Assembly: GCF_004364345.1 (NCBI RefSeq)
Contig: NZ_SOCA01000002.1
Coordinates: 323,711 to 387,710 of the forward strand
Reading direction: 5' to 3'
Origin: Prosthecobacter fusiformis
Lineage (GTDB): Bacteria > Verrucomicrobiota > Verrucomicrobiia > Verrucomicrobiales > Verrucomicrobiaceae
DNA length: 64,000 bases
Position numbers and translations under genes: made by a program. The notes under the pieces are model-generated. The model searched no databases. It had not been told where the DNA came from and saw nothing but the letters and a program-made list of their open reading frames with translations. Shown here in pieces: positions 1-64,000 of the stretch; positions within the stretch are counted from its first letter, which is position 1; each line of letters starts with the position of its first letter.

Positions 1-4925
<4,925 letters not shown>

Positions 4926-4951
4926 ATGGATTCAAAATTATTAAACGCATC

Positions 4952-4979
4952 TTGAATATAACTTTCCTTGTTTTATAAT
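4952..4979 (+). promoter_or_regulatory. Sigma-70-type promoter for the PEP-CTERM gene
   Basis: TTGAAT (4952-4957), a 16-nt spacer and a perfect TATAAT (4974-4979) lie in AT-rich DNA. Transcription would begin near 4986, only about 5 nt before the ATG at 4991. The mRNA is therefore almost leaderless, or translation starts at the second in-frame ATG (5006). Confidence 0.6.
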
Positions 4980-4990
4980 TACCATATCTG

Positions 4991-5758
4991 ATGAAATTTA
5001 CCGTCATGAGGCCCCTTCATTTTATATTCATTCTGAGCGCCATCGTGGGAGCTTTCCTCATGAGCGCCACGAGTGCTCAGGCCGTCACCATCAACTGGGG
5101 CACCTACATCAGCCCTACTAGCTACCTGTTCGATTCGACCGGTGCTGAGCTGACGGATGATTATTACTTCGAACTTGGGACCTTTGGTTCCTCTTTCGTT
5201 CCCACTGAGGCGAATATGAGTGAATGGGCATCCAATTGGAAAGTTTTTGACCGTGCCGCAGCCCCGGGAACAGAAGGATGGAATTCCTCAGCGGGCATTG
5301 TCGCCCATAGTGCCACACTGGAGACGGACTTTACGACCAGCAATACCAACCTCTCACAGGCCAATACGTTTGCGACGGGAGAGCAGGCCTATATCTGGAT
5401 TTATAAAGGTGTTTCTGGAGATTCTTCACCCGGCCCAGTCTTGGAATCGGGTTTTGAGTGGGCTCTCGTTACCAATGACTCTTCGGATGGAGATCCTGGG
5501 GACGATTGGCTCATGCCCGTGCCTTCCGGGCACGTCGCCACTTCCCTGGATTGGCGTATTGAGGATGCCACATCTACCCCATTTGGCGGGCTGAATGATG
5601 ATTCCGGACCGGGGGAGACCAGTGGCGACCCATCAACCTCATACATTTTGCAGACCCATACCAGTGTAGCCGCAGTCCCAGAACCTGGTTCTGCGTTCTT
5701 TATTGGCTTGGCGGGATTCACATTGCTCGTCCGGCACCGCAGGTTTCGGCGTGTGTAA
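4991..5758 (+). CDS. PEP-CTERM sorting domain protein, exported
   Basis: The 255-residue protein has an N-terminal signal peptide (hydrophobic segment about residues 10-25, likely cleavage after SAQA near 31). It ends in a classic PEP-CTERM tail: VPEP at about 229-232, a hydrophobic stretch (AFFIGLAGFTLLV), then an Arg-rich end (RHRRFRRV). PEP-CTERM proteins are known to be processed by an exosortase, which is not encoded here. The middle region is low in Cys and matches no enzyme family I recognise. A promoter ends 11 nt before the ATG; ATG 5006 is an alternative start that would give the mRNA a ~20-nt leader and would keep the signal peptide. The substrate or role is unknown; a surface or matrix location is inferred. 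Confidence 0.85.
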   Translation: MKFTVMRPLHFIFILSAIVGAFLMSATSAQAVTINWGTYISPTSYLFDSTGAELTDDYYFELGTFGSSFVPTEANMSEWASNWKVFDRAAAPGTEGWNSSAGIVAHSATLETDFTTSNTNLSQANTFATGEQAYIWIYKGVSGDSSPGPVLESGFEWALVTNDSSDGDPGDDWLMPVPSGHVATSLDWRIEDATSTPFGGLNDDSGPGETSGDPSTSYILQTHTSVAAVPEPGSAFFIGLAGFTLLVRHRRFRRV

Positions 5759-5851
5759 TACCGCTTTCAAAGGCTAAGAGGGTGAGATTCGGGCATTGCA
5801 TTCGTGACAGTTCAGCCTATTCGGTCTGCTGAATTTCGATACCCTTACACC

Positions 5852-6364
5852 ATGCCTATTTACGAGTTTTATTGTCCTGAAAATAACACGGTTTATCAGT
5901 TTTTGGCGAGGTCTCTAGCTTATGGGGATAAGCTACCTAAATGCCCTGACAATCCGGCTTTTCAGATGCAAAAGCAGATCTCGCGATTTGCGATCATCGG
6001 TAAAGCCAAAGAGGAAACTCCCGATGACCCATTCGCTGGGCTGGATGATTCAAAAATGGAGGCACTCATGGCCGACATGGAAAGAGATATGGGAGGAATG
6101 GATGACGATAACCCGGATCCGCGTCAGTTGGGACGGTTCATGCGCAAAATGACGGAAGTCATGGGGGATAAAGCACCCGCTGAATTGCGTGAGATGGTGA
6201 AGCGACTGGAAGCAGGCGAAGATCCTGAAAAGCTGGAATCTGAATTCGGTGGGCTTGAGGGGGAGGATGGAGACATCTTTTCGCAGATGAAAAAGATCAT
6301 TCACACAAATCGTGCCCCCGTTCGCAATCCGAACCTTTATGAGATGAGCGAGTGGGTATCTTGA
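5852..6364 (+). CDS. FmdB-like protein with degenerate zinc ribbon
   Basis: The ATG at 5852 gives MPIYEFYC, the signature opening of the FmdB/CxxC_CxxC_SSSS regulatory-protein family; an in-frame upstream extension to 5804 lacks such support. FmdB ribbons normally carry two CxxC knuckles. Here each is reduced to one Cys (C8 and C31, both in CP), so zinc binding is doubtful. The remaining ~110 residues are rich in Asp, Glu and Met and contain helical charged segments (GEDPEKLESEFGG), unlike the short Ser-rich FmdB tail. The product is 170 residues. It converges with nnr, with only 4 nt between the two stop codons. The family link is good at the N-terminus; function is unknown. Confidence 0.75.
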   Translation: MPIYEFYCPENNTVYQFLARSLAYGDKLPKCPDNPAFQMQKQISRFAIIGKAKEETPDDPFAGLDDSKMEALMADMERDMGGMDDDNPDPRQLGRFMRKMTEVMGDKAPAELREMVKRLEAGEDPEKLESEFGGLEGEDGDIFSQMKKIIHTNRAPVRNPNLYEMSEWVS

Positions 6365-6368
6365 TTGG

Positions 6369-7841
6369 CTAAAGTTCCGCCCAGGCTTTTCCAAGCTGTG
6401 CGATGACATCGCTGGGCAGAGTGCTTTCGGCTGACTGAGACAGTGCGTGTAACTCTGCGGCCCGGCCGCAGAGCCATGCGGCCATACCTGCGGTGTGATG
6501 AGGAGATATACCTTGGCCGATGAGTGCGGATGAAACGCCTGTCAGTACATCTCCCATGCCGCCCGCGGCCATGCCTGGGTGACCGGTGGTATTGATGAGC
6601 GTATCCAGTCCGTGAGTGGAGATGACGGTGCGCGCGCCCTTGAGCAGCAGGGTATGGCCAGGGTGGTTTTGAGCCCAGGTTTCTGCTTGATCACATCTGC
6701 ATAGGAGGCTGCCCTCTGGCATCAGACGGGCCATTTCACCCGGGTGCGGAGTAAGCAGGCGAGGGGAGGTCGAGCGGTTCAATAAGCTAGGATGCCGAGA
6801 CAAAGCGGTGAGGGCATCCGCGTCCACGACGGCAGGAAGAGCGGCTTTTTCGATCACCTCCAGGTATTCGTCTTCGTGGTCAAAACCTAGTCCAGGACCG
6901 ATGCCCAGGGCATCCATCCGCATTTCCAGCACTTCCCGGTAGTCCTTGACCGCTTTCACCATGACTTCCGCCGGGACTCGGCGGGCCAGGATGTCATAGG
7001 CATCCTCTTTCACAAACAACGTCACCAAACCTGCCCCGGCGCGCAATGCCCCCCGACAGGCCAACTCAGCCGCGCCGAAGTATCCACGAGAGCCTGCCAG
7101 GATGCCAACACGCCCGGCCTGTCCTTTGTGGAAATCAAATCGGCGCCGCGGCAGGCAGGTGCGCAGAAACTCCGGTGTCAGTACGACTGAGCGGTCATCC
7201 GTCTCCTGCCCAAAGGCTGCCAATTGAGGTAAGGGTACAACGGCCAGTCTGCCCACATGATTGATGGCCAGATCCGCCACCAATCCTTGTTTGGCGATGG
7301 CCACTGTGGCCGTGATATCTGCGATGACGCAGTCTTTTTCAGGCACACCTGCATCCGCATCCAGACCCGAGGGGATGTCCATGGCCACGGTCACGGCCCG
7401 GTGGCTGATGCGCAGGGCATTCATTTCTGAAGCCAGTGCCTGGATGTGTGGTCGCAGAGGGCCGTGGGCACCGATGCCCAATAGACCGTCTAAGAGAACG
7501 AGCGGGGCCTTTGGAATTTCCGTCGGCGGTGTATCCCGGCGCTCGACTCCTTTGAGTGCGCGCCAGTGCTTGGCGGGGAGGGGTTTGAGCTTGGCGACAT
7601 CGCCACTGAAGCGTGTATAGATCTCCCAACCGTCCTTTTGTAACTCACGTGCCGCCACCAGGGCATCCCCCGCATTGTTACCACTGCCCAGATAGAGGCC
7701 CAAAGTTCCGGGCTGGGGGAAAAACTGCCGAATGAGCTGGGCGATGCCCGTTCCGGCAGAAAGCATCAGGTCCGCCGGGCTGATGCCACTGGCGAAGGCA
7801 CGCTCTTCCATCTCCTGCATCTGGCGGCATGTCACCAGCAT
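6369..7841 (-). CDS. nnr: Bifunctional NAD(P)H-hydrate epimerase / ADP-dependent dehydratase
   Basis: The 490-residue protein has the YjeF_N epimerase domain (about 1-220) fused to the ribokinase-like dehydratase domain (about 225-490), the usual bacterial Nnr layout. The epimerase shows GSGNNAGDA (52-60) and MDIPSGLDAD (154-163). The kinase-like domain shows KGQAGRVGILAGS (239-251) and, near residue 440, GMAAGGMGDVLTG, the nucleotide and catalytic-Asp loop. Together they epimerise and dehydrate damaged NAD(P)HX back to NAD(P)H in the cytoplasm. It starts 11 nt after the stop of the amidase gene and is the last gene of the plsX-fabH-amidase-nnr run. Regulation is not visible. Confidence 0.95.
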   Translation of the reverse strand: MLVTCRQMQEMEERAFASGISPADLMLSAGTGIAQLIRQFFPQPGTLGLYLGSGNNAGDALVAARELQKDGWEIYTRFSGDVAKLKPLPAKHWRALKGVERRDTPPTEIPKAPLVLLDGLLGIGAHGPLRPHIQALASEMNALRISHRAVTVAMDIPSGLDADAGVPEKDCVIADITATVAIAKQGLVADLAINHVGRLAVVPLPQLAAFGQETDDRSVVLTPEFLRTCLPRRRFDFHKGQAGRVGILAGSRGYFGAAELACRGALRAGAGLVTLFVKEDAYDILARRVPAEVMVKAVKDYREVLEMRMDALGIGPGLGFDHEDEYLEVIEKAALPAVVDADALTALSRHPSLLNRSTSPRLLTPHPGEMARLMPEGSLLCRCDQAETWAQNHPGHTLLLKGARTVISTHGLDTLINTTGHPGMAAGGMGDVLTGVSSALIGQGISPHHTAGMAAWLCGRAAELHALSQSAESTLPSDVIAQLGKAWAEL

Positions 7842-7852
7842 GGTCGTGGGAA

Positions 7853-8467
7853 CTACTTGGCGCGTTTATAGGCCACGATGCCCTGGGCGATGCCTTCGGC
7901 GATGCGTGCACGGAATTCACCGGTCAGCATGCGGGCACGCTCCGTGGGATTGCTGACAAAACCGCATTCCACCAGCACGGCGGGATTGCGCTCGGTTTTA
8001 CGGATGACATGGAAACTGGCATTCTTTACACCGCGGTTGGTCATTTTGGTGCGCTGGACGAGGTAAGCCTGAATGTAAGCGGCCAGGGTATAGCCTTTGG
8101 TGAAATGGTAAAAGGTTTCCACACCGCTGCCGCTGCCTCCACGACTGTAGTTGTAATGCACGCTGACGAAGATGGCATTGCCGTAGCGGTTACCTGCGGC
8201 GGAACGGTCTTGAAGAGGAATGAAAACATCCCGTCCGCGGGTCATGATGACTTTGAGGCCTTCCTTCTTTAGCAACTGCTCCACCCGGCGTGCGGTATCC
8301 AGTGCCAGATGTTTTTCATAAACATAACCAATGGATGCACCCCGGTCATGGTCGCCATGGCCCGCGTCCAGAATGACGGTATCAAAGGCCTGGGCCATTG
8401 AACCTAAACATAGGCTGGCGAAGATGGCGAGCCAGAGGACCTGAGACCGGAGGGAAGTAACGTTCAT
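7853..8467 (-). CDS. N-acetylmuramoyl-L-alanine amidase (Amidase_3, AmiC-like)
   Basis: ATG 8467 gives a 204-residue protein with a signal peptide (residues 1 to about 27, ending SMAQA). A TTG at 8536 in the same frame is a poorer start. The Amidase_3 fold is shown by VILDAGHGDHD with zinc ligand H37, YEKHL (E52), SVHYN (H104) and the catalytic region VLVECGFVSN (E167). It should cleave the lactyl-amide bond between MurNAc and the stem peptide in the periplasm. No AMIN or LysM targeting domain is present, so it is a minimal catalytic amidase. Its gene lies between fabH, after a 219-nt gap that holds a perfect palindrome, and nnr. Confidence 0.93.
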   Translation of the reverse strand: MNVTSLRSQVLWLAIFASLCLGSMAQAFDTVILDAGHGDHDRGASIGYVYEKHLALDTARRVEQLLKKEGLKVIMTRGRDVFIPLQDRSAAGNRYGNAIFVSVHYNYSRGGSGSGVETFYHFTKGYTLAAYIQAYLVQRTKMTNRGVKNASFHVIRKTERNPAVLVECGFVSNPTERARMLTGEFRARIAEGIAQGIVAYKRAK

Positions 8468-8608
8468 GCGGAAATGCGGGGGGAACAGGAAACCAGATCT
8501 AAAGGAGCTGGCGGATAATAGAAAGGAAGTTGGCAACCGTCTTTCAAGGATTCCAGTAAGCCTGTTTCAGGAGGGCGGGTCAAGCAGTTTGGCTCATTGA
8601 GCATCAGG

Positions 8609-8631
8609 CAAGTTCCGTGCCACGGAACTTG
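8609..8631. repeat. 23-bp perfect palindrome between fabH and amidase genes
   Basis: Arms CAAGTTCCGTG (8609-8619) and CACGGAACTTG (8621-8631) are exact inverted repeats around one central base. There is no T-run on either side, so a classic terminator is unlikely. An operator for a dimeric regulator of the downstream amidase-nnr pair, or an mRNA hairpin, are the main options. The right arm recurs as CCACGGAACTT near 21719 upstream of glgE. Confidence 0.55.
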
Positions 8632-8686
8632 TTTCACGCACTTAAAGGAACAACTTTGATCCAGAAATGGATTCTTACCGAACAAC

Positions 8687-9703
8687 TCACCATTTCACCA
8701 CGGAGCTGGCCCAGGTAAAGCCACCGCCAAAAGCGACGAGAAGCACGATGTCTCCCCGTTTGATCTTTCCCTGACGGTGGGCCTCATCCAGCGCTACCGG
8801 GATGGTCGCGGCACTGGTATTGCCGTATTGGTCCAGATTGATGAAGGTTTTTTCAGGCGGCACTCCCAGGCGGTCTGCGATGGCGGTGATGATGCGGGCA
8901 TTGGCCTGGTGCGGGATGACCATGGCGATGTCTGCCTTGGTTAAGCCAGCCATCTCCAGGGCCTGCTCACTGGCCTGGCACATACGGGTGACCGCGTGCT
9001 TGAAAGTTTCCCGCCCTTCCATGTGAATCGTATTTGGACGGCTGAGGACGTTCTCCGGAGTGATGGGGCAGGCGCTAGCACCGCCGGGGACTTTAAGGAG
9101 ATCCGTCAAGTTGCCATCACTGCCCATAACGGTGGATAGGACGCGCCCAGGAGCGTCTGAGCCTTCTTCAGCACGGCGGATGACGACAGCACCGGCACCA
9201 TCGCCAAAGAGCACGCAGGTATTGCGGTCCTGCCAGTTGATGAGGCTGCTTAGTTTTTCTGCGCCAATGACCAGAGCTGTCGTGCGGTTGCCCGTATTGA
9301 TGAAGTGACGTGCGACCTGGAGGGCATACAGGAAGCCGGAGCAGGCTGCGCTGATGTCAAAGCACACCGCATTGCTGGCACCAATCTTTTTCTGCACGAA
9401 GCAGGCCGTGGAGGGGAAAAACATGTCCGGTGTGACCGTGGCTACGACGATGAGGTTGATCTCCTCCGGCGTGACACCTGCGGCAGCCATGGCCCGACGT
9501 GCTGCCTCACTGGCCAGATCGCTCGTGGCCTGATCGTCTGCGGCGATGCGGCGTGCCTTGATGCCTGTGCGGCTGGTGATCCACTCATCCGAAGTGTCCA
9601 CGAACTTGGACAGGTCTTCATTGGTCAGGATTTTTTCCGGCATGTAACTGCCGGTTCCGATGATGCTGGAGGTGCAAAAGGGCTGCTTACTAGGCGTGGG
9701 CAT
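8687..9703 (-). CDS. fabH: Beta-ketoacyl-ACP synthase III
   Basis: The 338-residue FabH condenses acetyl-CoA or another short acyl-CoA with malonyl-ACP to begin fatty-acid synthesis. The catalytic triad is visible: C121 in SAACSGFLYA, H265 in IPHQANAR and N295 in QYGNTSAA. IIGTGSYMPEK (14-24) is the usual family N-terminus. ATG 9703 is preferred over a TTG at 9736, which would add residues not seen in the family. The start overlaps the last 14 nt of plsX, which points to translational coupling. The pairing with plsX is the widespread lipid-precursor arrangement. Confidence 0.97.
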   Translation of the reverse strand: MPTPSKQPFCTSSIIGTGSYMPEKILTNEDLSKFVDTSDEWITSRTGIKARRIAADDQATSDLASEAARRAMAAAGVTPEEINLIVVATVTPDMFFPSTACFVQKKIGASNAVCFDISAACSGFLYALQVARHFINTGNRTTALVIGAEKLSSLINWQDRNTCVLFGDGAGAVVIRRAEEGSDAPGRVLSTVMGSDGNLTDLLKVPGGASACPITPENVLSRPNTIHMEGRETFKHAVTRMCQASEQALEMAGLTKADIAMVIPHQANARIITAIADRLGVPPEKTFINLDQYGNTSAATIPVALDEAHRQGKIKRGDIVLLVAFGGGFTWASSVVKW

Positions 9704-10712
9704 GGATGAGAAGATGTTTGGAAATGGCGGCCTCAATATGAGGATTCACCTGGTGAGAAATGGTGTCGCAGGCCATGCGAATGGCGTTTTTCATGGCATA
9801 GGCGCTGGCTCCGCCATGGGCGATGATGGTGATGCCATTGAGGCCTAAAAGCGGCATGCCACCGGATTCATCGGCGCTGGTTTTTTTATGAATGCGCTTG
9901 AAGGCAGGTTTGGCCAGGAGACCACCGATTTTGGTTCGGGGGGAGCTCATGATTTCAGTTTTAATCATGCCAAACAAGGCATGGGCCAGCGCTTCTGAGG
10001 TCTTTAGGATGATGTTTCCTGTGTAACCATCGCAGACCACCACATCCGGCGGCGTTTCCCAGAGGTCATGTCCCTCGACATTGCCGATGAAATTGATGCC
10101 AGGAGTGGTGCGCAGGAGCTTGCTGGTTTCTTTGCACAGAGCGTTGCCTTTTTCCTCCTCTGTCCCATTGGACATGAGGCCGACACGGGGATTTTCACGG
10201 CCCATGACGTGGCGGGCATAGGCACTGCCCATGAGGGCATTCTGGACGAGATGTTCCGGCAGGCTGTCCGGATTGGCACCTGCATCAATGAGCAGCCAAG
10301 TCGTCGTCATGGACGGCATGACGGAGGCGATTGCCGGGCGCTCAATGTGGGGAAGGGTACGCAGCTTGATAAGGCTGGCGGTGACGGCGGCTCCGGTGTG
10401 ACCAGCGCTGACAACCGCATCTGCAACCTTGTCTTTCACCAGGTCCACGGCACGGGAAATAGAACTGTCCTTTTTTTTGCGAACCGCGTCGAGACCGCTG
10501 TCACTCATGTCCACGACCTGGCTGGCAGGTACGATTTCCAGTTTCGGACCCGTCGGGATGCCTTGGGTCTGCATTTCCCGCTCAATGAGTTCGGGCACAC
10601 CCACAAGATAGATCTTCTCGATCTGTGGCAAGGTTTCCAGGGCCAGCTTCACGCCGCCCATGGGATTCTGTGGGGCGTGATCGCCACCCATGACATCCAA
10701 CGCGATTTTCAT
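9690..10712 (-). CDS. plsX: Phosphate acyltransferase PlsX
   Basis: The 340-residue protein opens with MKIALDVMGGDHAP, the PlsX hallmark, and contains the family's central GNVEGHD and VCDGYTGNI blocks. PlsX converts acyl-ACP to acyl-phosphate, the first step towards phosphatidic acid via PlsY and PlsC. It is a peripheral membrane enzyme. It heads the minus-strand set plsX-fabH-amidase-nnr and is divergent from the mla operon across 189 nt. The ribosomal protein gene rpmF, which often precedes plsX, is not present in that gap. The assignment is secure. Confidence 0.97.
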   Translation of the reverse strand: MKIALDVMGGDHAPQNPMGGVKLALETLPQIEKIYLVGVPELIEREMQTQGIPTGPKLEIVPASQVVDMSDSGLDAVRKKKDSSISRAVDLVKDKVADAVVSAGHTGAAVTASLIKLRTLPHIERPAIASVMPSMTTTWLLIDAGANPDSLPEHLVQNALMGSAYARHVMGRENPRVGLMSNGTEEEKGNALCKETSKLLRTTPGINFIGNVEGHDLWETPPDVVVCDGYTGNIILKTSEALAHALFGMIKTEIMSSPRTKIGGLLAKPAFKRIHKKTSADESGGMPLLGLNGITIIAHGGASAYAMKNAIRMACDTISHQVNPHIEAAISKHLLIHAHA

Positions 10713-10883
10713 GCCTCAGGAGCTAGTGTGTTCAAAATGATAAACAGGAGTGTAAAGCGTGGCCCTGGCGATTTGCAAATGCGTATTCAGTCCAAGGAAA
10801 GGGTTCGTTCGACAAAAGGCACTGTCACGGGCGGCTTCTTGGCGAAGTTGCCCTAAACGCTTGGTTGTTTCTTCCAGGAGTCT

Positions 10884-10898
10884 GGCTGATATTCAGCC
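10884..10898 (+). promoter_or_regulatory. 15-bp palindrome just before the mlaE GTG
   Basis: GGCTGA (10884-10889), TAT, TCAGCC (10893-10898) form a perfect inverted repeat that ends 3 nt before the GTG at 10902. It lies where a ribosome binding site would be, so it could be an operator or an mRNA hairpin limiting initiation. Function is inferred from position only. Confidence 0.4.
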
Positions 10899-10901
10899 TC
10901 T

Positions 10902-12032
10902 GTGAGTTCCCGCACTGATGAATCTTCCCCACCCCTCGCCTCCTGGGCCAAGGGGGGGAAGGGCGCGGTCCTGACTCTTTCTGGAGACTGGAGCCGGGAC
11001 GGCCCTGAAACCAAGGTAGAAGGGGATGTCCCGTCTGATTGGCCGGAACGTTACGAGACTAAGAATTTAGGGAATTTTGATTCCACCCTGCCCGCGTTTT
11101 TGCTAGCCACTTTGCGATCCTTTGAGGCAAAAGAAGATGTGCAGCCGGATCTGGCCGGATTGCCAGATAACCTTCGTGGACTGATGGAACTGGCCCTGGC
11201 AGTGCCGGAAAGAAGCGAAGCCAAAAGCCAGCAAAGCAACACTTCTGATTTAAAGGAACTGGGCAAGATCACCCTCAGCATCTGGGAGGGGCTGAATAAG
11301 ATGTCTGCCTTCGTGGGGGAATCCATGCTATCTTTAGGCCGATACTTCACTGGCAAAGCGCGTTTTCGCCGCAGTGATTTCTGGATGATCGTGCAGCAAT
11401 GCGGCATTGAGGCTTTGCCGATTGTTTCCCTCATCAGTTTCCTCATCGGCCTGATCCTCGCCTTTGTGGGAAATGTGCAGTTGACCAACTTTGGTGCCAA
11501 CATCTTCGTGGCTGATCTGGTCGGGATTGCGATGGTGCGTGAAATGGGGGTGGTGATGACAGGTATCATCATGAGTGGCCGCACGGGGGCCGCCTTTGCC
11601 GCTCACCTCGGCAGCATGAAAGCCAATGAGGAGATCGATGCTCTGCGTACCTTCGGTCTGAACGCCTTTGATTTCCTGGTCCTGCCACGTCTGCTAGCGC
11701 TCATGATCATGCTGCCCGTGCTGACGGTCTATGCGAACATCATCGGCATTCTGGGCGGTATGCTGGTGGGTGTCGCTGTGGGTATCCCGCCGGTGCTTTA
11801 CTGGACACAGACCGTTGGGGCGATCACTCTGACGACGGCCTTTCTAGGGGTTTTCAAAAGCTTCTTTTTTGCGGCTGCGATTGCTATCAGCGGCTGCATG
11901 CAGGGAATGGAAGCTGGCAATTCCTCCGCTGCGGTCGGGCAGGCGACGACGCGTGCCGTGGTGATTTCCATCACCGCCATTATTATGATGGACTCCGCCT
12001 TTGCGGCTATTTTTACGCTGCTGGATATCTGA
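10902..12032 (+). CDS. mlaE: MlaE-family lipid ABC transporter permease with N-terminal STAS-like domain
   Basis: The 376-residue protein is about 115 residues longer than a plain MlaE. Residues about 20-110 (VLTLSGDWS at the start) look like an MlaB-type STAS domain with an insertion. Residues about 130-376 are the MlaE permease: the elbow region, about five membrane segments, and the conserved REMGVVMTGIIMSGRTGAA stretch. It should form the inner-membrane channel for phospholipid movement between inner and outer membranes. GTG 10902 is the only sensible start because an in-frame TGA lies at 10887. It heads mlaE-mlaF-MCE-lipoprotein, with 3 nt to mlaF. The fusion would explain the absence of a separate mlaB. 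Confidence 0.92.
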   Translation: MSSRTDESSPPLASWAKGGKGAVLTLSGDWSRDGPETKVEGDVPSDWPERYETKNLGNFDSTLPAFLLATLRSFEAKEDVQPDLAGLPDNLRGLMELALAVPERSEAKSQQSNTSDLKELGKITLSIWEGLNKMSAFVGESMLSLGRYFTGKARFRRSDFWMIVQQCGIEALPIVSLISFLIGLILAFVGNVQLTNFGANIFVADLVGIAMVREMGVVMTGIIMSGRTGAAFAAHLGSMKANEEIDALRTFGLNAFDFLVLPRLLALMIMLPVLTVYANIIGILGGMLVGVAVGIPPVLYWTQTVGAITLTTAFLGVFKSFFFAAAIAISGCMQGMEAGNSSAAVGQATTRAVVISITAIIMMDSAFAAIFTLLDI

Positions 12033-12035
12033 CGT

Positions 12036-12821
12036 ATGAGCGCCGCTTTACCAGAACCCAAAGCCAAGATCTCCATTCGGGATCTGACCATGGCCTATGG
12101 CTCATTCGTGGTGATGAAGGATCTGAATTTTGACATCAATGACCGTGATATTTTTGTCATCATGGGCGGCAGCGGTTGTGGGAAGAGTACACTTTTACGC
12201 CACCTCATCGGCCTGCGGGAGCCTGCCAAAGGGGAGGTTTTTTACGACGGGAAAAACTTCACCACGGCAGAGCCGGAAGAGAGGGAAAAGTTTATCCGCC
12301 GCTTTGGGGTGATGTATCAGTCCGGTGCCCTCTGGTCCTCCCTGACTTTGGCGGAAAACATCGCGTTGCCGCTGGAAGAATTCACCACCATGCAGCCCAA
12401 AGCTGTGCGCGAATTAGTCTCCTATAAGCTAGCCCTGGTGGGCCTGTCCGGTTACGAAGACTATTATCCCAGCCAGGTCAGCGGCGGCATGAACAAACGC
12501 GCAGGCATCGCCCGTGCGATGGCTCTGGACCCTGACATCCTATTTTTGGATGAACCTGGTGCCGGTCTGGATCCACTGAGTTCGCGTCGGCTAGATGATC
12601 TGATCTTGCGGCTGCGTGACAGCCTGGGTTCCACCGTTGTAATTGTTACCCACGAACTGGCCAGCATCTTTGCCATCGCCAACAACTGTGTCTTCCTGGA
12701 TACTGCCACACGTACCCAGGGGGCAGTGGGCAATCCGTCGGAACTCAAGGATCATTCTGAAAACCCCAGTGTCCGTCTGTTTTTAAATCGTGGGGCAGAG
12801 CCTGCTGACCCGTCATCTTAA
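12036..12821 (+). CDS. mlaF: MlaF-family lipid ABC transporter ATP-binding protein
   Basis: This 261-residue ABC ATPase carries Walker A GGSGCGKST (44-52), signature SGGMNKRAG (149-157) and Walker B ILFLDEPGAGLDP (168-180). The SGGMxxR variant is typical of MlaF/Mkl proteins. It should power the permease encoded 3 nt upstream and act at the cytoplasmic face of the inner membrane. The MCE gene follows 12 nt downstream, so the two are almost certainly co-transcribed. No unusual features are seen. Confidence 0.95.
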   Translation: MSAALPEPKAKISIRDLTMAYGSFVVMKDLNFDINDRDIFVIMGGSGCGKSTLLRHLIGLREPAKGEVFYDGKNFTTAEPEEREKFIRRFGVMYQSGALWSSLTLAENIALPLEEFTTMQPKAVRELVSYKLALVGLSGYEDYYPSQVSGGMNKRAGIARAMALDPDILFLDEPGAGLDPLSSRRLDDLILRLRDSLGSTVVIVTHELASIFAIANNCVFLDTATRTQGAVGNPSELKDHSENPSVRLFLNRGAEPADPSS

Positions 12822-12833
12822 CGTTATTTTTTC

Positions 12834-13844
12834 ATGAGCCAGAAAGCCAATCCCACCCTCATCGGGGCCTTTACCCTCATTGGCCTCATCCTCGTTGGTG
12901 CTGCCGTCGTGCTCTTCGGGGCGGGTAAATACTTTGAGCGCTCGCACCGCATCCTGCTGCATTTTGATAAAAGCGCCATCGGCCTCATGGTCGGTTCTGA
13001 TGTGCGCTTCGGCGGCGTGCGCATCGGCAGCGTGTATTCGATTAACGTCTTGGTGGATACTGAGAAGAACCGTAAGATCATCCCAGTGGTGGTTGAACTG
13101 GCCGAGAAGAATCTTCAGGCCATCGGCTCCACTTCCGGTGTCAGCATTGATTTTTCAAGCCGTGAAGGTGTGCAGCGTGCCGTGGATCGTGGTCTCCGGG
13201 CGGGAATGAAGCAGCAGAGCTTGCTCACGGGACTTCTGTACATTGAATTCGACATCACGCCGGATTTGCCGGGTTTTGTTTATAAGGGGCCGACTGTGGG
13301 CGACTATCCCACGGTTCCCACCACTGCGACTGAGATTGATGAGCTGATTGCGGGTGTGGCCGATGGTTTGAAAAAGATCAATGCTCTGGATCTAGATGGC
13401 ATTGTCAAAGAACTGAAGGACGTGCTTAGCGGTGCGCGGAAGCAGGTGGAGGATTTGAATACCAAGGGCATCAGCGAAAACATCATCGCCATCACCACGG
13501 ATATCCAGGCCATCACGGGTGATGAAAAGCTGACCAGTGCCATCAAAAACCTGGATGACTCACTGGCGCAGTTCAAGAGCCTGGCCACGAAGGCCAATGA
13601 CGGAATCGACCCTCTGATGGCAGACCTCACTAAGGCCGCCGACAAAGCCGCCGAAAGCCTAACGAGAATTGAGGAAATCGGTGGCGAAATATCCAAGGTG
13701 GCCAACCCGCGCGGACCAGTGCTGATGCGGCTTCAGGATGTGCTCATGGAAATGGAGCGTGCTTCACGGGCCATTAAAGAACTGGCCAACGATCTGAAAC
13801 GCAACCCCAACGCCCTGCTCATGGGCAAGGAAACCAAGGAATGA
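12834..13844 (+). CDS. MCE-domain lipid transport protein (MlaD/PqiB-like)
   Basis: The 336-residue protein has one N-terminal membrane anchor (about residues 10-30) and a single MCE domain (about 38-125) containing VGSDVRFGGVRIGSV. This is followed by MKQQSLLTGLLYIEF, a block more like PqiB/YebT modules than E. coli MlaD. A long C-terminal half (about 165-300) with many charged heptads suggests a helical tube or coiled coil. It should bind lipid in the periplasm and dock on the MlaE-MlaF complex. Its stop overlaps the next gene's ATG by 4 nt (ATGA). Family is secure; MlaD versus PqiB subtype is not. Confidence 0.9.
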   Translation: MSQKANPTLIGAFTLIGLILVGAAVVLFGAGKYFERSHRILLHFDKSAIGLMVGSDVRFGGVRIGSVYSINVLVDTEKNRKIIPVVVELAEKNLQAIGSTSGVSIDFSSREGVQRAVDRGLRAGMKQQSLLTGLLYIEFDITPDLPGFVYKGPTVGDYPTVPTTATEIDELIAGVADGLKKINALDLDGIVKELKDVLSGARKQVEDLNTKGISENIIAITTDIQAITGDEKLTSAIKNLDDSLAQFKSLATKANDGIDPLMADLTKAADKAAESLTRIEEIGGEISKVANPRGPVLMRLQDVLMEMERASRAIKELANDLKRNPNALLMGKETKE

Positions 13845-14422
13845 ACTCACGACTTTTTTTGCTCTTCGGCCTCACTTTCACGCTGCTGGCATGCAGCACC
13901 TTCAAACCTGTGAAGGACCCTGCTTCCAGGCACCTGCTGGACCCAGCAGTGCCCTATCGTGGAGGACAGTCGCCGCAGCCCTCGCTCGCTATTGCCCGGC
14001 CTTCATTGCCTGCCTATTTGGACCGTCAGCAACTTGTCACTCGTGATGGTAGTGGTGCTGTCAACGTCCTCGAAAACAATCTGTGGTCAGAACCTTTTGA
14101 TTCAGGCATTGCCCGTGTGACTGCTGCCAACCTTAGCCGCTTGACCGGCTCCACCTCGATCTTGCCAGTGGGGGACTTTATCTCGATGGACTATACGGGA
14201 CTGGTTGAACTGAGGGTGGCCCAGTTTGATCCGGACTCCTCAGGTAACATGGTGCTCGAATGCACCTGGAAAGTGCAGCCCGTCAAAGGTGGGGATACAA
14301 ACTTCAAGAGCTTCCGCACGGAGGTGCCTGTGACCCTCACGGTACCTGCGATGTCTGGTCGCATCACGGCAATGAATGAGGCTCTCGCCCGATTGGCCAG
14401 GGATATCGCACGCAGCCTGTAA
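13841..14422 (+). CDS. ABC-type transport auxiliary lipoprotein (PqiC-like)
   Basis: The 193-residue product has a lipoprotein signal with lipobox LLAC (C18). The mature part resembles the ABC_trans_aux/PqiC family: a short β-rich domain with the block YLDRQQLVTRDG near the N-terminus and a C-terminal helix LARLARDIARSL. PqiC-type lipoproteins attach to the outer membrane and contact MCE proteins. The gene overlaps the MCE gene by ATGA and is the last in the mla-like operon. Its presence, with no MlaC-like periplasmic carrier here, suggests a Pqi-style tunnel rather than an Mla-style shuttle. Confidence 0.85.
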   Translation: MNSRLFLLFGLTFTLLACSTFKPVKDPASRHLLDPAVPYRGGQSPQPSLAIARPSLPAYLDRQQLVTRDGSGAVNVLENNLWSEPFDSGIARVTAANLSRLTGSTSILPVGDFISMDYTGLVELRVAQFDPDSSGNMVLECTWKVQPVKGGDTNFKSFRTEVPVTLTVPAMSGRITAMNEALARLARDIARSL

Positions 14423-14495
14423 AAGAACCGCGTGTAACACCCTTTTGGGCAAGTCAGTCCTTGTAATCTCGTCCAGCATCTCTCTCCTGAAGGTC

Positions 14496-14837
14496 ATGAG
14501 CAAAGCTGCCTGCCCGATGTGTGAGATGGATGAGATTTTAGACCACGAGGACCGTTATGAATGTGCCACCTGCGGTCATGAATGGCCGCATGATTCTGAG
14601 GTGGATGCTCCTGATGCGGAACGCGTGGTAAAAGACGCTTATGGCAACGTCTTGGCCGATGGTGACATCGTGGCCATGATCAAGGATCTCAAGCTGGGAG
14701 GCACGTCACAGGTTCTTAAAGTCGGAACGAAGTCGAAACCGATCCGCCTCGTGGACGGGGATCATGAAATCTCCTGTAAAATGGACGGTCTGGCCATTGC
14801 GCTGAAAGCCTGCTTCGTGAAAAAAGTAGTCGCTTAG
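14496..14837 (+). CDS. yjdM: YjdM/PhnA-like zinc ribbon protein
   Basis: ATG 14496 gives the 113-residue protein MSKAACPMCE..., matching the compact YjdM/PhnA family. Cys6, Cys9, Cys23 and Cys26 form an N-terminal zinc ribbon (CPMC and CATC). The C-terminal domain has the family's DAYGNVLADGD, an SH3-like segment and a KxxxLKA ending. Longer upstream frames to 14376 would run into the lipoprotein gene. Despite the old name it is not established as phosphonoacetate hydrolase in most bacteria; a cytoplasmic role of unknown nature is more accurate. It converges with the parvulin gene, 8 nt apart. Confidence 0.9.
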   Translation: MSKAACPMCEMDEILDHEDRYECATCGHEWPHDSEVDAPDAERVVKDAYGNVLADGDIVAMIKDLKLGGTSQVLKVGTKSKPIRLVDGDHEISCKMDGLAIALKACFVKKVVA

Positions 14838-14845
14838 GCCTGCCA

Positions 14846-15757
14846 TTATGGCTGCGTGGCCTGCTGCAGTTTCTGGCGTAGCCGCTCCAAAGCGGCCTGT
14901 CGTTTTTGCTGGACGAGTGATGCCATCAGTTCAGTCCGCACTTCCTCTAGCCGGGGCAGTCGTTCCGACCGTTTGTCCAGCAGCCGGATCAGATGCCAAC
15001 CGAGTGGTGTGGCGATGGGGCCGCTGGTTTCACCCACATTTAAACGTTGCACGGCGGTCATGAATTCCGTCGGCATACGACGTTGGTTGATCCATCCCAA
15101 TCTGCCTCCTTGATATTTTGAGCGGGCATCTTCCGAGTGAGCGAGCGTCAGTCGCTCCCATGTTTCTCCTGCTAACAATCTTTGCTGAATGACCCGCATT
15201 TCCTGGCTGCGGTCTTTTTTGTTGGCACCATGGCGCGACAAGAAAAGGTGTGCCGTGAGGTAGGCTGGAGGGATCTTGAGAAACGGGCGTTGCTGTTCAA
15301 AAGCGGCTTTCAATTCTGCTTCACTCACTTGGATTTCATCTGCGATTGAGGTCTCAATCCAGGCGTGGTCCAGAAGGGCTTCGTGGACGGAGGATTCCAT
15401 CTCGCCATCGGTGATGCCTTGTCCCAAAAGCCTTTGTTCTCGCTCTCCATCCTTTTCCCACTGCCGCCGCCAGCTATGCATTTCAGAAGCGAGGTCATTG
15501 CTAACATCAGGATGGAAATCCAGATCCAGAAGCCGATACCTGCGCAGGGAGTCTTTGATCTTCAGTTCCTTTTCGGCCCGCAATTGAGCGTCTGTTTCTG
15601 TCCCGTTGCGGAAAATCAGTCCGGCAGATACCTCCTGCACTTCAGTGGTTGAAAAGGCAGGGACCGAGCCGATAAGGCGTTGTCGCAATTCTTTCCGCCA
15701 ATGATAACCTCCGGCGATCAAGAGCATGAGCAGCACTGGCAGCAGCCAGGATTTCAT
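14846..15757 (-). CDS. Parvulin-type peptidyl-prolyl isomerase, membrane-anchored or exported
   Basis: The 303-residue protein has an N-terminal hydrophobic segment (about 3-18) that acts as anchor or signal. Helical charged chaperone-like sequence follows, then a PpiC/parvulin domain at about 170-275. Diagnostic pieces are HSEDARSKYQGGRLGWI and GPIATPLGWHLIRL. SurA/PrsA-type parvulins assist folding of exported proteins in the periplasm. The start overlaps the stop of the upstream metallopeptidase gene by 4 nt (ATGA), so the two are co-translated. Whether it acts on outer-membrane proteins generally or on that one partner cannot be decided here. Confidence 0.88.
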   Translation of the reverse strand: MKSWLLPVLLMLLIAGGYHWRKELRQRLIGSVPAFSTTEVQEVSAGLIFRNGTETDAQLRAEKELKIKDSLRRYRLLDLDFHPDVSNDLASEMHSWRRQWEKDGEREQRLLGQGITDGEMESSVHEALLDHAWIETSIADEIQVSEAELKAAFEQQRPFLKIPPAYLTAHLFLSRHGANKKDRSQEMRVIQQRLLAGETWERLTLAHSEDARSKYQGGRLGWINQRRMPTEFMTAVQRLNVGETSGPIATPLGWHLIRLLDKRSERLPRLEEVRTELMASLVQQKRQAALERLRQKLQQATQP

Positions 15758-16830
15758 GGGGCAGGGAAGTTTTGTTTCATGGCTTCCCTTCGCTCTCTCG
15801 GTGTCATGTTCTTCATGGACTCCATGCGTTTCAGAAAGAGCTCCAGATCGCCATGGCAGTCCTTCAGCAGGGTTTCAAAAGCGGGCACTAAATCGTGATA
15901 AGTGGCCAGGGTGTTCAGCCGGGCATTGTTAACGGGTTTTTCGAACCAGCGGTCCAGTTTAAGGGAGCCGCCGTAGCGCTTGTTCAGTTCATGAAGGCGA
16001 CCTTTCAAGCGACCAATGATCACCTGTTTTTCTTGGCGCATGGCGGCTTCGTCAAAATCAGTGCGAGCATAAAGCTGCTCCAACTCATCGCGAGTTTTCA
16101 AAGCTTCATGGACGAATTCAGTTTCCAAGATCACTTCCTTTTCATACTGCTCCAGATCATCCCCGCGCTTGCGGGCCCTCAGCCATCGGCGCGCACCCTC
16201 CCGGCCTACCACGGTGGCCAGTGCTTCATTAAAATCCGTGTCACCGGAAAGATAAATGCGCTGATGCGTCAGCTCGTGGAATATCAGCTCCGCCAGCCCT
16301 GGGTCTGCGCGGCCAAGAAAGGTATTGAGCAAGGGGTCTTTCAGGTATCCGAGCGTGGAGTAGGCGGAGACGCCGCCGAGATAAACATCCAGGCCCTCGG
16401 CTCTCAGCTTTTCCGCCGCCTTTTCGGCAGCAGCTTCTTTGAAAAACCCTCGGTATTTGAGATTGCCCACGAGCGGATACCACCATCGTTTTGCATCGGT
16501 GCTAAATTCAGGGGCCGCATAGATGACCCAGACCACGTAACGCCGTCCCAGGTTGGCATAGCGGTCATACTGTCCTTCAGCAGGCAGCCCCAGTTCACTT
16601 TCGGCATAGGCCAAAAGATCTCGAACCGTCAGCAGTTTCTGCCGTAAAATAGGGGCCGTTGACGGCTCCGCGAGGATTTGGGAGACGGGACGTGCCTTTT
16701 TAGAAATCTCTCTCTGTCCTTGGAGCGCCTGGCTATAAAAGCCAACGGTGGAGCAAGAGGTGAGGGTGAGGCCCACAATCAGGCTAAACAGCCTGCTCCA
16801 CGTTTCTAAATTGTTGCCTTTGTGCCTCAT
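15754..16830 (-). CDS. Putative aminopeptidase lipoprotein (PF10023-like)
   Basis: ATG 16830 gives 358 residues with a lipobox LTSC (C26). An ATG-less extension to 16944 would overlap uxaC and is rejected. The zinc motif HELTH (185-189) is followed by NEALATVVGREG, with E202 a likely third ligand. The overall order matches the bacterial 'putative aminopeptidase' family, including the YDRYANLGRR and GGVSAYSTLGY blocks. It probably acts in the periplasm, attached to a membrane. The peptide substrate is unknown. It is translationally coupled to the parvulin gene and divergent from uxaC across 79 nt. Confidence 0.85.
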   Translation of the reverse strand: MRHKGNNLETWSRLFSLIVGLTLTSCSTVGFYSQALQGQREISKKARPVSQILAEPSTAPILRQKLLTVRDLLAYAESELGLPAEGQYDRYANLGRRYVVWVIYAAPEFSTDAKRWWYPLVGNLKYRGFFKEAAAEKAAEKLRAEGLDVYLGGVSAYSTLGYLKDPLLNTFLGRADPGLAELIFHELTHQRIYLSGDTDFNEALATVVGREGARRWLRARKRGDDLEQYEKEVILETEFVHEALKTRDELEQLYARTDFDEAAMRQEKQVIIGRLKGRLHELNKRYGGSLKLDRWFEKPVNNARLNTLATYHDLVPAFETLLKDCHGDLELFLKRMESMKNMTPRERREAMKQNFPAP

Positions 16831-16909
16831 CAGTTCAACGATGGAGTGAAATTCCCAGTCCACCAAGCTGGAACTTTTCAAAACCACCCACATCCACTGA
16901 CCTCCGTCC

Positions 16910-18322
16910 ATGTCCTTTATCCACGATGATTTCCTGCTGTCCACGAAGACTGCGCGCCGCCTTTACCACACCTTTGCCAAAGGCGAGCCTATCCTGGATT
17001 ATCATAATCATCTGCCTCCTCAAGACATTGCTGAAGACCGGCAGTTCAAGAATATCCACGAAATCTGGCTGGCGGGTGATCATTACAAATGGCGCGCCAT
17101 GCGCTGCAACGGCATCCCTGAGGAACTGATCACCGGCGATGCCAGCCCACGTGACAAATTTCTGGCCTGGGCGAAAACCGTGCCTCATACGCTTCGGAAC
17201 CCTCTGTATCATTGGACCCACATTGAGCTGAAGCGCTACTTTGGCATTGATGATCTTCTCAATGAAAAGACGGCTCCTGCCATCTGGGAGCAGACGGAGG
17301 CCGCCCTTGCTAAGCCTGAAATGAGCGCCCGTGGCATCCTGCGCACGCAGAATGTCCGCGCTCTTTGCACCACGGATGACCCGACGGATGACCTTTCCGC
17401 GCACAAGAAATGTGCAGCGGATGGTTTTGAGATCGGTGTTTATCCCACCTTCCGCCCGGATAAGGCGCTGGGCTTGCAGCAGCCGGACGCCTGGAACGAC
17501 TGGTGTGACAAGCTGGCTGAAGTCACCAATATCGAAATCAGCAGCTTCGGTGCTCTTCTCGAAGCCTTGGAAAAGCGGCATGACTACTTCCACAGCGTCG
17601 GCTGCCGCCTCAGTGACCATGGTTTGAACCGCTGCTACGCCAACTTTGCCACGGAGGCCTCCGCTGCCCGTGTCTTTGACCGCTACCGCAGCCACCGCAC
17701 CAAGCGCCTTTATCCTGAAGACCAGGAGCTCCTGGCCACTCACATCATGATGCATGTCGGCCGTCTCAATGCCAAACGCAAATGGACCATGCAGCTCCAC
17801 CTCGGCCCTGTGCGGAATAACAACTCCCGCCTGGCTAAAAAAGTGGGTGCGGACGTCGGCTGCGACAGCATCGGTGATTATCCACAGGCCGAGGGTCTGA
17901 GCCGTTTCCTGGACGCGCTGGACAGCGAAAATGCTCTGCCAAAAACGGTGCTCTACAACGTCAATCCTGCGGATAACTATGTCTTCGGAACCATGGCTGG
18001 AAACTTCGCCGATGGCACCACACCGGGTAAGGTACAGTTCGGCTCCGGTTGGTGGTTTGTGGACCAGAAGGAAGGCATGGAATGGCAGATCAATGCGCTG
18101 AGCAATCTGGGCCTGCTAAGCCGCTTCATCGGCATGCTCACGGACAGCCGCAGCTTCATGTCCTTCCCGCGTCACGAATACTTCCGCCGGACGCTCTGCA
18201 ACCTGCTGGGCAATGACATTGAGGGGGGCCTCATTCCAGACGATGATGAACTGACGGGCTCCATGCTCAAGAACATCTGCTACTCCAATGCCAAGGCCTA
18301 CCTGGGGCTGGCAGTGAGCTGA
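16910..18322 (+). CDS. uxaC: Glucuronate isomerase
   Basis: This 470-residue UxaC interconverts D-glucuronate and D-fructuronate, or galacturonate and tagaturonate, in hexuronate breakdown. The N-terminal DYHNHLPP supplies metal-binding histidines, and WRAMRCNGIPEELITG and the C-terminal SFPRHEYFRR are family hallmarks. Length fits the family. No other hexuronate genes (uxuA, uxaB, kdgK) are nearby, so the rest of the pathway would have to lie elsewhere. A strong terminator follows directly. The start ATG follows a 79-nt divergent intergenic region shared with the metallopeptidase gene. Confidence 0.97.
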   Translation: MSFIHDDFLLSTKTARRLYHTFAKGEPILDYHNHLPPQDIAEDRQFKNIHEIWLAGDHYKWRAMRCNGIPEELITGDASPRDKFLAWAKTVPHTLRNPLYHWTHIELKRYFGIDDLLNEKTAPAIWEQTEAALAKPEMSARGILRTQNVRALCTTDDPTDDLSAHKKCAADGFEIGVYPTFRPDKALGLQQPDAWNDWCDKLAEVTNIEISSFGALLEALEKRHDYFHSVGCRLSDHGLNRCYANFATEASAARVFDRYRSHRTKRLYPEDQELLATHIMMHVGRLNAKRKWTMQLHLGPVRNNNSRLAKKVGADVGCDSIGDYPQAEGLSRFLDALDSENALPKTVLYNVNPADNYVFGTMAGNFADGTTPGKVQFGSGWWFVDQKEGMEWQINALSNLGLLSRFIGMLTDSRSFMSFPRHEYFRRTLCNLLGNDIEGGLIPDDDELTGSMLKNICYSNAKAYLGLAVS

Positions 18323-18350
18323 TCGGGTTTTCCTGAAAAAGGCTGTCTTG

Positions 18351-18387
18351 AAGGACTCCGGTGCATGCGCCGGAGTCCTTTTTGCTT
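18351..18387 (+). terminator. Strong Rho-independent terminator after uxaC
   Basis: AAGGACTCCGG (18351-18361) pairs perfectly with CCGGAGTCCTT (18370-18380) across an 8-nt loop, followed by TTTGCTT. It separates uxaC from the ECF sigma gene. Confidence 0.9.
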
Positions 18388-18475
18388 ATAAGCAGAGGGG
18401 GGCGATCCTCCTGTGACACGATCCGAAGTGGAAAAAGATTTTTTCTTTCCCCAAGAAATCACGGCGACCTCCGTG

Positions 18476-19036
18476 ATGCCTGCCGAACACCATCCCATGA
18501 ACGACACCCACCGCCTGTTTTTGGATACGTTGACGCGCTATGAGCGGCCGCTTCTCCGTTACGCTCATAGTTATACCAACGATGCCGAGGAGGCCCGTGA
18601 TGTGGTCCAGGATGTGTTTGTCAAACTGAGCCAGAACCTGGCCACGCTGGATGCGGAGCGCCTGGCGCCCTGGTTGTTCACCGTCTGCAAAAACCGGGCT
18701 CTGGACCATCAAAGAAAACATCAGCGCATCACCGTTATGGACATGCAAACCTTGGACCTCGAAGTCTCCGAAACACCCCAGCCTGGGGATGAAATGCAAA
18801 CACGGGAGACCGCCGCCGCCCTGCGGGGGCTCATCGACGAATTGCCCCTCCGACAGCGGGAGGCGATCCGTCTCAAGTTCATCGCTGGGCTCGACTATAA
18901 ACAGATCAGCGACGCCATGCAGACTAGCATCGGCAATGTCGGCTACCTCATTCACCACGGTGTGCAGGCCCTGCGCCTGAAATGGCAAGAAATGGAGGGA
19001 GACATCCCGGCGAAACCTAAAACCGCCATCGCCTAA
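18476..19036 (+). CDS. ECF-type RNA polymerase sigma factor
   Basis: The product from ATG 18476 is 186 residues. ATG 18497 and GTG 18413 are in the same frame; 18476 is a compromise. Region 2 is seen in EEARDVVQDVFVKL and in APWLFTVCKNRALDHQRKH. Region 4 is seen in LPLRQREAIRLKFIAGLDYKQIS with the recognition helix to about residue 165. It has no extra C-terminal domain. It lies 37 nt upstream of a protein with an N-terminal anti-sigma-like segment, and the two probably form a sigma/anti-sigma pair. The AT-rich gap carries no terminator. The transcripts it controls are unknown. Confidence 0.93.
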   Translation: MPAEHHPMNDTHRLFLDTLTRYERPLLRYAHSYTNDAEEARDVVQDVFVKLSQNLATLDAERLAPWLFTVCKNRALDHQRKHQRITVMDMQTLDLEVSETPQPGDEMQTRETAAALRGLIDELPLRQREAIRLKFIAGLDYKQISDAMQTSIGNVGYLIHHGVQALRLKWQEMEGDIPAKPKTAIA

Positions 19037-19073
19037 CAAAAAACATTTCTTAAAAAATTAAAGATCCACTTTT

Positions 19074-21395
19074 ATGAAACCGGAACAACTGACCGCCTGG
19101 GCGCTGAATGAACTCAGCCACGAAGAAAAGGCCCAGATCGAATCACTGCTCAAGGAAGATAACGACGTGCAAGCTCAGGCTGCGCAGACGAAGACCTTCT
19201 GTGATTTTCTCAGCACTGAACTGGGTGATGACTCATTGGAGTTCACCCCCGAACAACGCGAGCGCCTATGGAGCGCCGATGAGCCATCGGCAGTCAACGC
19301 TTCAAAACCCTCCGCCTCCGCTCCAGCCAAACAGACCTCTTTCTGGAGACGCCACGCTTTGGTCAACCTCGCCGCAGCCGCTGCTGTGGTCGTCGGGACT
19401 ACGGTGCTCCTGCGCCGGGAAACCGAAGAGACCGTCCAGCGGGAAAACATTTTATTAACAGGGAAACTCACGGAGTCCAAAAAACAGCCTTCGAAAGACC
19501 AGGACGGAAGTCTTCTTTCCAGAGCCGCACCCGTGCCCCCAGCGGAACCAGTCGCCAGCTTGCCCACCCCCAGTGTGCAGAAGCCCGATGAACGCAGGGA
19601 TGTTGGTCATGTGTCGCCTGGAGCATACGCGAATGCGGATGTGATCGCTGAAGCTCCAATGGACCGTGAACGCGCAGAATCTCCCGCACGGCAACAAGCC
19701 AAAGAGGTTCCTGTTCAGACCCCGGCCCCCGCTAAACCAGCGGCTCCACGCGGCAATATTACTGCTGTGGGGCGATTGACCCTCGACACCTCCAATGGTT
19801 ATACGGGGAACACCACAATGACTGCGGAGGCAGCGGCAACGACCTACAGTGGTGCTATCGTAGGCATGAAAGGTCCATCTGTTTCCCTTCCCGAGCCTGG
19901 GGTTGTAGGTGATAGCTTTGACTATTATGAGGTGCCACCGCACAGCAATGAGTCATACACTCAGATCGTCGAAAACGCGCTCAAAGACGTCATGCGCGAG
20001 CCGCTTTCCACCTTCTCGATTGATGTGGATACGGCCTCCTATGCGAATGTGCGCCGTTTCCTCAATCAGAACACAGCGCCGCCCCGCGATGCCGTGCGGA
20101 TCGAGGAACTGATCAACTATTTCCCGACTACCGAAGAGGGCCCAGCACCGGGTGCTAAGGAGCCTTTCGCCGTGGAGGTGGAGATGGCCGCCTGCCCTTG
20201 GCAGCCGCAGCATCGACTGGCCCGCATCGCCATCAAAGGCAGGCAGATCAGCCAGGACCGGCAGTCCAGCAATCTTGTCTTCCTGGTGGATGTCTCCGGT
20301 TCCATGGGAGATCCTAACAAGCTGCCTTTGGTAAAGCAGAGCCTGCGCATGCTGACTGAGCAGTTAGGTGAAAACGACCGTGTCTCCATGGTGACTTATG
20401 CTGGCGGAACTCAGGTGGTATTGAGCCCCACCAGTGGCCAAAACAAGGCAGAGATCATGGCCGCTATCGACCGCCTCCAATCTGGTGGCGGCACGCACGG
20501 CAGCGCAGGCATCCGCCTGGCCTATGAGCAGGCTGTGGCTGGTTTTATCAAAGGCGGGGTCAATCGTGTCATCCTCTGCTCCGATGGCGACTTCAATGTC
20601 GGCATCAGCAGCCCGGAGGAGCTGGAAACCTACATCACGGAGAAAGCCCGCAGCGGTGTCTTCCTCAGCCTGCTCGGCTACGGCACTGGCAATTTGAAGG
20701 ACCGCACCATGGAAACCCTGGCCGACAAGGGCAACGGTAACTACGCCTACATCGACAGCCTTAGCGAGGCGCGCAAAGTGCTCGTGGAGCAGATGAACGG
20801 CACCCTTGTCACCATCGCCAAGGATGTGAAAATCCAAGTAGAGTTTAATCCCGCCGTCATCCGCAGCTATCGCCTCATTGGATATGAGAATCGTTTGTTA
20901 GCCAAAGAGGATTTCAATGATGATACCAAGGATGCTGGTGAAATTGGTGCCGGGCATAGCGTCACTGCGCTGTATGAACTGGTGCCTGCCAACCTGCCTC
21001 CCGGAGCGGATCCCCGACCGATGGTGGACGATCTCAAATATCAGCAGCCAGCCGCAGCCCCCGCTGCTCCGTCAGCGGTCATTGCCGATACTGCGGAGTC
21101 TGGGGAAGCTTTGACGGTGAAACTTCGCTACAAGGCTCCGGAAGGAAGCGTCAGCAGCCTGATCGAAGTCCCTTTGCGCGATGATAAGCGCGGGCTGGAG
21201 ACAGCCAGCGATGAGTTCAAATTCACCACCGCCGTCGCTGGCTTCGGTATGCTCCTGCGCCAGTCCAGTTACAGCGGCCAGCTTACTTGGGAGCAGGTGC
21301 GCCAGCTTGCCTTGGAAGGGAAGGGGACAGATGCGTTTGGCTATCGTGGGGAATTCCTTCAGCTCATTGAAAAGGCACGAGGCGTCAGCCGCTAA
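19074..21395 (+). CDS. Anti-sigma-like N-terminus, membrane segment and VWA/YfbK-type domain fusion
   Basis: The 773-residue protein has three parts. Residues 1-80 (LTAWALNELSHEEKAQIE, then LEFTPEQRERLW) resemble a zinc-less anti-sigma domain. Residues about 95-114 are a single membrane segment. A Pro/Ala-rich linker (about 115-290) leads to a YfbK-like unit: VWA_N (about 295-390), VWA (about 400-575) and a DUF3520-like C-terminus. The MIDAS residues are present: DVSGS (406-410), T474 and D504. It follows an ECF sigma gene by 37 nt. The model is a cytoplasmic sigma trap with a periplasmic metal-dependent VWA sensor. Domain reading is good; the regulatory role is inferred. Confidence 0.88.
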   Translation: MKPEQLTAWALNELSHEEKAQIESLLKEDNDVQAQAAQTKTFCDFLSTELGDDSLEFTPEQRERLWSADEPSAVNASKPSASAPAKQTSFWRRHALVNLAAAAAVVVGTTVLLRRETEETVQRENILLTGKLTESKKQPSKDQDGSLLSRAAPVPPAEPVASLPTPSVQKPDERRDVGHVSPGAYANADVIAEAPMDRERAESPARQQAKEVPVQTPAPAKPAAPRGNITAVGRLTLDTSNGYTGNTTMTAEAAATTYSGAIVGMKGPSVSLPEPGVVGDSFDYYEVPPHSNESYTQIVENALKDVMREPLSTFSIDVDTASYANVRRFLNQNTAPPRDAVRIEELINYFPTTEEGPAPGAKEPFAVEVEMAACPWQPQHRLARIAIKGRQISQDRQSSNLVFLVDVSGSMGDPNKLPLVKQSLRMLTEQLGENDRVSMVTYAGGTQVVLSPTSGQNKAEIMAAIDRLQSGGGTHGSAGIRLAYEQAVAGFIKGGVNRVILCSDGDFNVGISSPEELETYITEKARSGVFLSLLGYGTGNLKDRTMETLADKGNGNYAYIDSLSEARKVLVEQMNGTLVTIAKDVKIQVEFNPAVIRSYRLIGYENRLLAKEDFNDDTKDAGEIGAGHSVTALYELVPANLPPGADPRPMVDDLKYQQPAAAPAAPSAVIADTAESGEALTVKLRYKAPEGSVSSLIEVPLRDDKRGLETASDEFKFTTAVAGFGMLLRQSSYSGQLTWEQVRQLALEGKGTDAFGYRGEFLQLIEKARGVSR

Positions 21396-21456
21396 GCATT
21401 GTCCCAGGCTGATCCGATGACTTCGTGAGTTTTTTTGATTTTTTTATGCGCACTGT

Positions 21457-21484
21457 TTGACAAACCCGAAGCTTCATCTAATCT
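21457..21484 (+). promoter_or_regulatory. Promoter of the tRNA-Arg gene
   Basis: TTGACA (21457-21462), 16-nt spacer, TAATCT (21479-21484), followed by a C-rich discriminator (CCCC). Transcription would start near 21491, leaving a ~32-nt 5' leader before the tRNA. Confidence 0.65.
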
Positions 21485-21523
21485 CCCCATCCGCAGCCAA
21501 CACTGCGGGGCTCACAAGCCAAA

Positions 21524-21600
21524 GCACCCCTAGCTCAACGGATTAGAGCATCTGACTACGGATCAGAAGGTTAGTGGTTCGAATCCACTGGGGTGCACCA
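21524..21600 (+). tRNA. tRNA-Arg (anticodon ACG)
   Basis: A complete cloverleaf is visible. The 7-bp acceptor stem is GCACCCC/GGGGTGC. The D stem is GCTC/GAGC. The anticodon stem is TCTGA/TCAGA with loop CTACGGA (anticodon ACG at 21558-21560), the variable loop has 5 nt, and the T stem is AGTGG/CCACT with loop TTCGAAT. The discriminator is A and CCA is encoded. ACG is expected to be edited to ICG and to read CGU, CGC and CGA. Confidence 0.97.
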
Positions 21601-21683
21601 AAGTTTACAAACTGAGGTGCACCTTTCATTTCAATCAATCCGATTGAGCTTCCTCTTTGCAGCGATGTTTATTTGAATCGCTG
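21592..21683 (+). terminator. Three successive hairpins after the tRNA, upstream of glgE
   Basis: Hairpin 1 pairs GGTGCACC at the tRNA 3' end (21592-21599) with GGTGCACC (21616-21623), with an inner AGTTT/AAACT stem, then TTTCATTT. Hairpin 2 pairs TCAATC (21631-21636) with GATTGA (21642-21647), then GCTTCCTCTTT. Hairpin 3 pairs CAGCGAT (21660-21666) with ATCGCTG (21677-21683). Hairpins 1 and 2 are plausible terminators. Hairpin 3 may belong to the glgE leader. Confidence 0.5.
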
Positions 21684-21775
21684 TCACCCGACTCACAAGT
21701 TTTGAGCAAGCGGGTATTCCACGGAACTTCCTGATCCGTCTCCAGCACCCGTTTGCATCTCCGGGCTTCCTTGTC

Positions 21776-23755
21776 ATGTTCGGTCGCATCATGCCTGCTT
21801 CTGCTGCCCACGCCCCCACTGTTGTTATTGAGAATTTTTATCCCTGCATCGAAGGCGGGCGTCATCCCATCAAGCGGGTGGTCGGCGAGCCGCTGGATCT
21901 GTGGTGTGATATTTTTATGGATGGGCATGTGGTGATGTCCGCCGTGGTGAAGTGGCGTGCGGCCGGATCACGGCGCTGGTTTGAAAGCCCCATGCATCCG
22001 GTGGAAAATGATCGCTGGCAGGGCCGGTGCAGTTTTGATTCCATGGGCCGCTGGGAGTATGCTGTGGAAGCCTGGGCGGATACATTCCGTGGATGGAAGA
22101 AGACCTTCGCCATCCGTGTGCAGGCCGGAGATCCCGATGTGCCGGTGGAGGCCCTCGAAGGTGCCCGGTTGCTGAAGGATGGTGCCCAGCGGGCACGGGC
22201 AGCTGGAGCTGCTGCAGTTGCTGCGCAATTGGAGGACGTGGCGGAGTTACTGGCCCAATTGCCACCTCAGGAAGTGATGGACGTTCTGCTTTCTGACGAT
22301 CTGCAATCGCTGATGGACAAATATTCTGACCGCAGTCTTTCCACCACCTCCAGTCCTCTGAAGGTCATTGTGGAGCGGGAGCGGGCGAGGTTCTCCGCAT
22401 GGTATGAGTTTTTCCCCCGCAGCGCCGAAGGGCGACTGGACAAGCACAGCACGTTTCGTGATTGCCTGCCGCGTCTGGATGATGCGCAGGCCATGGGTTT
22501 TGATACGATTTATTTCCCGCCCATCCATCCCATTGGGATGACTGCCAGGAAGGGCAAAAATAACACACTGATTGCCTACGCGGATGATGTCGGCAGCCCG
22601 TGGGCCATTGGTGGGGAGGCGGGTGGGCATCGCGATGTGGAGCCCAAGCTGGGAACGGTGGAAGATTTCGTCTGGCTGGTCGGTGAAGCGAACCGCCGAG
22701 GGCTGGAAATCGCCCTGGATTTTGCCATCAACTGCTCCCCTGATCACCCTTATGTGAAGGACCATCCAGATTGGTTCTACCAGCGTCCCGATGGCAGCAT
22801 CCGCTATGCGGAGAATCCGCCGAAGAAGTATCAGGACATCTATCCCATTAACTTCCACTGCGATGATTGGAAAAACCTATGGCGTGAGCTGATCGATGTG
22901 GTGCTTTTTTGGGTGGACAAGGGCGTGAAAACCTTCCGTGTGGACAATCCCCATACAAAGCCGGTTTCCTTTTGGGAGGAGCTGATCAGCACCGTGCATC
23001 GCAAGCACCCGGATGTGATCTTTTTGGCAGAGGCTTTCACCAAGCCCAAGATGATGCAAGCACTTGGCAAGGTCGGTTTCACCCAAAGCTATACTTACTT
23101 CACCTGGCGTGAGGATAAAGCTGGGCTGACTGAATACGCCAGTGAACTGATGCAGGGAGAGATGCGCTGGTATTACCGGGGTAACTTTTGGCCGAATACA
23201 CCGGACATCCACCCCTACTATCTCCAGAATGCCCCTGCCAGCATGTTCCGCCTACGGGCTGCCCTGGCGGCGACGCTTTCCAGCACCTGGGGGATGTATG
23301 CGGGGTATGAACTTTGTGAAAACAAACCGCTGCCAGGGAAGGAAGAATATCTGGACTCAGAGAAATTTCAGCTCAGCCAGCGTGATTACAATGAGCCGGG
23401 CAATATCAAAGGTTTCATTGCACGATTAAATTCCATCCGTCGTGACAATCCGGCCATGCATCTCTACGACAATCTGGCTTTCCATGGTGCTGATCATGAT
23501 CAGATGATGTGCTATAGTAAATGCACGCCTGATTTCAGTAACCGCATTCTTTGCATTGTCAGTCTCAATGGATATGACCCTGTTGCAGGCATGGTGCATC
23601 TCAATCTTGGGGCTTTGGGATTGGGCTATGACCAATCGTACCGCGTTCGTGATCTGATGCACGGAAATGTGTATGAATGGTGGGGTGCGTCCAATTATGT
23701 GTCTTTGAATCCGCATGGAACCAGCCTGCACATTTTTCAGGTCGAGCCTGCTTAA
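21776..23755 (+). CDS. glgE: Alpha-1,4-glucan:maltose-1-phosphate maltosyltransferase
   Basis: The 659-residue protein matches GlgE, a GH13_3 enzyme that transfers maltose from maltose-1-phosphate onto α-1,4-glucans. An N-terminal β-sandwich (DUF3416-like, about 15-125) and a helical insert precede the catalytic barrel. The predicted nucleophile is D390 (FRVDNPH) and the acid/base E419 (LAEAF). Key family blocks IYFPPIHPIG and NCSPDHPY are present. GlgE usually works with TreS and Pep2 maltokinase, but neither these nor glgB are in the window. The ATG at 21776 is supported by the VVIENFYPCIEGGR opening that follows shortly after. Confidence 0.96.
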   Translation: MFGRIMPASAAHAPTVVIENFYPCIEGGRHPIKRVVGEPLDLWCDIFMDGHVVMSAVVKWRAAGSRRWFESPMHPVENDRWQGRCSFDSMGRWEYAVEAWADTFRGWKKTFAIRVQAGDPDVPVEALEGARLLKDGAQRARAAGAAAVAAQLEDVAELLAQLPPQEVMDVLLSDDLQSLMDKYSDRSLSTTSSPLKVIVERERARFSAWYEFFPRSAEGRLDKHSTFRDCLPRLDDAQAMGFDTIYFPPIHPIGMTARKGKNNTLIAYADDVGSPWAIGGEAGGHRDVEPKLGTVEDFVWLVGEANRRGLEIALDFAINCSPDHPYVKDHPDWFYQRPDGSIRYAENPPKKYQDIYPINFHCDDWKNLWRELIDVVLFWVDKGVKTFRVDNPHTKPVSFWEELISTVHRKHPDVIFLAEAFTKPKMMQALGKVGFTQSYTYFTWREDKAGLTEYASELMQGEMRWYYRGNFWPNTPDIHPYYLQNAPASMFRLRAALAATLSSTWGMYAGYELCENKPLPGKEEYLDSEKFQLSQRDYNEPGNIKGFIARLNSIRRDNPAMHLYDNLAFHGADHDQMMCYSKCTPDFSNRILCIVSLNGYDPVAGMVHLNLGALGLGYDQSYRVRDLMHGNVYEWWGASNYVSLNPHGTSLHIFQVEPA

Positions 23756-23897
23756 GGTGGTTATAAGAGGAATGCTTATTGTGCGTCATCTTGAGGTAAC
23801 TCTGTGTGTCAGTTTAAGTATCATGCAGACTGCACAAATGAAGACATAACTATTTCAATTATTGTAATTATGAAAAATCTATTTGTGGGAAGGGTGA

Positions 23898-25661
23898 ATG
23901 AAATTATCCTTGACCATGCAATTAACTCAGCCAACAGCCAAAACGGCATCGAAATACCAGGTGCTCATCGCATCTGCGTCTGAGGACACCTTACGGTTGC
24001 TGGAGCCGTTGCAGCACATTCCATATCCAGATGGTCAGGCGGACAGTGGCGGTCTATTCCGTCCTAAACAGCGCATGTTGTTCCATCCCCTGGATTATAA
24101 CCTGGTGGATATGGTCATGCGCAGTCGTGAACTGGAGTGGCCCTTTGCGCTAGTGATCGTGGATGTGCAGCCGGGTGCAGAAACCAAGGCTGAACAGATA
24201 CTCAACGCTCTTTATTACGCGGAGCCTGCACTGGGAATCATCGTGCTCTTGTCGGACGGAGCTACGTTGTCACAGGCAATGCTGGATCTGATCACCCACA
24301 GTGCGCGCCTGACCTTTGTTGAAATGCCAGGGTCGATAGCTCAAATCTATCAGCCTTTGAAAATGATGCTCTCCATGTGGGAGATTCGCCAGCGCCTGGC
24401 GGATGCAGAGGCGGCTCAGCAACGATCTGAGGAATCCGCGATGATCGGACGTGGTGGACCTCCGTCAGCCGCTGAAGGCACTGCACCTGCCATGCATTTG
24501 GAAGTCGTGGGTAGTCTTGCCGCTGGCATTTCTCATGAATTTAACAATGTGCTGACGGTTATTCAAAGCCAGATGGACATGGCTATCCAACAGGCTGGTA
24601 GCCTGCCTGGAGTGGTCCAACTGCTGAACCAGGTGATGGAGACAGCACGCAGCGCTTCCACACTGTCCCGCAAACTGGTCTCTTTTACTCCGGATGAAGA
24701 GAGCACCCCGGAGGCAGTGAACCTGGCGCTGGCATTGGATGAGGAAGTGATGCTTTTGAGCAAGACGCTGGGCGACCATATTCGGGTGGAAGTCGCTCAT
24801 GGCCCCCAGATGCCTGCGGTGTGGGCAGATCCTTCTATCATCAGTCAAGTGATCATCAATGTGGCCCTGCATGCACGCAATGCCATGACCGAAGGCGGCA
24901 CATTGCAGATCTCCACGGCCAGGATCCAGCACGAGACCGGTGGCAAGTATGCGCGCCTGTTCCCTGAGGCTGCCCATGGCGAATATGTGATGCTGACGAT
25001 GGAAGATCCGAATCCATCAGACAATTCCACCAGCGGAGATCCCGGGCGTGTTGTTGTAGCTCTCCCATCCTCCGTCCAACGCGCTGCAGATGACCGCCTG
25101 CTCTGGATCCAGCGCACTATACAGTCCGCAGGTGGTGCCTTCAATGTAACCCTCCTACCCGGTATGATCCGCACTTATCAAATACTCTTCCCCCTGGCTA
25201 AAGATCAGGAAGTTCCAGCACCGGAAGCCGAAGCTTCCAGAGCCCTGGCTCTGGCTGGCGATATGGAAGCCGCAAATCCTGCGACAGTTCTTGTCGTAGA
25301 TGATGATGACACCATATGCATGATCATGAGTCAGGTGCTGGCCACTAAAAAGCACCGCGTCTTAACAGCCAAAAGTGCTGACGAGGCCTGGCAGCAGTGG
25401 TGTCAGCACCGCAGCACGATCAAACTGCTCATCACCGACATCAATATGCCAGGGGGGGCGAATGGGGTGACCCTCGGCCATGCGATCCAGGAACAGGATG
25501 GTTCCGTGCCCGTCATTTACACCAGCGGCCATCGCGCCGTGCATCAGTTTGCCGAACTCGAAATCGGAAATAATTATCTGCCGAAGCCCTTTGGGATGAA
25601 TGATCTCCTGGCTGTGGCCAACCGCGCTCTCCTGGCGCACGGCCATCATGGATTGAGTTGA
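23898..25661 (+). CDS. Hybrid histidine kinase-like protein with degenerate ATPase domain and C-terminal receiver
   Basis: The 587-residue protein starts at an ATG preceded by GGGAAGGG, one of the clearer Shine-Dalgarno sites here. Residues about 17-165 form a receiver-like domain (VIVDVQPG). A HisKA motif with H213 (SHEFNN) follows. The HATPase region (about 300-450) retains the N-box-like NVALHARNAM but lacks recognisable DxGxG and GxG boxes; MEDPNPSDN stands where DTGxGM is expected. A normal receiver follows (VVDDDDT near 461, phosphoacceptor D514 in ITDINMPGG, lysine in PKPFG). Weak ATP binding is likely, so it may act as a phosphotransfer or scaffold protein. It is separated from the downstream kinase set by a terminator. 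Confidence 0.85.
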   Translation: MKLSLTMQLTQPTAKTASKYQVLIASASEDTLRLLEPLQHIPYPDGQADSGGLFRPKQRMLFHPLDYNLVDMVMRSRELEWPFALVIVDVQPGAETKAEQILNALYYAEPALGIIVLLSDGATLSQAMLDLITHSARLTFVEMPGSIAQIYQPLKMMLSMWEIRQRLADAEAAQQRSEESAMIGRGGPPSAAEGTAPAMHLEVVGSLAAGISHEFNNVLTVIQSQMDMAIQQAGSLPGVVQLLNQVMETARSASTLSRKLVSFTPDEESTPEAVNLALALDEEVMLLSKTLGDHIRVEVAHGPQMPAVWADPSIISQVIINVALHARNAMTEGGTLQISTARIQHETGGKYARLFPEAAHGEYVMLTMEDPNPSDNSTSGDPGRVVVALPSSVQRAADDRLLWIQRTIQSAGGAFNVTLLPGMIRTYQILFPLAKDQEVPAPEAEASRALALAGDMEAANPATVLVVDDDDTICMIMSQVLATKKHRVLTAKSADEAWQQWCQHRSTIKLLITDINMPGGANGVTLGHAIQEQDGSVPVIYTSGHRAVHQFAELEIGNNYLPKPFGMNDLLAVANRALLAHGHHGLS

Positions 25662-25699
25662 TCAGACACGCGGGAAGCAATTGTCCTGCTTTATATTAT

Positions 25700-25736
25700 A
25701 GCCTGACCATGCCTTTTTGGGCGGGTCAGGCTTTTT
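25700..25736 (+). terminator. Rho-independent terminator after the degenerate hybrid kinase gene
   Basis: AGCCTGACC (25700-25708) pairs perfectly with GGTCAGGCT (25724-25732) across a 15-nt loop, followed by TTTT. Confidence 0.85.
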
Positions 25737-26019
25737 GATGATGATACCTTACTGATGGCCTGATCCTGAAGGGGTGTCTAAGACAGTGACATCAGTTTGG
25801 CCAGGCTCAGATGAGATTTGCAGGAGAGGTCAGCACACTCTGGGTCGTTCTTTTTGCAATGTATGCGCAGGATTGTGCTGGTCACAGACGTTTAACCAAG
25901 AGTATTTTCTGGTTAAATGAAGTTAATCAGTAAAAATCTGAAAATACGCCGTTCTATTTATTGTTGAGTGCAATTTTTGATCTAAATTTAATGATTATGT
26001 AATCCTGGTTCGTTTTGCT
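25737..26019 (+). other. Gene-free stretch with a possible promoter for the kinase cluster
   Basis: Together with 25662-25736 this is a gap of 358 nt. No credible gene is seen. The last ~120 nt are AT-rich. TTGTTG (25961-25966), 16 nt, TAAATT (25983-25988) is a possible weak promoter for the four-gene kinase cluster. The part between 25737 and 25900 shows nothing I can name. Confidence 0.35.
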
Positions 26020-27990
26020 ATGGCTAGGCCAAAATCTTGCTCACTTCGCCAAATTTCCCCATTCATCACCCCCTCCATTAGTGGGGTGGCGATAACGGCA
26101 GGGGTATTGGTGCTTATAGGGTGGGCATTGGATGTTGATAAACTGAAGCGGGTCATCCCGGGATTGGTTTCCATGAATCCGGTCACCGCACTGCTCTTTA
26201 TCCTGGCGGGAACGGGGCTATGGCTAAAAAGTGGCGGACGAACATCTGAAGCCAAGCTTTTGGCTGGAGGTGTGCTGGCCGTCGGGCTGGTCCGGCTTGT
26301 GGGCTATGTGATGGACATTGATGTAGGGATAGATCAATGGCTTTTCCCGACAAAACTTGAAAATGACCAGCCATCGTTTCCCAATCGGATGTCGCCCAAT
26401 GCAGCTTTAAACTTCGTGTTGTTCGGGTGCGGGCTGTTGCTGATGGACGGGACATCGGCCGTGCGGAGAAGGACTGCGGAGTTCTTTGCGCTGCTTGTGG
26501 GTTTTATCTCACTGCTGGCATTGCTGGGGTATGCGTATCAGGTCAATTGGCTTTATGGAGTGACGTACTTCATTCCCATGGCGCTGCATACGGCAGCTCT
26601 TTTTCATCTGATCGCTTTCGGGATGCTCTGCCTTTGTCCGAGCGAGGGAAAGATTGCGTTTATTCTGGGTGACAGTCCTGGTGGGGCCTTAGTGAGGCAT
26701 CTTTTCCCGGTCGTGGTGCCTGGGCTGGTCCTTTTGGGCTGGTTGCGGCTGGAGGGGGAGCGGAACGGCTATTTTGCGGCGGATATGGGCACCACTTTAT
26801 ATACAATCGTGGCCCTTTGTATGGTGAGTGCGCTTATCTGGTGGAGCGCCCTTTCACTGCATCGTACAGATAAAGCTCGCCAACATGTGGAGGCGGAATT
26901 GAAGCGGTTTTTCACCCTGTCACTGGATGCGCTCTGCATCATCGGGCGGGATGGATATTTTAAGCGGGTGAACCCTGTCTTCATGCAGGCGCTGGGCTAC
27001 ACTGAGGATGAAATTTTAACACGTCCGGTGATGGATTTCATTCATCCCGATGACCGGGAAAAAACGGAGCACGAGCTGGCCAGGGTCGCCGCAGGAGTGT
27101 CTGTGGAGCATTTTGAAAACCGCTATCGCTGCAAGGATGGCACCTGGAGATGGCTTTGGTGGAAAGGGCAGTTTTTGGAGACTGAGAAACTGATCTATGG
27201 GACTGGCCGCGATGTGACTGAGTTGAAAAAAACCCAGGAGGAAATCCGGGAGCTCAATTCGACATTGCAGGAGCGTGCTACTCAATTGGATGCCTCGAAT
27301 CAGGAGCTGGAAGCCTTCAGCTATTCGGTCTCCCATGATTTACGCGCACCGCTCCGAGGGATATCAGGCTTTACACAAGCACTGGAGGAACATGCAGGGA
27401 AGTCTTTGGATGAAACTGGACGAAGCTATTTGGCGAGGGTCCGTCGTGCGGCAGAAAGGATGGGTTTTTTGATTGATGATCTGCTTAAGCTTTCACGCCT
27501 GACGCGTGCGGAGATGAAGTTAGAAACCGTGGATCTGAGTCCCATGGCCGAGTCCATTTTGACTCAACTCAGCCAGAACGAGCCTCAAAGGCAGGTGCAG
27601 TGGAAGGTCACGCCAGGAATTCTGGTGAATGCCGATGCTGCACTGATGCGTGTCTTGCTGGAAAATCTGCTGGAGAATGCCTGGAAATTCACTTCCAAAA
27701 ATCCGGCTGCGTTGATTGAGGTAGGAATTCTGGAAACCGACGGGAGTGCTATGGGCGGCTACGTGCGTGACAATGGCGTGGGATTTGACATGCGTTATGC
27801 CTCCAAGCTGTTTGGCGCGTTTCAAAGGTTGCACTCAATGATTGAATTTCCAGGGACCGGGATAGGGCTGGCGACAGTGCAGCGGGTGGTCCGCCGCCAT
27901 GGCGGGCGTGTCTGGGCAGATGCCGAACTAAATGTAGGTTCGACATTTTATTTCGAGGTTGGTAATGATAAATCTAAGACTCCTGTATGA
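26020..27990 (+). CDS. Membrane sensor histidine kinase with PAS domain
   Basis: The 656-residue protein has an N-terminal membrane region (about residues 17-290, six to eight hydrophobic segments). A PAS/PAC sensor (about 300-405, CIIGRDGYFKRVNPVF), a short coiled coil, HisKA (H439 in SHDLRAP) and a full HATPase_c follow. The HATPase shows NLLENAWKF, DNGVGF and GTGIGLA. The kinase core resembles the group linked to Rcp1-like response regulators. It overlaps the next gene, an Rcp1-like receiver, by ATGA, so that receiver is its likely partner. The signal sensed by the membrane region is unknown. Confidence 0.92.
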   Translation: MARPKSCSLRQISPFITPSISGVAITAGVLVLIGWALDVDKLKRVIPGLVSMNPVTALLFILAGTGLWLKSGGRTSEAKLLAGGVLAVGLVRLVGYVMDIDVGIDQWLFPTKLENDQPSFPNRMSPNAALNFVLFGCGLLLMDGTSAVRRRTAEFFALLVGFISLLALLGYAYQVNWLYGVTYFIPMALHTAALFHLIAFGMLCLCPSEGKIAFILGDSPGGALVRHLFPVVVPGLVLLGWLRLEGERNGYFAADMGTTLYTIVALCMVSALIWWSALSLHRTDKARQHVEAELKRFFTLSLDALCIIGRDGYFKRVNPVFMQALGYTEDEILTRPVMDFIHPDDREKTEHELARVAAGVSVEHFENRYRCKDGTWRWLWWKGQFLETEKLIYGTGRDVTELKKTQEEIRELNSTLQERATQLDASNQELEAFSYSVSHDLRAPLRGISGFTQALEEHAGKSLDETGRSYLARVRRAAERMGFLIDDLLKLSRLTRAEMKLETVDLSPMAESILTQLSQNEPQRQVQWKVTPGILVNADAALMRVLLENLLENAWKFTSKNPAALIEVGILETDGSAMGGYVRDNGVGFDMRYASKLFGAFQRLHSMIEFPGTGIGLATVQRVVRRHGGRVWADAELNVGSTFYFEVGNDKSKTPV

Positions 27991-28430
27991 ATTCCAAGGT
28001 CATTTTATTGGTGGAAGACAATCCCGACGATGAGGAACTGACCCTCATGGCGCTGAAGAAGAACAACATTCTGAACGAAGTTGTTGTGGCTCGGGACGGA
28101 GTCGAAGCTTTGGAGTTTTTGTTCGGGGAAGGGCCGGAGTCCTTTGTCCAGAGACGTGTCATGCCGACCATTATTCTGCTGGATCTCAAGCTGCCAAAGG
28201 TGGATGGCCTGGAAGTCTTAAAACGCATCCGTGGTGATGCGCGCACGTGCATGCTGCCGGTGGTGATTCTGACTTCCTCCCGTGAGGAGAGCGATCTCCT
28301 GGAAAGTTATTCGTTAGGCTGCAACAGCTACGTCAGAAAGCCGGTGGATTTCGCCCAATTTGTGGAAGCTACCCGGCAACTGGGACTCTACTGGCTCTTG
28401 CTCAATGAAGGACCTCCTTTGAAGTCATGA
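27987..28430 (+). CDS. Single-domain response regulator (Rcp1-like)
   Basis: The 147-residue protein is a stand-alone receiver. The acidic pocket is VEDNPDDEE, the phosphoacceptor D66 (LLDLKLP), the switch Thr in LTSS and the lysine K118 (RKPVDF). The NPDDEELT start and the GLYWLLLNE end are typical of the Rcp1-type receivers paired with Cph1-like kinases. It has no output domain, so it would act by protein contact or as a phosphorelay step. Both ends overlap neighbours by ATGA, which points to tight translational coupling. Confidence 0.93.
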   Translation: MNSKVILLVEDNPDDEELTLMALKKNNILNEVVVARDGVEALEFLFGEGPESFVQRRVMPTIILLDLKLPKVDGLEVLKRIRGDARTCMLPVVILTSSREESDLLESYSLGCNSYVRKPVDFAQFVEATRQLGLYWLLLNEGPPLKS

Positions 28431-29473
28431 AACCGCTGCGCCTTCTGCTTGTAGAAGATTCCGATGATGATGCGCTGCTGATCCTGCAGTGGCTGCACCG
28501 TCACGGATTCGCATGTGAGACGAAGCAGGTGATGTCGGCGGCTGATCTGAAAGCTGCTTTAGGGGAGGATCGGTGGGACATTATTTTATGCGATTATGTC
28601 ATGCCTGGTTTTGATGGGCTGGCTGCGCTGCAAATTGTCAAAGATCATGGGGCGGATATTCCTGTGATCATCGTCTCTGGTACCGTGGGTGAGGATGTTG
28701 CAGTGGCTTCGCTAAAACATGGTGCTCAGGATTACATTCTGAAGCAAAATCTCACCCGTCTGGGGCCGGCTGTAGAGAGCGAGCTGGGGTCGGCTTCTGA
28801 GCGCAGGTATACCCGTTTGCTGGAATCTGTGGCCAGCAGCCATTCTGAAGTGCTGGAGATGATTTTGAACGGCTCCGCCCTGAAACCTATCTTGGACTAC
28901 ATCGTCTCTCGGGTCGAAGAACTGAGCCAGAACGGTGCTTTGTGCTCCATCCTCCTAACGAATGATTCGGGTACCTTTTTGATGCCGGGCTCATCCCCCA
29001 GCATGCCGGAGGCTTATAACAAAGTGATTACGCCGTTAAAGATCGGCGCTGAAATTGGCACTTGTGGGCGTGCTGCGGCGCTGAAAGAGACCGTCATTAC
29101 GGAGGATATCACGGTGCACCCGAACTGGGGCAGTGTGAAAGAGATCGTTCAGGAGTGTGGACTGAAGTCTTGCTGGTCGGTGCCCGTGTTCTCATCGGGA
29201 AGAGAGGTGGTGGGCACCATGGCCATCTATTACCGCAATCCGCGAGTGCCTACGGCGGAAGAATTACGCTGGGTGGAGTCAGCGGCCCGGCTCGTGGGGG
29301 TGGCTATCGAGCGTGGTCGCTCTGAAGTGCAAATACGTGAACAGCTCGACGAGTTGTTGCGCTGGCAAAATGCCATGCTAAACCGTGAAGACCGCGTGCA
29401 GCAATTAAAAGGCGAGGTAAATGAATTGCTCCTACGCCTGGGGGAAACTATCCGTTACCCCAGTCAGGCCTGA
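28427..29473 (+). CDS. Response regulator with receiver and GAF domains
   Basis: The 348-residue protein has a receiver at about 1-125 (phosphoacceptor D56 in LCDYVMPG, lysine in ILKQNL). A GAF domain at about 145-300 carries LLTNDSGTFL and the C-GRAAAL-like segment. A C-terminal helix (about 305-340) resembles a coiled coil that could link to a kinase. No DNA-binding or enzymatic output is present. It overlaps the upstream receiver gene by ATGA and ends 2 nt before the large hybrid kinase gene. It probably senses a small molecule while accepting phosphate; what it regulates is not known. Confidence 0.9.
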   Translation: MKPLRLLLVEDSDDDALLILQWLHRHGFACETKQVMSAADLKAALGEDRWDIILCDYVMPGFDGLAALQIVKDHGADIPVIIVSGTVGEDVAVASLKHGAQDYILKQNLTRLGPAVESELGSASERRYTRLLESVASSHSEVLEMILNGSALKPILDYIVSRVEELSQNGALCSILLTNDSGTFLMPGSSPSMPEAYNKVITPLKIGAEIGTCGRAAALKETVITEDITVHPNWGSVKEIVQECGLKSCWSVPVFSSGREVVGTMAIYYRNPRVPTAEELRWVESAARLVGVAIERGRSEVQIREQLDELLRWQNAMLNREDRVQQLKGEVNELLLRLGETIRYPSQA

Positions 29474-29475
29474 TC

Positions 29476-32400
29476 ATGAAAGCACCGATTCCCGAAGACG
29501 AAGAAGAAAGACTCGCCGTTCTGCGTGAGTACGAAATTCTGGATACGATGGAGGAGGCAGCCTTCAATGAGCTCACTGAACTGGCTGCTCATATCTGCCG
29601 GACCCCAATGGCGGCCATTTCCCTGATTGATAGGGATCGTCAGTGGTTCAAGGCTCAAATTGGAATGGATGAGAAGGAGACACCCAGGGATCTGGCGTTT
29701 TGTGCGCATGCGATCATGACCAAGGACCGGGTCATGATTGTCAATGACGCGAGCCAGGATGAGCGTTTTGTCGATCATCCGATGGTGAGCGGTGACCCAA
29801 GTATCCGCTTTTATGCGGGAGCACCGTTGTTAGCCCGCGGAAATCAGCCCCTGGGAACCTTATGTGTGATTGGCCGTGAGCCTCAGGAACTGACTTTAAG
29901 CCAGACTGCGGCATTAAACGCACTGAGCAGGAATGTGGTGGCCCAGATGGAATTGCGAATTCATTCGCAGAGATTGCGACAGGAAGTGACAGAAAAAGGT
30001 CGCATCGCGGAGCAACTGCAGGAGCAGAATGAGCAGCTCATCCGCAGTGAAAAAGAGACCGGCCGCCTGCTGGAACTGGCTGAAAAATCACGCAATGCAC
30101 TGCTGAGTGTTTTGGAGGATGAGCAACGACTGGCTCGTGAATTGCGCCGCTGGGCAGATGCATTTGAAAACTGCGCTCAGGGTATTTTGATCTGCACTCC
30201 TGCTAATGAGAGTATTTTTGCCTGCAACAGCGCCCTTGCCAGTCTGCATGGACAGCCTGCGGATGAAATCGCAGGTCTGACATTGCTATCATTGTTTGCT
30301 CCAGGTAATCAATTAAAGGTGCAACAATTCATCCATGAAGCGGATGAAAGTGGGCAGGTGCGCTTCGAACTGCCAATGTTGCGCGCCAATGGATCAAGTT
30401 ATGATGCTCAGGTGGACTTGGTCAGCGTGCGTGATGCAGAGGGGGAGCCTCTCTACTGGGTGGTGACGATTCAGGATATCTCGGCGCGGAAAACGGCAGA
30501 CCTCTTACTGGCGCGGACGAACAGGGCATTAAAACTGATGTCCGCATGCAATGAGTCGCTGGTGCATGCCACTGATGAGCAGCATTTATTGGCGGAGGTG
30601 TGCAGGCTGGCGGTGGATATTGGTGGATACCGTCTGGCCTGGGTAGGCTATGCACTGCATGATGAGGCGCATTCCATCCGGCCGATGGCCAATGCCGGAC
30701 ATGAAGCAGGGTATTTGAGTGAAATCAGCCTAAGCTGGTCAGAGTTTGCCGCGACGGGGAGAGGCCCGGCTGCCAGGAGCATTCGCAGCGGCCAGATGGT
30801 GATCTGCCAAGACATTGAAGCTGAATCCGAAGGCTTTTTTTGGAAGGAGGCGGCGCTGTCCCGAGGATACCGCAGCATCATTTGCCTCCCCCTGCGGGAT
30901 GAGAACCGCACTTTTGGACTGCTGGCACTGTATGCCTCCGAGGTTCAGGAAGTCGGGCAAGATGAGATCAAGCTGCTCCAGGAAATGGCGGAGGATCTGG
31001 CCTTTGGTATCCGCCATTTGCGCAGCCGTCAGGAGCGTCAGCGCATGCAGGATGTGGTGCTGAAGGTTTCCCAGGCTGTATCCGCCGGGCATGGGGAGGA
31101 TTTTTTCCAGTCTCTCACACGTAACATGGTGGAGGCGTTGGATGCGGATGGTGGGGTCATTGGCCGCCTGGACCCAGAGAAGCGCCAGAGCATTGAAACA
31201 CGGGCTCTGTTTTTGCATGGCCAGTTTCAGGAAAATATAAGCTACATTTTGCCTGGCACCCCGTGTGAGGGGGTGAGCCTGGGCTATACGAGCATTTTTG
31301 AAAGCAGCGTCCAGAGTCAGTTTCCTGAAGACTTGTGGCTGAAGGGCCACGGCATTGAGGCTTATGCGGGGATACCTTTGCTGGATACTCAGATGAGGGT
31401 GAACGGGATCATGGCAGTCTTTTACCGGAAACCGCTGGAGCAGGTATCCCTGGTTCATTCGACCTTAAAAATCTTTGCTGCGCGTGTGGCGGATGAACTG
31501 GAACGTCAGGAGGCCGATGAGCGCATCCGTGAGCAGGCCTCCCTTTTGGACAAAGCGCAGGATGCCATTTTGGTGAGAGATCTGAACCATCGCGTCACTT
31601 ACTGGAATAAAAGCGCCGAAGCCCTTTATGGCTGGTCTGCCGAAGAGGTGCTGGGCAAACCGGTGACCGACGTTTTTTACCAGGAAACGATGGCTTTTAA
31701 TGCCGCTATTCAGCAGTTGTTTGAAGAGGGGGAATGGGTCGGAGAATTGGACCAGTTTTCCAAAGACGGCACGCCACTGACCATTGAGTGCCGGTGGACG
31801 ATGGTGAATGATTCTGCGGGTAAGCCGAAATCGGTCCTTTGCATCAATACCGACATCACGGAGAAGAAAAAGCTGGAGCAGCAGTTTCTAAGAGCCCAGC
31901 GGATGGAAAGCATCGGAACTCTGGCGGGAGGCATTGCTCATGACTTGAACAATGTCCTGGCGCCTATCATGATGGCCATTGACTTGCTCAAGATGACGGT
32001 CACTTCCCAATCGGGACAAGACATCCTTTCCACGATTTCACAAAGTGCCCAACGTGGTGCTGATATGGTGAATCAGGTGCTTTCGTTTGCCCGTGGAATG
32101 GAGGGAAGACGCATGGAAGTCTATGCACATGCGCTCATCCGCGACATCGAAAAAATTGCGAGGGATACTTTCCCCAAAAACATTCAGATCTTCACCCAAT
32201 ATGAGGATGGGCTATGGCCTGTCGTCGGTGATCCCACACAGTTGCATCAGGTATTGCTGAATCTTTGCGTGAATGCGCGGGATGCGATGCCGGATGGCGG
32301 TTCCATCGTGGTGAGTGCGAGCAATGAAAGGCTGGATGAAAGCTATGCTGCCATGCATTTGGAAGCTCAGCCCGGACCTTATCTGAAGATTCAGGTGAAG

Positions 32401-33024
32401 GATACGGGGACGGGTATTCCACAGGCAATCATTGAGCAGATTTTTGATCCGTTTTTTACCACCAAGGAATTGGGGAAAGGGACTGGCCTGGGGCTTTCTA
32501 CATCACTGGCGATTGTGAAAAGTCACGGAGGTTTTATCCAGGTGGAAAGCGAAGGCGGCAGGGGCAGCCAGTTCAGGCTTTACCTGCCAGCTTTCGAGAC
32601 GAGTGGCACGGTGGCTGAAGAATCACGAATCGAAGAAATGCCACGTGGCCGGGGCGAAACGGTACTGGTGGTGGATGATGAGAAAACGATCCGCGAGATC
32701 ACTCAGCAGACACTGGAGGCCTTTGGATACAAGGCACTGCTGGCCGCTGACGGGGCGGAGGCGGTGACTCTCTATGCCCAGCATCGGGCATCCGTGTCCA
32801 TCGTGCTGACGGATATGATGATGCCTGTGATGGACGGACCTGCGACGATCAAAGTGCTGCGGAACATCAATCCATCTCTGAAAATCATCGCTGCCAGCGG
32901 TATTTCCACCAATGAGGCGGTGACCAAGGCTGCCGGGCAGGGAGTCAAACATTTCGTTTCCAAGCCTTACACAGCAGAATCGCTGCTGCGAGTATTGAGG
33001 GAGTGCCTGGACGGGGAGGGGTAA
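29476..33024 (+). CDS. Large hybrid sensor histidine kinase (GAF-PAS-GAF-GAF-PAS-HK-REC)
   Basis: The 1182-residue protein begins directly with a GAF domain (about 1-165, EYEILDTMEEAAFNELT). A coiled coil, PAS (about 230-345), two further GAF domains (about 355-510 and 530-680), and a second PAS (about 690-805) follow. HisKA has H822 in AGGIAHDLNNVL, and HATPase_c has NLCVNARDAM and DTGTGIP. The C-terminal receiver has phosphoacceptor D1113 (TDMMMPVMDG). No membrane segment is seen, so it is a cytoplasmic multisensor. It is the last gene of the 26020-33024 cluster. Sensor ligands are unknown. Confidence 0.93.
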   Translation: MKAPIPEDEEERLAVLREYEILDTMEEAAFNELTELAAHICRTPMAAISLIDRDRQWFKAQIGMDEKETPRDLAFCAHAIMTKDRVMIVNDASQDERFVDHPMVSGDPSIRFYAGAPLLARGNQPLGTLCVIGREPQELTLSQTAALNALSRNVVAQMELRIHSQRLRQEVTEKGRIAEQLQEQNEQLIRSEKETGRLLELAEKSRNALLSVLEDEQRLARELRRWADAFENCAQGILICTPANESIFACNSALASLHGQPADEIAGLTLLSLFAPGNQLKVQQFIHEADESGQVRFELPMLRANGSSYDAQVDLVSVRDAEGEPLYWVVTIQDISARKTADLLLARTNRALKLMSACNESLVHATDEQHLLAEVCRLAVDIGGYRLAWVGYALHDEAHSIRPMANAGHEAGYLSEISLSWSEFAATGRGPAARSIRSGQMVICQDIEAESEGFFWKEAALSRGYRSIICLPLRDENRTFGLLALYASEVQEVGQDEIKLLQEMAEDLAFGIRHLRSRQERQRMQDVVLKVSQAVSAGHGEDFFQSLTRNMVEALDADGGVIGRLDPEKRQSIETRALFLHGQFQENISYILPGTPCEGVSLGYTSIFESSVQSQFPEDLWLKGHGIEAYAGIPLLDTQMRVNGIMAVFYRKPLEQVSLVHSTLKIFAARVADELERQEADERIREQASLLDKAQDAILVRDLNHRVTYWNKSAEALYGWSAEEVLGKPVTDVFYQETMAFNAAIQQLFEEGEWVGELDQFSKDGTPLTIECRWTMVNDSAGKPKSVLCINTDITEKKKLEQQFLRAQRMESIGTLAGGIAHDLNNVLAPIMMAIDLLKMTVTSQSGQDILSTISQSAQRGADMVNQVLSFARGMEGRRMEVYAHALIRDIEKIARDTFPKNIQIFTQYEDGLWPVVGDPTQLHQVLLNLCVNARDAMPDGGSIVVSASNERLDESYAAMHLEAQPGPYLKIQVKDTGTGIPQAIIEQIFDPFFTTKELGKGTGLGLSTSLAIVKSHGGFIQVESEGGRGSQFRLYLPAFETSGTVAEESRIEEMPRGRGETVLVVDDEKTIREITQQTLEAFGYKALLAADGAEAVTLYAQHRASVSIVLTDMMMPVMDGPATIKVLRNINPSLKIIAASGISTNEAVTKAAGQGVKHFVSKPYTAESLLRVLRECLDGEG

Positions 33025-33115
33025 GGTTAGGAAATCTCCCAGGAATCTTCTTGCCCGCCACCGGTCTTGCCCTACTTGAGGAGGCATCCGCTCCTGGACG
33101 GGGGCGGCCTTCGAC

Positions 33116-34495
33116 ATGTCCTCCTCCAAGCATCTTCATTTTATTGGCATCTGCGGCACGGCCATGGGCTCCACCGCAGCGGCTCTCCGCGCTCTCGGCT
33201 ACACCATCTCAGGTTCGGATGAGAAAGTTTATCCTCCCATGTCAGACGTTCTGCGGGACGCCGGGATCACCCTGACGGAGGGTTACCGGGCTGAAAATCT
33301 GCCTGCGACCGCCAACCTGTATGTGGTTGGCAATGCCATTTCACGTGGTAACGAAGAACTGGAAACGCTGTTGGAGCGCAAGCTGCCTTATGTTTCCATG
33401 GCGGAGCTTCTCAAAACAGAAGTCATTCAGGGGAAGCGCAGTTTCGTCGTCAGCGGCACCCATGGTAAAACGACCACGAGCACCATGCTGGCCTGGATCT
33501 TTGAACACGCCGGGAAGAATCCGGGATTCATGATCGGCGGTGTGCCGGAGAATTTTGTCAGCGGCGCACGCTTCAATCACAGCGACCTCTTTGTTATCGA
33601 GGGGGACGAATACGACACGGCTTACTTCGATAAGCGTTCCAAATTCCTGCATTACCTGCCGGAATGTGCCATCGTGAATAACATTGAGTTTGATCACGCG
33701 GACATCTTCTCCGACCTCGCTGCCATCCTGCTGACCTTTCAGCGCCTGCTGAACAGCGTGCCGCGTAACGGGCTGGTGCTCCTGAATGGTGATGACAAGA
33801 ATTGCCTGTCGCTGAAAAGCTACTCCCCCGTGAAGACGGTCGGGCTTGGCCAGGAATGCAGCGAGCGTATTCACATCACGGAGGCCAGTCCAGAAGGCAC
33901 GGCTTTTGAGATCAATGGCGTGCCATTCAGCGTGCCCATGATCGGCGAATTTAACGTGCGCAATGCGGCGATGTGCATCTGCGCCGCGCGTCATGCGGGT
34001 CTAACCGATGATGAAATCCGCGCAGGGCTGGAGAGCTTCAAAGGCATCCGTCGTCGCCAGCAGGTACGTGGTGTCGCCGGTGGAGTGACCGTGATGGATG
34101 ACTTTGGGCATCATCCAACGGCTCTCCGTGAGACGTTGCGGGGGCTGCGGCAGAAGTATCCCGGCCAGCGCCTTTGGGCCGTGTTTGAACCACGCTCGAA
34201 CACCAGCCGACGCAATCTTTTGCAGAACGAACTGATTGAAGCTTTGAAGGAAGCTGACGGATCTGTCATCGCAGCGGTGGCCAATCCGGAAAAGGTGGCT
34301 GAGGCAGAGAGACTGGATACGGCGAAGGTGGCGCAAAGCGTCAGTCAGGCTGGTAAAGCCTGTTTTTTTGAGCCGAATACCGATGCCATTGTGGCCCGCT
34401 TGAAGGCAGAAACCAAGCCCGGGGATGTGATCGTGATCTTCAGCAATGGAGGCTTCGACGGTATTCACGGCAAGCTGCTGACCGCGCTGGCTTAG
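33116..34495 (+). CDS. mpl: UDP-MurNAc:L-Ala-γ-D-Glu-meso-Dap ligase (murein recycling)
   Basis: This 459-residue Mur-ligase family enzyme has FIGICGTAMG (9-18), the Mpl-type variant of the N-terminal loop, where MurC has GxGMSG. The ATP loop is SGTHGKTTT (113-121), and later blocks include DDFGHHPTA and EPRSNTSRR. Mpl joins recycled tripeptide to UDP-MurNAc, so the cell probably recycles its wall peptides. This fits the Dap-type peptidoglycan expected for the group. It stands alone between the kinase cluster and an unrelated exported protein. Confidence 0.94.
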   Translation: MSSSKHLHFIGICGTAMGSTAAALRALGYTISGSDEKVYPPMSDVLRDAGITLTEGYRAENLPATANLYVVGNAISRGNEELETLLERKLPYVSMAELLKTEVIQGKRSFVVSGTHGKTTTSTMLAWIFEHAGKNPGFMIGGVPENFVSGARFNHSDLFVIEGDEYDTAYFDKRSKFLHYLPECAIVNNIEFDHADIFSDLAAILLTFQRLLNSVPRNGLVLLNGDDKNCLSLKSYSPVKTVGLGQECSERIHITEASPEGTAFEINGVPFSVPMIGEFNVRNAAMCICAARHAGLTDDEIRAGLESFKGIRRRQQVRGVAGGVTVMDDFGHHPTALRETLRGLRQKYPGQRLWAVFEPRSNTSRRNLLQNELIEALKEADGSVIAAVANPEKVAEAERLDTAKVAQSVSQAGKACFFEPNTDAIVARLKAETKPGDVIVIFSNGGFDGIHGKLLTALA

Positions 34496-34564
34496 GTCCC
34501 GGCAAAGTGTGACGGTGACAGGTCGAAATAGATGGGGGCGTTTCGGCGTTACCCATTCCCTGTC

Positions 34565-36190
34565 ATGCTTCATCGCCGTCAATTTATCAAATCCACTGCT
34601 GCTGCTATGTTGGCGGCACCTTTGGCCCGAGCTCAGTCAGCTCGGACCAAGGCTCCGTTTCGGGTCATTTACAGCAATGACACGACGAATATATCGAGCT
34701 GCGTGAGCCCATTTCACAAAGCTCGGGAGCCGTTTCGTGCGACGATGCTGGAGGCCACGGTGGATGAGGTGGCAGGACTGGTGGATGCACATTTTTTACA
34801 GCCCGGATTGGGCATGGTGCCCATGTGGCCCAGCAAAGTGATGCCGCTGGAGCCTCATTATGCGTGGATCAAAGAACGCTATGGCGTAGGGCCGGATTCA
34901 TTTGGCAACTTTGTCATGAGAGGCGGGGATGTGGTGCAGGTCTTTGTGGACCGCTGCCACAAGACCAACCAAGCGGCCTTTGTGTCCTTCCGCCTCAACG
35001 ATGCGCATCACAAGGAATTCACCCATCCTAAGCCAGGTGACAAACCTGGAAGCAGCATGGGCATGAGCGTGACCCGGCATTATGTGGATCATCCTGAATA
35101 CCTCTTCAAACCTGATTCCAAACGCGGCATGGACTTGGTTCAAAACTGGATCCATGAAGATGTGCGTGCGCAGAAGCTGGCCCTGATCACCGAACTCTGT
35201 GAGAACTACGATCTGGATGGTCTGGAGCTGGATTACATGCGCATTTACAGTTTCTTTGATGCGGAAAAGACGTCGTTGGAGCAGCGGCAGGCCATCATGA
35301 CTGGGTTTGTAAAACAGGTGAGGCAGGCCCTGGACCGCACGGAGCGTAACGGTAAACGTCGCTGGCTTTGCGTACGTGTTCCTTGTCTAGTGAAGGGGCT
35401 GGATGCCCTGGGACTGGACCTGCCTGCCATGGTGGGAAGCGGTGTGGATATGGTGAACATTTCAGCCAGCTACTTCACCACTCAGCAGATGGATTTGGCC
35501 GAGATCCGTGCGCGGGTGCCAGAGACTGCCGCCCTGTATGTGGAGATGTGTCATTCCATCGCCAACGGTAGCAAACTGGTGCCTGGCTACGACACCTTTA
35601 CCTTTCGCCGGGCCACTCAAGAGCAGTATGAGACCACGGCGCATCTGGCCTATGCTCGGGGTGCCGATGGAGTGAGCCTGTTTAACTTTGCCTACTATCG
35701 TGAACACGGGGGCCCTGGGCGCGGGCCTTTCGCAGAGCCTCCCTTTGCAGCCATCAAGCAATTGGATGAGCCTGCCAAACTGGCAGTGAAAGCGCAGCAC
35801 TGGTTTTTAGCGACGGGTTGGAACAATCCCTATGTGCGGCCCCCCATTCTGCCTCGCAGTCTGAAAGAGAAAGCGCGGACCCAGTTTGAGCTGGACATGG
35901 CTCCGCCTGCGGATGGCTGGAAAGGGCAGGGAAGGTTACGTCTTCAAGCGGATGCCACGTTGGCGGGACGAACCATCGCGGCACGATGCAATGGGACAGA
36001 TCTACAGCCTTCCAACGATGTGGAGGAGCTATTTGAAAATCCTTATCCTTCTCTGTTAGGCAAGCCGGAAACGATGCGTGCCTGGGCAGTGCCTGCATCG
36101 GTTTTGCGTGACGGTAAAAATGTTTTCGAGTTTATGCATCAAGGCGGCAAGCCGGTAACGCTGGAATATATGGATGTAAGAATGGGTTGA
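34565..36190 (+). CDS. Exported protein, TIM-barrel glycosidase-like
   Basis: ATG 34565 gives 541 residues. The N-terminus is MLHRRQFIKSTAAAMLAAP, a twin-arginine signal (RRQFIK). The middle contains LDGLELDYMRI followed by ELRQ/VKQVRQAL-like helix and a VDMVNISASYF strand. This pattern is typical of TIM-barrel glycosidase-like proteins that place acidic residues after a β-strand. A C-terminal β-rich part (about 410-535) may be a carbohydrate-binding module. The exact GH family could not be assigned. It is convergent with the enolase-superfamily gene, 8 nt apart. An in-frame start at 34532 would put the twin-Arg motif further inside and is less likely. Confidence 0.7.
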   Translation: MLHRRQFIKSTAAAMLAAPLARAQSARTKAPFRVIYSNDTTNISSCVSPFHKAREPFRATMLEATVDEVAGLVDAHFLQPGLGMVPMWPSKVMPLEPHYAWIKERYGVGPDSFGNFVMRGGDVVQVFVDRCHKTNQAAFVSFRLNDAHHKEFTHPKPGDKPGSSMGMSVTRHYVDHPEYLFKPDSKRGMDLVQNWIHEDVRAQKLALITELCENYDLDGLELDYMRIYSFFDAEKTSLEQRQAIMTGFVKQVRQALDRTERNGKRRWLCVRVPCLVKGLDALGLDLPAMVGSGVDMVNISASYFTTQQMDLAEIRARVPETAALYVEMCHSIANGSKLVPGYDTFTFRRATQEQYETTAHLAYARGADGVSLFNFAYYREHGGPGRGPFAEPPFAAIKQLDEPAKLAVKAQHWFLATGWNNPYVRPPILPRSLKEKARTQFELDMAPPADGWKGQGRLRLQADATLAGRTIAARCNGTDLQPSNDVEELFENPYPSLLGKPETMRAWAVPASVLRDGKNVFEFMHQGGKPVTLEYMDVRMG

Positions 36191-36198
36191 GAGAGCTG

Positions 36199-37656
36199 TT
36201 ATAATTGAGCCATACCTCCCTCCTTGATCCATGTATTGAGTGGGAGCAGGGCGTCTGTGTTTAGATCAATGCCACAACCGAAAGGCGCGGCATTGACGCT
36301 GCCCAGATTCAGCCGTCCTTTTTGGATATCCAGGGTCGGGAATCCGGCTGAATGCTGACGGTAAAGATCGGGATGGCATTTTAAGGCATCGTTTTGAACC
36401 GCCTCTGAGTGCATGGACAGGCCGCGGAAGTAATGATGGCCATTGCGTTCCACATGCGTCACTCCGAGAGCTGCCATCATCGCCAGGTCCTGAAGCAGGG
36501 CCATGGGACCGACATTGGCCAGATCCTCTCCACTGAGGATGAGCGGACGTTTTGTTTGACCTGCCCGCGTTTTTAAAAGAGCAGCATTGGCCAGACCTTT
36601 GATGATGCCTTTGCAGTTCTTGTGACTGGTGCCGCTGTAGCCCAGTGCCAGACCACGGGGCAAGTCCGACAACGCACTGTCAGATTCATCGATGATCACA
36701 CCCGGGCCATCATGCCACTCCGCAAGGGAAACGGCGACGTCATCTTTCAGCGCATGGTTGCGGTGCAACGGCTGCTCAATGAGGAGGAGGTTCTGGAAAA
36801 GTGGGCTGAGGGTGGCATCGGCGCGGAGTGCTTCATAGAACTCACGAAAGGCGGCTAGATTCTCGAACTGCTCATTTCCATCCAGGGTGATGTGGAAATG
36901 GGAACCGCATTCTTCGGTCAGAATGGCGGTGATTTCACGCAAGCGTGGGAGGTCAGTTTCAGATTGACCGCAGACTTTGATTTTAAAATAGGACAGCCCA
37001 TAGGCGCGGATGGATTCATCCAGCGCGTGGGGCAGGCCGTCGTGAAGCTGTTCATCGGCAGGGATGTCTTTTGAACGCAGTGGATCGCCCAGGCCGACCG
37101 TATGGCGAATGGCGATGCTGGAAAGTGGCTGCGGGGAGAGGACATCTTGAACGTGGATGCCCCGAAGCTCGTCATGAATGTCCCCCAGCTGAATGGCGAG
37201 ACTCTCGGAGCCTAACAAACGATGAAGAGGAGTGGAGGAGGCTTTGCACAACCCATCTAGCACAGCGCGCTCCATGAGGCTGACGCCCAGATTGGCAAGC
37301 AGGGAAGGTATCTGTTTGACGGCGGCCCAGCGTGCCTGTTCCTGATAAAGCTCCTGCCACCAGGGGAAATAGCGGATCGGGGCCGCCGAGGCTAGGCGCG
37401 CGAGCCGGGAGGCATTCTGGATGACGGCCAGCATTTCGGCCAGATCCAGCTCGAAACTGGTGGCGGGGTCTTTGGTAAACCATTTGGGCGGCAGACCTTC
37501 GCTAGCCATACCACTGACCGGTTTCCCATCCACGCTGAGGATGGCAGTGACGAACAGATGTGGAAGGGCGCTCATGCTCGCGATGCCATACTTAAACGGA
37601 AACCGTGTGCGCATGGGCAGCACATGAAAGCGGACGTCTTGAATCTGAAATTGCAT
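36199..37656 (-). CDS. Enolase-superfamily (mandelate racemase/muconate lactonizing-like) protein
   Basis: The 485-residue protein is longer than typical MR/MLE enzymes (~370-400). The catalytic layout is visible: KIK (K225, K227), metal ligands D259 (TLDGNEQ), E294 (LIEQPL) and D323 (IIDESD), and SHKNCKG (K346, K349) in the place of the second catalytic Lys/His. N-terminal sequence to about 200 fits the capping domain plus an insertion. It should abstract a proton α to a carboxylate, but the substrate is unknown. ATG 37656 is preferred over a TTG at 37665. It is divergent from the SGNH hydrolase across 128 nt. Confidence 0.82.
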   Translation of the reverse strand: MQFQIQDVRFHVLPMRTRFPFKYGIASMSALPHLFVTAILSVDGKPVSGMASEGLPPKWFTKDPATSFELDLAEMLAVIQNASRLARLASAAPIRYFPWWQELYQEQARWAAVKQIPSLLANLGVSLMERAVLDGLCKASSTPLHRLLGSESLAIQLGDIHDELRGIHVQDVLSPQPLSSIAIRHTVGLGDPLRSKDIPADEQLHDGLPHALDESIRAYGLSYFKIKVCGQSETDLPRLREITAILTEECGSHFHITLDGNEQFENLAAFREFYEALRADATLSPLFQNLLLIEQPLHRNHALKDDVAVSLAEWHDGPGVIIDESDSALSDLPRGLALGYSGTSHKNCKGIIKGLANAALLKTRAGQTKRPLILSGEDLANVGPMALLQDLAMMAALGVTHVERNGHHYFRGLSMHSEAVQNDALKCHPDLYRQHSAGFPTLDIQKGRLNLGSVNAAPFGCGIDLNTDALLPLNTWIKEGGMAQL

Positions 37657-37784
37657 AGCTTCCAATCAATGCAGGCCGGTCGAAGTTGCATGCCTTTTCG
37701 GATGCGATGGCAGGATATGCCATGTTGGGCAGTCACGGATTATCCTTGTCAGTTTTCAGCAGATTGGCTCAAATTGGATCAACC

Positions 37785-38471
37785 ATGAAACTCCGCCTGC
37801 TGCTTTCACTTGTCGCCCTTTCTCTGCTGACTCCATGCCTGGCCCAGGAGCCGAAAGCAGAGGCCAAGAAACGCGTCCCGAATCCGTCTGTGGTTCCTGT
37901 GGAGGATGTGGCAGGGCTGCCGCGTGTGCTCCTCATCGGTGATTCCATTTCCATGGGATACACGCTGCCCGTGCGCAAACTGCTGGAAGGCGTGGCCAAT
38001 GTGCACCGTATCCCACAGAATGGCGGGCCGACCAAAAACGGCATCGCCAACATCGAAAAATGGCTGGGCAAGGGCAAATGGGATGTGATTCATTTCAACT
38101 GGGGTATCCACGATCTCAAAGTCATGCCGGATGGTAAACGCCAAGTGGAGCCAGCCGATTATGAAGCCAATCTGCGCACACTGGTGGCCCGCATGAAACA
38201 GACAGGTGCCAAGCTCATCTGGGCGACGATTACGCCCATTCCTGAAGGTCCGCTGAATCCACCGCGTGAGTTTGGTGAGGTGTCGGTTTACAACGGTATT
38301 GCTGAAAAAGTGATGAAGGAAAACGGTGTGACCATCAATGATCTGAATGCGTGGATCTCACCAAAACTGGCTGAGATGCAGAAACCGAAGGATGTCCATT
38401 ATCATGACAGCGGCTCCGATTACCTGGCCGAAAAAGTGGCGCAGGAGATCAAAGCGGCTTTGGGCAAGTGA
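37785..38471 (+). CDS. Exported SGNH/GDSL hydrolase
   Basis: ATG 37785 gives 228 residues with a signal peptide (MKLRLLLSLVALSLL, cleavage near CLAQ at 20). The catalytic Ser is S54 in LLIGDSISMG (block I). WGIHD gives the block III region. HYHDSGSDYL near the C-terminus supplies Asp/His of block V. It probably hydrolyses an ester, for instance on acetylated carbohydrate, in the periplasm or outside the cell. A second possible function is lysophospholipase. No neighbours specify the substrate. The upstream extension to 37686 lacks a signal-peptide start and is rejected. Confidence 0.88.
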   Translation: MKLRLLLSLVALSLLTPCLAQEPKAEAKKRVPNPSVVPVEDVAGLPRVLLIGDSISMGYTLPVRKLLEGVANVHRIPQNGGPTKNGIANIEKWLGKGKWDVIHFNWGIHDLKVMPDGKRQVEPADYEANLRTLVARMKQTGAKLIWATITPIPEGPLNPPREFGEVSVYNGIAEKVMKENGVTINDLNAWISPKLAEMQKPKDVHYHDSGSDYLAEKVAQEIKAALGK

Positions 38472-38546
38472 TCCAATCCTGAGGAGGACCGGGGCGGCTA
38501 TGCCTTCACTTGCATTGGCGTTGCCCGGCCTTCATGCTGGGAGTTC

Positions 38547-39065
38547 ATGTCTGAGCCTGAATTCACTGCTGCCGCATCCCGTCTTTGCACGGCCTGCGGC
38601 ATGTGCTGCAACGGTGTTCTGTTTCACATTGTGAGATTGCAGCCGTCAGATTCGGTGAAGGGATTGGAGGCACTGGGCATGAAGCTGAACCGGAAAAAAC
38701 GGGAGCCTTATTTTAATCAGCCCTGCCGTTTTCTCCAGGATTGCTGCTGCACAATTTATGAGGCGCGACCGCTCCGATGCCGCATGTTTGAATGCCGGCA
38801 AATCAAGGGATTGGCCAATGGCGAGATCTCGGAGACCGAGGCTGCGGCGAAAATCACCGAGGTTCGGCGACAGGTAGCACTGATTGAGAGCCTGCTCATG
38901 GAGCAAGGAAATGCGGAAAAGCAGAGGCCCCTGATGGAGCGCTGCACACAGGTTTTGCAAGAGAAGGGGAAAGAGGCACCCGCAGCACTTCTGGAGGCTC
39001 TAAGGGCCCTTCATGAATTGTTGAATGATTCTTTTAGACTGGAACCGGTGGAACTGGGGGTCTGA
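38547..39065 (+). CDS. YkgJ-family cysteine cluster protein
   Basis: This 172-residue protein has the YkgJ zinc/iron-chelating pattern. Cys14, Cys17, Cys20 and Cys21 (CTACGMCC) are followed by C60, the triple C66-C68, C78 and C83, with IYEARPLRCRMFEC as the second hallmark block. YkgJ proteins probably bind metal or a cluster, but their function is not settled. The second half is a charged helix. It is followed 42 nt later by a VF530-family gene on the same strand. No redox partner is visible nearby. Confidence 0.9.
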   Translation: MSEPEFTAAASRLCTACGMCCNGVLFHIVRLQPSDSVKGLEALGMKLNRKKREPYFNQPCRFLQDCCCTIYEARPLRCRMFECRQIKGLANGEISETEAAAKITEVRRQVALIESLLMEQGNAEKQRPLMERCTQVLQEKGKEAPAALLEALRALHELLNDSFRLEPVELGV

Positions 39066-39107
39066 AAGGCAGGCCGGATCGCTCAAGCTACTGGACAGAC
39101 GCGCCAA

Positions 39108-39485
39108 ATGATCCACCTGTCTGGGATGCACGCAGCAGGCCCCAAAAATCCGCTTCACGGAATCACTCTCGAAAAGATGGTGACCGATCTCCAGGCTCAT
39201 TACGGATGGGATATGCTCGGCCGAATGATCAAGGTGAACTGCTTTAACTGGCAGCCCAGCATCAAATCCAGTTTGGTCTTTCTGCGCAAGACACCGTGGG
39301 CACGGCAGAAGGTGGAAGAGTTGTATGTGGATTCACTGCCTGATCTTAAGGCCGTGGCCGAAGGGCGCATGGCCCCCATGAATGACGAGGCGGAGAAGAC
39401 ACCTGAAGATTTCTCCGAAGAGCCGTTGCCATCCCCGAATGATGAGATGGACAAAGCTCCCGAGGCAACGCCTCAGGAACCTTGA
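39108..39485 (+). CDS. VF530-family protein with acidic tail
   Basis: The 125-residue product matches the VF530/DUF2132 family: [22 protein letters not shown] and [16 protein letters not shown] (about 14-75). The family is thought to be DNA-binding from structural data, but its physiological role is unknown. Residues about 90-125 form a low-complexity acidic and Pro-rich tail that plain VF530 proteins lack. ATG 39126 is an alternative start. It converges with folD, with 31 nt between the stop codons. Confidence 0.88.
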
Positions 39486-39516
39486 GCCAATCATAACGGG
39501 CGGGCCTGCCTCGGTA

Positions 39517-40392
39517 TTATCCGATCTGTTTGCAGGCCTTGATAGTATTGGCGATCAGCATGGCAATGGTCATCGGGCCGACGCCGCCAGGAACCGGTGT
39601 AATGGCCTTGCATAGCGGTGCCACTTCATCAAAGGCGACATCGCCGACCAGTTTGTAGCCTTTCGGTGTATCTGGGGCCTCGACACGGTTAATGCCGACA
39701 TCAATGACAACGGCACCTTCACGGACGTGCTCGGCCTTGAGAAATTCGGGCCGGCCAATGGCGGCAATGATGATGTCAGCCTGTTTCGTGATGGATGCTA
39801 GGTCGCGTGTGCGGGAGTGGGCCACGGTGACGGTGGCGTCTCCGCCAGGGCCTTTGGCCATGAGCAGGAGAGCCATCGGCTTGCCCACGATCATGCTGCG
39901 ACCGAGGACGACGACGTTTGCACCTTTGGTTTCGATGCCGGCATCCATGAGCAGCCGCTGGCAGCCCAGAGGGGTGCAGGGAACAAATCCGCTGGAGTCT
40001 TCCAAGGCCAGCTTGGCGACGTTCATGGGGTGAAAGCCGTCCACATCTTTGGCTGGGTCAATGGCCCGGACGATGGCAGCTTCGTCAATATGAGTGGGCG
40101 GTGGACTTTGGACCAGGATGCCGTGAATGGCGGGATCGTTGTTCAGCGTCTGGACGTGGGCCAGTAGCTCTTCCTGGGTGGTGCTGGCGGGCAGTTCCAG
40201 CTTGATCGAGTGGAGACCCAGGTCACGGCATTTTTTATCCTTGGATCGTACATAAGCGCGGGAGGCCGGGTCCTCACCCACCAGGACCACGGCCAGCCCA
40301 GGCTTCTTCCCGGCGGCTGCGAGTTCCGCGATATCACGGCGGCATTCTTCGAGGACTTTTTCAGCGACAGCGGTTCCAGAGATCAATTGCAT
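39517..40392 (-). CDS. folD: Methylenetetrahydrofolate dehydrogenase / cyclohydrolase
   Basis: The 291-residue FolD interconverts 5,10-methylene-, methenyl- and 10-formyl-tetrahydrofolate with NADP. Catalytic Y47 and K51 lie in [15 protein letters not shown] and GRSMIVGKP (dinucleotide-binding region) and [11 protein letters not shown] are family signatures. Length is normal. It is divergent from a small exported protein gene, and a 13-bp GC palindrome (GGGCGG-C-CCGCCC, 40409-40421) lies just upstream of its start. No other folate gene is adjacent. Confidence 0.97.
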
Positions 40393-40533
40393 CCCTTTTG
40401 GTGACGCAGGGCGGCCCGCCCGTCAACGATCTCCCGAAAACTTTCTGTAACCGGTTCCTGCCTCCCGGCATTTGGGTGGGTGAGTGCAATGACTGTGCTC
40501 ATGCCAAAACAAACCTCAAAATTAATCAATTCC

Positions 40534-40836
40534 ATGAAAACATTCCTCATCATTTTGGGCCTGGGAGCATTCTCCACGTTGGGGGCCAGTGCTCGCGATA
40601 TTTGCCGTGTTACGACAGTTCATCCCGGTCCGGTCGTGGTGACGCGCCATTCCCATGGGATCATTCTGCCACGCCTCTTTCCTAGAAGGACAGTCGTGGT
40701 CACTCGGCCATTGGTTTACGCAGCGCCAGCATCTCATCATGTCGTGACCACCGGTAGCGGACACAGTACCACAAGCGTTTACACTGGCCCTCAAGGCCAA
40801 ACCACAAGCGTGACTAAAACCACCACCCGCAACTGA
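40534..40836 (+). CDS. Small exported protein, Thr/Val/His-rich
   Basis: ATG 40534 gives 100 residues with a signal peptide (MKTFLIILGLGAFSTLG, cleavage near ASA, residue 20). The mature part has many His, Thr and Val (HSHGIILP, TRRTVVVT-like, STTSVYTGPQGQTTSVTKTTT) and one Cys. I do not recognise a family. It lies 40 nt before the Spy-like gene and could be the first gene of the envelope-stress set. An in-frame GTG at 40480 has no support. Role unknown. Confidence 0.65.
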   Translation: MKTFLIILGLGAFSTLGASARDICRVTTVHPGPVVVTRHSHGIILPRLFPRRTVVVTRPLVYAAPASHHVVTTGSGHSTTSVYTGPQGQTTSVTKTTTRN

Positions 40837-40876
40837 TTCGGGGGCATCGTTGTTAACTTCTTTCCTTATCAATCCG

Positions 40877-41374
40877 ATGAAAAAGTTTTTTCTTATTCTT
40901 TCAATGGTCGCCCTGGCAATACCTGCCACCGCATTGCCAAAACTCGGAGCCATGCGTGATATCGGGGAAGGCATTCTCCCTGAGGCGGCGCGAGGTTCTG
41001 TTCGTGAAATCATCAAGACCGTGACCCGGCATGCCCTGAATTTCCGCAAGGAAGTGCCTTTGACGGATGAACAGCGTCAAAAAGTGGCCGCTGTCCTGGA
41101 ATCCCATCGTGGCGAAGTCCGGGTTCTCGTCGAGCGTGGACGCTCCATTCGTGAAGCGTATGCAGAGGCGGTAAAGACTCATGGCCCAGATTCAAAGCAG
41201 ACCCTTGAAGCTGCTGAACAGATTGGTTCCCTGGCCCGAGATCGCGCTCTGCTGTTTGCTAAAATAAGCGGTGAGACACGACCGCTGCTAACAGCCGAGC
41301 AGCAGAATCGGCTGGAGGCTGCGCGCCAGGAGATTGGCAATCTGGTGGATGCTGCCATTGCGGCTGCAAAGTGA
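40877..41374 (+). CDS. Spy/CpxP-like periplasmic protein with two LTxxQ motifs
   Basis: ATG 40877 gives 165 residues with a signal peptide ending near PATA. The mature helical protein carries two LTxxQ motifs, LTDEQ (about 60-64) and LTAEQ (about 143-147), the fingerprint of the CpxP/Spy fold. Such proteins act as periplasmic chaperones or as stress and metal sensors that inhibit a regulator. The gene lies 86 nt upstream of an ECF sigma factor. The intervening gap holds a large hairpin. It is probably the periplasmic sensor or effector of the local sigma module. ATG-like starts further upstream (40850) lack a signal-peptide beginning. Confidence 0.8.
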   Translation: MKKFFLILSMVALAIPATALPKLGAMRDIGEGILPEAARGSVREIIKTVTRHALNFRKEVPLTDEQRQKVAAVLESHRGEVRVLVERGRSIREAYAEAVKTHGPDSKQTLEAAEQIGSLARDRALLFAKISGETRPLLTAEQQNRLEAARQEIGNLVDAAIAAAK

Positions 41375-41402
41375 ATCATCGATGCGGTAGGTTAAAATGA
41401 AA

Positions 41403-41443
41403 TGCGGATGGTGCCTGGGCACGAGCTCTGCGCACCATCCGCA
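41403..41443 (+). promoter_or_regulatory. Large hairpin before the ECF sigma gene (attenuator or terminator)
   Basis: TGCGGATGGTGC (41403-41414) pairs perfectly with GCACCATCCGCA (41432-41443), a 12-bp stem with a 17-nt loop that can itself fold (GCA/TGC). It ends 17 nt before the ATG at 41461 and is followed by ATGTTTCTTC, a weak U-tract. It may terminate most transcripts from the Spy-like gene, or control sigma translation. Confidence 0.75.
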
Positions 41444-41460
41444 ATGTTTCTTCAAGCTCC

Positions 41461-42045
41461 ATGTCGTCCCTTGATGTCAATGACCCGGATGTCCTGCTCA
41501 TCCAGCAGGCGCAGATGGGGGATATGGATGCTTTTGATGAAATCGTCCGTCGCCACCAGCCTGGGATGACTGCTCTCCTCCATCGCTTTGCCCCTGCCAC
41601 TGCAGATCTTGAGGATCTGGTACAGGAGACTTTTGTCAAAGCGTGGCATGCCTTGCCAACATGGCAGCCTGAAAAGCCCTTTCTGCACTGGTTAAAACGC
41701 ATCGCGGTGCGCACGGGGCTGGAGTTTTACCGCCGCTGTCAGCGGTCACCTTTTTCCAGACTGGTTGAGCCTTCAGCAGATGGTCGGCATCCTTTGGATG
41801 CGGTGCCGGCGGGAAATCCTGACGGGCAGCAGGCAGCCGATGCTCTGGAGGAGGCGCAGTATATTCTTTCTTTTCTTTCGCCGGAGGACCGTGCTCTCCT
41901 GACGCTTTTATATCTTGAACAAATGCCGCTTTCAGAGATTGCCCAACATTATGGATGGAGCCGGATCAATGCGAAGGTGAAAGCCTTTCGCGCACGTAAA
42001 CAATTACAGTCTCTTCTCAAACGTCATGGATACGAATTCCACTAA
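41461..42045 (+). CDS. ECF-type RNA polymerase sigma factor
   Basis: The 194-residue protein has region 2 (FDEIVRRHQPG, DLEDLVQETFVKAW) and region 4 (PEDRALLTLLYLEQMPLSEIAQHYGW, then SRINAKVKAFRARKQL as recognition helix). It has no C-terminal extension. The last 20 nt overlap the next gene, which codes for a one-TM small protein, so it is translationally coupled to its likely anti-sigma factor. The upstream hairpin (41403-41443) is probably its expression control. Its targets are unknown, but the two flanking Spy-like proteins are candidates. Confidence 0.92.
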   Translation: MSSLDVNDPDVLLIQQAQMGDMDAFDEIVRRHQPGMTALLHRFAPATADLEDLVQETFVKAWHALPTWQPEKPFLHWLKRIAVRTGLEFYRRCQRSPFSRLVEPSADGRHPLDAVPAGNPDGQQAADALEEAQYILSFLSPEDRALLTLLYLEQMPLSEIAQHYGWSRINAKVKAFRARKQLQSLLKRHGYEFH

Positions 42046-42325
42046 ACCTCAATGGAATGCCCTTCTAAAAAAGGCGCAAGAAGCGCCTGTGCCTCCGGGT
42101 GTAGATGTGCGTTATTCAGTCCGCCAGCGCATTAGCCAACCGGCTCCACCGGATTCGCCCTCTAAAGTCTGGGATGAACTTGTCTCAATGGGCGGCTCCC
42201 GCTGGATGCAGGCAGCCCTGGCCGGTCTGGTATTCAGTGCCGGGTGGGTATGCTGGAATGAGTTCACCTCGTTGGACGAACTCGCTTTGGTATGGTCTTT
42301 GGATGCAACGTTTCTGAACTTATGA
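42026..42325 (+). CDS. Small one-TM protein, candidate anti-sigma factor
   Basis: The 99-residue product begins inside the end of the sigma gene (20-nt overlap) and shares its stop with the next gene's start by ATGA. The N-terminal ~55 residues are cytoplasmic-type (charged, Pro-rich, with WNALLKKAQEAP). One membrane segment lies at about 60-80. A short acidic C-terminal tail would be periplasmic. No zinc motif or RskA domain is recognised. Position, size and topology match CnrY/NccY-type anti-sigma proteins, which are also short and one-TM. The assignment is from context, not sequence similarity. Confidence 0.75.
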   Translation: MDTNSTKPQWNALLKKAQEAPVPPGVDVRYSVRQRISQPAPPDSPSKVWDELVSMGGSRWMQAALAGLVFSAGWVCWNEFTSLDELALVWSLDATFLNL

Positions 42326-42759
42326 ATTCTACTACAATCCCTGTGGCCGGACGTCCGGGACGTATGCGTGCCCTGTTACTTCTCGGACTGGTGTTTATCC
42401 TGGGTGCAGCTTGCGGGATCGGGGGCGGATTGATTTTCCTTCGTGGCCTCGCTCAGCGTACATGGGCGGGAGAAACGGGTGACAAAAGTCCTGTCGAACG
42501 GGTGACCAACAGTATAGAAAACCAAATGGCAAAGGAGCTGGACCTGACGCCTGAAGAGCGCTTGGCCGTGCGCAAGGAATTTGCCACGACCGTGGCCCAG
42601 TTTCGGGCTCTTCGTATCAAACTGCGGGAAGATTCGCGCAGCATTGTGGAGGATACGCTGTCCCGCCTGGAAAAGCAGATCCCTGAGGAAAAACGGGCAG
42701 GCCTACGGGAGAGGGCGGATGCACGATTGAGGCCGTGGGGCCTGATGCCAGAAGATTGA
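42322..42759 (+). CDS. Membrane-anchored Spy/CnrX-like sensor
   Basis: The 145-residue product starts at ATG 42322, which overlaps the previous stop. An N-terminal TM segment (about 15-38) anchors it. The periplasmic part is a helical bundle with LTPEERLAVRKEF (LTxxE/Q-like) and long charged helices. This resembles the heavy-metal-resistance family that includes CnrX and ZraP. It has few His and no Cys-rich site, so metal binding is not evident. It should sense envelope stress and pass this to the anti-sigma protein. The function is inferred from neighbours and fold-like sequence. Confidence 0.75.
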   Translation: MNSTTIPVAGRPGRMRALLLLGLVFILGAACGIGGGLIFLRGLAQRTWAGETGDKSPVERVTNSIENQMAKELDLTPEERLAVRKEFATTVAQFRALRIKLREDSRSIVEDTLSRLEKQIPEEKRAGLRERADARLRPWGLMPED

Positions 42760-42873
42760 TCGGGCTACGACAGATGCCTAGAGCAGGAGGCGGCTTCGTC
42801 AGCATCTTCGTTTGCCTTCTACCAATTTCTGTCCAAACGGAACAGGATACCGCCTTATTCTAGGCTACCTACC

Positions 42874-44136
42874 ATGACCACACGCCGCTCTTTTATTTCT
42901 GCTGTGACCGCCGCGCTAGGCGGCTCTCTTCTCGCTGCCGATGGCAAAGCTAAAACCGTCCTGCTGATGTCCGCTTGGGATACCGTCAATATTGGAGACA
43001 TCGGCCATACGCCTGGTACCTTGCACATCCTGGAGCAGCACCTGCCCGAAGTGAACGTCATCGTGTGGGCGAGGAAGCTGGATGAGCGCGTGACCGCCAT
43101 GCTGAAAGCCCGCTTCCCAAAGGTGGTGCTTCTCCAGGGAGATCTGGCAGGCAAATCACCGCAGGATGAAGCGCTGCGCGCTGCCATTGGCCGCTGTGAT
43201 CTGTTTATTCGTAATTCCGGGATGGGGCAGGACACTGCATGGATGAAGTACTGCAAGGAACTGGACAAGCCGTACGGAGTCTATGGGCAATCCTATTTTG
43301 AAACCATGGTCACTGGCGCAAATGGACCGGAAAACATGGCTCTGCTGAATGCGGCGTCATTCATCTACACTCGGGAAAGCCGCACTTTGAAGATGCTGCA
43401 AAAGGCAGGGGTCAAATGTCCGGTGCTGGAATTTGGTCCAGATGGATGTTTCGGCATTGATGTACTGGATGAAGAACGCGGGCTGGCGACGATGAAAAAG
43501 CTGGGCCTAGAAGATCGCAAATTTATCACCGTGCTGCTGCGCACAAATACTCCAAAAGCACCGGGAGTGGATGACAACCGGCCGCAAAAGCTCAATCCCC
43601 TGCATCCCACACCGGAACAGGTGGCCGATGATGAACGCCGCGCGGGCGTCTTTCGTGAACTGATCACGAAATGGGTTCAGACGACAGGAAACAAAGTTCT
43701 CATCGCACCGGAGACCTTCAAGGAGATGGGGCATAACAAACGATTGATCTTCGATCCACTGCCTCCGGAGATTCAAAAGCAGGTGGTGAACCTGGAATAC
43801 TTTTGGAATGCGGATGAGGCGGCTTCCGTCTTTGCCCGTGCTCATACGGTCGTCTGTCATGAGCCGCATTCTCCCATCATTGCGCTGGCTAACGGCACAC
43901 CCATTATTCATGCCTTCTCCGAGTTCCACGGACTGAAGTGCTGGATGTTTGAAGACATCGGTCTGAAGGAATGGTTGCTGGAGTTCGACGCCACTCCTGC
44001 GGAGGCGCTTTTCCAGACCGTCATGACCATTGACAAGGATTACCCTGCGGCGCTGGCCAAGGTTAAAAAGGCCATGGATTTTGTGAGGCAACGCCAGGCG
44101 GACACGATGAAAGTGGCCGGTAAAGTGCTGGCCTAA
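42874..44136 (+). CDS. Polysaccharide pyruvyl transferase-like protein with Tat signal
   Basis: The 420-residue protein starts MTTRRSFISAVTAALGGSLLAA, a twin-arginine signal (RRSFIS). The rest matches the polysaccharide pyruvyl transferase family (PF04230). NIGDIGHTPG opens it, FIRNSGMGQDTAW and YTRESRTLKML are central, and a late HEPHSPIIALANGTP block resembles the donor-binding domain. Family members normally act in the cytoplasm, so an exported copy is unusual and may have a different role. No glycan-synthesis genes are nearby. Confidence 0.82.
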   Translation: MTTRRSFISAVTAALGGSLLAADGKAKTVLLMSAWDTVNIGDIGHTPGTLHILEQHLPEVNVIVWARKLDERVTAMLKARFPKVVLLQGDLAGKSPQDEALRAAIGRCDLFIRNSGMGQDTAWMKYCKELDKPYGVYGQSYFETMVTGANGPENMALLNAASFIYTRESRTLKMLQKAGVKCPVLEFGPDGCFGIDVLDEERGLATMKKLGLEDRKFITVLLRTNTPKAPGVDDNRPQKLNPLHPTPEQVADDERRAGVFRELITKWVQTTGNKVLIAPETFKEMGHNKRLIFDPLPPEIQKQVVNLEYFWNADEAASVFARAHTVVCHEPHSPIIALANGTPIIHAFSEFHGLKCWMFEDIGLKEWLLEFDATPAEALFQTVMTIDKDYPAALAKVKKAMDFVRQRQADTMKVAGKVLA

Positions 44137-44169
44137 CGAACAGCATTGCGGAGTTAATGGCTGGATGGG

Positions 44170-44186
44170 GCGGACAGATCGTCCGC
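44170..44186. terminator. Possible bidirectional hairpin between convergent genes
   Basis: GCGGAC (44170-44175) pairs with GTCCGC (44181-44186) across a 5-nt loop. It lies between the ends of the pyruvyl-transferase-like and AI-2E-type genes. There is no T-run on either side. Confidence 0.3.
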
Positions 44187-44190
44187 TCCG

Positions 44191-45543
44191 TCAAACGACC
44201 TGTCGGGCGCCGCCGATTGTTCGGGGTGCGATGCGTGCCCGCCAGATGTAGCGCTGGAACAGCACCTTCAAACTGGCCGTGAGAGGTACAGCGAGGATGG
44301 CACCCAGAAGCCCGCCTAACAGAAGTGTCCAGACGAGGACGCTGGCGATGACGGTCATCGGATGTAGTCCGACCGCCTCCCCGACGATGCGGGGTGTGAT
44401 GAAAAGAGCGTCAATTTGCTGCACGAGGATGAAGATCACGGAGACGGCCAAAGGCATGGCCCACCAAGGGTCTCCGGGGATAAGAGCGCTGCCGTTTTGC
44501 ACCGCGCCAATGATGACCGCCGGGATCCAGCACAGGGCGATGCCTAAATAAGGAATGATTCCGGCCACGCACAGAGCCAAGCCAATCAGCAGTCCAAAGT
44601 CCAGACCGATGATCATCAGTCCAGCTCCCGTGGCGATGCCATTTATTACGCTGACAAAAAGCTGGCCACGGAAAAAGGCGATGAGATAACGGTTGATCTC
44701 ATTGAGACAGGAGACCACTTCATCTTTAAATGCACTGGCACGCAGGGGTAGATAGTCGGACCATTGAGCCTTGATCTTGACGCTCTCAATCAGGAAGTAA
44801 TAGAGATACAAGGGCACAATAATGAGAGAGAGGAGAAAGCCGAAAACGCCCAGGAAACCGCCAAAGGTGGACTTGATGAAATTCCATCCATTGCCCAATA
44901 ATGTCGGAAGCGTGGTCTTGACCCATTCTCCGCTGAGGAGGGCACGGAGGTCGAAATCAAATGAACTTTCCGCTGCTGGTTCGGTCGTCGTATCAGGTGG
45001 CGATTCAGAAGTGGTGCCAGTGGCGGCGGCGATGGTGGGAGGTGCTTCAGGAGTAACGGCAGTCGCATCAGGAACCGCCGTGGCGGCGGGTGCCTTGGTG
45101 GTTTCATGAATCACTTCGGCAATCGGAGCGGGCAGGGGAATGCCATAATCCCGTTCCATGCGTGTGGCGAAGTCCAGGACTGCGGTGCGGGCTTTGACCG
45201 TATAGCCGGGCACTTTTTTCGCCAAATTGGACGTCTGTTCTCCGATCTTCGGAAGAATCCACCAGCCTAAACCCGCCAAAGCCAAGGTAAAGGCGGCAAA
45301 GATAATCAGCACGGCTGGTCGCCGCTTCAGGCCGCGTTTTTCTAGCCATGCCACCCCTGGGTCCAGTAGATAAGCCAGCACACCTGCCACGGCAAAAGGC
45401 ATCAAAATGGGCTGAAGGAAACCGATGACCTGAGTCACTAAGTAGATGAAGCCAATGGCCAGGGCTCCAACAACGGTGATGGAAAGAGCCGTGATGGCCG
45501 TCCACAGGGAACTGCGCTGAAAGGCGGTGGGAAAGTTCTTCAT
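44191..45543 (-). CDS. AI-2E family transporter (PF01594)
   Basis: The 450-residue protein has N-terminal TM segments (about 15-60 and 75-100), a soluble region, and five or so C-terminal TM segments (about 235-430). FFRGQLFVSVINGIATG and GIIPYLGIAL are typical. The family includes exporters and channels, only some of which concern autoinducer-2. Residues about 149-194 are a Thr/Ala/Pro/Glu-rich low-complexity insert in the soluble region. It is convergent with the pyruvyl-transferase-like gene and divergent from glycerate kinase (158 nt). The cargo is unknown. Confidence 0.9.
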   Translation of the reverse strand: MKNFPTAFQRSSLWTAITALSITVVGALAIGFIYLVTQVIGFLQPILMPFAVAGVLAYLLDPGVAWLEKRGLKRRPAVLIIFAAFTLALAGLGWWILPKIGEQTSNLAKKVPGYTVKARTAVLDFATRMERDYGIPLPAPIAEVIHETTKAPAATAVPDATAVTPEAPPTIAAATGTTSESPPDTTTEPAAESSFDFDLRALLSGEWVKTTLPTLLGNGWNFIKSTFGGFLGVFGFLLSLIIVPLYLYYFLIESVKIKAQWSDYLPLRASAFKDEVVSCLNEINRYLIAFFRGQLFVSVINGIATGAGLMIIGLDFGLLIGLALCVAGIIPYLGIALCWIPAVIIGAVQNGSALIPGDPWWAMPLAVSVIFILVQQIDALFITPRIVGEAVGLHPMTVIASVLVWTLLLGGLLGAILAVPLTASLKVLFQRYIWRARIAPRTIGGARQVV

Positions 45544-45701
45544 GTGAAGGCTGAGTGGGAGAAGATAGAATGAGATTCGCGCTTGGCCACGACGAAGTCA
45601 CTGTCGTCAAACTCTGACAGTAGAAAAAGGGCTCGTTTTTATCATCGTTCTGAATCAGCACCCGGAGTTGCCCCGTTGGCAGTCAACGCTAGCGTGAGCC
45701 G

Positions 45702-46823
45702 ATGCGAGTACTCATTGCCAGCGATAAATACAAAGGATCCCTCACCGCCACGCAGGTGGCGCAGACGATCTCGCGAATTTTAGAGGAGACTATTCCCGGA
45801 ATCGAATGTGATCTCTGCCCGATTGCGGACGGTGGCGAAGGTACGACGGAAGCGATGGTCACAGCCCTGGATGGAGCCTGGATCAAGATAGACACCCTAG
45901 ATGCGCAGTCCCGGCCACGGCAGGCGAGTTATGGCTGGTGCGCAGGGCAGGCGGTGATGGAAATGAGTGCGGCCAGCGGTTTAGCTCTGGTCAATGATCT
46001 GTCTTTAAACCCGCACACGGCCAGCACTTATGGGACCGGTCTCATGTTGAAACATGCGCTGGAACAGGCCGCCACGCGCATCGTCATTGGCATCGGTGGC
46101 AGTGCCACCAACGATGCAGGTCTCGGCATGGCAGCTGCATTAGGCTACCAGTTTTTGGATGAAGCTGGGAATCGGGTGAAGCCCGTGCTGGATGAAGTTT
46201 TGCGCATGACAAAAGTGAAATGGGCGGGGTCAGATAAGCCTCCCGTTTTCTGTCCCATCCTGGTGGCCTGTGATGTGGATAATCCGCTGCTGGGGGTCAA
46301 AGGGGCCACTCAGGTTTATGGAGCACAGAAAGGTGTCAAAGAGACAGCGTGGTTCGAGGAGCGCCTGACGCATTTGGCTGATTTGGTGGCAAAGGATCTG
46401 GGGCAGGACCCGCGTGAAATTCCCGGGGCAGGGGCAGCCGGTGGGCTTGGCTGGGGACTGATGGCTTTTTGTGGAGCACAACTGACCAACGGATTTGACC
46501 TTGTTGCGGAACAAATCGGCCTGGAAGAGCGTGTGACTCAGGCTGACTTGGTCATCACTGGGGAAGGCAGGCTGGACGCGCAGACCTTGCATGGAAAAGG
46601 CCCCGTGGGCATTGCGCAGATGGCTCGGCGCTTGGGTAAAAAAGTCGCCGCTTTTGCCGGTGCAGTCGAAGACAGCTCGGAACTACAGGCTCAATTTGAT
46701 TTCACTCGTGCCACCAAACCGGCGGACATGCCTCTGGCGGAGGCCATTGCGCGTGCTGAGGAACTCCTGGCGGCAGCCGTGCGGGAAAGCGAGGCTGAGA
46801 TTCGCAGTTTACTGGGGCACTGA
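45702..46823 (+). CDS. Glycerate kinase (GlxK/GarK family)
   Basis: The 373-residue protein opens with MRVLIASDKYKGSL, then IADGGEGTTEAM and GIGGSATNDAG, diagnostic for the GlxK/GarK family. It phosphorylates D-glycerate, normally to 2-phosphoglycerate, in glycolate/glycerate use. ITGEGRLDAQTLHGKGP is another signature. The next gene, fabD, follows after 87 nt that contain a heptad repeat. Whether they share a transcript is unclear. No glycolate genes are adjacent. Confidence 0.95.
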   Translation: MRVLIASDKYKGSLTATQVAQTISRILEETIPGIECDLCPIADGGEGTTEAMVTALDGAWIKIDTLDAQSRPRQASYGWCAGQAVMEMSAASGLALVNDLSLNPHTASTYGTGLMLKHALEQAATRIVIGIGGSATNDAGLGMAAALGYQFLDEAGNRVKPVLDEVLRMTKVKWAGSDKPPVFCPILVACDVDNPLLGVKGATQVYGAQKGVKETAWFEERLTHLADLVAKDLGQDPREIPGAGAAGGLGWGLMAFCGAQLTNGFDLVAEQIGLEERVTQADLVITGEGRLDAQTLHGKGPVGIAQMARRLGKKVAAFAGAVEDSSELQAQFDFTRATKPADMPLAEAIARAEELLAAAVRESEAEIRSLLGH

Positions 46824-46829
46824 GTGCAA

Positions 46830-46857
46830 TTTTCAGTTTTCAGGATTCAGTTTTCCG
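46830..46857 (+). repeat. Four imperfect heptads (TTTTCAG) between glycerate kinase and fabD
   Basis: TTTTCAG (46830), TTTTCAG (46837), GATTCAG (46844) and TTTTCCG (46851) follow each other without gaps. This resembles short tandem heptanucleotide repeats of intergenic DNA. Translation here would be a meaningless FSVF-like string, which is why fabD is started at 46911. Confidence 0.7.
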
Positions 46858-46910
46858 CCACTGTCACGATCTCACTTTTAGAAACAGAATTCGAAACAGA
46901 TCCTCTCAAG

Positions 46911-47843
46911 ATGCCAAAACAAGCCGTTCTCCTCTTCGCCGGTCAGGGTGCCCAAAAAGTAGGCATGGGTAAAGACCTCGCCGAAGCGTATCCCGCTGTC
47001 CGTGCCATGCTGGAACAGGCGGACGCGGCCATCGGCTATCCGTTGAGCCAGATCATGTTTGAAGGTCCCATGGAGGAGCTGACGAAAACCAGCCGCTGCC
47101 AGCCTGCTCTTTATACTCACGGTTTAGCTCTTCTGGAGGTCCTGAAGTCCAAGGTGCCAGACCTGGAATTCACCGCCACGGCGGGGCTCTCCCTGGGGGA
47201 ATTTACGGCCCATGCGGCAGCAGGGACCTTTGATTTTGCTACGGGATTGAATCTGGTTTTTCAGCGCGGCAGCTTTATGGAAGAGGCCTGCGAGACCACC
47301 CGCGGAGCGATGCTGGCCATGATTGGTGGTGAGGAGACTGCCATTCGTGAACTGGCTGCGGAATGTGATGTGGATGTGGCCAATTTGAATGCACCTGGGC
47401 AGATCGTCCTCAGCGGCAGTGTGGAAGAAATCGAAGCGGCCGCCGCCAAGTCCAAGGATAAAGGGATCAAGCGTGCCATTCCCCTGCCTGTGGCTGGCGC
47501 CTATCACAGTCGTCTGATGAAAGGCGCTCAGGACAAACTGGCTATTGCCTTGGAGGCAGCCACGATTGTCAGTCCCGCTGTGCCTGTCGTGTGCAATTTC
47601 GAAGCTCGCACCGTGATTCGCCCGGAGGAGATCCGCGCCACCCTCACCGCTCAGGTCACGGGCAGTGTCCGCTGGGTGGAATCCATGCAGCATCTCATTG
47701 CGGAAGGGCATACTCTGTTCATTGAACTCGGACCTGATGCCACCCTGGCGGGTCTGATGGGGAAAATTGATAAATCGGTGAAAGTCATCTCCATCAAGGA
47801 CACCGCGACCCTGGACGCCGCAGTCGCCGAACTGCTCGCATGA
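46911..47843 (+). CDS. fabD: Malonyl-CoA:ACP transacylase
   Basis: ATG 46911 (MPKQAVLLFAGQGAQ) gives 310 residues. The upstream in-frame extension to 46824 reads through a heptad repeat and is rejected. The catalytic Ser is S94 in GLSLGE (92-97), with H199 in AYHSRLM. GQGAQ (11-15) is the usual first motif. FabD loads malonate onto ACP for fatty-acid elongation in the cytoplasm. It is not with the plsX-fabH pair elsewhere in the window. No acpP or fabG follows. Confidence 0.96.
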   Translation: MPKQAVLLFAGQGAQKVGMGKDLAEAYPAVRAMLEQADAAIGYPLSQIMFEGPMEELTKTSRCQPALYTHGLALLEVLKSKVPDLEFTATAGLSLGEFTAHAAAGTFDFATGLNLVFQRGSFMEEACETTRGAMLAMIGGEETAIRELAAECDVDVANLNAPGQIVLSGSVEEIEAAAAKSKDKGIKRAIPLPVAGAYHSRLMKGAQDKLAIALEAATIVSPAVPVVCNFEARTVIRPEEIRATLTAQVTGSVRWVESMQHLIAEGHTLFIELGPDATLAGLMGKIDKSVKVISIKDTATLDAAVAELLA

Positions 47844-47937
47844 GAAGTTTGCACGCAGGCAGACCTTCCTCCACGATTAATAATGTGAACGACAAAACGC
47901 CGTTTTCGGCTATCGTTCTAGAATCCCCCATCCTGTT

Positions 47938-48471
47938 ATGCTCGAAATTTTCGAAAGTCCTCTGAACACCTTTGTTATGGGCTTTGCCCTGGGTTCCGTC
48001 TTTTTAGTCATGGCCTATTTCAGCCACTGGAAGACCAAAGGTGAGTTCAAGCGTTATAAATCCCATCTCAGTGACAAACTGGAATTGGATGCCAAGCAGT
48101 TGCAGGATACCAACAAGGAGCGGGCCCGTCTTTCCCAGGAAAACGAGCATCTGCGTATCCAGGTGAATCGTCTCAATGAGCGGCCTGACAACAAACTCCA
48201 GCGTGAGCTGGAAGTGCTGGCCCGGGCGGAAAAACACATGCTCATCAATGCGCCAGGATTCGCTCCAGCGTGGGAAATGGCCAAATCCCAGGCTCTTTCA
48301 CAGATGGAGACTGAGGAAAAAGGCATGTCCTTTCCGCAAAAGATCTTCCGCAAGCTCATCGGCCCAGGAACTGGCGGTAATGGCACTGCACTGACCGAAA
48401 ACGCCAGCAGCAACGGCAATCATAACAAGTCTGGAGCCACAGAAACGGCCACGACGACGACTGCCGCCTGA
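47938..48471 (+). CDS. One-TM coiled-coil protein, hypothetical
   Basis: The 177-residue protein has a membrane segment at about residues 10-29 (MGFALGSVFLVMAYF), then a long charged helix (about 35-90) rich in Glu, Lys, Arg and Gln (LDAKQLQDTNKERARLSQENEHL) that should form a coiled coil. A low-complexity Thr/Asn/Gly tail ends it. It resembles YhcB/DUF1043-type membrane-tethered coiled coils in layout but not clearly in sequence. It might scaffold an envelope process. Family unassigned; it is convergent with mgtE. Confidence 0.7.
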   Translation: MLEIFESPLNTFVMGFALGSVFLVMAYFSHWKTKGEFKRYKSHLSDKLELDAKQLQDTNKERARLSQENEHLRIQVNRLNERPDNKLQRELEVLARAEKHMLINAPGFAPAWEMAKSQALSQMETEEKGMSFPQKIFRKLIGPGTGGNGTALTENASSNGNHNKSGATETATTTTAA

Positions 48472-48493
48472 TCCTGGCGGTGTGGGTTTGCTT

Positions 48494-49735
48494 CTACACC
48501 AGGATGGTGGCCAGTCCCAGGAAGACGCCCATGCTGACCACATCCGTGGCGGTGGTGAGAAAGATGCTGGAAGCGGTGGCAGGGTCTGCACCCAGCTTCC
48601 GCAAGGCGAGGGGGATGAGGGCTCCGCAGAGTCCGCTGACGATGCAACTGGCGATCATCGAAAGCAGGACCACGATGCCGAGCATGATCGCGCTTGGATT
48701 CCCCAGCATGCGGGCATAAATAAACATGGCGATGCCGGCTGTGAGGCCGACCAGCATTCCGTTTAGAAGGCCCAAAGTCCCTTCTTTAATGACCAGTCGG
48801 CGTTCATCGCCATCCTTCAGGTCTCCCAGAGTCATGCCGCGCAAGGCCACGGCCAGGGCCTGACAACCTGTATTCCCCGATTGACCCGCCAGCACAGGTA
48901 AAAAAGCCGCGAGCAGGACGAGCCGGTCCAGCGTGGATTCAAAGTACCCGACGACACCGGCAGCTAGGAAGGCGGTGACCAGATTGATCTGGAGCCATGG
49001 ATGGCGGAATTTCAGACTGTGCATGACCGGGGTACTGAGGCGTTCCTCATCATTCACCCCCATCATGGTACCTGCCTGGGCGCTGATCTCGATGGCGCGT
49101 GCTTCGAAAAGATTCTGTCCGCGCACAAGTCCTAACAGGCGTCCCTCGGCATCACACACAGGATAAACTGGCAGGTGGCGGTTGACCGTTTTTTGCATGG
49201 CCTCCGTGAGTTCCATGTCAGGCCGGAGGGCGAAGATGGTCGTATACATCACCTCGGAAAGCAGGGATTCCGGTTTCCCTAGCATGAGGTCACGGAAAAC
49301 CAGCACTCCCAGCAGTTTGTTGGATTCATCGGTGACATAACCATAGGTGATGAAAGCGCGTTTGGTCAGCTTTCGCAGCGCTTCAATGGTGCCGCGCACC
49401 GTCATGGAGGGGCGGAAAACTGCCACCGGCGGTTCCATCAGCCAACCCACGGAATCCTCCGGGTATTCCCGGTTGCGCATCCACTGCCGGGCTTTTTCAA
49501 TGGGGGCCGCAGCGATGATCGCACAGCGGTGCTCATCCGTCATTTCATGAAGGACCTGCTGGGCCACCATCGGGTTTAGCGCCTCCAGTACCCTTACACC
49601 AGCAGGAGCTGGCAGGGTTTCCAGGAGGTCGGCCGCGTCATAGGGCGCACGCTCACGTACGTCTTCGAGGAGGTTGGCATCAGCTTCCAATGTCATACTC
49701 AGGCAGTAAACCGAGGTTGAACGGCTGTCCAACAT
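48494..49735 (-). CDS. mgtE: MgtE-type magnesium transporter
   Basis: From ATG 49735 the protein is 413 residues. ATG 49696 is also possible, and a TTG at 49765 is unlikely. GAAGGGG just upstream supports 49735. It has the MgtE N-domain (short here, about 15-100), two CBS domains (about 115-235, including YVTDESNKLLGVLVFRDLML) and a five-TM pore domain (about 265-413) with LPVLAGQSGNTGCQALAV, the conserved ion-pathway block. CBS sites probably gate the channel by Mg. It should import magnesium. It is divergent from an exported hypothetical gene. Confidence 0.93.
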   Translation of the reverse strand: MLDSRSTSVYCLSMTLEADANLLEDVRERAPYDAADLLETLPAPAGVRVLEALNPMVAQQVLHEMTDEHRCAIIAAAPIEKARQWMRNREYPEDSVGWLMEPPVAVFRPSMTVRGTIEALRKLTKRAFITYGYVTDESNKLLGVLVFRDLMLGKPESLLSEVMYTTIFALRPDMELTEAMQKTVNRHLPVYPVCDAEGRLLGLVRGQNLFEARAIEISAQAGTMMGVNDEERLSTPVMHSLKFRHPWLQINLVTAFLAAGVVGYFESTLDRLVLLAAFLPVLAGQSGNTGCQALAVALRGMTLGDLKDGDERRLVIKEGTLGLLNGMLVGLTAGIAMFIYARMLGNPSAIMLGIVVLLSMIASCIVSGLCGALIPLALRKLGADPATASSIFLTTATDVVSMGVFLGLATILV

Positions 49736-49820
49736 TGCCCCTTCAATGGGGAAAAAAGGTATCAAAACATCCGCGTGTTCCAGATTGACCGCTCACGAAA
49801 AGTGGAGGCATAATAAGGCT

Positions 49821-50408
49821 ATGCGAGTACCCGCATTGATCTGCCTCTTGTTGATTTTCTGCACATCCGTGAAGTCGGAGGAAATCCCTCTGAATGATGT
49901 GACCATTGTTCCTGGTGTGCGAGTAGGGCCGATTGAAAAAGGCATCACTCTTTTTGGCCTGAAGACGCTTTTTGGAGGCGGTCAGGTGAAGGCGGCTGAC
50001 ATTGGCGTCGGGGAAGGGGAGACGCTTCCGGGAGCCAAGCTTTTTGAGGGAACCGACAAGGAGCTGGAGATCCTCTTCAATCCTGAAGGAGACGAAAAGG
50101 AAGTCTGGGATATCCGTGTCATCGGCAAGGGCTGGAAGTTCGAAAACGGGCTGAAACTGGGCCAGACACTCGAAGAGGTGGAGGCGATCAATGGTGCGCC
50201 TTTTATCGTGTTGGGTTTCGGCTGGGACTACGGCGGCTTTGCCAATTTTAAAGATGGCAAGCTGGACTCCAAAGTGGGGATCCGTTTTGGGACGGGTGAT
50301 GCTGAGTTGGATGATTCACTGGTCGGGGATCGAGAGATACTTAGCACGGACAAAAAATTGCGTGCAGCTAAGCCCAAAGTGGAAACCATCAGCATCGTCT
50401 TCCGCTGA
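49821..50408 (+). CDS. Exported hypothetical protein
   Basis: ATG 49821 gives 195 residues with a signal peptide (MRVPALICLLLIFCTS, cleavage near VKS at 19). The mature part is Gly-, Asp- and Glu-rich with LNDVTIVPGVRVGPIEKGITL and a LGQTLEEVEAINGAPF block. The latter looks like the start of a SmpA/BamE-like or YARHG-like β-domain, but the match is not strong. I could not assign a family. It is convergent with the helicase gene and divergent from mgtE. Confidence 0.7.
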   Translation: MRVPALICLLLIFCTSVKSEEIPLNDVTIVPGVRVGPIEKGITLFGLKTLFGGGQVKAADIGVGEGETLPGAKLFEGTDKELEILFNPEGDEKEVWDIRVIGKGWKFENGLKLGQTLEEVEAINGAPFIVLGFGWDYGGFANFKDGKLDSKVGIRFGTGDAELDDSLVGDREILSTDKKLRAAKPKVETISIVFR

Positions 50409-50423
50409 GGTATTCACCTCTTT
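50407..50423 (+). terminator. Weak terminator after the exported hypothetical gene
   Basis: GAGGT (50407-50411) pairs with ACCTC (50416-50420) across ATTC, followed by TTT. The stop codon lies inside the stem. The stem is short. Confidence 0.35.
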
Positions 50424-50429
50424 ATAAGA

Positions 50430-52442
50430 TCACCAGCCACTGCGCACGTTCCACTTCTCCATGAGTTCCATGGGCACTTCAGTGATGAAGCGGCTGGGTT
50501 TCATGAGGATGTCTCCGTCGCGGGCTTGGTGGTTGATGAGCGGATAGGTCAGATAGAGCTCATCCTTGGCTCGCGTGACGGTGACGTAGAAAAGGCGGCG
50601 CTCCTCCTCCAGACCTGCGTCGCTTTCCTCAATGGCGCGTGCATGGGGGAACATGCCATCCGCCATCCAGACGGCAAAGACGGTGTGCCACTCTAGACCT
50701 TTGGCCTGATGGGCGGTTGTCAGTGTGACGGCATCCCGGTCCTGGGCCTGCTGGTCGGGCTTGTTGTCCGTATCCACGCCACTGAGGAGGGAGAGCTGGC
50801 TGAGGAATTCCAAAGGATCAGTGAATCGGACACTGTAGTTGCTGAGCTGCTCCAGGTCCTGCTGGCGCTGCTCGGCGTTTTTAAATTTGGACTTCATGTA
50901 CTCTTCGTACACACCGTCATAAATGCTGCGGATCATCTCCGGCGGGGTGGCTACCTTTCCATCCACAATGAGTTCATCCAGGGTATAGGCGAACTGGTCC
51001 CAGGTTTCCCGGGCTTTCTTCGGCACGGACATGGGGATGAGCAGATCGGAAAATTTGCCAGTCATCACCTCGGACTGGGAGGCTTCGGTTTTAAGCCACT
51101 CATTCCAGACCTTGGTGGCACTGGCACCGCCGATGCCGGGAATGAGCTTCACCATGCGCATGAAGCTGACTTCATCCCGCCTGTTGACGGCAAATTTCAT
51201 GAAGGCGGCCACGTCTTTCACATGCGCTTGCTCAAAGAAACGCAGACCGCTGGTGATCTGGAATGGGATGCCGCGATTGGTCAGCTCCATCTGGATTTCC
51301 ATGCTGTGGAAATGGGCGCGGTAGAGCACGGCGATTTCATTTAACTCAACGCCTTCATCTTGAAGTTCGAGGATGCGCTGGGCGATGAATGAGGCCTGAG
51401 CGCTGCCATTGTCCAAGGGCACCAGGGCAGGAAGCTGACCCTTCAGTGGACGTGCAGGCAGCAGGTTCTTGCGGATCTGAGCGCGATTGTTGGCAATGGA
51501 GGCATTGGCCAGTTCAAGCACTTCAGGGACACTTCGATAATTGACCTCAATTTTATGCACGGTGGCCCGGGGCCAGTAATCGTGGAATTCCAGGATGTTT
51601 TTGACATCCGCACCGCGCCAGGAATAAATGGACTGCGCGTCATCCCCGACGACCATCAGATTGCCATCACGGCCGGTGAGCATTTCGATGAATTGGCACT
51701 GCAGGCTGTTGGTATCCTGATACTCATCCACCAGGACGAATTCAAACTGGCTGCGGTAACGCTCCTGGAGATCCTCGTTTTCTTTGAGCAGTCGCAGGGA
51801 TTGGCTGAGCAGGTCGTCGAAATCCATGCAGTTGGTTTCGACCTTCTTGTCCTGATAAAGCTTGCGGATGCGGATGATCTGATCGGCAATCTTTTCGAAA
51901 TAAGGATAGCGGGTCAGGATGATCTCCTCCAGCCGCATGCAGGTATTGTCCGCCATGGAGAAGATATCTCCGATCACTTCGGCCTTGGGGAAGCGAAAGC
52001 CTGCTGTGTCGATGCCACTGCTGCTGATGACGGTTTCCATGAGGTCCTTCTGATCCTCGCGATCCATGATGGAGAAGCCTTTTCGGTAGCCGAGGCGTTC
52101 AGCATTCCAGCGCAGCAGCTTGTTGCCGATGCTGTGAAAGGTACCGCTCCAGAGCCGTTGTGTATCGAGGGGGACGAGGGAGGTCACCCGCTCCAGCATT
52201 TCCCGTGCGGCTTTGTTGGTGAAGGTGAGCAGCAGGATCTGGTCTGGCAGCACACCATTGTCCAGGAGCCAGGCTACACGATAGGTCAGAGTGCGTGTTT
52301 TCCCTGAGCCAGCCCCTGCGATGACGAGCGTCTGTCCCGGTGGGGCCGTCACGGCAGCATACTGCTGCTCATTGAGCTCCGCTTTGTAGTCTATGCGGGG
52401 GGCTGCATGGGCGGCGGTGTGCAGGGTGTATTCGCGAGGCAT
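50430..52442 (-). CDS. UvrD/Rep-family ATP-dependent DNA helicase
   Basis: ATG 52442 gives 670 residues (a TTG at 52487 is rejected). The SF1A motifs are complete: Q motif LNEQQYAAV, Walker A GAGSGKT (43-49), Walker B VDEYQDTN, motif III GDDAQSIYSWRGAD, motif V TTAHQAKGLEWHTVF, and motif VI VTVTRAKDELYL. Length fits Rep/PcrA/UvrD 3'-5' helicases, which act in replication-fork restart and repair. The C-terminus is short and lacks the UvrD C-terminal extension, so Rep or PcrA is as likely as UvrD. It is divergent from the DUF58 gene. Confidence 0.95.
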   Translation of the reverse strand: MPREYTLHTAAHAAPRIDYKAELNEQQYAAVTAPPGQTLVIAGAGSGKTRTLTYRVAWLLDNGVLPDQILLLTFTNKAAREMLERVTSLVPLDTQRLWSGTFHSIGNKLLRWNAERLGYRKGFSIMDREDQKDLMETVISSSGIDTAGFRFPKAEVIGDIFSMADNTCMRLEEIILTRYPYFEKIADQIIRIRKLYQDKKVETNCMDFDDLLSQSLRLLKENEDLQERYRSQFEFVLVDEYQDTNSLQCQFIEMLTGRDGNLMVVGDDAQSIYSWRGADVKNILEFHDYWPRATVHKIEVNYRSVPEVLELANASIANNRAQIRKNLLPARPLKGQLPALVPLDNGSAQASFIAQRILELQDEGVELNEIAVLYRAHFHSMEIQMELTNRGIPFQITSGLRFFEQAHVKDVAAFMKFAVNRRDEVSFMRMVKLIPGIGGASATKVWNEWLKTEASQSEVMTGKFSDLLIPMSVPKKARETWDQFAYTLDELIVDGKVATPPEMIRSIYDGVYEEYMKSKFKNAEQRQQDLEQLSNYSVRFTDPLEFLSQLSLLSGVDTDNKPDQQAQDRDAVTLTTAHQAKGLEWHTVFAVWMADGMFPHARAIEESDAGLEEERRLFYVTVTRAKDELYLTYPLINHQARDGDILMKPSRFITEVPMELMEKWNVRSGW

Positions 52443-52624
52443 GGGAAAGGGAACGTGCTCAGTGCTCAGGCGGCTGCTTGGAGTCAACAGGGAAGTTTAA
52501 GGTCGCTTTTGCCCGGCATGCTGGATTTCCGGGGCGCTCCCTCTCCTCCAAACGTAAATGCTTGTGTTCAGGCCGGTCCCGATGGATAAAAGGGCTGTCC
52601 TGTGGACGTTTACTCCGCCCCCTC

Positions 52625-53539
52625 ATGCCTTCCGAAACACTCGCCCGCGATGACCTTTTCGATGCGGCCTTTCTGGACCGGTTGCGCTCTTTGGCCGTTC
52701 GGCTGCGCAAACGCAGGTCCCTGATGCGGCGGGGCTCCCAATCCTCTCCGGCGACGGGCTTTACGCGTGAGTTCAAGGACTATCGCCATTACACCCCGCG
52801 CGAGGACTACCGGGCCATCGACTGGCGGCTGTACGCACGTCTGGATAAGCTTTTTGTTAGGCTGTATGAGGAGACCCAGGAGCTGAATCTCCACATCCTG
52901 GTGGATACCAGCGGCTCCATGGCGGAGCCTCATGGTGAAAAGCGCCGTCAGGCCTTGCGCTTTGCGGTGGCGCTAGCCTATCTGGGACTGGCAGGGCAGC
53001 AGCGGGTGAGCCTGTATTCGCTCAATGAAACCGTGCATCAGGAACTGCCGCCGTTGCGAGGGCAGGGGAACATCGAAAAGATCATTCAGGCTGCCACGCG
53101 TCTGCAATATGGAGGATTTACCGATCTGGAACGTGGCTTCACGGATTTCCATCCCACCCGCCAGCGTTACGGGGTGATCTTTGTCATTTCGGACTTCTTT
53201 GGCCGGGATGTGAATACAGCCGCAGAAGCGGTGAAGCGTGCCGCTGCGTGGCCTGGCGAGTGCCATTTTGTTCAGATCCTGCACCCTGAAGAAAGGCAGC
53301 CCTCCCTGGAGGGGGAGGTCGAGCTGGCTGAAGTGGAAACAGGCGAAAAGCGCCGTTTTTGGCTGACCCGCCGTGATGTCCAACGTTACGTGGACAGCTT
53401 TGACGCCTTTTGTGAAAACCTGGCCCGGGAGTGCGCGGCCCATCGAATTGACTTCATGCAATGCGGTGCCGAAGAACCGTTTGAGGATCGCTTCCTCGAT
53501 CTTTTGAACCGAGGCACCGCCCTGGCGGGAGGGGTGTGA
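52625..53539 (+). CDS. DUF58 domain protein
   Basis: ATG 52625 gives 304 residues. An in-frame extension from 52478 contains Cys-rich, Arg-rich sequence without support. The DUF58 hallmark REFKDYRHYTPREDYRAID (49-67) is followed by a VWA-like part with LVDTSGSM (92-99). DUF58 proteins are usually encoded between a MoxR AAA ATPase and BatA/BatB VWA proteins and may assemble or activate periplasmic complexes. Here no moxR gene precedes it, and parDE separates it from the BatA-like gene at 54180. Confidence 0.9.
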   Translation: MPSETLARDDLFDAAFLDRLRSLAVRLRKRRSLMRRGSQSSPATGFTREFKDYRHYTPREDYRAIDWRLYARLDKLFVRLYEETQELNLHILVDTSGSMAEPHGEKRRQALRFAVALAYLGLAGQQRVSLYSLNETVHQELPPLRGQGNIEKIIQAATRLQYGGFTDLERGFTDFHPTRQRYGVIFVISDFFGRDVNTAAEAVKRAAAWPGECHFVQILHPEERQPSLEGEVELAEVETGEKRRFWLTRRDVQRYVDSFDAFCENLARECAAHRIDFMQCGAEEPFEDRFLDLLNRGTALAGGV

Positions 53540-53541
53540 GA

Positions 53542-53570
53542 TTGACCCATAGACGATCCATTGTTATAAT
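53542..53570 (+). promoter_or_regulatory. Near-consensus sigma-70 promoter for parDE
   Basis: TTGACC (53542-53547), exact 17-nt spacer, perfect TATAAT (53565-53570). The A of the parD ATG (53577) lies 7 nt past the -10 box, the usual start position, so the transcript would be leaderless. It is the best promoter in the window. Confidence 0.85.
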
Positions 53571-53576
53571 TCTTCT

Positions 53577-53879
53577 ATGTCACAGCTAGCGATTTCATTG
53601 CCGGACGATCTACAGTCGTTTGTCTCGGAGGCTGTGCGCTCCGGGCGCTTTACTGATGAAGGGGACTTTGTGGTCAATGTGTTGTACCAGGCCATGGAGC
53701 AGGCACCTTTGAATGAAGCCACACTGGATTCTCAGGGACTGCAAAAGCTGGAAGCGTTGAGAAACGACATTCGGGTGGGACTGGACCAGTTGGACCGTGG
53801 CGAAGGCATTTCTGATTTTGACTGGGATGCCTTCATTCAGGGAATGCATAAAAACCCTGTAGCAGCTAAATCTGACTAA
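53577..53879 (+). CDS. parD: ParD-like antitoxin
   Basis: The 100-residue protein opens with a ribbon-helix-helix domain (LAISLPDDLQSFVSEAVRSG, about 4-45), the DNA-binding part of ParD/CopG-type antitoxins. The C-terminal half (about 50-100) has charged helices that would wrap the toxin. It probably neutralises ParE and represses its own promoter. The ATG is exactly where transcription is predicted to start, with no ribosome site. It lies 5 nt before parE and inside the DUF58/BatA gene group. Confidence 0.85.
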   Translation: MSQLAISLPDDLQSFVSEAVRSGRFTDEGDFVVNVLYQAMEQAPLNEATLDSQGLQKLEALRNDIRVGLDQLDRGEGISDFDWDAFIQGMHKNPVAAKSD

Positions 53880-53884
53880 GCTGT

Positions 53885-54175
53885 ATGGCGGAGATTATTT
53901 ATGCGCCAGTTGCTTTGGAGGATTTGCGAGATGTTTGGATCTACATTGCCGATGACAGTGTGCGGCAGGCTGATCTTTTTATGTTCAAGCTTCGGGATAG
54001 GATTGCCCATTTGGCCAGTCACAACGGCATGGGCAGATCCAGACCTGAACTTGCACCGGCTCTCCGTAGCTCTCCCTTTGGCAAATACATCATTTTCCAC
54101 CGTCAGATTGACGGCGGAATCGAAGTTGTACGCATTATCCATTCTTCACGGGATTTGAATCGGATACAATTCTAA
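53885..54175 (+). CDS. parE: ParE-like toxin
   Basis: The 96-residue protein has the RelE/ParE fold signatures: YAPVALEDLRDVWIYIADDS near the start, LFMFKLRDRIAHLA in the middle, and RSSPFGKYIIFHRQI with VVRIIHSSRDLNRI at the end. ParE toxins typically inhibit DNA gyrase; the exact target here is not shown. It starts 5 nt after parD and ends 4 nt before the BatA-like gene, so it may be co-transcribed with that gene. Confidence 0.88.
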   Translation: MAEIIYAPVALEDLRDVWIYIADDSVRQADLFMFKLRDRIAHLASHNGMGRSRPELAPALRSSPFGKYIIFHRQIDGGIEVVRIIHSSRDLNRIQF

Positions 54176-54179
54176 CCAG

Positions 54180-56024
54180 ATGCATTTCCTCACCCCCCAT
54201 TTCCTGCATCTGGCTTGGTTGGCGCTCATTCCGCTGACGCTTTACCTGTTCAGGAAAAAGGCGAGGCGGGTGCCGGTTTCCACGCTGCTTTTCTTCCGGT
54301 CCCTGTCACGTGAGCATCGGGAGTCAGCCTGGCTGCGCAGGTTGAAAAAATGGCTGTCTTTGCTCATGACGCTCTTGGTCATTCTGTTCGCTGTGCTCGC
54401 CTTGGGACGCCCCGTGGGAGATGAGGGCAAGGATTCCCCAGGGGCAGTGATTGTGGTGGTGGATCGTTCAGCCTCCATGTCGGCCAGCGATGAAACGGGT
54501 CGCACGCGGGTGGAAGAGGCCCGGCGGGTTTTGCGTGATCGCCTCAATCGCCTGCCTGATCAGGTGGTGGTATCTTTGGTCGCTTATGATGCGAAGGCGC
54601 AGGTATTGCTTTCTCGAAATCGTAACCGGCGTGAATGCCTACGCCTTCTGGATGAAATCCTGCCACTGCCGATGGAGGGGAGGCCGGATGCTGCCTTGAC
54701 CGTCGTGCGGCGTCTGGCGGAACTGGAAACGAAGACCCAGGTCTGGCATGCGGGGGATACTCCTTGGGTAGATCAAGAAGGACTGACTTATGAATTCATC
54801 AGCGTGGCTCTGCCTAACCTGTCGAATGTCGGCATCACGGGTTTTCGCATCCGTCCGGCACCCTTGGCCAGAGACCGATATGAAGGATTTGTGCAGGTGA
54901 GTGCGGCCGCTGCGAATCCCGGCAAAGTGACGGCCACTCTCGAAATCACTTTGGGCGGCAGGCTGGCTCAGTTGCGTGAGTTGGAGCTTGAGCCAGGTAA
55001 ATCCAGTGCGCTGATTTTACCTATGGAGGGAGTGCGTGGACAGCGTGCAGAGATCCGTCTCAAGGCTGCCGGAGATTGCCTGAACTGGGACAATGCTGTG
55101 GCTGCGCCGCTGCCAGATGCACGTCCGCTGGTGGTGGCCTGGGTGGCGGATAAACCGGACCCGTTTACTGAACTGGCCATGACTTCCATGATCGAAGCGG
55201 GCCGTATCGAAATGCTGAAAGGCACGCCAGCCGCCTGGCCAATGAAGGACAAACCTGACGTCTATGTCTTTGAGCAATGGCTGCCCCCTGAATGGCCCGC
55301 AGACCGGCCTGTCATCGCGCTGAATCCTGTGCGATCCTCCGGCCCCGTCCAAATGAAACCGCTCCAGGGCGCTGGACTGCCGCATGACAGTATCCGCAGT
55401 GTGGCGCCCGATCATCCCGTGCTGTTTCGTGTTTCGGCCAGCCGCTTGGCCATGACTCAGACCAGCGTTCTGGCTTTGGGGAATTCGTTTGAGCCGTTAT
55501 GGATGGCGGGAACGGAGCCTGTTTTAGCCGCAGGAGAAGCCAATGGACAGAGGGTGGTGGTGAGTGCTTTTTCACCGGCGAAGTCGGAACAACTGGCATT
55601 GCTACCTGCGTTTCCTCTCATGCTGGGCAATGCACTTTACTGGTGTGCTGAAAACAATGAGGCCACCGCCGGACTGAAAGTGCAGCATCCCGGGGATCTC
55701 TTGGAGGAAACGGGATTGCTTCAGTGGACGGAGTGGAACGGTACACAATTCGTGGAAGCCTCCGAAGCTGTGCCCACAGGGCTGCTGGCCATCCAGCGCA
55801 TCGGTGCCTGGCAAACGGCCGAGGGCAGGTCCGGGGCGAGTATTCTGGGTTCAGCGATGGAAACGGATGTGCCTGCAAAAGCAGCCACGGGAGTGCCTGC
55901 GAGTGCATTGCCACGGATTGCCAGTTCCAGCGGAATTGGCAACTGGCCGCAATTGCTCATCTGGAGCCTGCTTGGCGTGCTGCTTTTAGAAAGCTTCCTT
56001 TTCCATCGCAAGGCGGTTTTTTGA
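54180..56024 (+). CDS. BatA-like protein with N-terminal membrane segments and VWA-like domain
   Basis: The 614-residue protein starts with a BatA-type N-terminus: TM at about 7-24, then RRVPVSTLLFFRSL, and TM at about 58-77. A VWA-like domain begins IVVVDRSASMSA (91-102). The MIDAS Ser-x-Ser is kept, but the rest of the domain is shortened or diverged. A long β-rich extension (about 215-570) and a third TM at the C-terminal end (about 590-608) follow. It should be an inner-membrane protein working with DUF58 and possibly a MoxR encoded elsewhere. parE ends 4 nt upstream. Confidence 0.85.
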   Translation: MHFLTPHFLHLAWLALIPLTLYLFRKKARRVPVSTLLFFRSLSREHRESAWLRRLKKWLSLLMTLLVILFAVLALGRPVGDEGKDSPGAVIVVVDRSASMSASDETGRTRVEEARRVLRDRLNRLPDQVVVSLVAYDAKAQVLLSRNRNRRECLRLLDEILPLPMEGRPDAALTVVRRLAELETKTQVWHAGDTPWVDQEGLTYEFISVALPNLSNVGITGFRIRPAPLARDRYEGFVQVSAAAANPGKVTATLEITLGGRLAQLRELELEPGKSSALILPMEGVRGQRAEIRLKAAGDCLNWDNAVAAPLPDARPLVVAWVADKPDPFTELAMTSMIEAGRIEMLKGTPAAWPMKDKPDVYVFEQWLPPEWPADRPVIALNPVRSSGPVQMKPLQGAGLPHDSIRSVAPDHPVLFRVSASRLAMTQTSVLALGNSFEPLWMAGTEPVLAAGEANGQRVVVSAFSPAKSEQLALLPAFPLMLGNALYWCAENNEATAGLKVQHPGDLLEETGLLQWTEWNGTQFVEASEAVPTGLLAIQRIGAWQTAEGRSGASILGSAMETDVPAKAATGVPASALPRIASSSGIGNWPQLLIWSLLGVLLLESFLFHRKAVF

Positions 56025-56036
56025 CCGCCATGCGAT
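56005..56036. terminator. Long hairpin between convergent genes
   Basis: ATCGCA-A-GGCGGT (56005-56017) pairs with ACCGCC-A-TGCGAT (56024-56036) in two 6-bp blocks with one A-A mismatch. It overlaps the stop codon of the BatA-like gene. There is no T-run on either side, so a bidirectional transcription barrier or an mRNA-end stabiliser is possible. Confidence 0.5.
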
Positions 56037-56047
56037 AGGAATCAAAA

Positions 56048-57199
56048 TCAGATCACCGGACCCTGCACGCTGTCCCACTTCTGATGCCACTCCCGATAAA
56101 CGATGGGGCTGATCTCGCTAGGCTTGATCTCGCTGCGACCACCCCAGAAAACGTTGGTGTATTCCACCGGCATGCCGATGGAGGCCAGGTGGTCATCAAT
56201 GGCCGCCTTGTGCTTCATGATGAGGTCTTTGTCGGTGCCATGCACCACGCCCATGATGTTCACATTGCCAAAGCGGGGGCCGCCTTCGCGCCAGTAACAG
56301 TGGGTCATGATGGTGTGGCGGCCGACTTCTGAACCACCACGCTCCTGCATGCCGTCTGGCACTTTCCAATGGAAGAGGCCGTTGAAACGGGTCACACGCA
56401 CACCGGTCTGGCTGGGCTTCACATGTTCCAGGAAGGTGGAAAAGCGGCCAATAACGCCTTTTTTGTCCAGTTTTTTGGCGACTTCGCAGAAACGCTCTAG
56501 CGTGGTGCCTGCGGCTTCGGCGCGTCCTGCCCAGGGTTCTGGGCCGATTTCTTCCACGGAAAGCTCACCCTTCAGATGCAGCAGGACATTCCATTCCTCC
56601 TCGTCCAGATCGGCGATGTTGGTGGTCATCATCTTGGCAGGCTCGTCAGCCTTTTCTCCTGGCTCCATGGTCTTGCGACGGACATGGCCGACGCCGAGGG
56701 CGAAGATGCCGTGGGCAGGCATGAGCAGGTATTCCTCAGCCCCGGTTAGGCGCTTCAACACATCCGCATGTTCTCGCATGTCGATACCCTGCGGGACTTT
56801 GAGGGTGGTCCACAGCTTGTATTCACTGCCGCTGACTTCACGATCCGTGGATCGGAGCACGACGTGGCCGCTGAAGGGATCCTCTTTGAACATGAAGTCA
56901 AAGGCGGCATCCAGCTTGTCATTCGGCACCTTCCAAGCCACAAGTGCGCCTTCGGCCAGCTTGTTGGCCAGCAGGGTCTGGCGCACACGGCGGATGACTC
57001 CGCCGCTCACCATGGCGCGAATGCGCTCAACGACGGTATCAAAAGGAAGGCCGCTTTCTTCAGCGATGAATTGGAAAGGATGCTGATGGAATCCCTTCAC
57101 GCGGTCCTCGCTGACCGCTAGAATACGGGCATTGGTTTCTTCGGTGTGTTCGATGGGGAGAGTGTCGGCGGTCATGTGAAGGAAAGGATCAGATAGCAT
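56048..57199 (-). CDS. Tandem AhbA/AhbB-like (siroheme decarboxylase family, Lrp/AsnC type) fusion
   Basis: The 383-residue protein contains two similar halves, each with a winged-helix-like N-terminal part and an AsnC-type ligand domain. The first half has FIAEESGLPFDTVVERIRAM then GVIRRVRQTL; the second has VSVEEIGPE-like sequence then GVIGRFSTFL. This order and the two repeats match AhbA and AhbB (NirDL-like) siroheme decarboxylases, usually separate subunits in anaerobic haem or d1-haem synthesis. It could be an enzyme or a regulator. No haem genes are adjacent. ATG 57175 is an alternative start. Confidence 0.7.
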   Translation of the reverse strand: MLSDPFLHMTADTLPIEHTEETNARILAVSEDRVKGFHQHPFQFIAEESGLPFDTVVERIRAMVSGGVIRRVRQTLLANKLAEGALVAWKVPNDKLDAAFDFMFKEDPFSGHVVLRSTDREVSGSEYKLWTTLKVPQGIDMREHADVLKRLTGAEEYLLMPAHGIFALGVGHVRRKTMEPGEKADEPAKMMTTNIADLDEEEWNVLLHLKGELSVEEIGPEPWAGRAEAAGTTLERFCEVAKKLDKKGVIGRFSTFLEHVKPSQTGVRVTRFNGLFHWKVPDGMQERGGSEVGRHTIMTHCYWREGGPRFGNVNIMGVVHGTDKDLIMKHKAAIDDHLASIGMPVEYTNVFWGGRSEIKPSEISPIVYREWHQKWDSVQGPVI

Positions 57200-57387
57200 G
57201 GCGGTCTGGAAAACACGGCCAGCGGGGAGGGATTCTTAGCGAGTTGACGCCGAATGACAAGGACGGCGTGCTCTTGGACAAACGGGTTCAAAAGCTGCCG
57301 GTTATGAAAACCAATGTGCTTTGCCAGGAATCCTGTCTTGCCAGCGTTTGTTACGCTCCCTATTCTCGCCTTCTCTCTCCCCGATAT

Positions 57388-58638
57388 ATGAAATCACCCG
57401 CTGCCAAAAAACTGTTTGTCATGATGGTCCTGGAGTTCTTCATCTGGGGGGCTTGGCTGCCACTGATTTGGGATTACATGGAGATGCCGGTGGTTGATGG
57501 AGGGCTAGGTTTTAGTGATACACAAGTGGCGCTGGTGGGTAGTGCCTTTGCTATCGCTTCCATCTTGGGCATTTTTTTCAGCAACCAATTTGCTGACCGT
57601 AATTTCGCGGCGGAGAAGTTTATGGCTTTTAGCCATCTCGTGGGAGGACTGGCCATACTTGCACTGTATTGGGTCAAAGACTTTCCGTTATTCTTTAGCC
57701 TGATGTTGGTTCACTCCCTTTTGTTTGTACCGACGATGTCAGTGGCCAACTCGCTTGCCTTTTCGCATCTTAAAAATGCACAGAAGGAATTTGGCCTTGT
57801 ACGCATGGGCGGCACCTTTGGGTGGATGTTTGCTGCGGTGCCGATGTATTTCATTTTAGGAAATAAGGCAGGAGCTGAGGCCATTGCTGCACGCGACAGC
57901 ATTTTTTTGGTGTCTGGCATCGCATCACTGGTTTTGGCTATATTCAGCTTGAGTTTGCCTCATACCCCACCAAAAGCTGCTGCTGAGGGGCAGAGTGGAT
58001 TTGCATGGTTGCGTGCGTTAAAGTTTTTGAAGAAGCCCTTCTTGTTAGTGCTATTCGTCGTGACCTTCATTGATTCTACGATTCATAATGGCTACTTTGT
58101 GATGGCTGGCGGATTTCTGGGCAGTTCCACAGTGGGCATTGAGCAAAAGTGGATTATGCCTGTGATGAGCATCGGCCAAATTTCGGAGATCCTGACCATG
58201 GCGGTTCTCGGCTGGTTCCTTACTCGCCTAGGTTGGAAAACAACGATGATTCTGGGTATTCTAGGTCACGCGGCACGCTTTGCCGTATTTGCCTTCATGC
58301 CTCAGAACCAGACAATGATCATTCTCGTCCAGGTTCTCCACGGCATCTGTTATGCATTCTTCTTTGCCACGCTTTATATCTTCATTGATGCAGCTTTCCC
58401 AAAAGATGTGCGCTCCAGTGCCCAGGGACTTTTCAACCTACTTGTGCTGGGTATTGGCGACCTAGCTGCGAAATGGATTTTTTTTCCCCTACGAGCGAAT
58501 CTAACCTCAGACGGCGTTGTCAATTACCACGAGCTTTTCCTTTGGCCCACAGGCATGTCTTTGGCAGCGGCGTTGCTGCTGTTCCTGGCGTTTTCTCCTC
58601 CGAAGGAACTGGATGCCCCTGCGGAAGTGGCACATTGA
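57388..58638 (+). CDS. MFS transporter, nucleoside:H+ symporter-like
   Basis: ATG 57388 gives 416 residues with about 12 TM segments. The start MKSPAAKKLFVMMVLEFFIWGAWLP resembles the NupG/XapB-type nucleoside:H+ symporter family, which is common in Planctomycetes-Verrucomicrobia-Bacteroidetes. LVRMGGTFGWM is another family block. It probably imports nucleosides, though sugars are not excluded. The gene is visibly more T-rich than its neighbours, with a modest shift that may reflect its hydrophobic content. A candidate terminator follows. Confidence 0.87.
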   Translation: MKSPAAKKLFVMMVLEFFIWGAWLPLIWDYMEMPVVDGGLGFSDTQVALVGSAFAIASILGIFFSNQFADRNFAAEKFMAFSHLVGGLAILALYWVKDFPLFFSLMLVHSLLFVPTMSVANSLAFSHLKNAQKEFGLVRMGGTFGWMFAAVPMYFILGNKAGAEAIAARDSIFLVSGIASLVLAIFSLSLPHTPPKAAAEGQSGFAWLRALKFLKKPFLLVLFVVTFIDSTIHNGYFVMAGGFLGSSTVGIEQKWIMPVMSIGQISEILTMAVLGWFLTRLGWKTTMILGILGHAARFAVFAFMPQNQTMIILVQVLHGICYAFFFATLYIFIDAAFPKDVRSSAQGLFNLLVLGIGDLAAKWIFFPLRANLTSDGVVNYHELFLWPTGMSLAAALLLFLAFSPPKELDAPAEVAH

Positions 58639-58721
58639 GTCCCGGCGGTGAATGGAATACTTTAGGGTGGACGAATGATCCGAATTTCGGCCGCCATCTG
58701 GCTTTTTAGTGATGCTTGTGT

Positions 58722-58751
58722 GCGGCTCCTGATCGGGGCCGCTCGGCTATT
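58722..58751 (+). terminator. Candidate terminator after the MFS gene
   Basis: GCGGCTCC (58722-58729) pairs with GGGGCCGC (58735-58742) with one T-G wobble across a 5-nt loop, followed by TCGGCTATTTT. The T-run is delayed, so moderate support only. Confidence 0.45.
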
Positions 58752-58831
58752 TTGATCAGGTCCTGCGGAACATCCGTCCATGTACCCACGTTTTGTTCGT
58801 ATCTTGTTTCATGAGTTCTTTTCTGCCCCAG

Positions 58832-59992
58832 ATGAAATCGTCTTTCTTTTCTTCATGCGTCTGTGCTCTTCTGGCGCTGGTTTCGTTAAGCTCCGTTGCT
58901 CAGACCCCAGGAGAATGGGTGCACTCGCGGGGCAATGAAGCCATGACGGGGCTTTCGCCTGTGGAACTCCGCTTTCCGCTGGAACTTGCCTGGGAATTTA
59001 AGCTTCAGGATAAACCCAAAGGGCAGGGGGAAATGCTCGTCAGCAGTGCGGTGGTGAGGGCGGGCAAGGCGTATGCAGGGTGTAAAGACGGAAAATTCTA
59101 TGCCCTGGATCTGGTTACCGGCGAGAAGAAATGGGAGGTGACGGCAAAGGGTGCTTTTGACGGGGCCGCTTCGTTTGCTGGGGATCTGGTCGTAGCCGGA
59201 TGTCAGGACGGCTTTGTCTATGCCTGGAATGCAGAAACAGGGGCAGAGGTTTGGAAGTTCGAGACCGATGCGGAGATCCACGCTGCTTCGAATACTTGGA
59301 CGGATCCGAAAACCGGCGTGCAGAAAATCCTCATCGGCAGTTACGACTACAATGTTTATTGCCTGGACGCGAAAACAGGAAAGAAGGAATGGGCAGCAGA
59401 AACCGGCTACTACATCAATGGAGGATCTGCCGTGGGTGATGGCATGGTGGTCTTCGGCGGCTGCGACAGCGTGCTGCATGTGCATGATGTGGCCACCGGG
59501 GAAGAAAAGCGCCAGATTGAGGTCGGCTCCTACATCGGTAACAATGTGGCCATTTCCGACGGCATTGTGTATGTCTCCCATTATGGCAATCGCGTGGGGG
59601 CGTACAATCTGGCCGATGGCGCACTCGTGTGGGAATACGGGGAGCGTGAATTTGAATTTTATGCTGGCCCGGCTATCTGGGAGAAGGCCGTGTTTGTTGG
59701 CGGGCGCGACAAACGTTTCCATGCCATTGATCGTGTGACGGGAGCCAAGCTCTGGGAATACCGGAGCCGGGACCGCATCGACAGCAGCGCAGTCATTTGC
59801 GCAGGAAAAGCTGCACTCTTTGGCAGTGACGACGGATACGTCTATGCGCTGGATTTGAAGGACGGTAAGGAACTGTGGCAATACGAAATCGGTGCGGCGG
59901 TCAAGACCTCCCCGGCTGTGGCGGGAGATTATATCCTTTTCGGTGCGGATGACGGAGTCCTATACTGCTTCAAGAATGCAGCTGTGAAGTGA
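58832..59992 (+). CDS. Exported PQQ-type β-propeller protein
   Basis: From ATG 58832 the protein is 386 residues with a signal peptide (MKSSFFSSCVCALLALVSL, cleavage near SVAQ at 24); ATG 58811 is a second choice. The rest is a run of about seven PQQ-like blades, each with a strand-turn such as GKFYALDLVTGEKKWE, VYAWNAETGAEVWKF, VYCLDAKTGKKEW. A final DDGVLYCF closes the ring. No catalytic domain is attached, so it is probably a propeller scaffold or a BamB-like or quinoprotein-like binding protein. A weak hairpin follows. Confidence 0.88.
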   Translation: MKSSFFSSCVCALLALVSLSSVAQTPGEWVHSRGNEAMTGLSPVELRFPLELAWEFKLQDKPKGQGEMLVSSAVVRAGKAYAGCKDGKFYALDLVTGEKKWEVTAKGAFDGAASFAGDLVVAGCQDGFVYAWNAETGAEVWKFETDAEIHAASNTWTDPKTGVQKILIGSYDYNVYCLDAKTGKKEWAAETGYYINGGSAVGDGMVVFGGCDSVLHVHDVATGEEKRQIEVGSYIGNNVAISDGIVYVSHYGNRVGAYNLADGALVWEYGEREFEFYAGPAIWEKAVFVGGRDKRFHAIDRVTGAKLWEYRSRDRIDSSAVICAGKAALFGSDDGYVYALDLKDGKELWQYEIGAAVKTSPAVAGDYILFGADDGVLYCFKNAAVK

Positions 59993-59995
59993 AAT

Positions 59996-60016
59996 CTGGT
60001 TAGATGATGTAACCAG
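59996..60016 (+). terminator. Possible hairpin after the propeller gene
   Basis: CTGGTTA (59996-60002) pairs with TAACCAG (60010-60016) across 7 nt. No strong T-run follows. Confidence 0.35.
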
Positions 60017-60054
60017 CAAGCTGGGTTCTTGCCCTCCGTTGTTTACATCTGACC

Positions 60055-61770
60055 ATGATTCGCTCCTACCTCCGTCCTTTTGGCGTCGCTGCACTTGGCA
60101 TCGCATTTTCTTTTACCGCTTCATTTGCCGCAGAAGTAATTGAAGCTGATGTTTGCATCTATGGCGGCACCAGTGGTGGCGTGGCTGCGGCTGTGCAGGC
60201 GGCGCGAATGGGGAAAAGCGTGGTCATTGCGGAGCCTGGCCGTCACCTAGGCGGCATGACCTCCGGCGGTTTGAGTGCTGTGGATATTGGTGATCCGCGC
60301 AGTGTCGGCGGCATTTCACGGGAATACTTTACTAAGCTGGCGGCAACCGTGGGCATTGTGCTCGCCTGGGACAAGGCTTTTGTCGCCAAAGGCGGCGGAC
60401 CCGCCACAGGTGGAGCGTATGCGATTGAGCCTCACAAGGCTGAGGAAGTGTATGCTCAAATGGCTGAAGAAGCCGGAGTGAAGGTGCATTTCAAAGCCCG
60501 CTTGGCCAAGGTCATCAAGAGTGGCGCGCGCATCACAGAATTCATCACCGAAGAGGGTACGACCTTCCGCGCTAAGATGTTCCTGGATACCACTTATGAG
60601 GGAGATCTGATGGCCAAGGCTGGTGTCAGCTATACTCTCATGCGCGAGGGCAATGCGAAGTATGGCGAAACCTACAATGGCATCTACTACGATGAAAAAT
60701 ACATCCCGCGTACGGGTCATTTACAGCCAGGTGAAACAGGGCGTGTCACAGGCGGGCAGGGGGTGTGGGATCGGGATTTCCCCCTGGATCCATACGTGGT
60801 CAAAGGTGATCCGAAGAGCGGTCTGCTGCCGCTGATTCAGGAAGGGGAACCAGGTAAACCGGGCGAGCCCGCCCCTGGCGTGCAGGCTTATTGCTTCCGT
60901 CTTTGCCTGAGTGTGGACCCGGCCAACAGCATCGCCATCACCCCTCCGTCTGATTATGATCCAAAGCGCTACGAGATCGTTGCCCGATTCATCGAAGCTT
61001 GTTTGGCGAATGGGGATGACATGGACTTGCGCTGGTTCTCCAAGCATGATGCCCTGCCTAACCAGAAGTGGGATTTTAACACCGCCACCTTTGGTGGTAA
61101 CATGCCGGGGGCCAGCCATGAGTGGCCGGAGGCCAGCTACGCTCGGCGCGACGAGATCGCCAAGGAACATGAGAACTACCATCGTGGCCTGCTGCACTTT
61201 CTGGCTACGGATTCACGCGTGCCGGAAAAGGTGCGCAATGACATGAAGCGTTTCGGTTTGCCCAAAGACGAATTCACCGACAATGGCGGCTGGCCTCACC
61301 AAATCTACGTACGCGAAGCCAGACGGATGGTCAGTGATCTGATCCTGACCGAGCATCATACCTTTGGTCGTGAGATCGCGCCGAAGTCTGTCAGCCTGGG
61401 CAGCTATGGAACGGATACTCATGAAATCCGCCGCATCGTCAAAGATGGAGTGGTCATCCGCGAGGGCAAGACCGCAGGAGGACGGGATGGTTTTGGTCCC
61501 TATCAGATCGGTTACGACTGCATTGTGCCAAAGCAGTCAGAATGCGAAAACCTCTTTGTGACCTTTGCGCTTAGTTGCAGCCATACGGCATTCAGCAGTC
61601 TGCGCATGGAGCCCGTGTTTATGGTCACGAGCCAAAGTGCCGCGACGGCCGCTGTGATGGCTATCGAAGATGACTTGCCGGTGCAAAAGGTGGATTATGA
61701 AAAGCTGCGCAGCCGTTTGGAAAAAGACGGTCAGGTGCTGACGTGGAAATTCAAAGATGGCGGTCATTGA
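60055..61770 (+). CDS. Exported FAD-dependent oxidoreductase (PF12831-like)
   Basis: The 571-residue protein has a signal peptide (MIRSYLRPFGVAALG, cleavage near SFA at 25). The dinucleotide-binding strand is CIYGGTSGGVAAAVQAAR, then VVIAEPGRHLGGM, which matches the FAD_oxidored family often annotated as xanthan-lyase-like oxidoreductase. These proteins are abundant in Planctomycetes-Verrucomicrobia; their substrates, probably sugar-related, are largely unknown. A C-terminal domain without a named family continues to residue ~570. It stands alone, and a 332-nt gene-free stretch follows. Confidence 0.9.
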   Translation: MIRSYLRPFGVAALGIAFSFTASFAAEVIEADVCIYGGTSGGVAAAVQAARMGKSVVIAEPGRHLGGMTSGGLSAVDIGDPRSVGGISREYFTKLAATVGIVLAWDKAFVAKGGGPATGGAYAIEPHKAEEVYAQMAEEAGVKVHFKARLAKVIKSGARITEFITEEGTTFRAKMFLDTTYEGDLMAKAGVSYTLMREGNAKYGETYNGIYYDEKYIPRTGHLQPGETGRVTGGQGVWDRDFPLDPYVVKGDPKSGLLPLIQEGEPGKPGEPAPGVQAYCFRLCLSVDPANSIAITPPSDYDPKRYEIVARFIEACLANGDDMDLRWFSKHDALPNQKWDFNTATFGGNMPGASHEWPEASYARRDEIAKEHENYHRGLLHFLATDSRVPEKVRNDMKRFGLPKDEFTDNGGWPHQIYVREARRMVSDLILTEHHTFGREIAPKSVSLGSYGTDTHEIRRIVKDGVVIREGKTAGGRDGFGPYQIGYDCIVPKQSECENLFVTFALSCSHTAFSSLRMEPVFMVTSQSAATAAVMAIEDDLPVQKVDYEKLRSRLEKDGQVLTWKFKDGGH

Positions 61771-62102
61771 AGGCACCTCGTTTTGAAAATGGTGCCGACG
61801 TTGCAAGTGCGGCACCGCCGCTTTCCCTGAAATTCTTATCGTGATGAGAAACTGTAAGGAGGAATGTGGCGGAAACTTTGACGTTGGACACTTGATGTTC
61901 AGGCGTCTGGCTTTGCTGTTGAATACAAGTCTCTTGGCGATGCTCCAACGGCCCACTGCGCCTCGCTGGAGGCTTGTATATACCTCGATTTAGAACAAAG
62001 TTCTGCGTCTGAATACGGTAAGTTTAGACTCGTTTGTGGCCTGTTGACAGTGAATTGCCTAGCTTGGCACGAATCCTGGTGCTTGTTGTCATATCCCCCC
62101 AT
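61771..62102. other. Gene-free stretch with alternative hairpins and a heptad-like repeat
   Basis: No credible gene is seen in these 332 nt. GGCACC (61772-61777) can pair with GGTGCC (61791-61796), or GGTGCCG (61791-61797) with CGGCACC (61810-61816). The two folds share the middle block and exclude each other. Four heptad-like units, TTGACGT, TGGACAC, TTGATGT, TCAGGCG, lie at 61878-61905. A TTGACA at 62044-62049 has no matching -10 box. Confidence 0.5.
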
Positions 62103-62408
62103 ATGACAGAAGCCGAAATAGCCAAAAAATACACCCGAATTGTAAAGACCAGTCTGGGCCAATGGGTTCAGGCAATGGTTGTGAAGAAACCGATGTCTGA
62201 TACACCGGAGATCACATGGAAGGGGGTTGGTAGAATGCTCCCCGTGCGTGCTCTAGATGAAAACGTGGAGATGGCGCGGCTTGCAGTTTTGAAAGACCGC
62301 CGTTTTTTCAGGCTGTGCGAAAAATGCAATGAAGCCCGTCCTGCGTCTTTGATCCTGGATTCGGGTGCCTGTCAAGAATGCGTCAGCGAAAGCAAGGCCA
62401 TGGCCTGA
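62103..62408 (+). CDS. Small zinc-ribbon protein, hypothetical
   Basis: ATG 62103 gives 101 residues (MTEAEIAKKY at the start). An upstream in-frame extension to 62034 begins with unsupported sequence. Four Cys, C72/C75 (CEKC) and C90/C93 (CQEC), form a likely zinc ribbon at the C-terminus. The N-terminal half is basic, with no motif I can name. It converges with the autotransporter-repeat gene. Function unknown. Confidence 0.65.
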   Translation: MTEAEIAKKYTRIVKTSLGQWVQAMVVKKPMSDTPEITWKGVGRMLPVRALDENVEMARLAVLKDRRFFRLCEKCNEARPASLILDSGACQECVSESKAMA

Positions 62409-62433
62409 TTTGACAGGAGCGTTTTTGCTGCGC

Positions 62434-64000
62434 TTAGCGGTCACGTCTGCGGCGCAGCAATCCCAAGCACAAACCGATGCTGACCAGGAATGCCCGTCCC
62501 GGTTCTGGAACGATGGTGACGACTGCGTAAAGGCCTGTCGTATCAAATTCATAAGTCCATTTGAGTTCGGTCGGCAGACTGATGTCTGGAGAATTTATTT
62601 GGCTGAAGCTAACTCCAGGGAGTCCTCCCGTAAGGCCGCTCCAATCCACAAGAAGCCAGCGGTCACCCTCGGAGAAGCTTTCGGATGTCAAGGTGCTGCC
62701 TTCACCCAGTCCGAGGTGGAGTGTGCCGGTGAGGTTGATCTCGGAAGCTAAAGCATCCGTGATGATGAGACGGTCCGCTGCGGAGGCTATGCCACTATTG
62801 TCACCGGCGTTGGTGAAGAGATCAAAGGAAAGGGTGCCCGTGGAGTTTAGGCCACCGGTTGTATCTCCCAAGTCCAGGGTTAAGGCACCTGCGCTGAGGC
62901 CTCCTGGTGTGCCCGCTTTTAGAGTGCCTTGATTAACAAGGCCCGCCGTGTTTTGCGGTGCCAGCCTACCGGTGCCTGCCAGCGTGCCATTGGCCAGGAT
63001 CTGAATGCCTCCGTCCCCTGTGGCTGAGCCGGTGCTATTGCCTGCCAAGAGGATGCCTTCCTGAATGGTCGTACGACCGGTATAAGTGCTGGCTGCCAGC
63101 AGATGTAGCGCGCCAGCTCCGGTTTTGGTGAATGCTGCTGGGCCGACTGAACTTCCATCCACCAAGCTGGAATTTACGGTCGCGGTACGTCCGGCTGATA
63201 TCGCGAAACTACGGGTGCCGCTGCCATTGAGCGTCAGGTTGACCCCAGTGATGGTGAGGTTCGTGTCACTGTCATAGTTTTGAATACTGCCGCCGTTCCA
63301 ATTAAAAAGGGCTGCGCCTTTGGGCGCTGCTCCCCGCTGGACGGTTTCAGCCTGCAAAACACCAGCTTCAAGATTGAAGGTGCCATTCGCAAAGCCATTG
63401 CCGCTGCTGGTGCGGTTGGAAAAAGTCAAGGTTTCGACCTTGATGGTGCCTTCTCCGGCAAGAGTCAATGTTCCGGAGGCATTGTAGTTAGGATTGGTTG
63501 AAGTGCTGCTCATCTCTCCCAGGATGATATTCACCGCGTCGAGTGTGCCGGTTCCCATCAGCATGCTGGCGGTCGTGGAAGATGCCTGTGAGCCACTGTT
63601 AGCGTTTTGGCCGATGGTCAGTGTGCTGATCAATGCATCCAGGCTGCCACTGCTGAGGTCCACCAGAGCATTGGTTCCTAATGAACTGCTTTGCCCACGC
63701 CCCACGATTATGTTGGCCCGGCTCGTACCATTGGTCGCCCGAATTTTCAGGCTGCCATTCACGATTCCTGCGTCAAACTCCAACCGCGTTAGACTTTTAA
63801 AGCTCCCGATCGTGATGGTCGTCGCATTGAGGGTGTTAGTTTGTCCCAGATAAACGGTTCCTACGTTTTGCGCAGTGGTGGGACTGGCCGTCACATTGGA
63901 AATGCCAAAACTGCGGGCGGTGATTATGTTGTTTTGTGCCGCCAAATAAACGGTCACAATGTTATTCGCGACGTTACCCTGGGCACCGAAATTGACGTCG
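62434..64000 (-). CDS. Autotransporter-type β-strand repeat protein with PEP-CTERM tail (5' truncated)
   Basis: The minus-strand frame is open to the window's last base, and the residues before 63957 (NVANNIVTVYLAAQNN) continue the repeat pattern, so the start lies outside. The sequence is a long series of Gly/Ser/Thr/Asn-rich β-strand repeats (FTKTGAGALHLLAASTYTG, then GTLAGTGRL) of the autotransporter-associated β-strand type. The C-terminus is a PEP-CTERM tail: VPEPG, a hydrophobic segment, then RRRRDR. It is probably an exported surface β-helix protein sorted by an exosortase. It has no autotransporter barrel. Confidence 0.88.
   Translation of the reverse strand, partial: DVNFGAQGNVANNIVTVYLAAQNNIITARSFGISNVTASPTTAQNVGTVYLGQTNTLNATTITIGSFKSLTRLEFDAGIVNGSLKIRATNGTSRANIIVGRGQSSSLGTNALVDLSSGSLDALISTLTIGQNANSGSQASSTTASMLMGTGTLDAVNIILGEMSSTSTNPNYNASGTLTLAGEGTIKVETLTFSNRTSSGNGFANGTFNLEAGVLQAETVQRGAAPKGAALFNWNGGSIQNYDSDTNLTITGVNLTLNGSGTRSFAISAGRTATVNSSLVDGSSVGPAAFTKTGAGALHLLAASTYTGRTTIQEGILLAGNSTGSATGDGGIQILANGTLAGTGRLAPQNTAGLVNQGTLKAGTPGGLSAGALTLDLGDTTGGLNSTGTLSFDLFTNAGDNSGIASAADRLIITDALASEINLTGTLHLGLGEGSTLTSESFSEGDRWLLVDWSGLTGGLPGVSFSQINSPDISLPTELKWTYEFDTTGLYAVVTIVPEPGRAFLVSIGLCLGLLRRRRDR

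Follow-up and report, generated by a model that had tools for sequence, protein, structure and literature searches.

The window, which is the whole stretch of DNA that was analysed (64 kb), is part of an 886-kb contig. The genome to which it belongs (G000) measures 5.83 Mb and is 99.9% complete. It includes four genes that all have the same direction (+ strand), in the order DUF58, parD, parE and BatA/VWA, separated by 37, 5 and 4 nt. The first gene (52625..53539, +) encodes a 304-aa DUF58 protein with a VWA fold (PF01882, E 2.3e-29; VWA_2, E 1e-8). The last one (54180..56024, +) encodes a 614-aa BatA-like VWA protein (PF07584 at the N-terminus, E 2.6e-10; VWA_2, E 2.2e-9). DTSGS and DRSAS, which are taken here to be metal-binding motifs, were seen in the DUF58/BatA translations. 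The cluster is bordered on its left by a divergent gene encoding a UvrD-type helicase (50430..52487, −; PF00580, E 8e-79), also found in G034 and G019, and on its right by a convergent gene encoding a siroheme-decarboxylase-like protein (56048..57199, −; matches with NF040707/NF040708 below cut-off), also found in G034, G019, G018 and G064. PADLOC gave no match.

The parD-like gene (53577..53879, +) encodes a 100-aa putative antitoxin. This assignment relies on a weak match with a family model (TIGR02606, 24.8 bits; cut-off, 46.2), on the antitoxin-first order and on relatives of ParD that adjoin ParE elsewhere in the genus; a Pfam scan of ParD gave no match. The parE gene (53885..54175, +) encodes a 96-aa toxin that is a standard member of its family (PF05016, E 3.1e-15; PDB 6x0a, E 8.4e-18; also the ParE1 chains 8c24 and 3kxe). 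As in the ParDE modules to which these structures belong, the antitoxin gene comes first, the toxin has a ParE_toxin domain and a promoter precedes parD; unlike them, the pair is located in a BAT cluster and its antitoxin is poorly recognized by family models. According to its family membership, this putative pair probably acts as an ordinary type II toxin-antitoxin (TA) module with addictive properties. In 124 plasmid records, the ParE homologs have less than 60% identity, and a recent donor was not seen among them. As in MoxR-DUF58-BatA (Bat, aerotolerance) clusters, a DUF58 gene is followed in the same direction by a gene encoding a protein with a BatA N-terminus and VWA; unlike these clusters, the window carries parDE between DUF58 and BatA and does not carry moxR. 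The position of parDE, 4 nt before the BatA-like gene, had been noted in a preliminary description and was confirmed by coordinates and family-model searches.

The locus was compared with its counterparts in a set of 48 Prosthecobacter-type genomes. G034 and G019 have the order UvrD, DUF58 (96 and 98% identical to that of the window), BatA (83 and 81%), AhbAB, MFS, and parDE is absent between DUF58 and BatA. Their junction is 13 nt long, and the equivalent stretch of the window (53540..54179, +) includes the promoter, parD and parE. Four further genus members (G018, G009, G059 and G062) also have an empty junction with DUF58 directly before BatA, the spacing being 3–20 nt across the empty genus junctions. 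In the outgroup, DUF58 is directly before BatA in five of six loci, where no parDE is present and the two genes are more widely spaced, by as much as about 60 nt. The order including parDE is thus not shared by all relatives, and the insertion of parDE into the DUF58|BatA junction, which the preliminary description had suggested, is well supported: G034 and G019 have an empty site between the same flanking genes, and further junctions are empty as well. The statement that DUF58 and BatA genes are normally neighbours stands for the outgroup loci and does not stand for the genus: a DUF58 match was found beside BatA in 4/34 genus stretches and 3/12 further genus loci (some stretches being short or partial, and L200 being outside the 12). 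This DUF58/BatA pair is often non-adjacent within the genus.

The same insert is found in G064, whose DUF58 is also 96–98% identical to that of the window and whose BatA is 86% identical. Its ParD is intact (103 aa, 67% identical over 100 codons). Its parE is broken: about 41 internal codons and the reading frame are gone, and the two remaining pieces are still 73 and 82% identical, so the loss of the toxin may be recent. G000 and G064 group together in a four-gene tree (UFBoot 79) and in a tree of BatA alone (69), and this grouping was not recovered from the two flank genes alone. A single insertion in a common ancestor of G000 and G064 is the simplest and most likely reading, with moderate support. 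That parDE was ancestral at the junction and was lost by the relatives is very unlikely: the moderate tree support leaves the branching loose, which would leave room for it, but it would imply a repeated clean loss down to 3–20 nt in six genus members, as well as losses in five outgroup loci. An assembly or binning artefact is exceedingly improbable: nothing was found in its favour, the contig is large, the genome is nearly complete and G064, which is a separate genome, has this junction too.

The lack of a moxR gene upstream, as described previously, was verified by searching the entire window (tblastn) with a genus MoxR, which gave no match; the next gene upstream is that of the divergent helicase. 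MoxR immediately precedes DUF58 in G059 and G062; in G009 and in four outgroup loci, it is at least 2 kb upstream. It was not found in the examined stretches of G034, G019, G018 and G064. Since the first three of these stretches lack both moxR and parDE, the absence of moxR is separate from the parDE event and apparently predates it.

A sigma-70-like promoter (53542..53570, +; TTGACC-N17-TATAAT, with TG before the −10) is located directly upstream of parD. Over both strands of the 64 kb, it is the sole site of 11/12 or better. Both hexamers are retained in G064, where the spacer differs (16 nt), and the junctions of G034, G019 and G018 contain no promoter site of at least 9/12. The proposal that the module has its own promoter therefore holds at the level of sequence, and the insert brought this promoter sequence with it. 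The promoter ends 6 nt upstream of the start of parD, which may give a leaderless parD mRNA. A scan for a separate promoter at 54170–54180 found none; the lone TACAAT at the end of parE was considered as a BatA promoter and rejected, no site of at least 9/12 being present there. Five terminator-like matches were found in 52400–56150 (mean of shuffled sequences, 4.3), none of them between the starts of parD and BatA. Because the insert ends 4 nt before BatA without any terminator-like site, transcription from the parD promoter would reach this gene, and most likely contributes to its transcription by read-through, beside any read-through from DUF58. A coupling of BatA to antitoxin autoregulation, as first suggested, would be plausible. 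The preliminary interpretation as a whole is supported in part.

Retention of the parD promoter and of the ParD repressor specifically for the control of BatA (regulatory exaptation) is somewhat unlikely. The uniqueness of the 11/12 site agrees with it, as does G064, in which parE is broken, yet parD and both hexamers persist. However, the identity of the remaining parE pieces is compatible with a recent loss of the toxin, and no conserved operator was found: an inverted repeat around the −10 of parD is missing from G064 and was not accepted as one. Selection on parD also gives little weight to this reading. The dN/dS between G064 and the window is 0.13, a rough value since dS (1.46) is near saturation, and a claim of selection from it was rejected. 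AGGAG precedes BatA in G034, G019 and G018 and is absent in the window; the loss of a Shine-Dalgarno sequence through the insertion was not retained, as G009, G059 and G062 also lack AGGAG.

Related ParDE pairs pointed to a second BAT operon (MoxR, DUF58_p, BatA_p, VWA). No close BatA_p was found in the genome of the window. BatA_p, whole or partial, is found in 23 genus members, and its 5′ side was examined in 22 (in G017, the contig begins inside the gene). DUF58_p is upstream of BatA_p in 18 of the 22 loci, including G068 and G059; in G001, it is about 2 kb away. The DUF58_p|BatA_p slot is occupied in 17 of these 18 loci and empty in G059. A TA module precedes BatA_p in 8/22 loci, and in 7/18 of those with DUF58_p upstream. 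The same eight TA loci were obtained by tblastn (22 slots, both strands) and by Pfam (131 slot ORFs of at least 55 aa). They belong to three kinds: ParDE (G033 and G016, the latter without DUF58 upstream), PIN_3 toxin preceded by a small partner (G028, G001, G026 and G057) and a reversed Gp49/HTH (HigBA-like) pair (G031 and G013, the toxin frame being interrupted in G013). In G026, the PIN_3 pair adjoins DUF58 and another ORF intervenes before BatA. A short ParD-like match in the G013 slot was discarded as a chance match of 19 residues. Non-TA cargo occupies the BatA_p slot more often than TA modules.

The outgroup and the next junction of the operon were used for comparison. No TA query match was found at the 34 outgroup junctions of loci with DUF58 found, of which 20 have a 4-nt overlap, nine measure 6–60 nt and five are wider. 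ORFs are found at the outgroup junctions of G044 (Uma2-like), G076 and G097 (no Pfam match for the latter two). The BatA|VWA junction of 18 loci has no TA query match either, and carries a PDDEXK_3/GxxExxY gene in six of them. Fisher tests gave p 0.0002 (8/22 vs 0/34), p 0.005 (8/22 vs 0/18) and p 0.008 (7/18 vs 0/18), rough values that treat related genomes as independent. The ParDE loci of G033 and G016 belong to separate, well-supported clades of the BatA_p tree, so ParDE was seemingly gained at least twice at BatA_p and once at the window locus. The estimate for all TA modules would be five or six gains, a number that recombination could distort. The DUF58|BatA junctions of the genus thus appear to tend to acquire small cargo genes, some of which are TA modules.

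Several of these cargoes are found behind copies of a neighbouring gene end. The start of BatA_p is copied upstream of parD over 28 nt in G033 and up to 90 nt in G016, and the complete BatA_p follows parE with a 4-nt overlap in both. Copies of the BatA 5′ end are found in 7/22 loci, and every one begins at the first base of BatA. They are clearly above shuffles and precede a TA module in G033, G016, G031 and G057; the copy of G013 is marginal (score 30, vs 28 for the best of 30 shuffles). G002 and G029 have such copies without a TA module, non-TA cargo also following the stubs. Copies of the DUF58 3′ end are found in G028, G002 and G011. A target duplication was also considered at the junction of the window and rejected, neither the window nor G064 having a flanking duplication or a BatA stub. 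Duplication is clearly linked to TA insertion in individual cases; for a general rule, the evidence is suggestive.

The reading that is probably correct is a co-directional insertion of a promoter-parD-parE unit in the ancestor of G000 and G064, likely feeding BatA, as part of a wider tendency of the genus. Such a self-contained unit entered a BAT-type cluster between DUF58 and BatA, in the direction of these genes; its promoter would then add to BatA transcription across the 4-nt gap, and the module would probably be addictive. The TA pair is reversed in G013 and G031, so driving BatA is not a general feature. In the second BAT operon, several cargoes are located behind a duplicated BatA 5′ end, BatA itself having been left whole. 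The duplications may reflect the insertion mechanism, and the insert of the window may have arrived in the same way.

A simple hitch-hiking of parDE, kept by addiction at a permissive junction of a conserved expressed cluster and leaving BatA unaffected, is a serious possibility that falls somewhat short of an even chance. The slot also accepts unrelated cargo, and toxins are broken or interrupted in G064 and G013. A 2020 review argues likewise for mazEF and yafNO of Escherichia coli (PMC7167474). On the other hand, the window has a near-consensus promoter, whose hexamers are kept in G064, on the strand of BatA and with no terminator-like site before BatA, and the TA orientation is identical to that of BatA in G000, G064, G033 and G016.

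Insertion of TA modules at operon junctions is known from E. coli: according to the same review, mazEF lies in relA-mazG, yafNO in dinB-yafP and ccd in folA-apaH, and these operons work without their TA modules (PMC7167474). As at the window locus, these modules are of type II, lie between operon genes and are absent in many strains, and their junctions can also be occupied by other cargo, for instance a parDE at relA-mazG in Salmonella (PMC7167474). The cases described here differ from those of E. coli by the BAT cluster, by the three TA families at one junction kind and by the duplicated target ends. Among the titles listed from the open-access papers searched, none describes such a case. 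The insertion of the window is a new example of a known phenomenon; what is new in kind is that TA modules have docked repeatedly at BAT junctions and that duplications accompany some of them. The mechanism of movement and integration of TA modules was called unelucidated in the 2020 review (PMC7167474). Three TA families at one junction kind, some of them with duplications, and empty near relatives provide a testable integration footprint. Genomes that have a TA module before BatA and relatives that do not form natural pairs for asking whether TA modules rewire host genes.

Restriction-modification genes can insert with a long and variable target duplication, of the order of 100 bp, as stated in PMC3874152 (citing Nobusato 2000 and Furuta 2010). 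The genus cases resemble these insertions, as described there, in that an addictive module is accompanied by direct duplications whose length varies; they differ from them by their modules (ParDE, PIN_3, HigBA-like) and by the insert of the window, which has no duplication. The most extended interpretation is that TA modules of the genus travel as bare promoter-antitoxin-toxin units whose insertion duplicates a long and variable part of the target, that DUF58|BatA is a preferred dock, that the cluster remains functional through the duplicated BatA 5′ end and that BatA is left under or beside TA control. Taken as a whole, it is unlikely.

The wider association of TA modules with direct repeats is only partly significant. 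The control consisted of 1000 intervals that are random stretches of loci L039–L081, not matched accessory genes. At score 20, direct repeats flank 3/22 ParDE loci, window included (G033, G016 and G022), vs 7/1000 random intervals. At score 25, 1/19 ParDE loci outside BAT have repeats (p 0.14). The PIN_3 loci are 40 of 121 matches, drawn from the top of the list with five skipped, and the four before BatA_p are not among them. At a score of at least 20, six of these 40 have repeats of 22–117 bp, vs 7/1000 random intervals (p 3e-6); in one of the six (L260), the PIN match is interrupted by a stop. At score 25, 2/40 of the same loci have repeats, vs 7/1000 (p 0.04). The repeats flank the PIN_3 genes on either side, at variable distances. 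G022 has a ParDE pair outside BAT with a 162-bp repeat on its two sides, which starts at the end of parE.

Inserts are found at more than one junction of the second BAT operon of the genus (MoxR, DUF58_p, BatA_p, VWA), since in one genome (G033) a gene encoding a four-helix-bundle protein (TIGR02436; locus L107, 5771-6232) separates MoxR from DUF58_p. At the BatA_p/VWA junction, a GxxExxY/PDDEXK_3 gene (L107, 10119-10550) lies between the two genes in six of the 18 genomes (G033, G004, G028, G031, G016 and G057); in several others of the 18, BatA_p and the next VWA gene touch or overlap.

The DUF58/BatA slot is occupied by several kinds of small ORFs without a Pfam match (958-1500 in L141; slots of L144, L148 and L143), and the 3′ end of many of these ORFs overlaps the BatA start codon. 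In G013 and G031, whose slots carry a reversed HigBA-like pair, a palindrome, GTATCA...TGATAC, is located between this pair and BatA (approximately 1460-1500 in L145; slot of L146); it is possibly an antitoxin operator adjoining the BatA start. In G011, the 3′ end of DUF58 occurs once more within the slot (L155, 484-633), apparently as a duplicated segment. A second BatA copy, matched as two separate pieces, was also observed in G016 (G016:C2; L049, 6752-8591) and could correspond to a decaying duplicate.

Genus-wide, the orthologs of the DUF58 and BatA genes of the window are apart or on different contigs in many members; the pair was therefore split either once, early, or several times.
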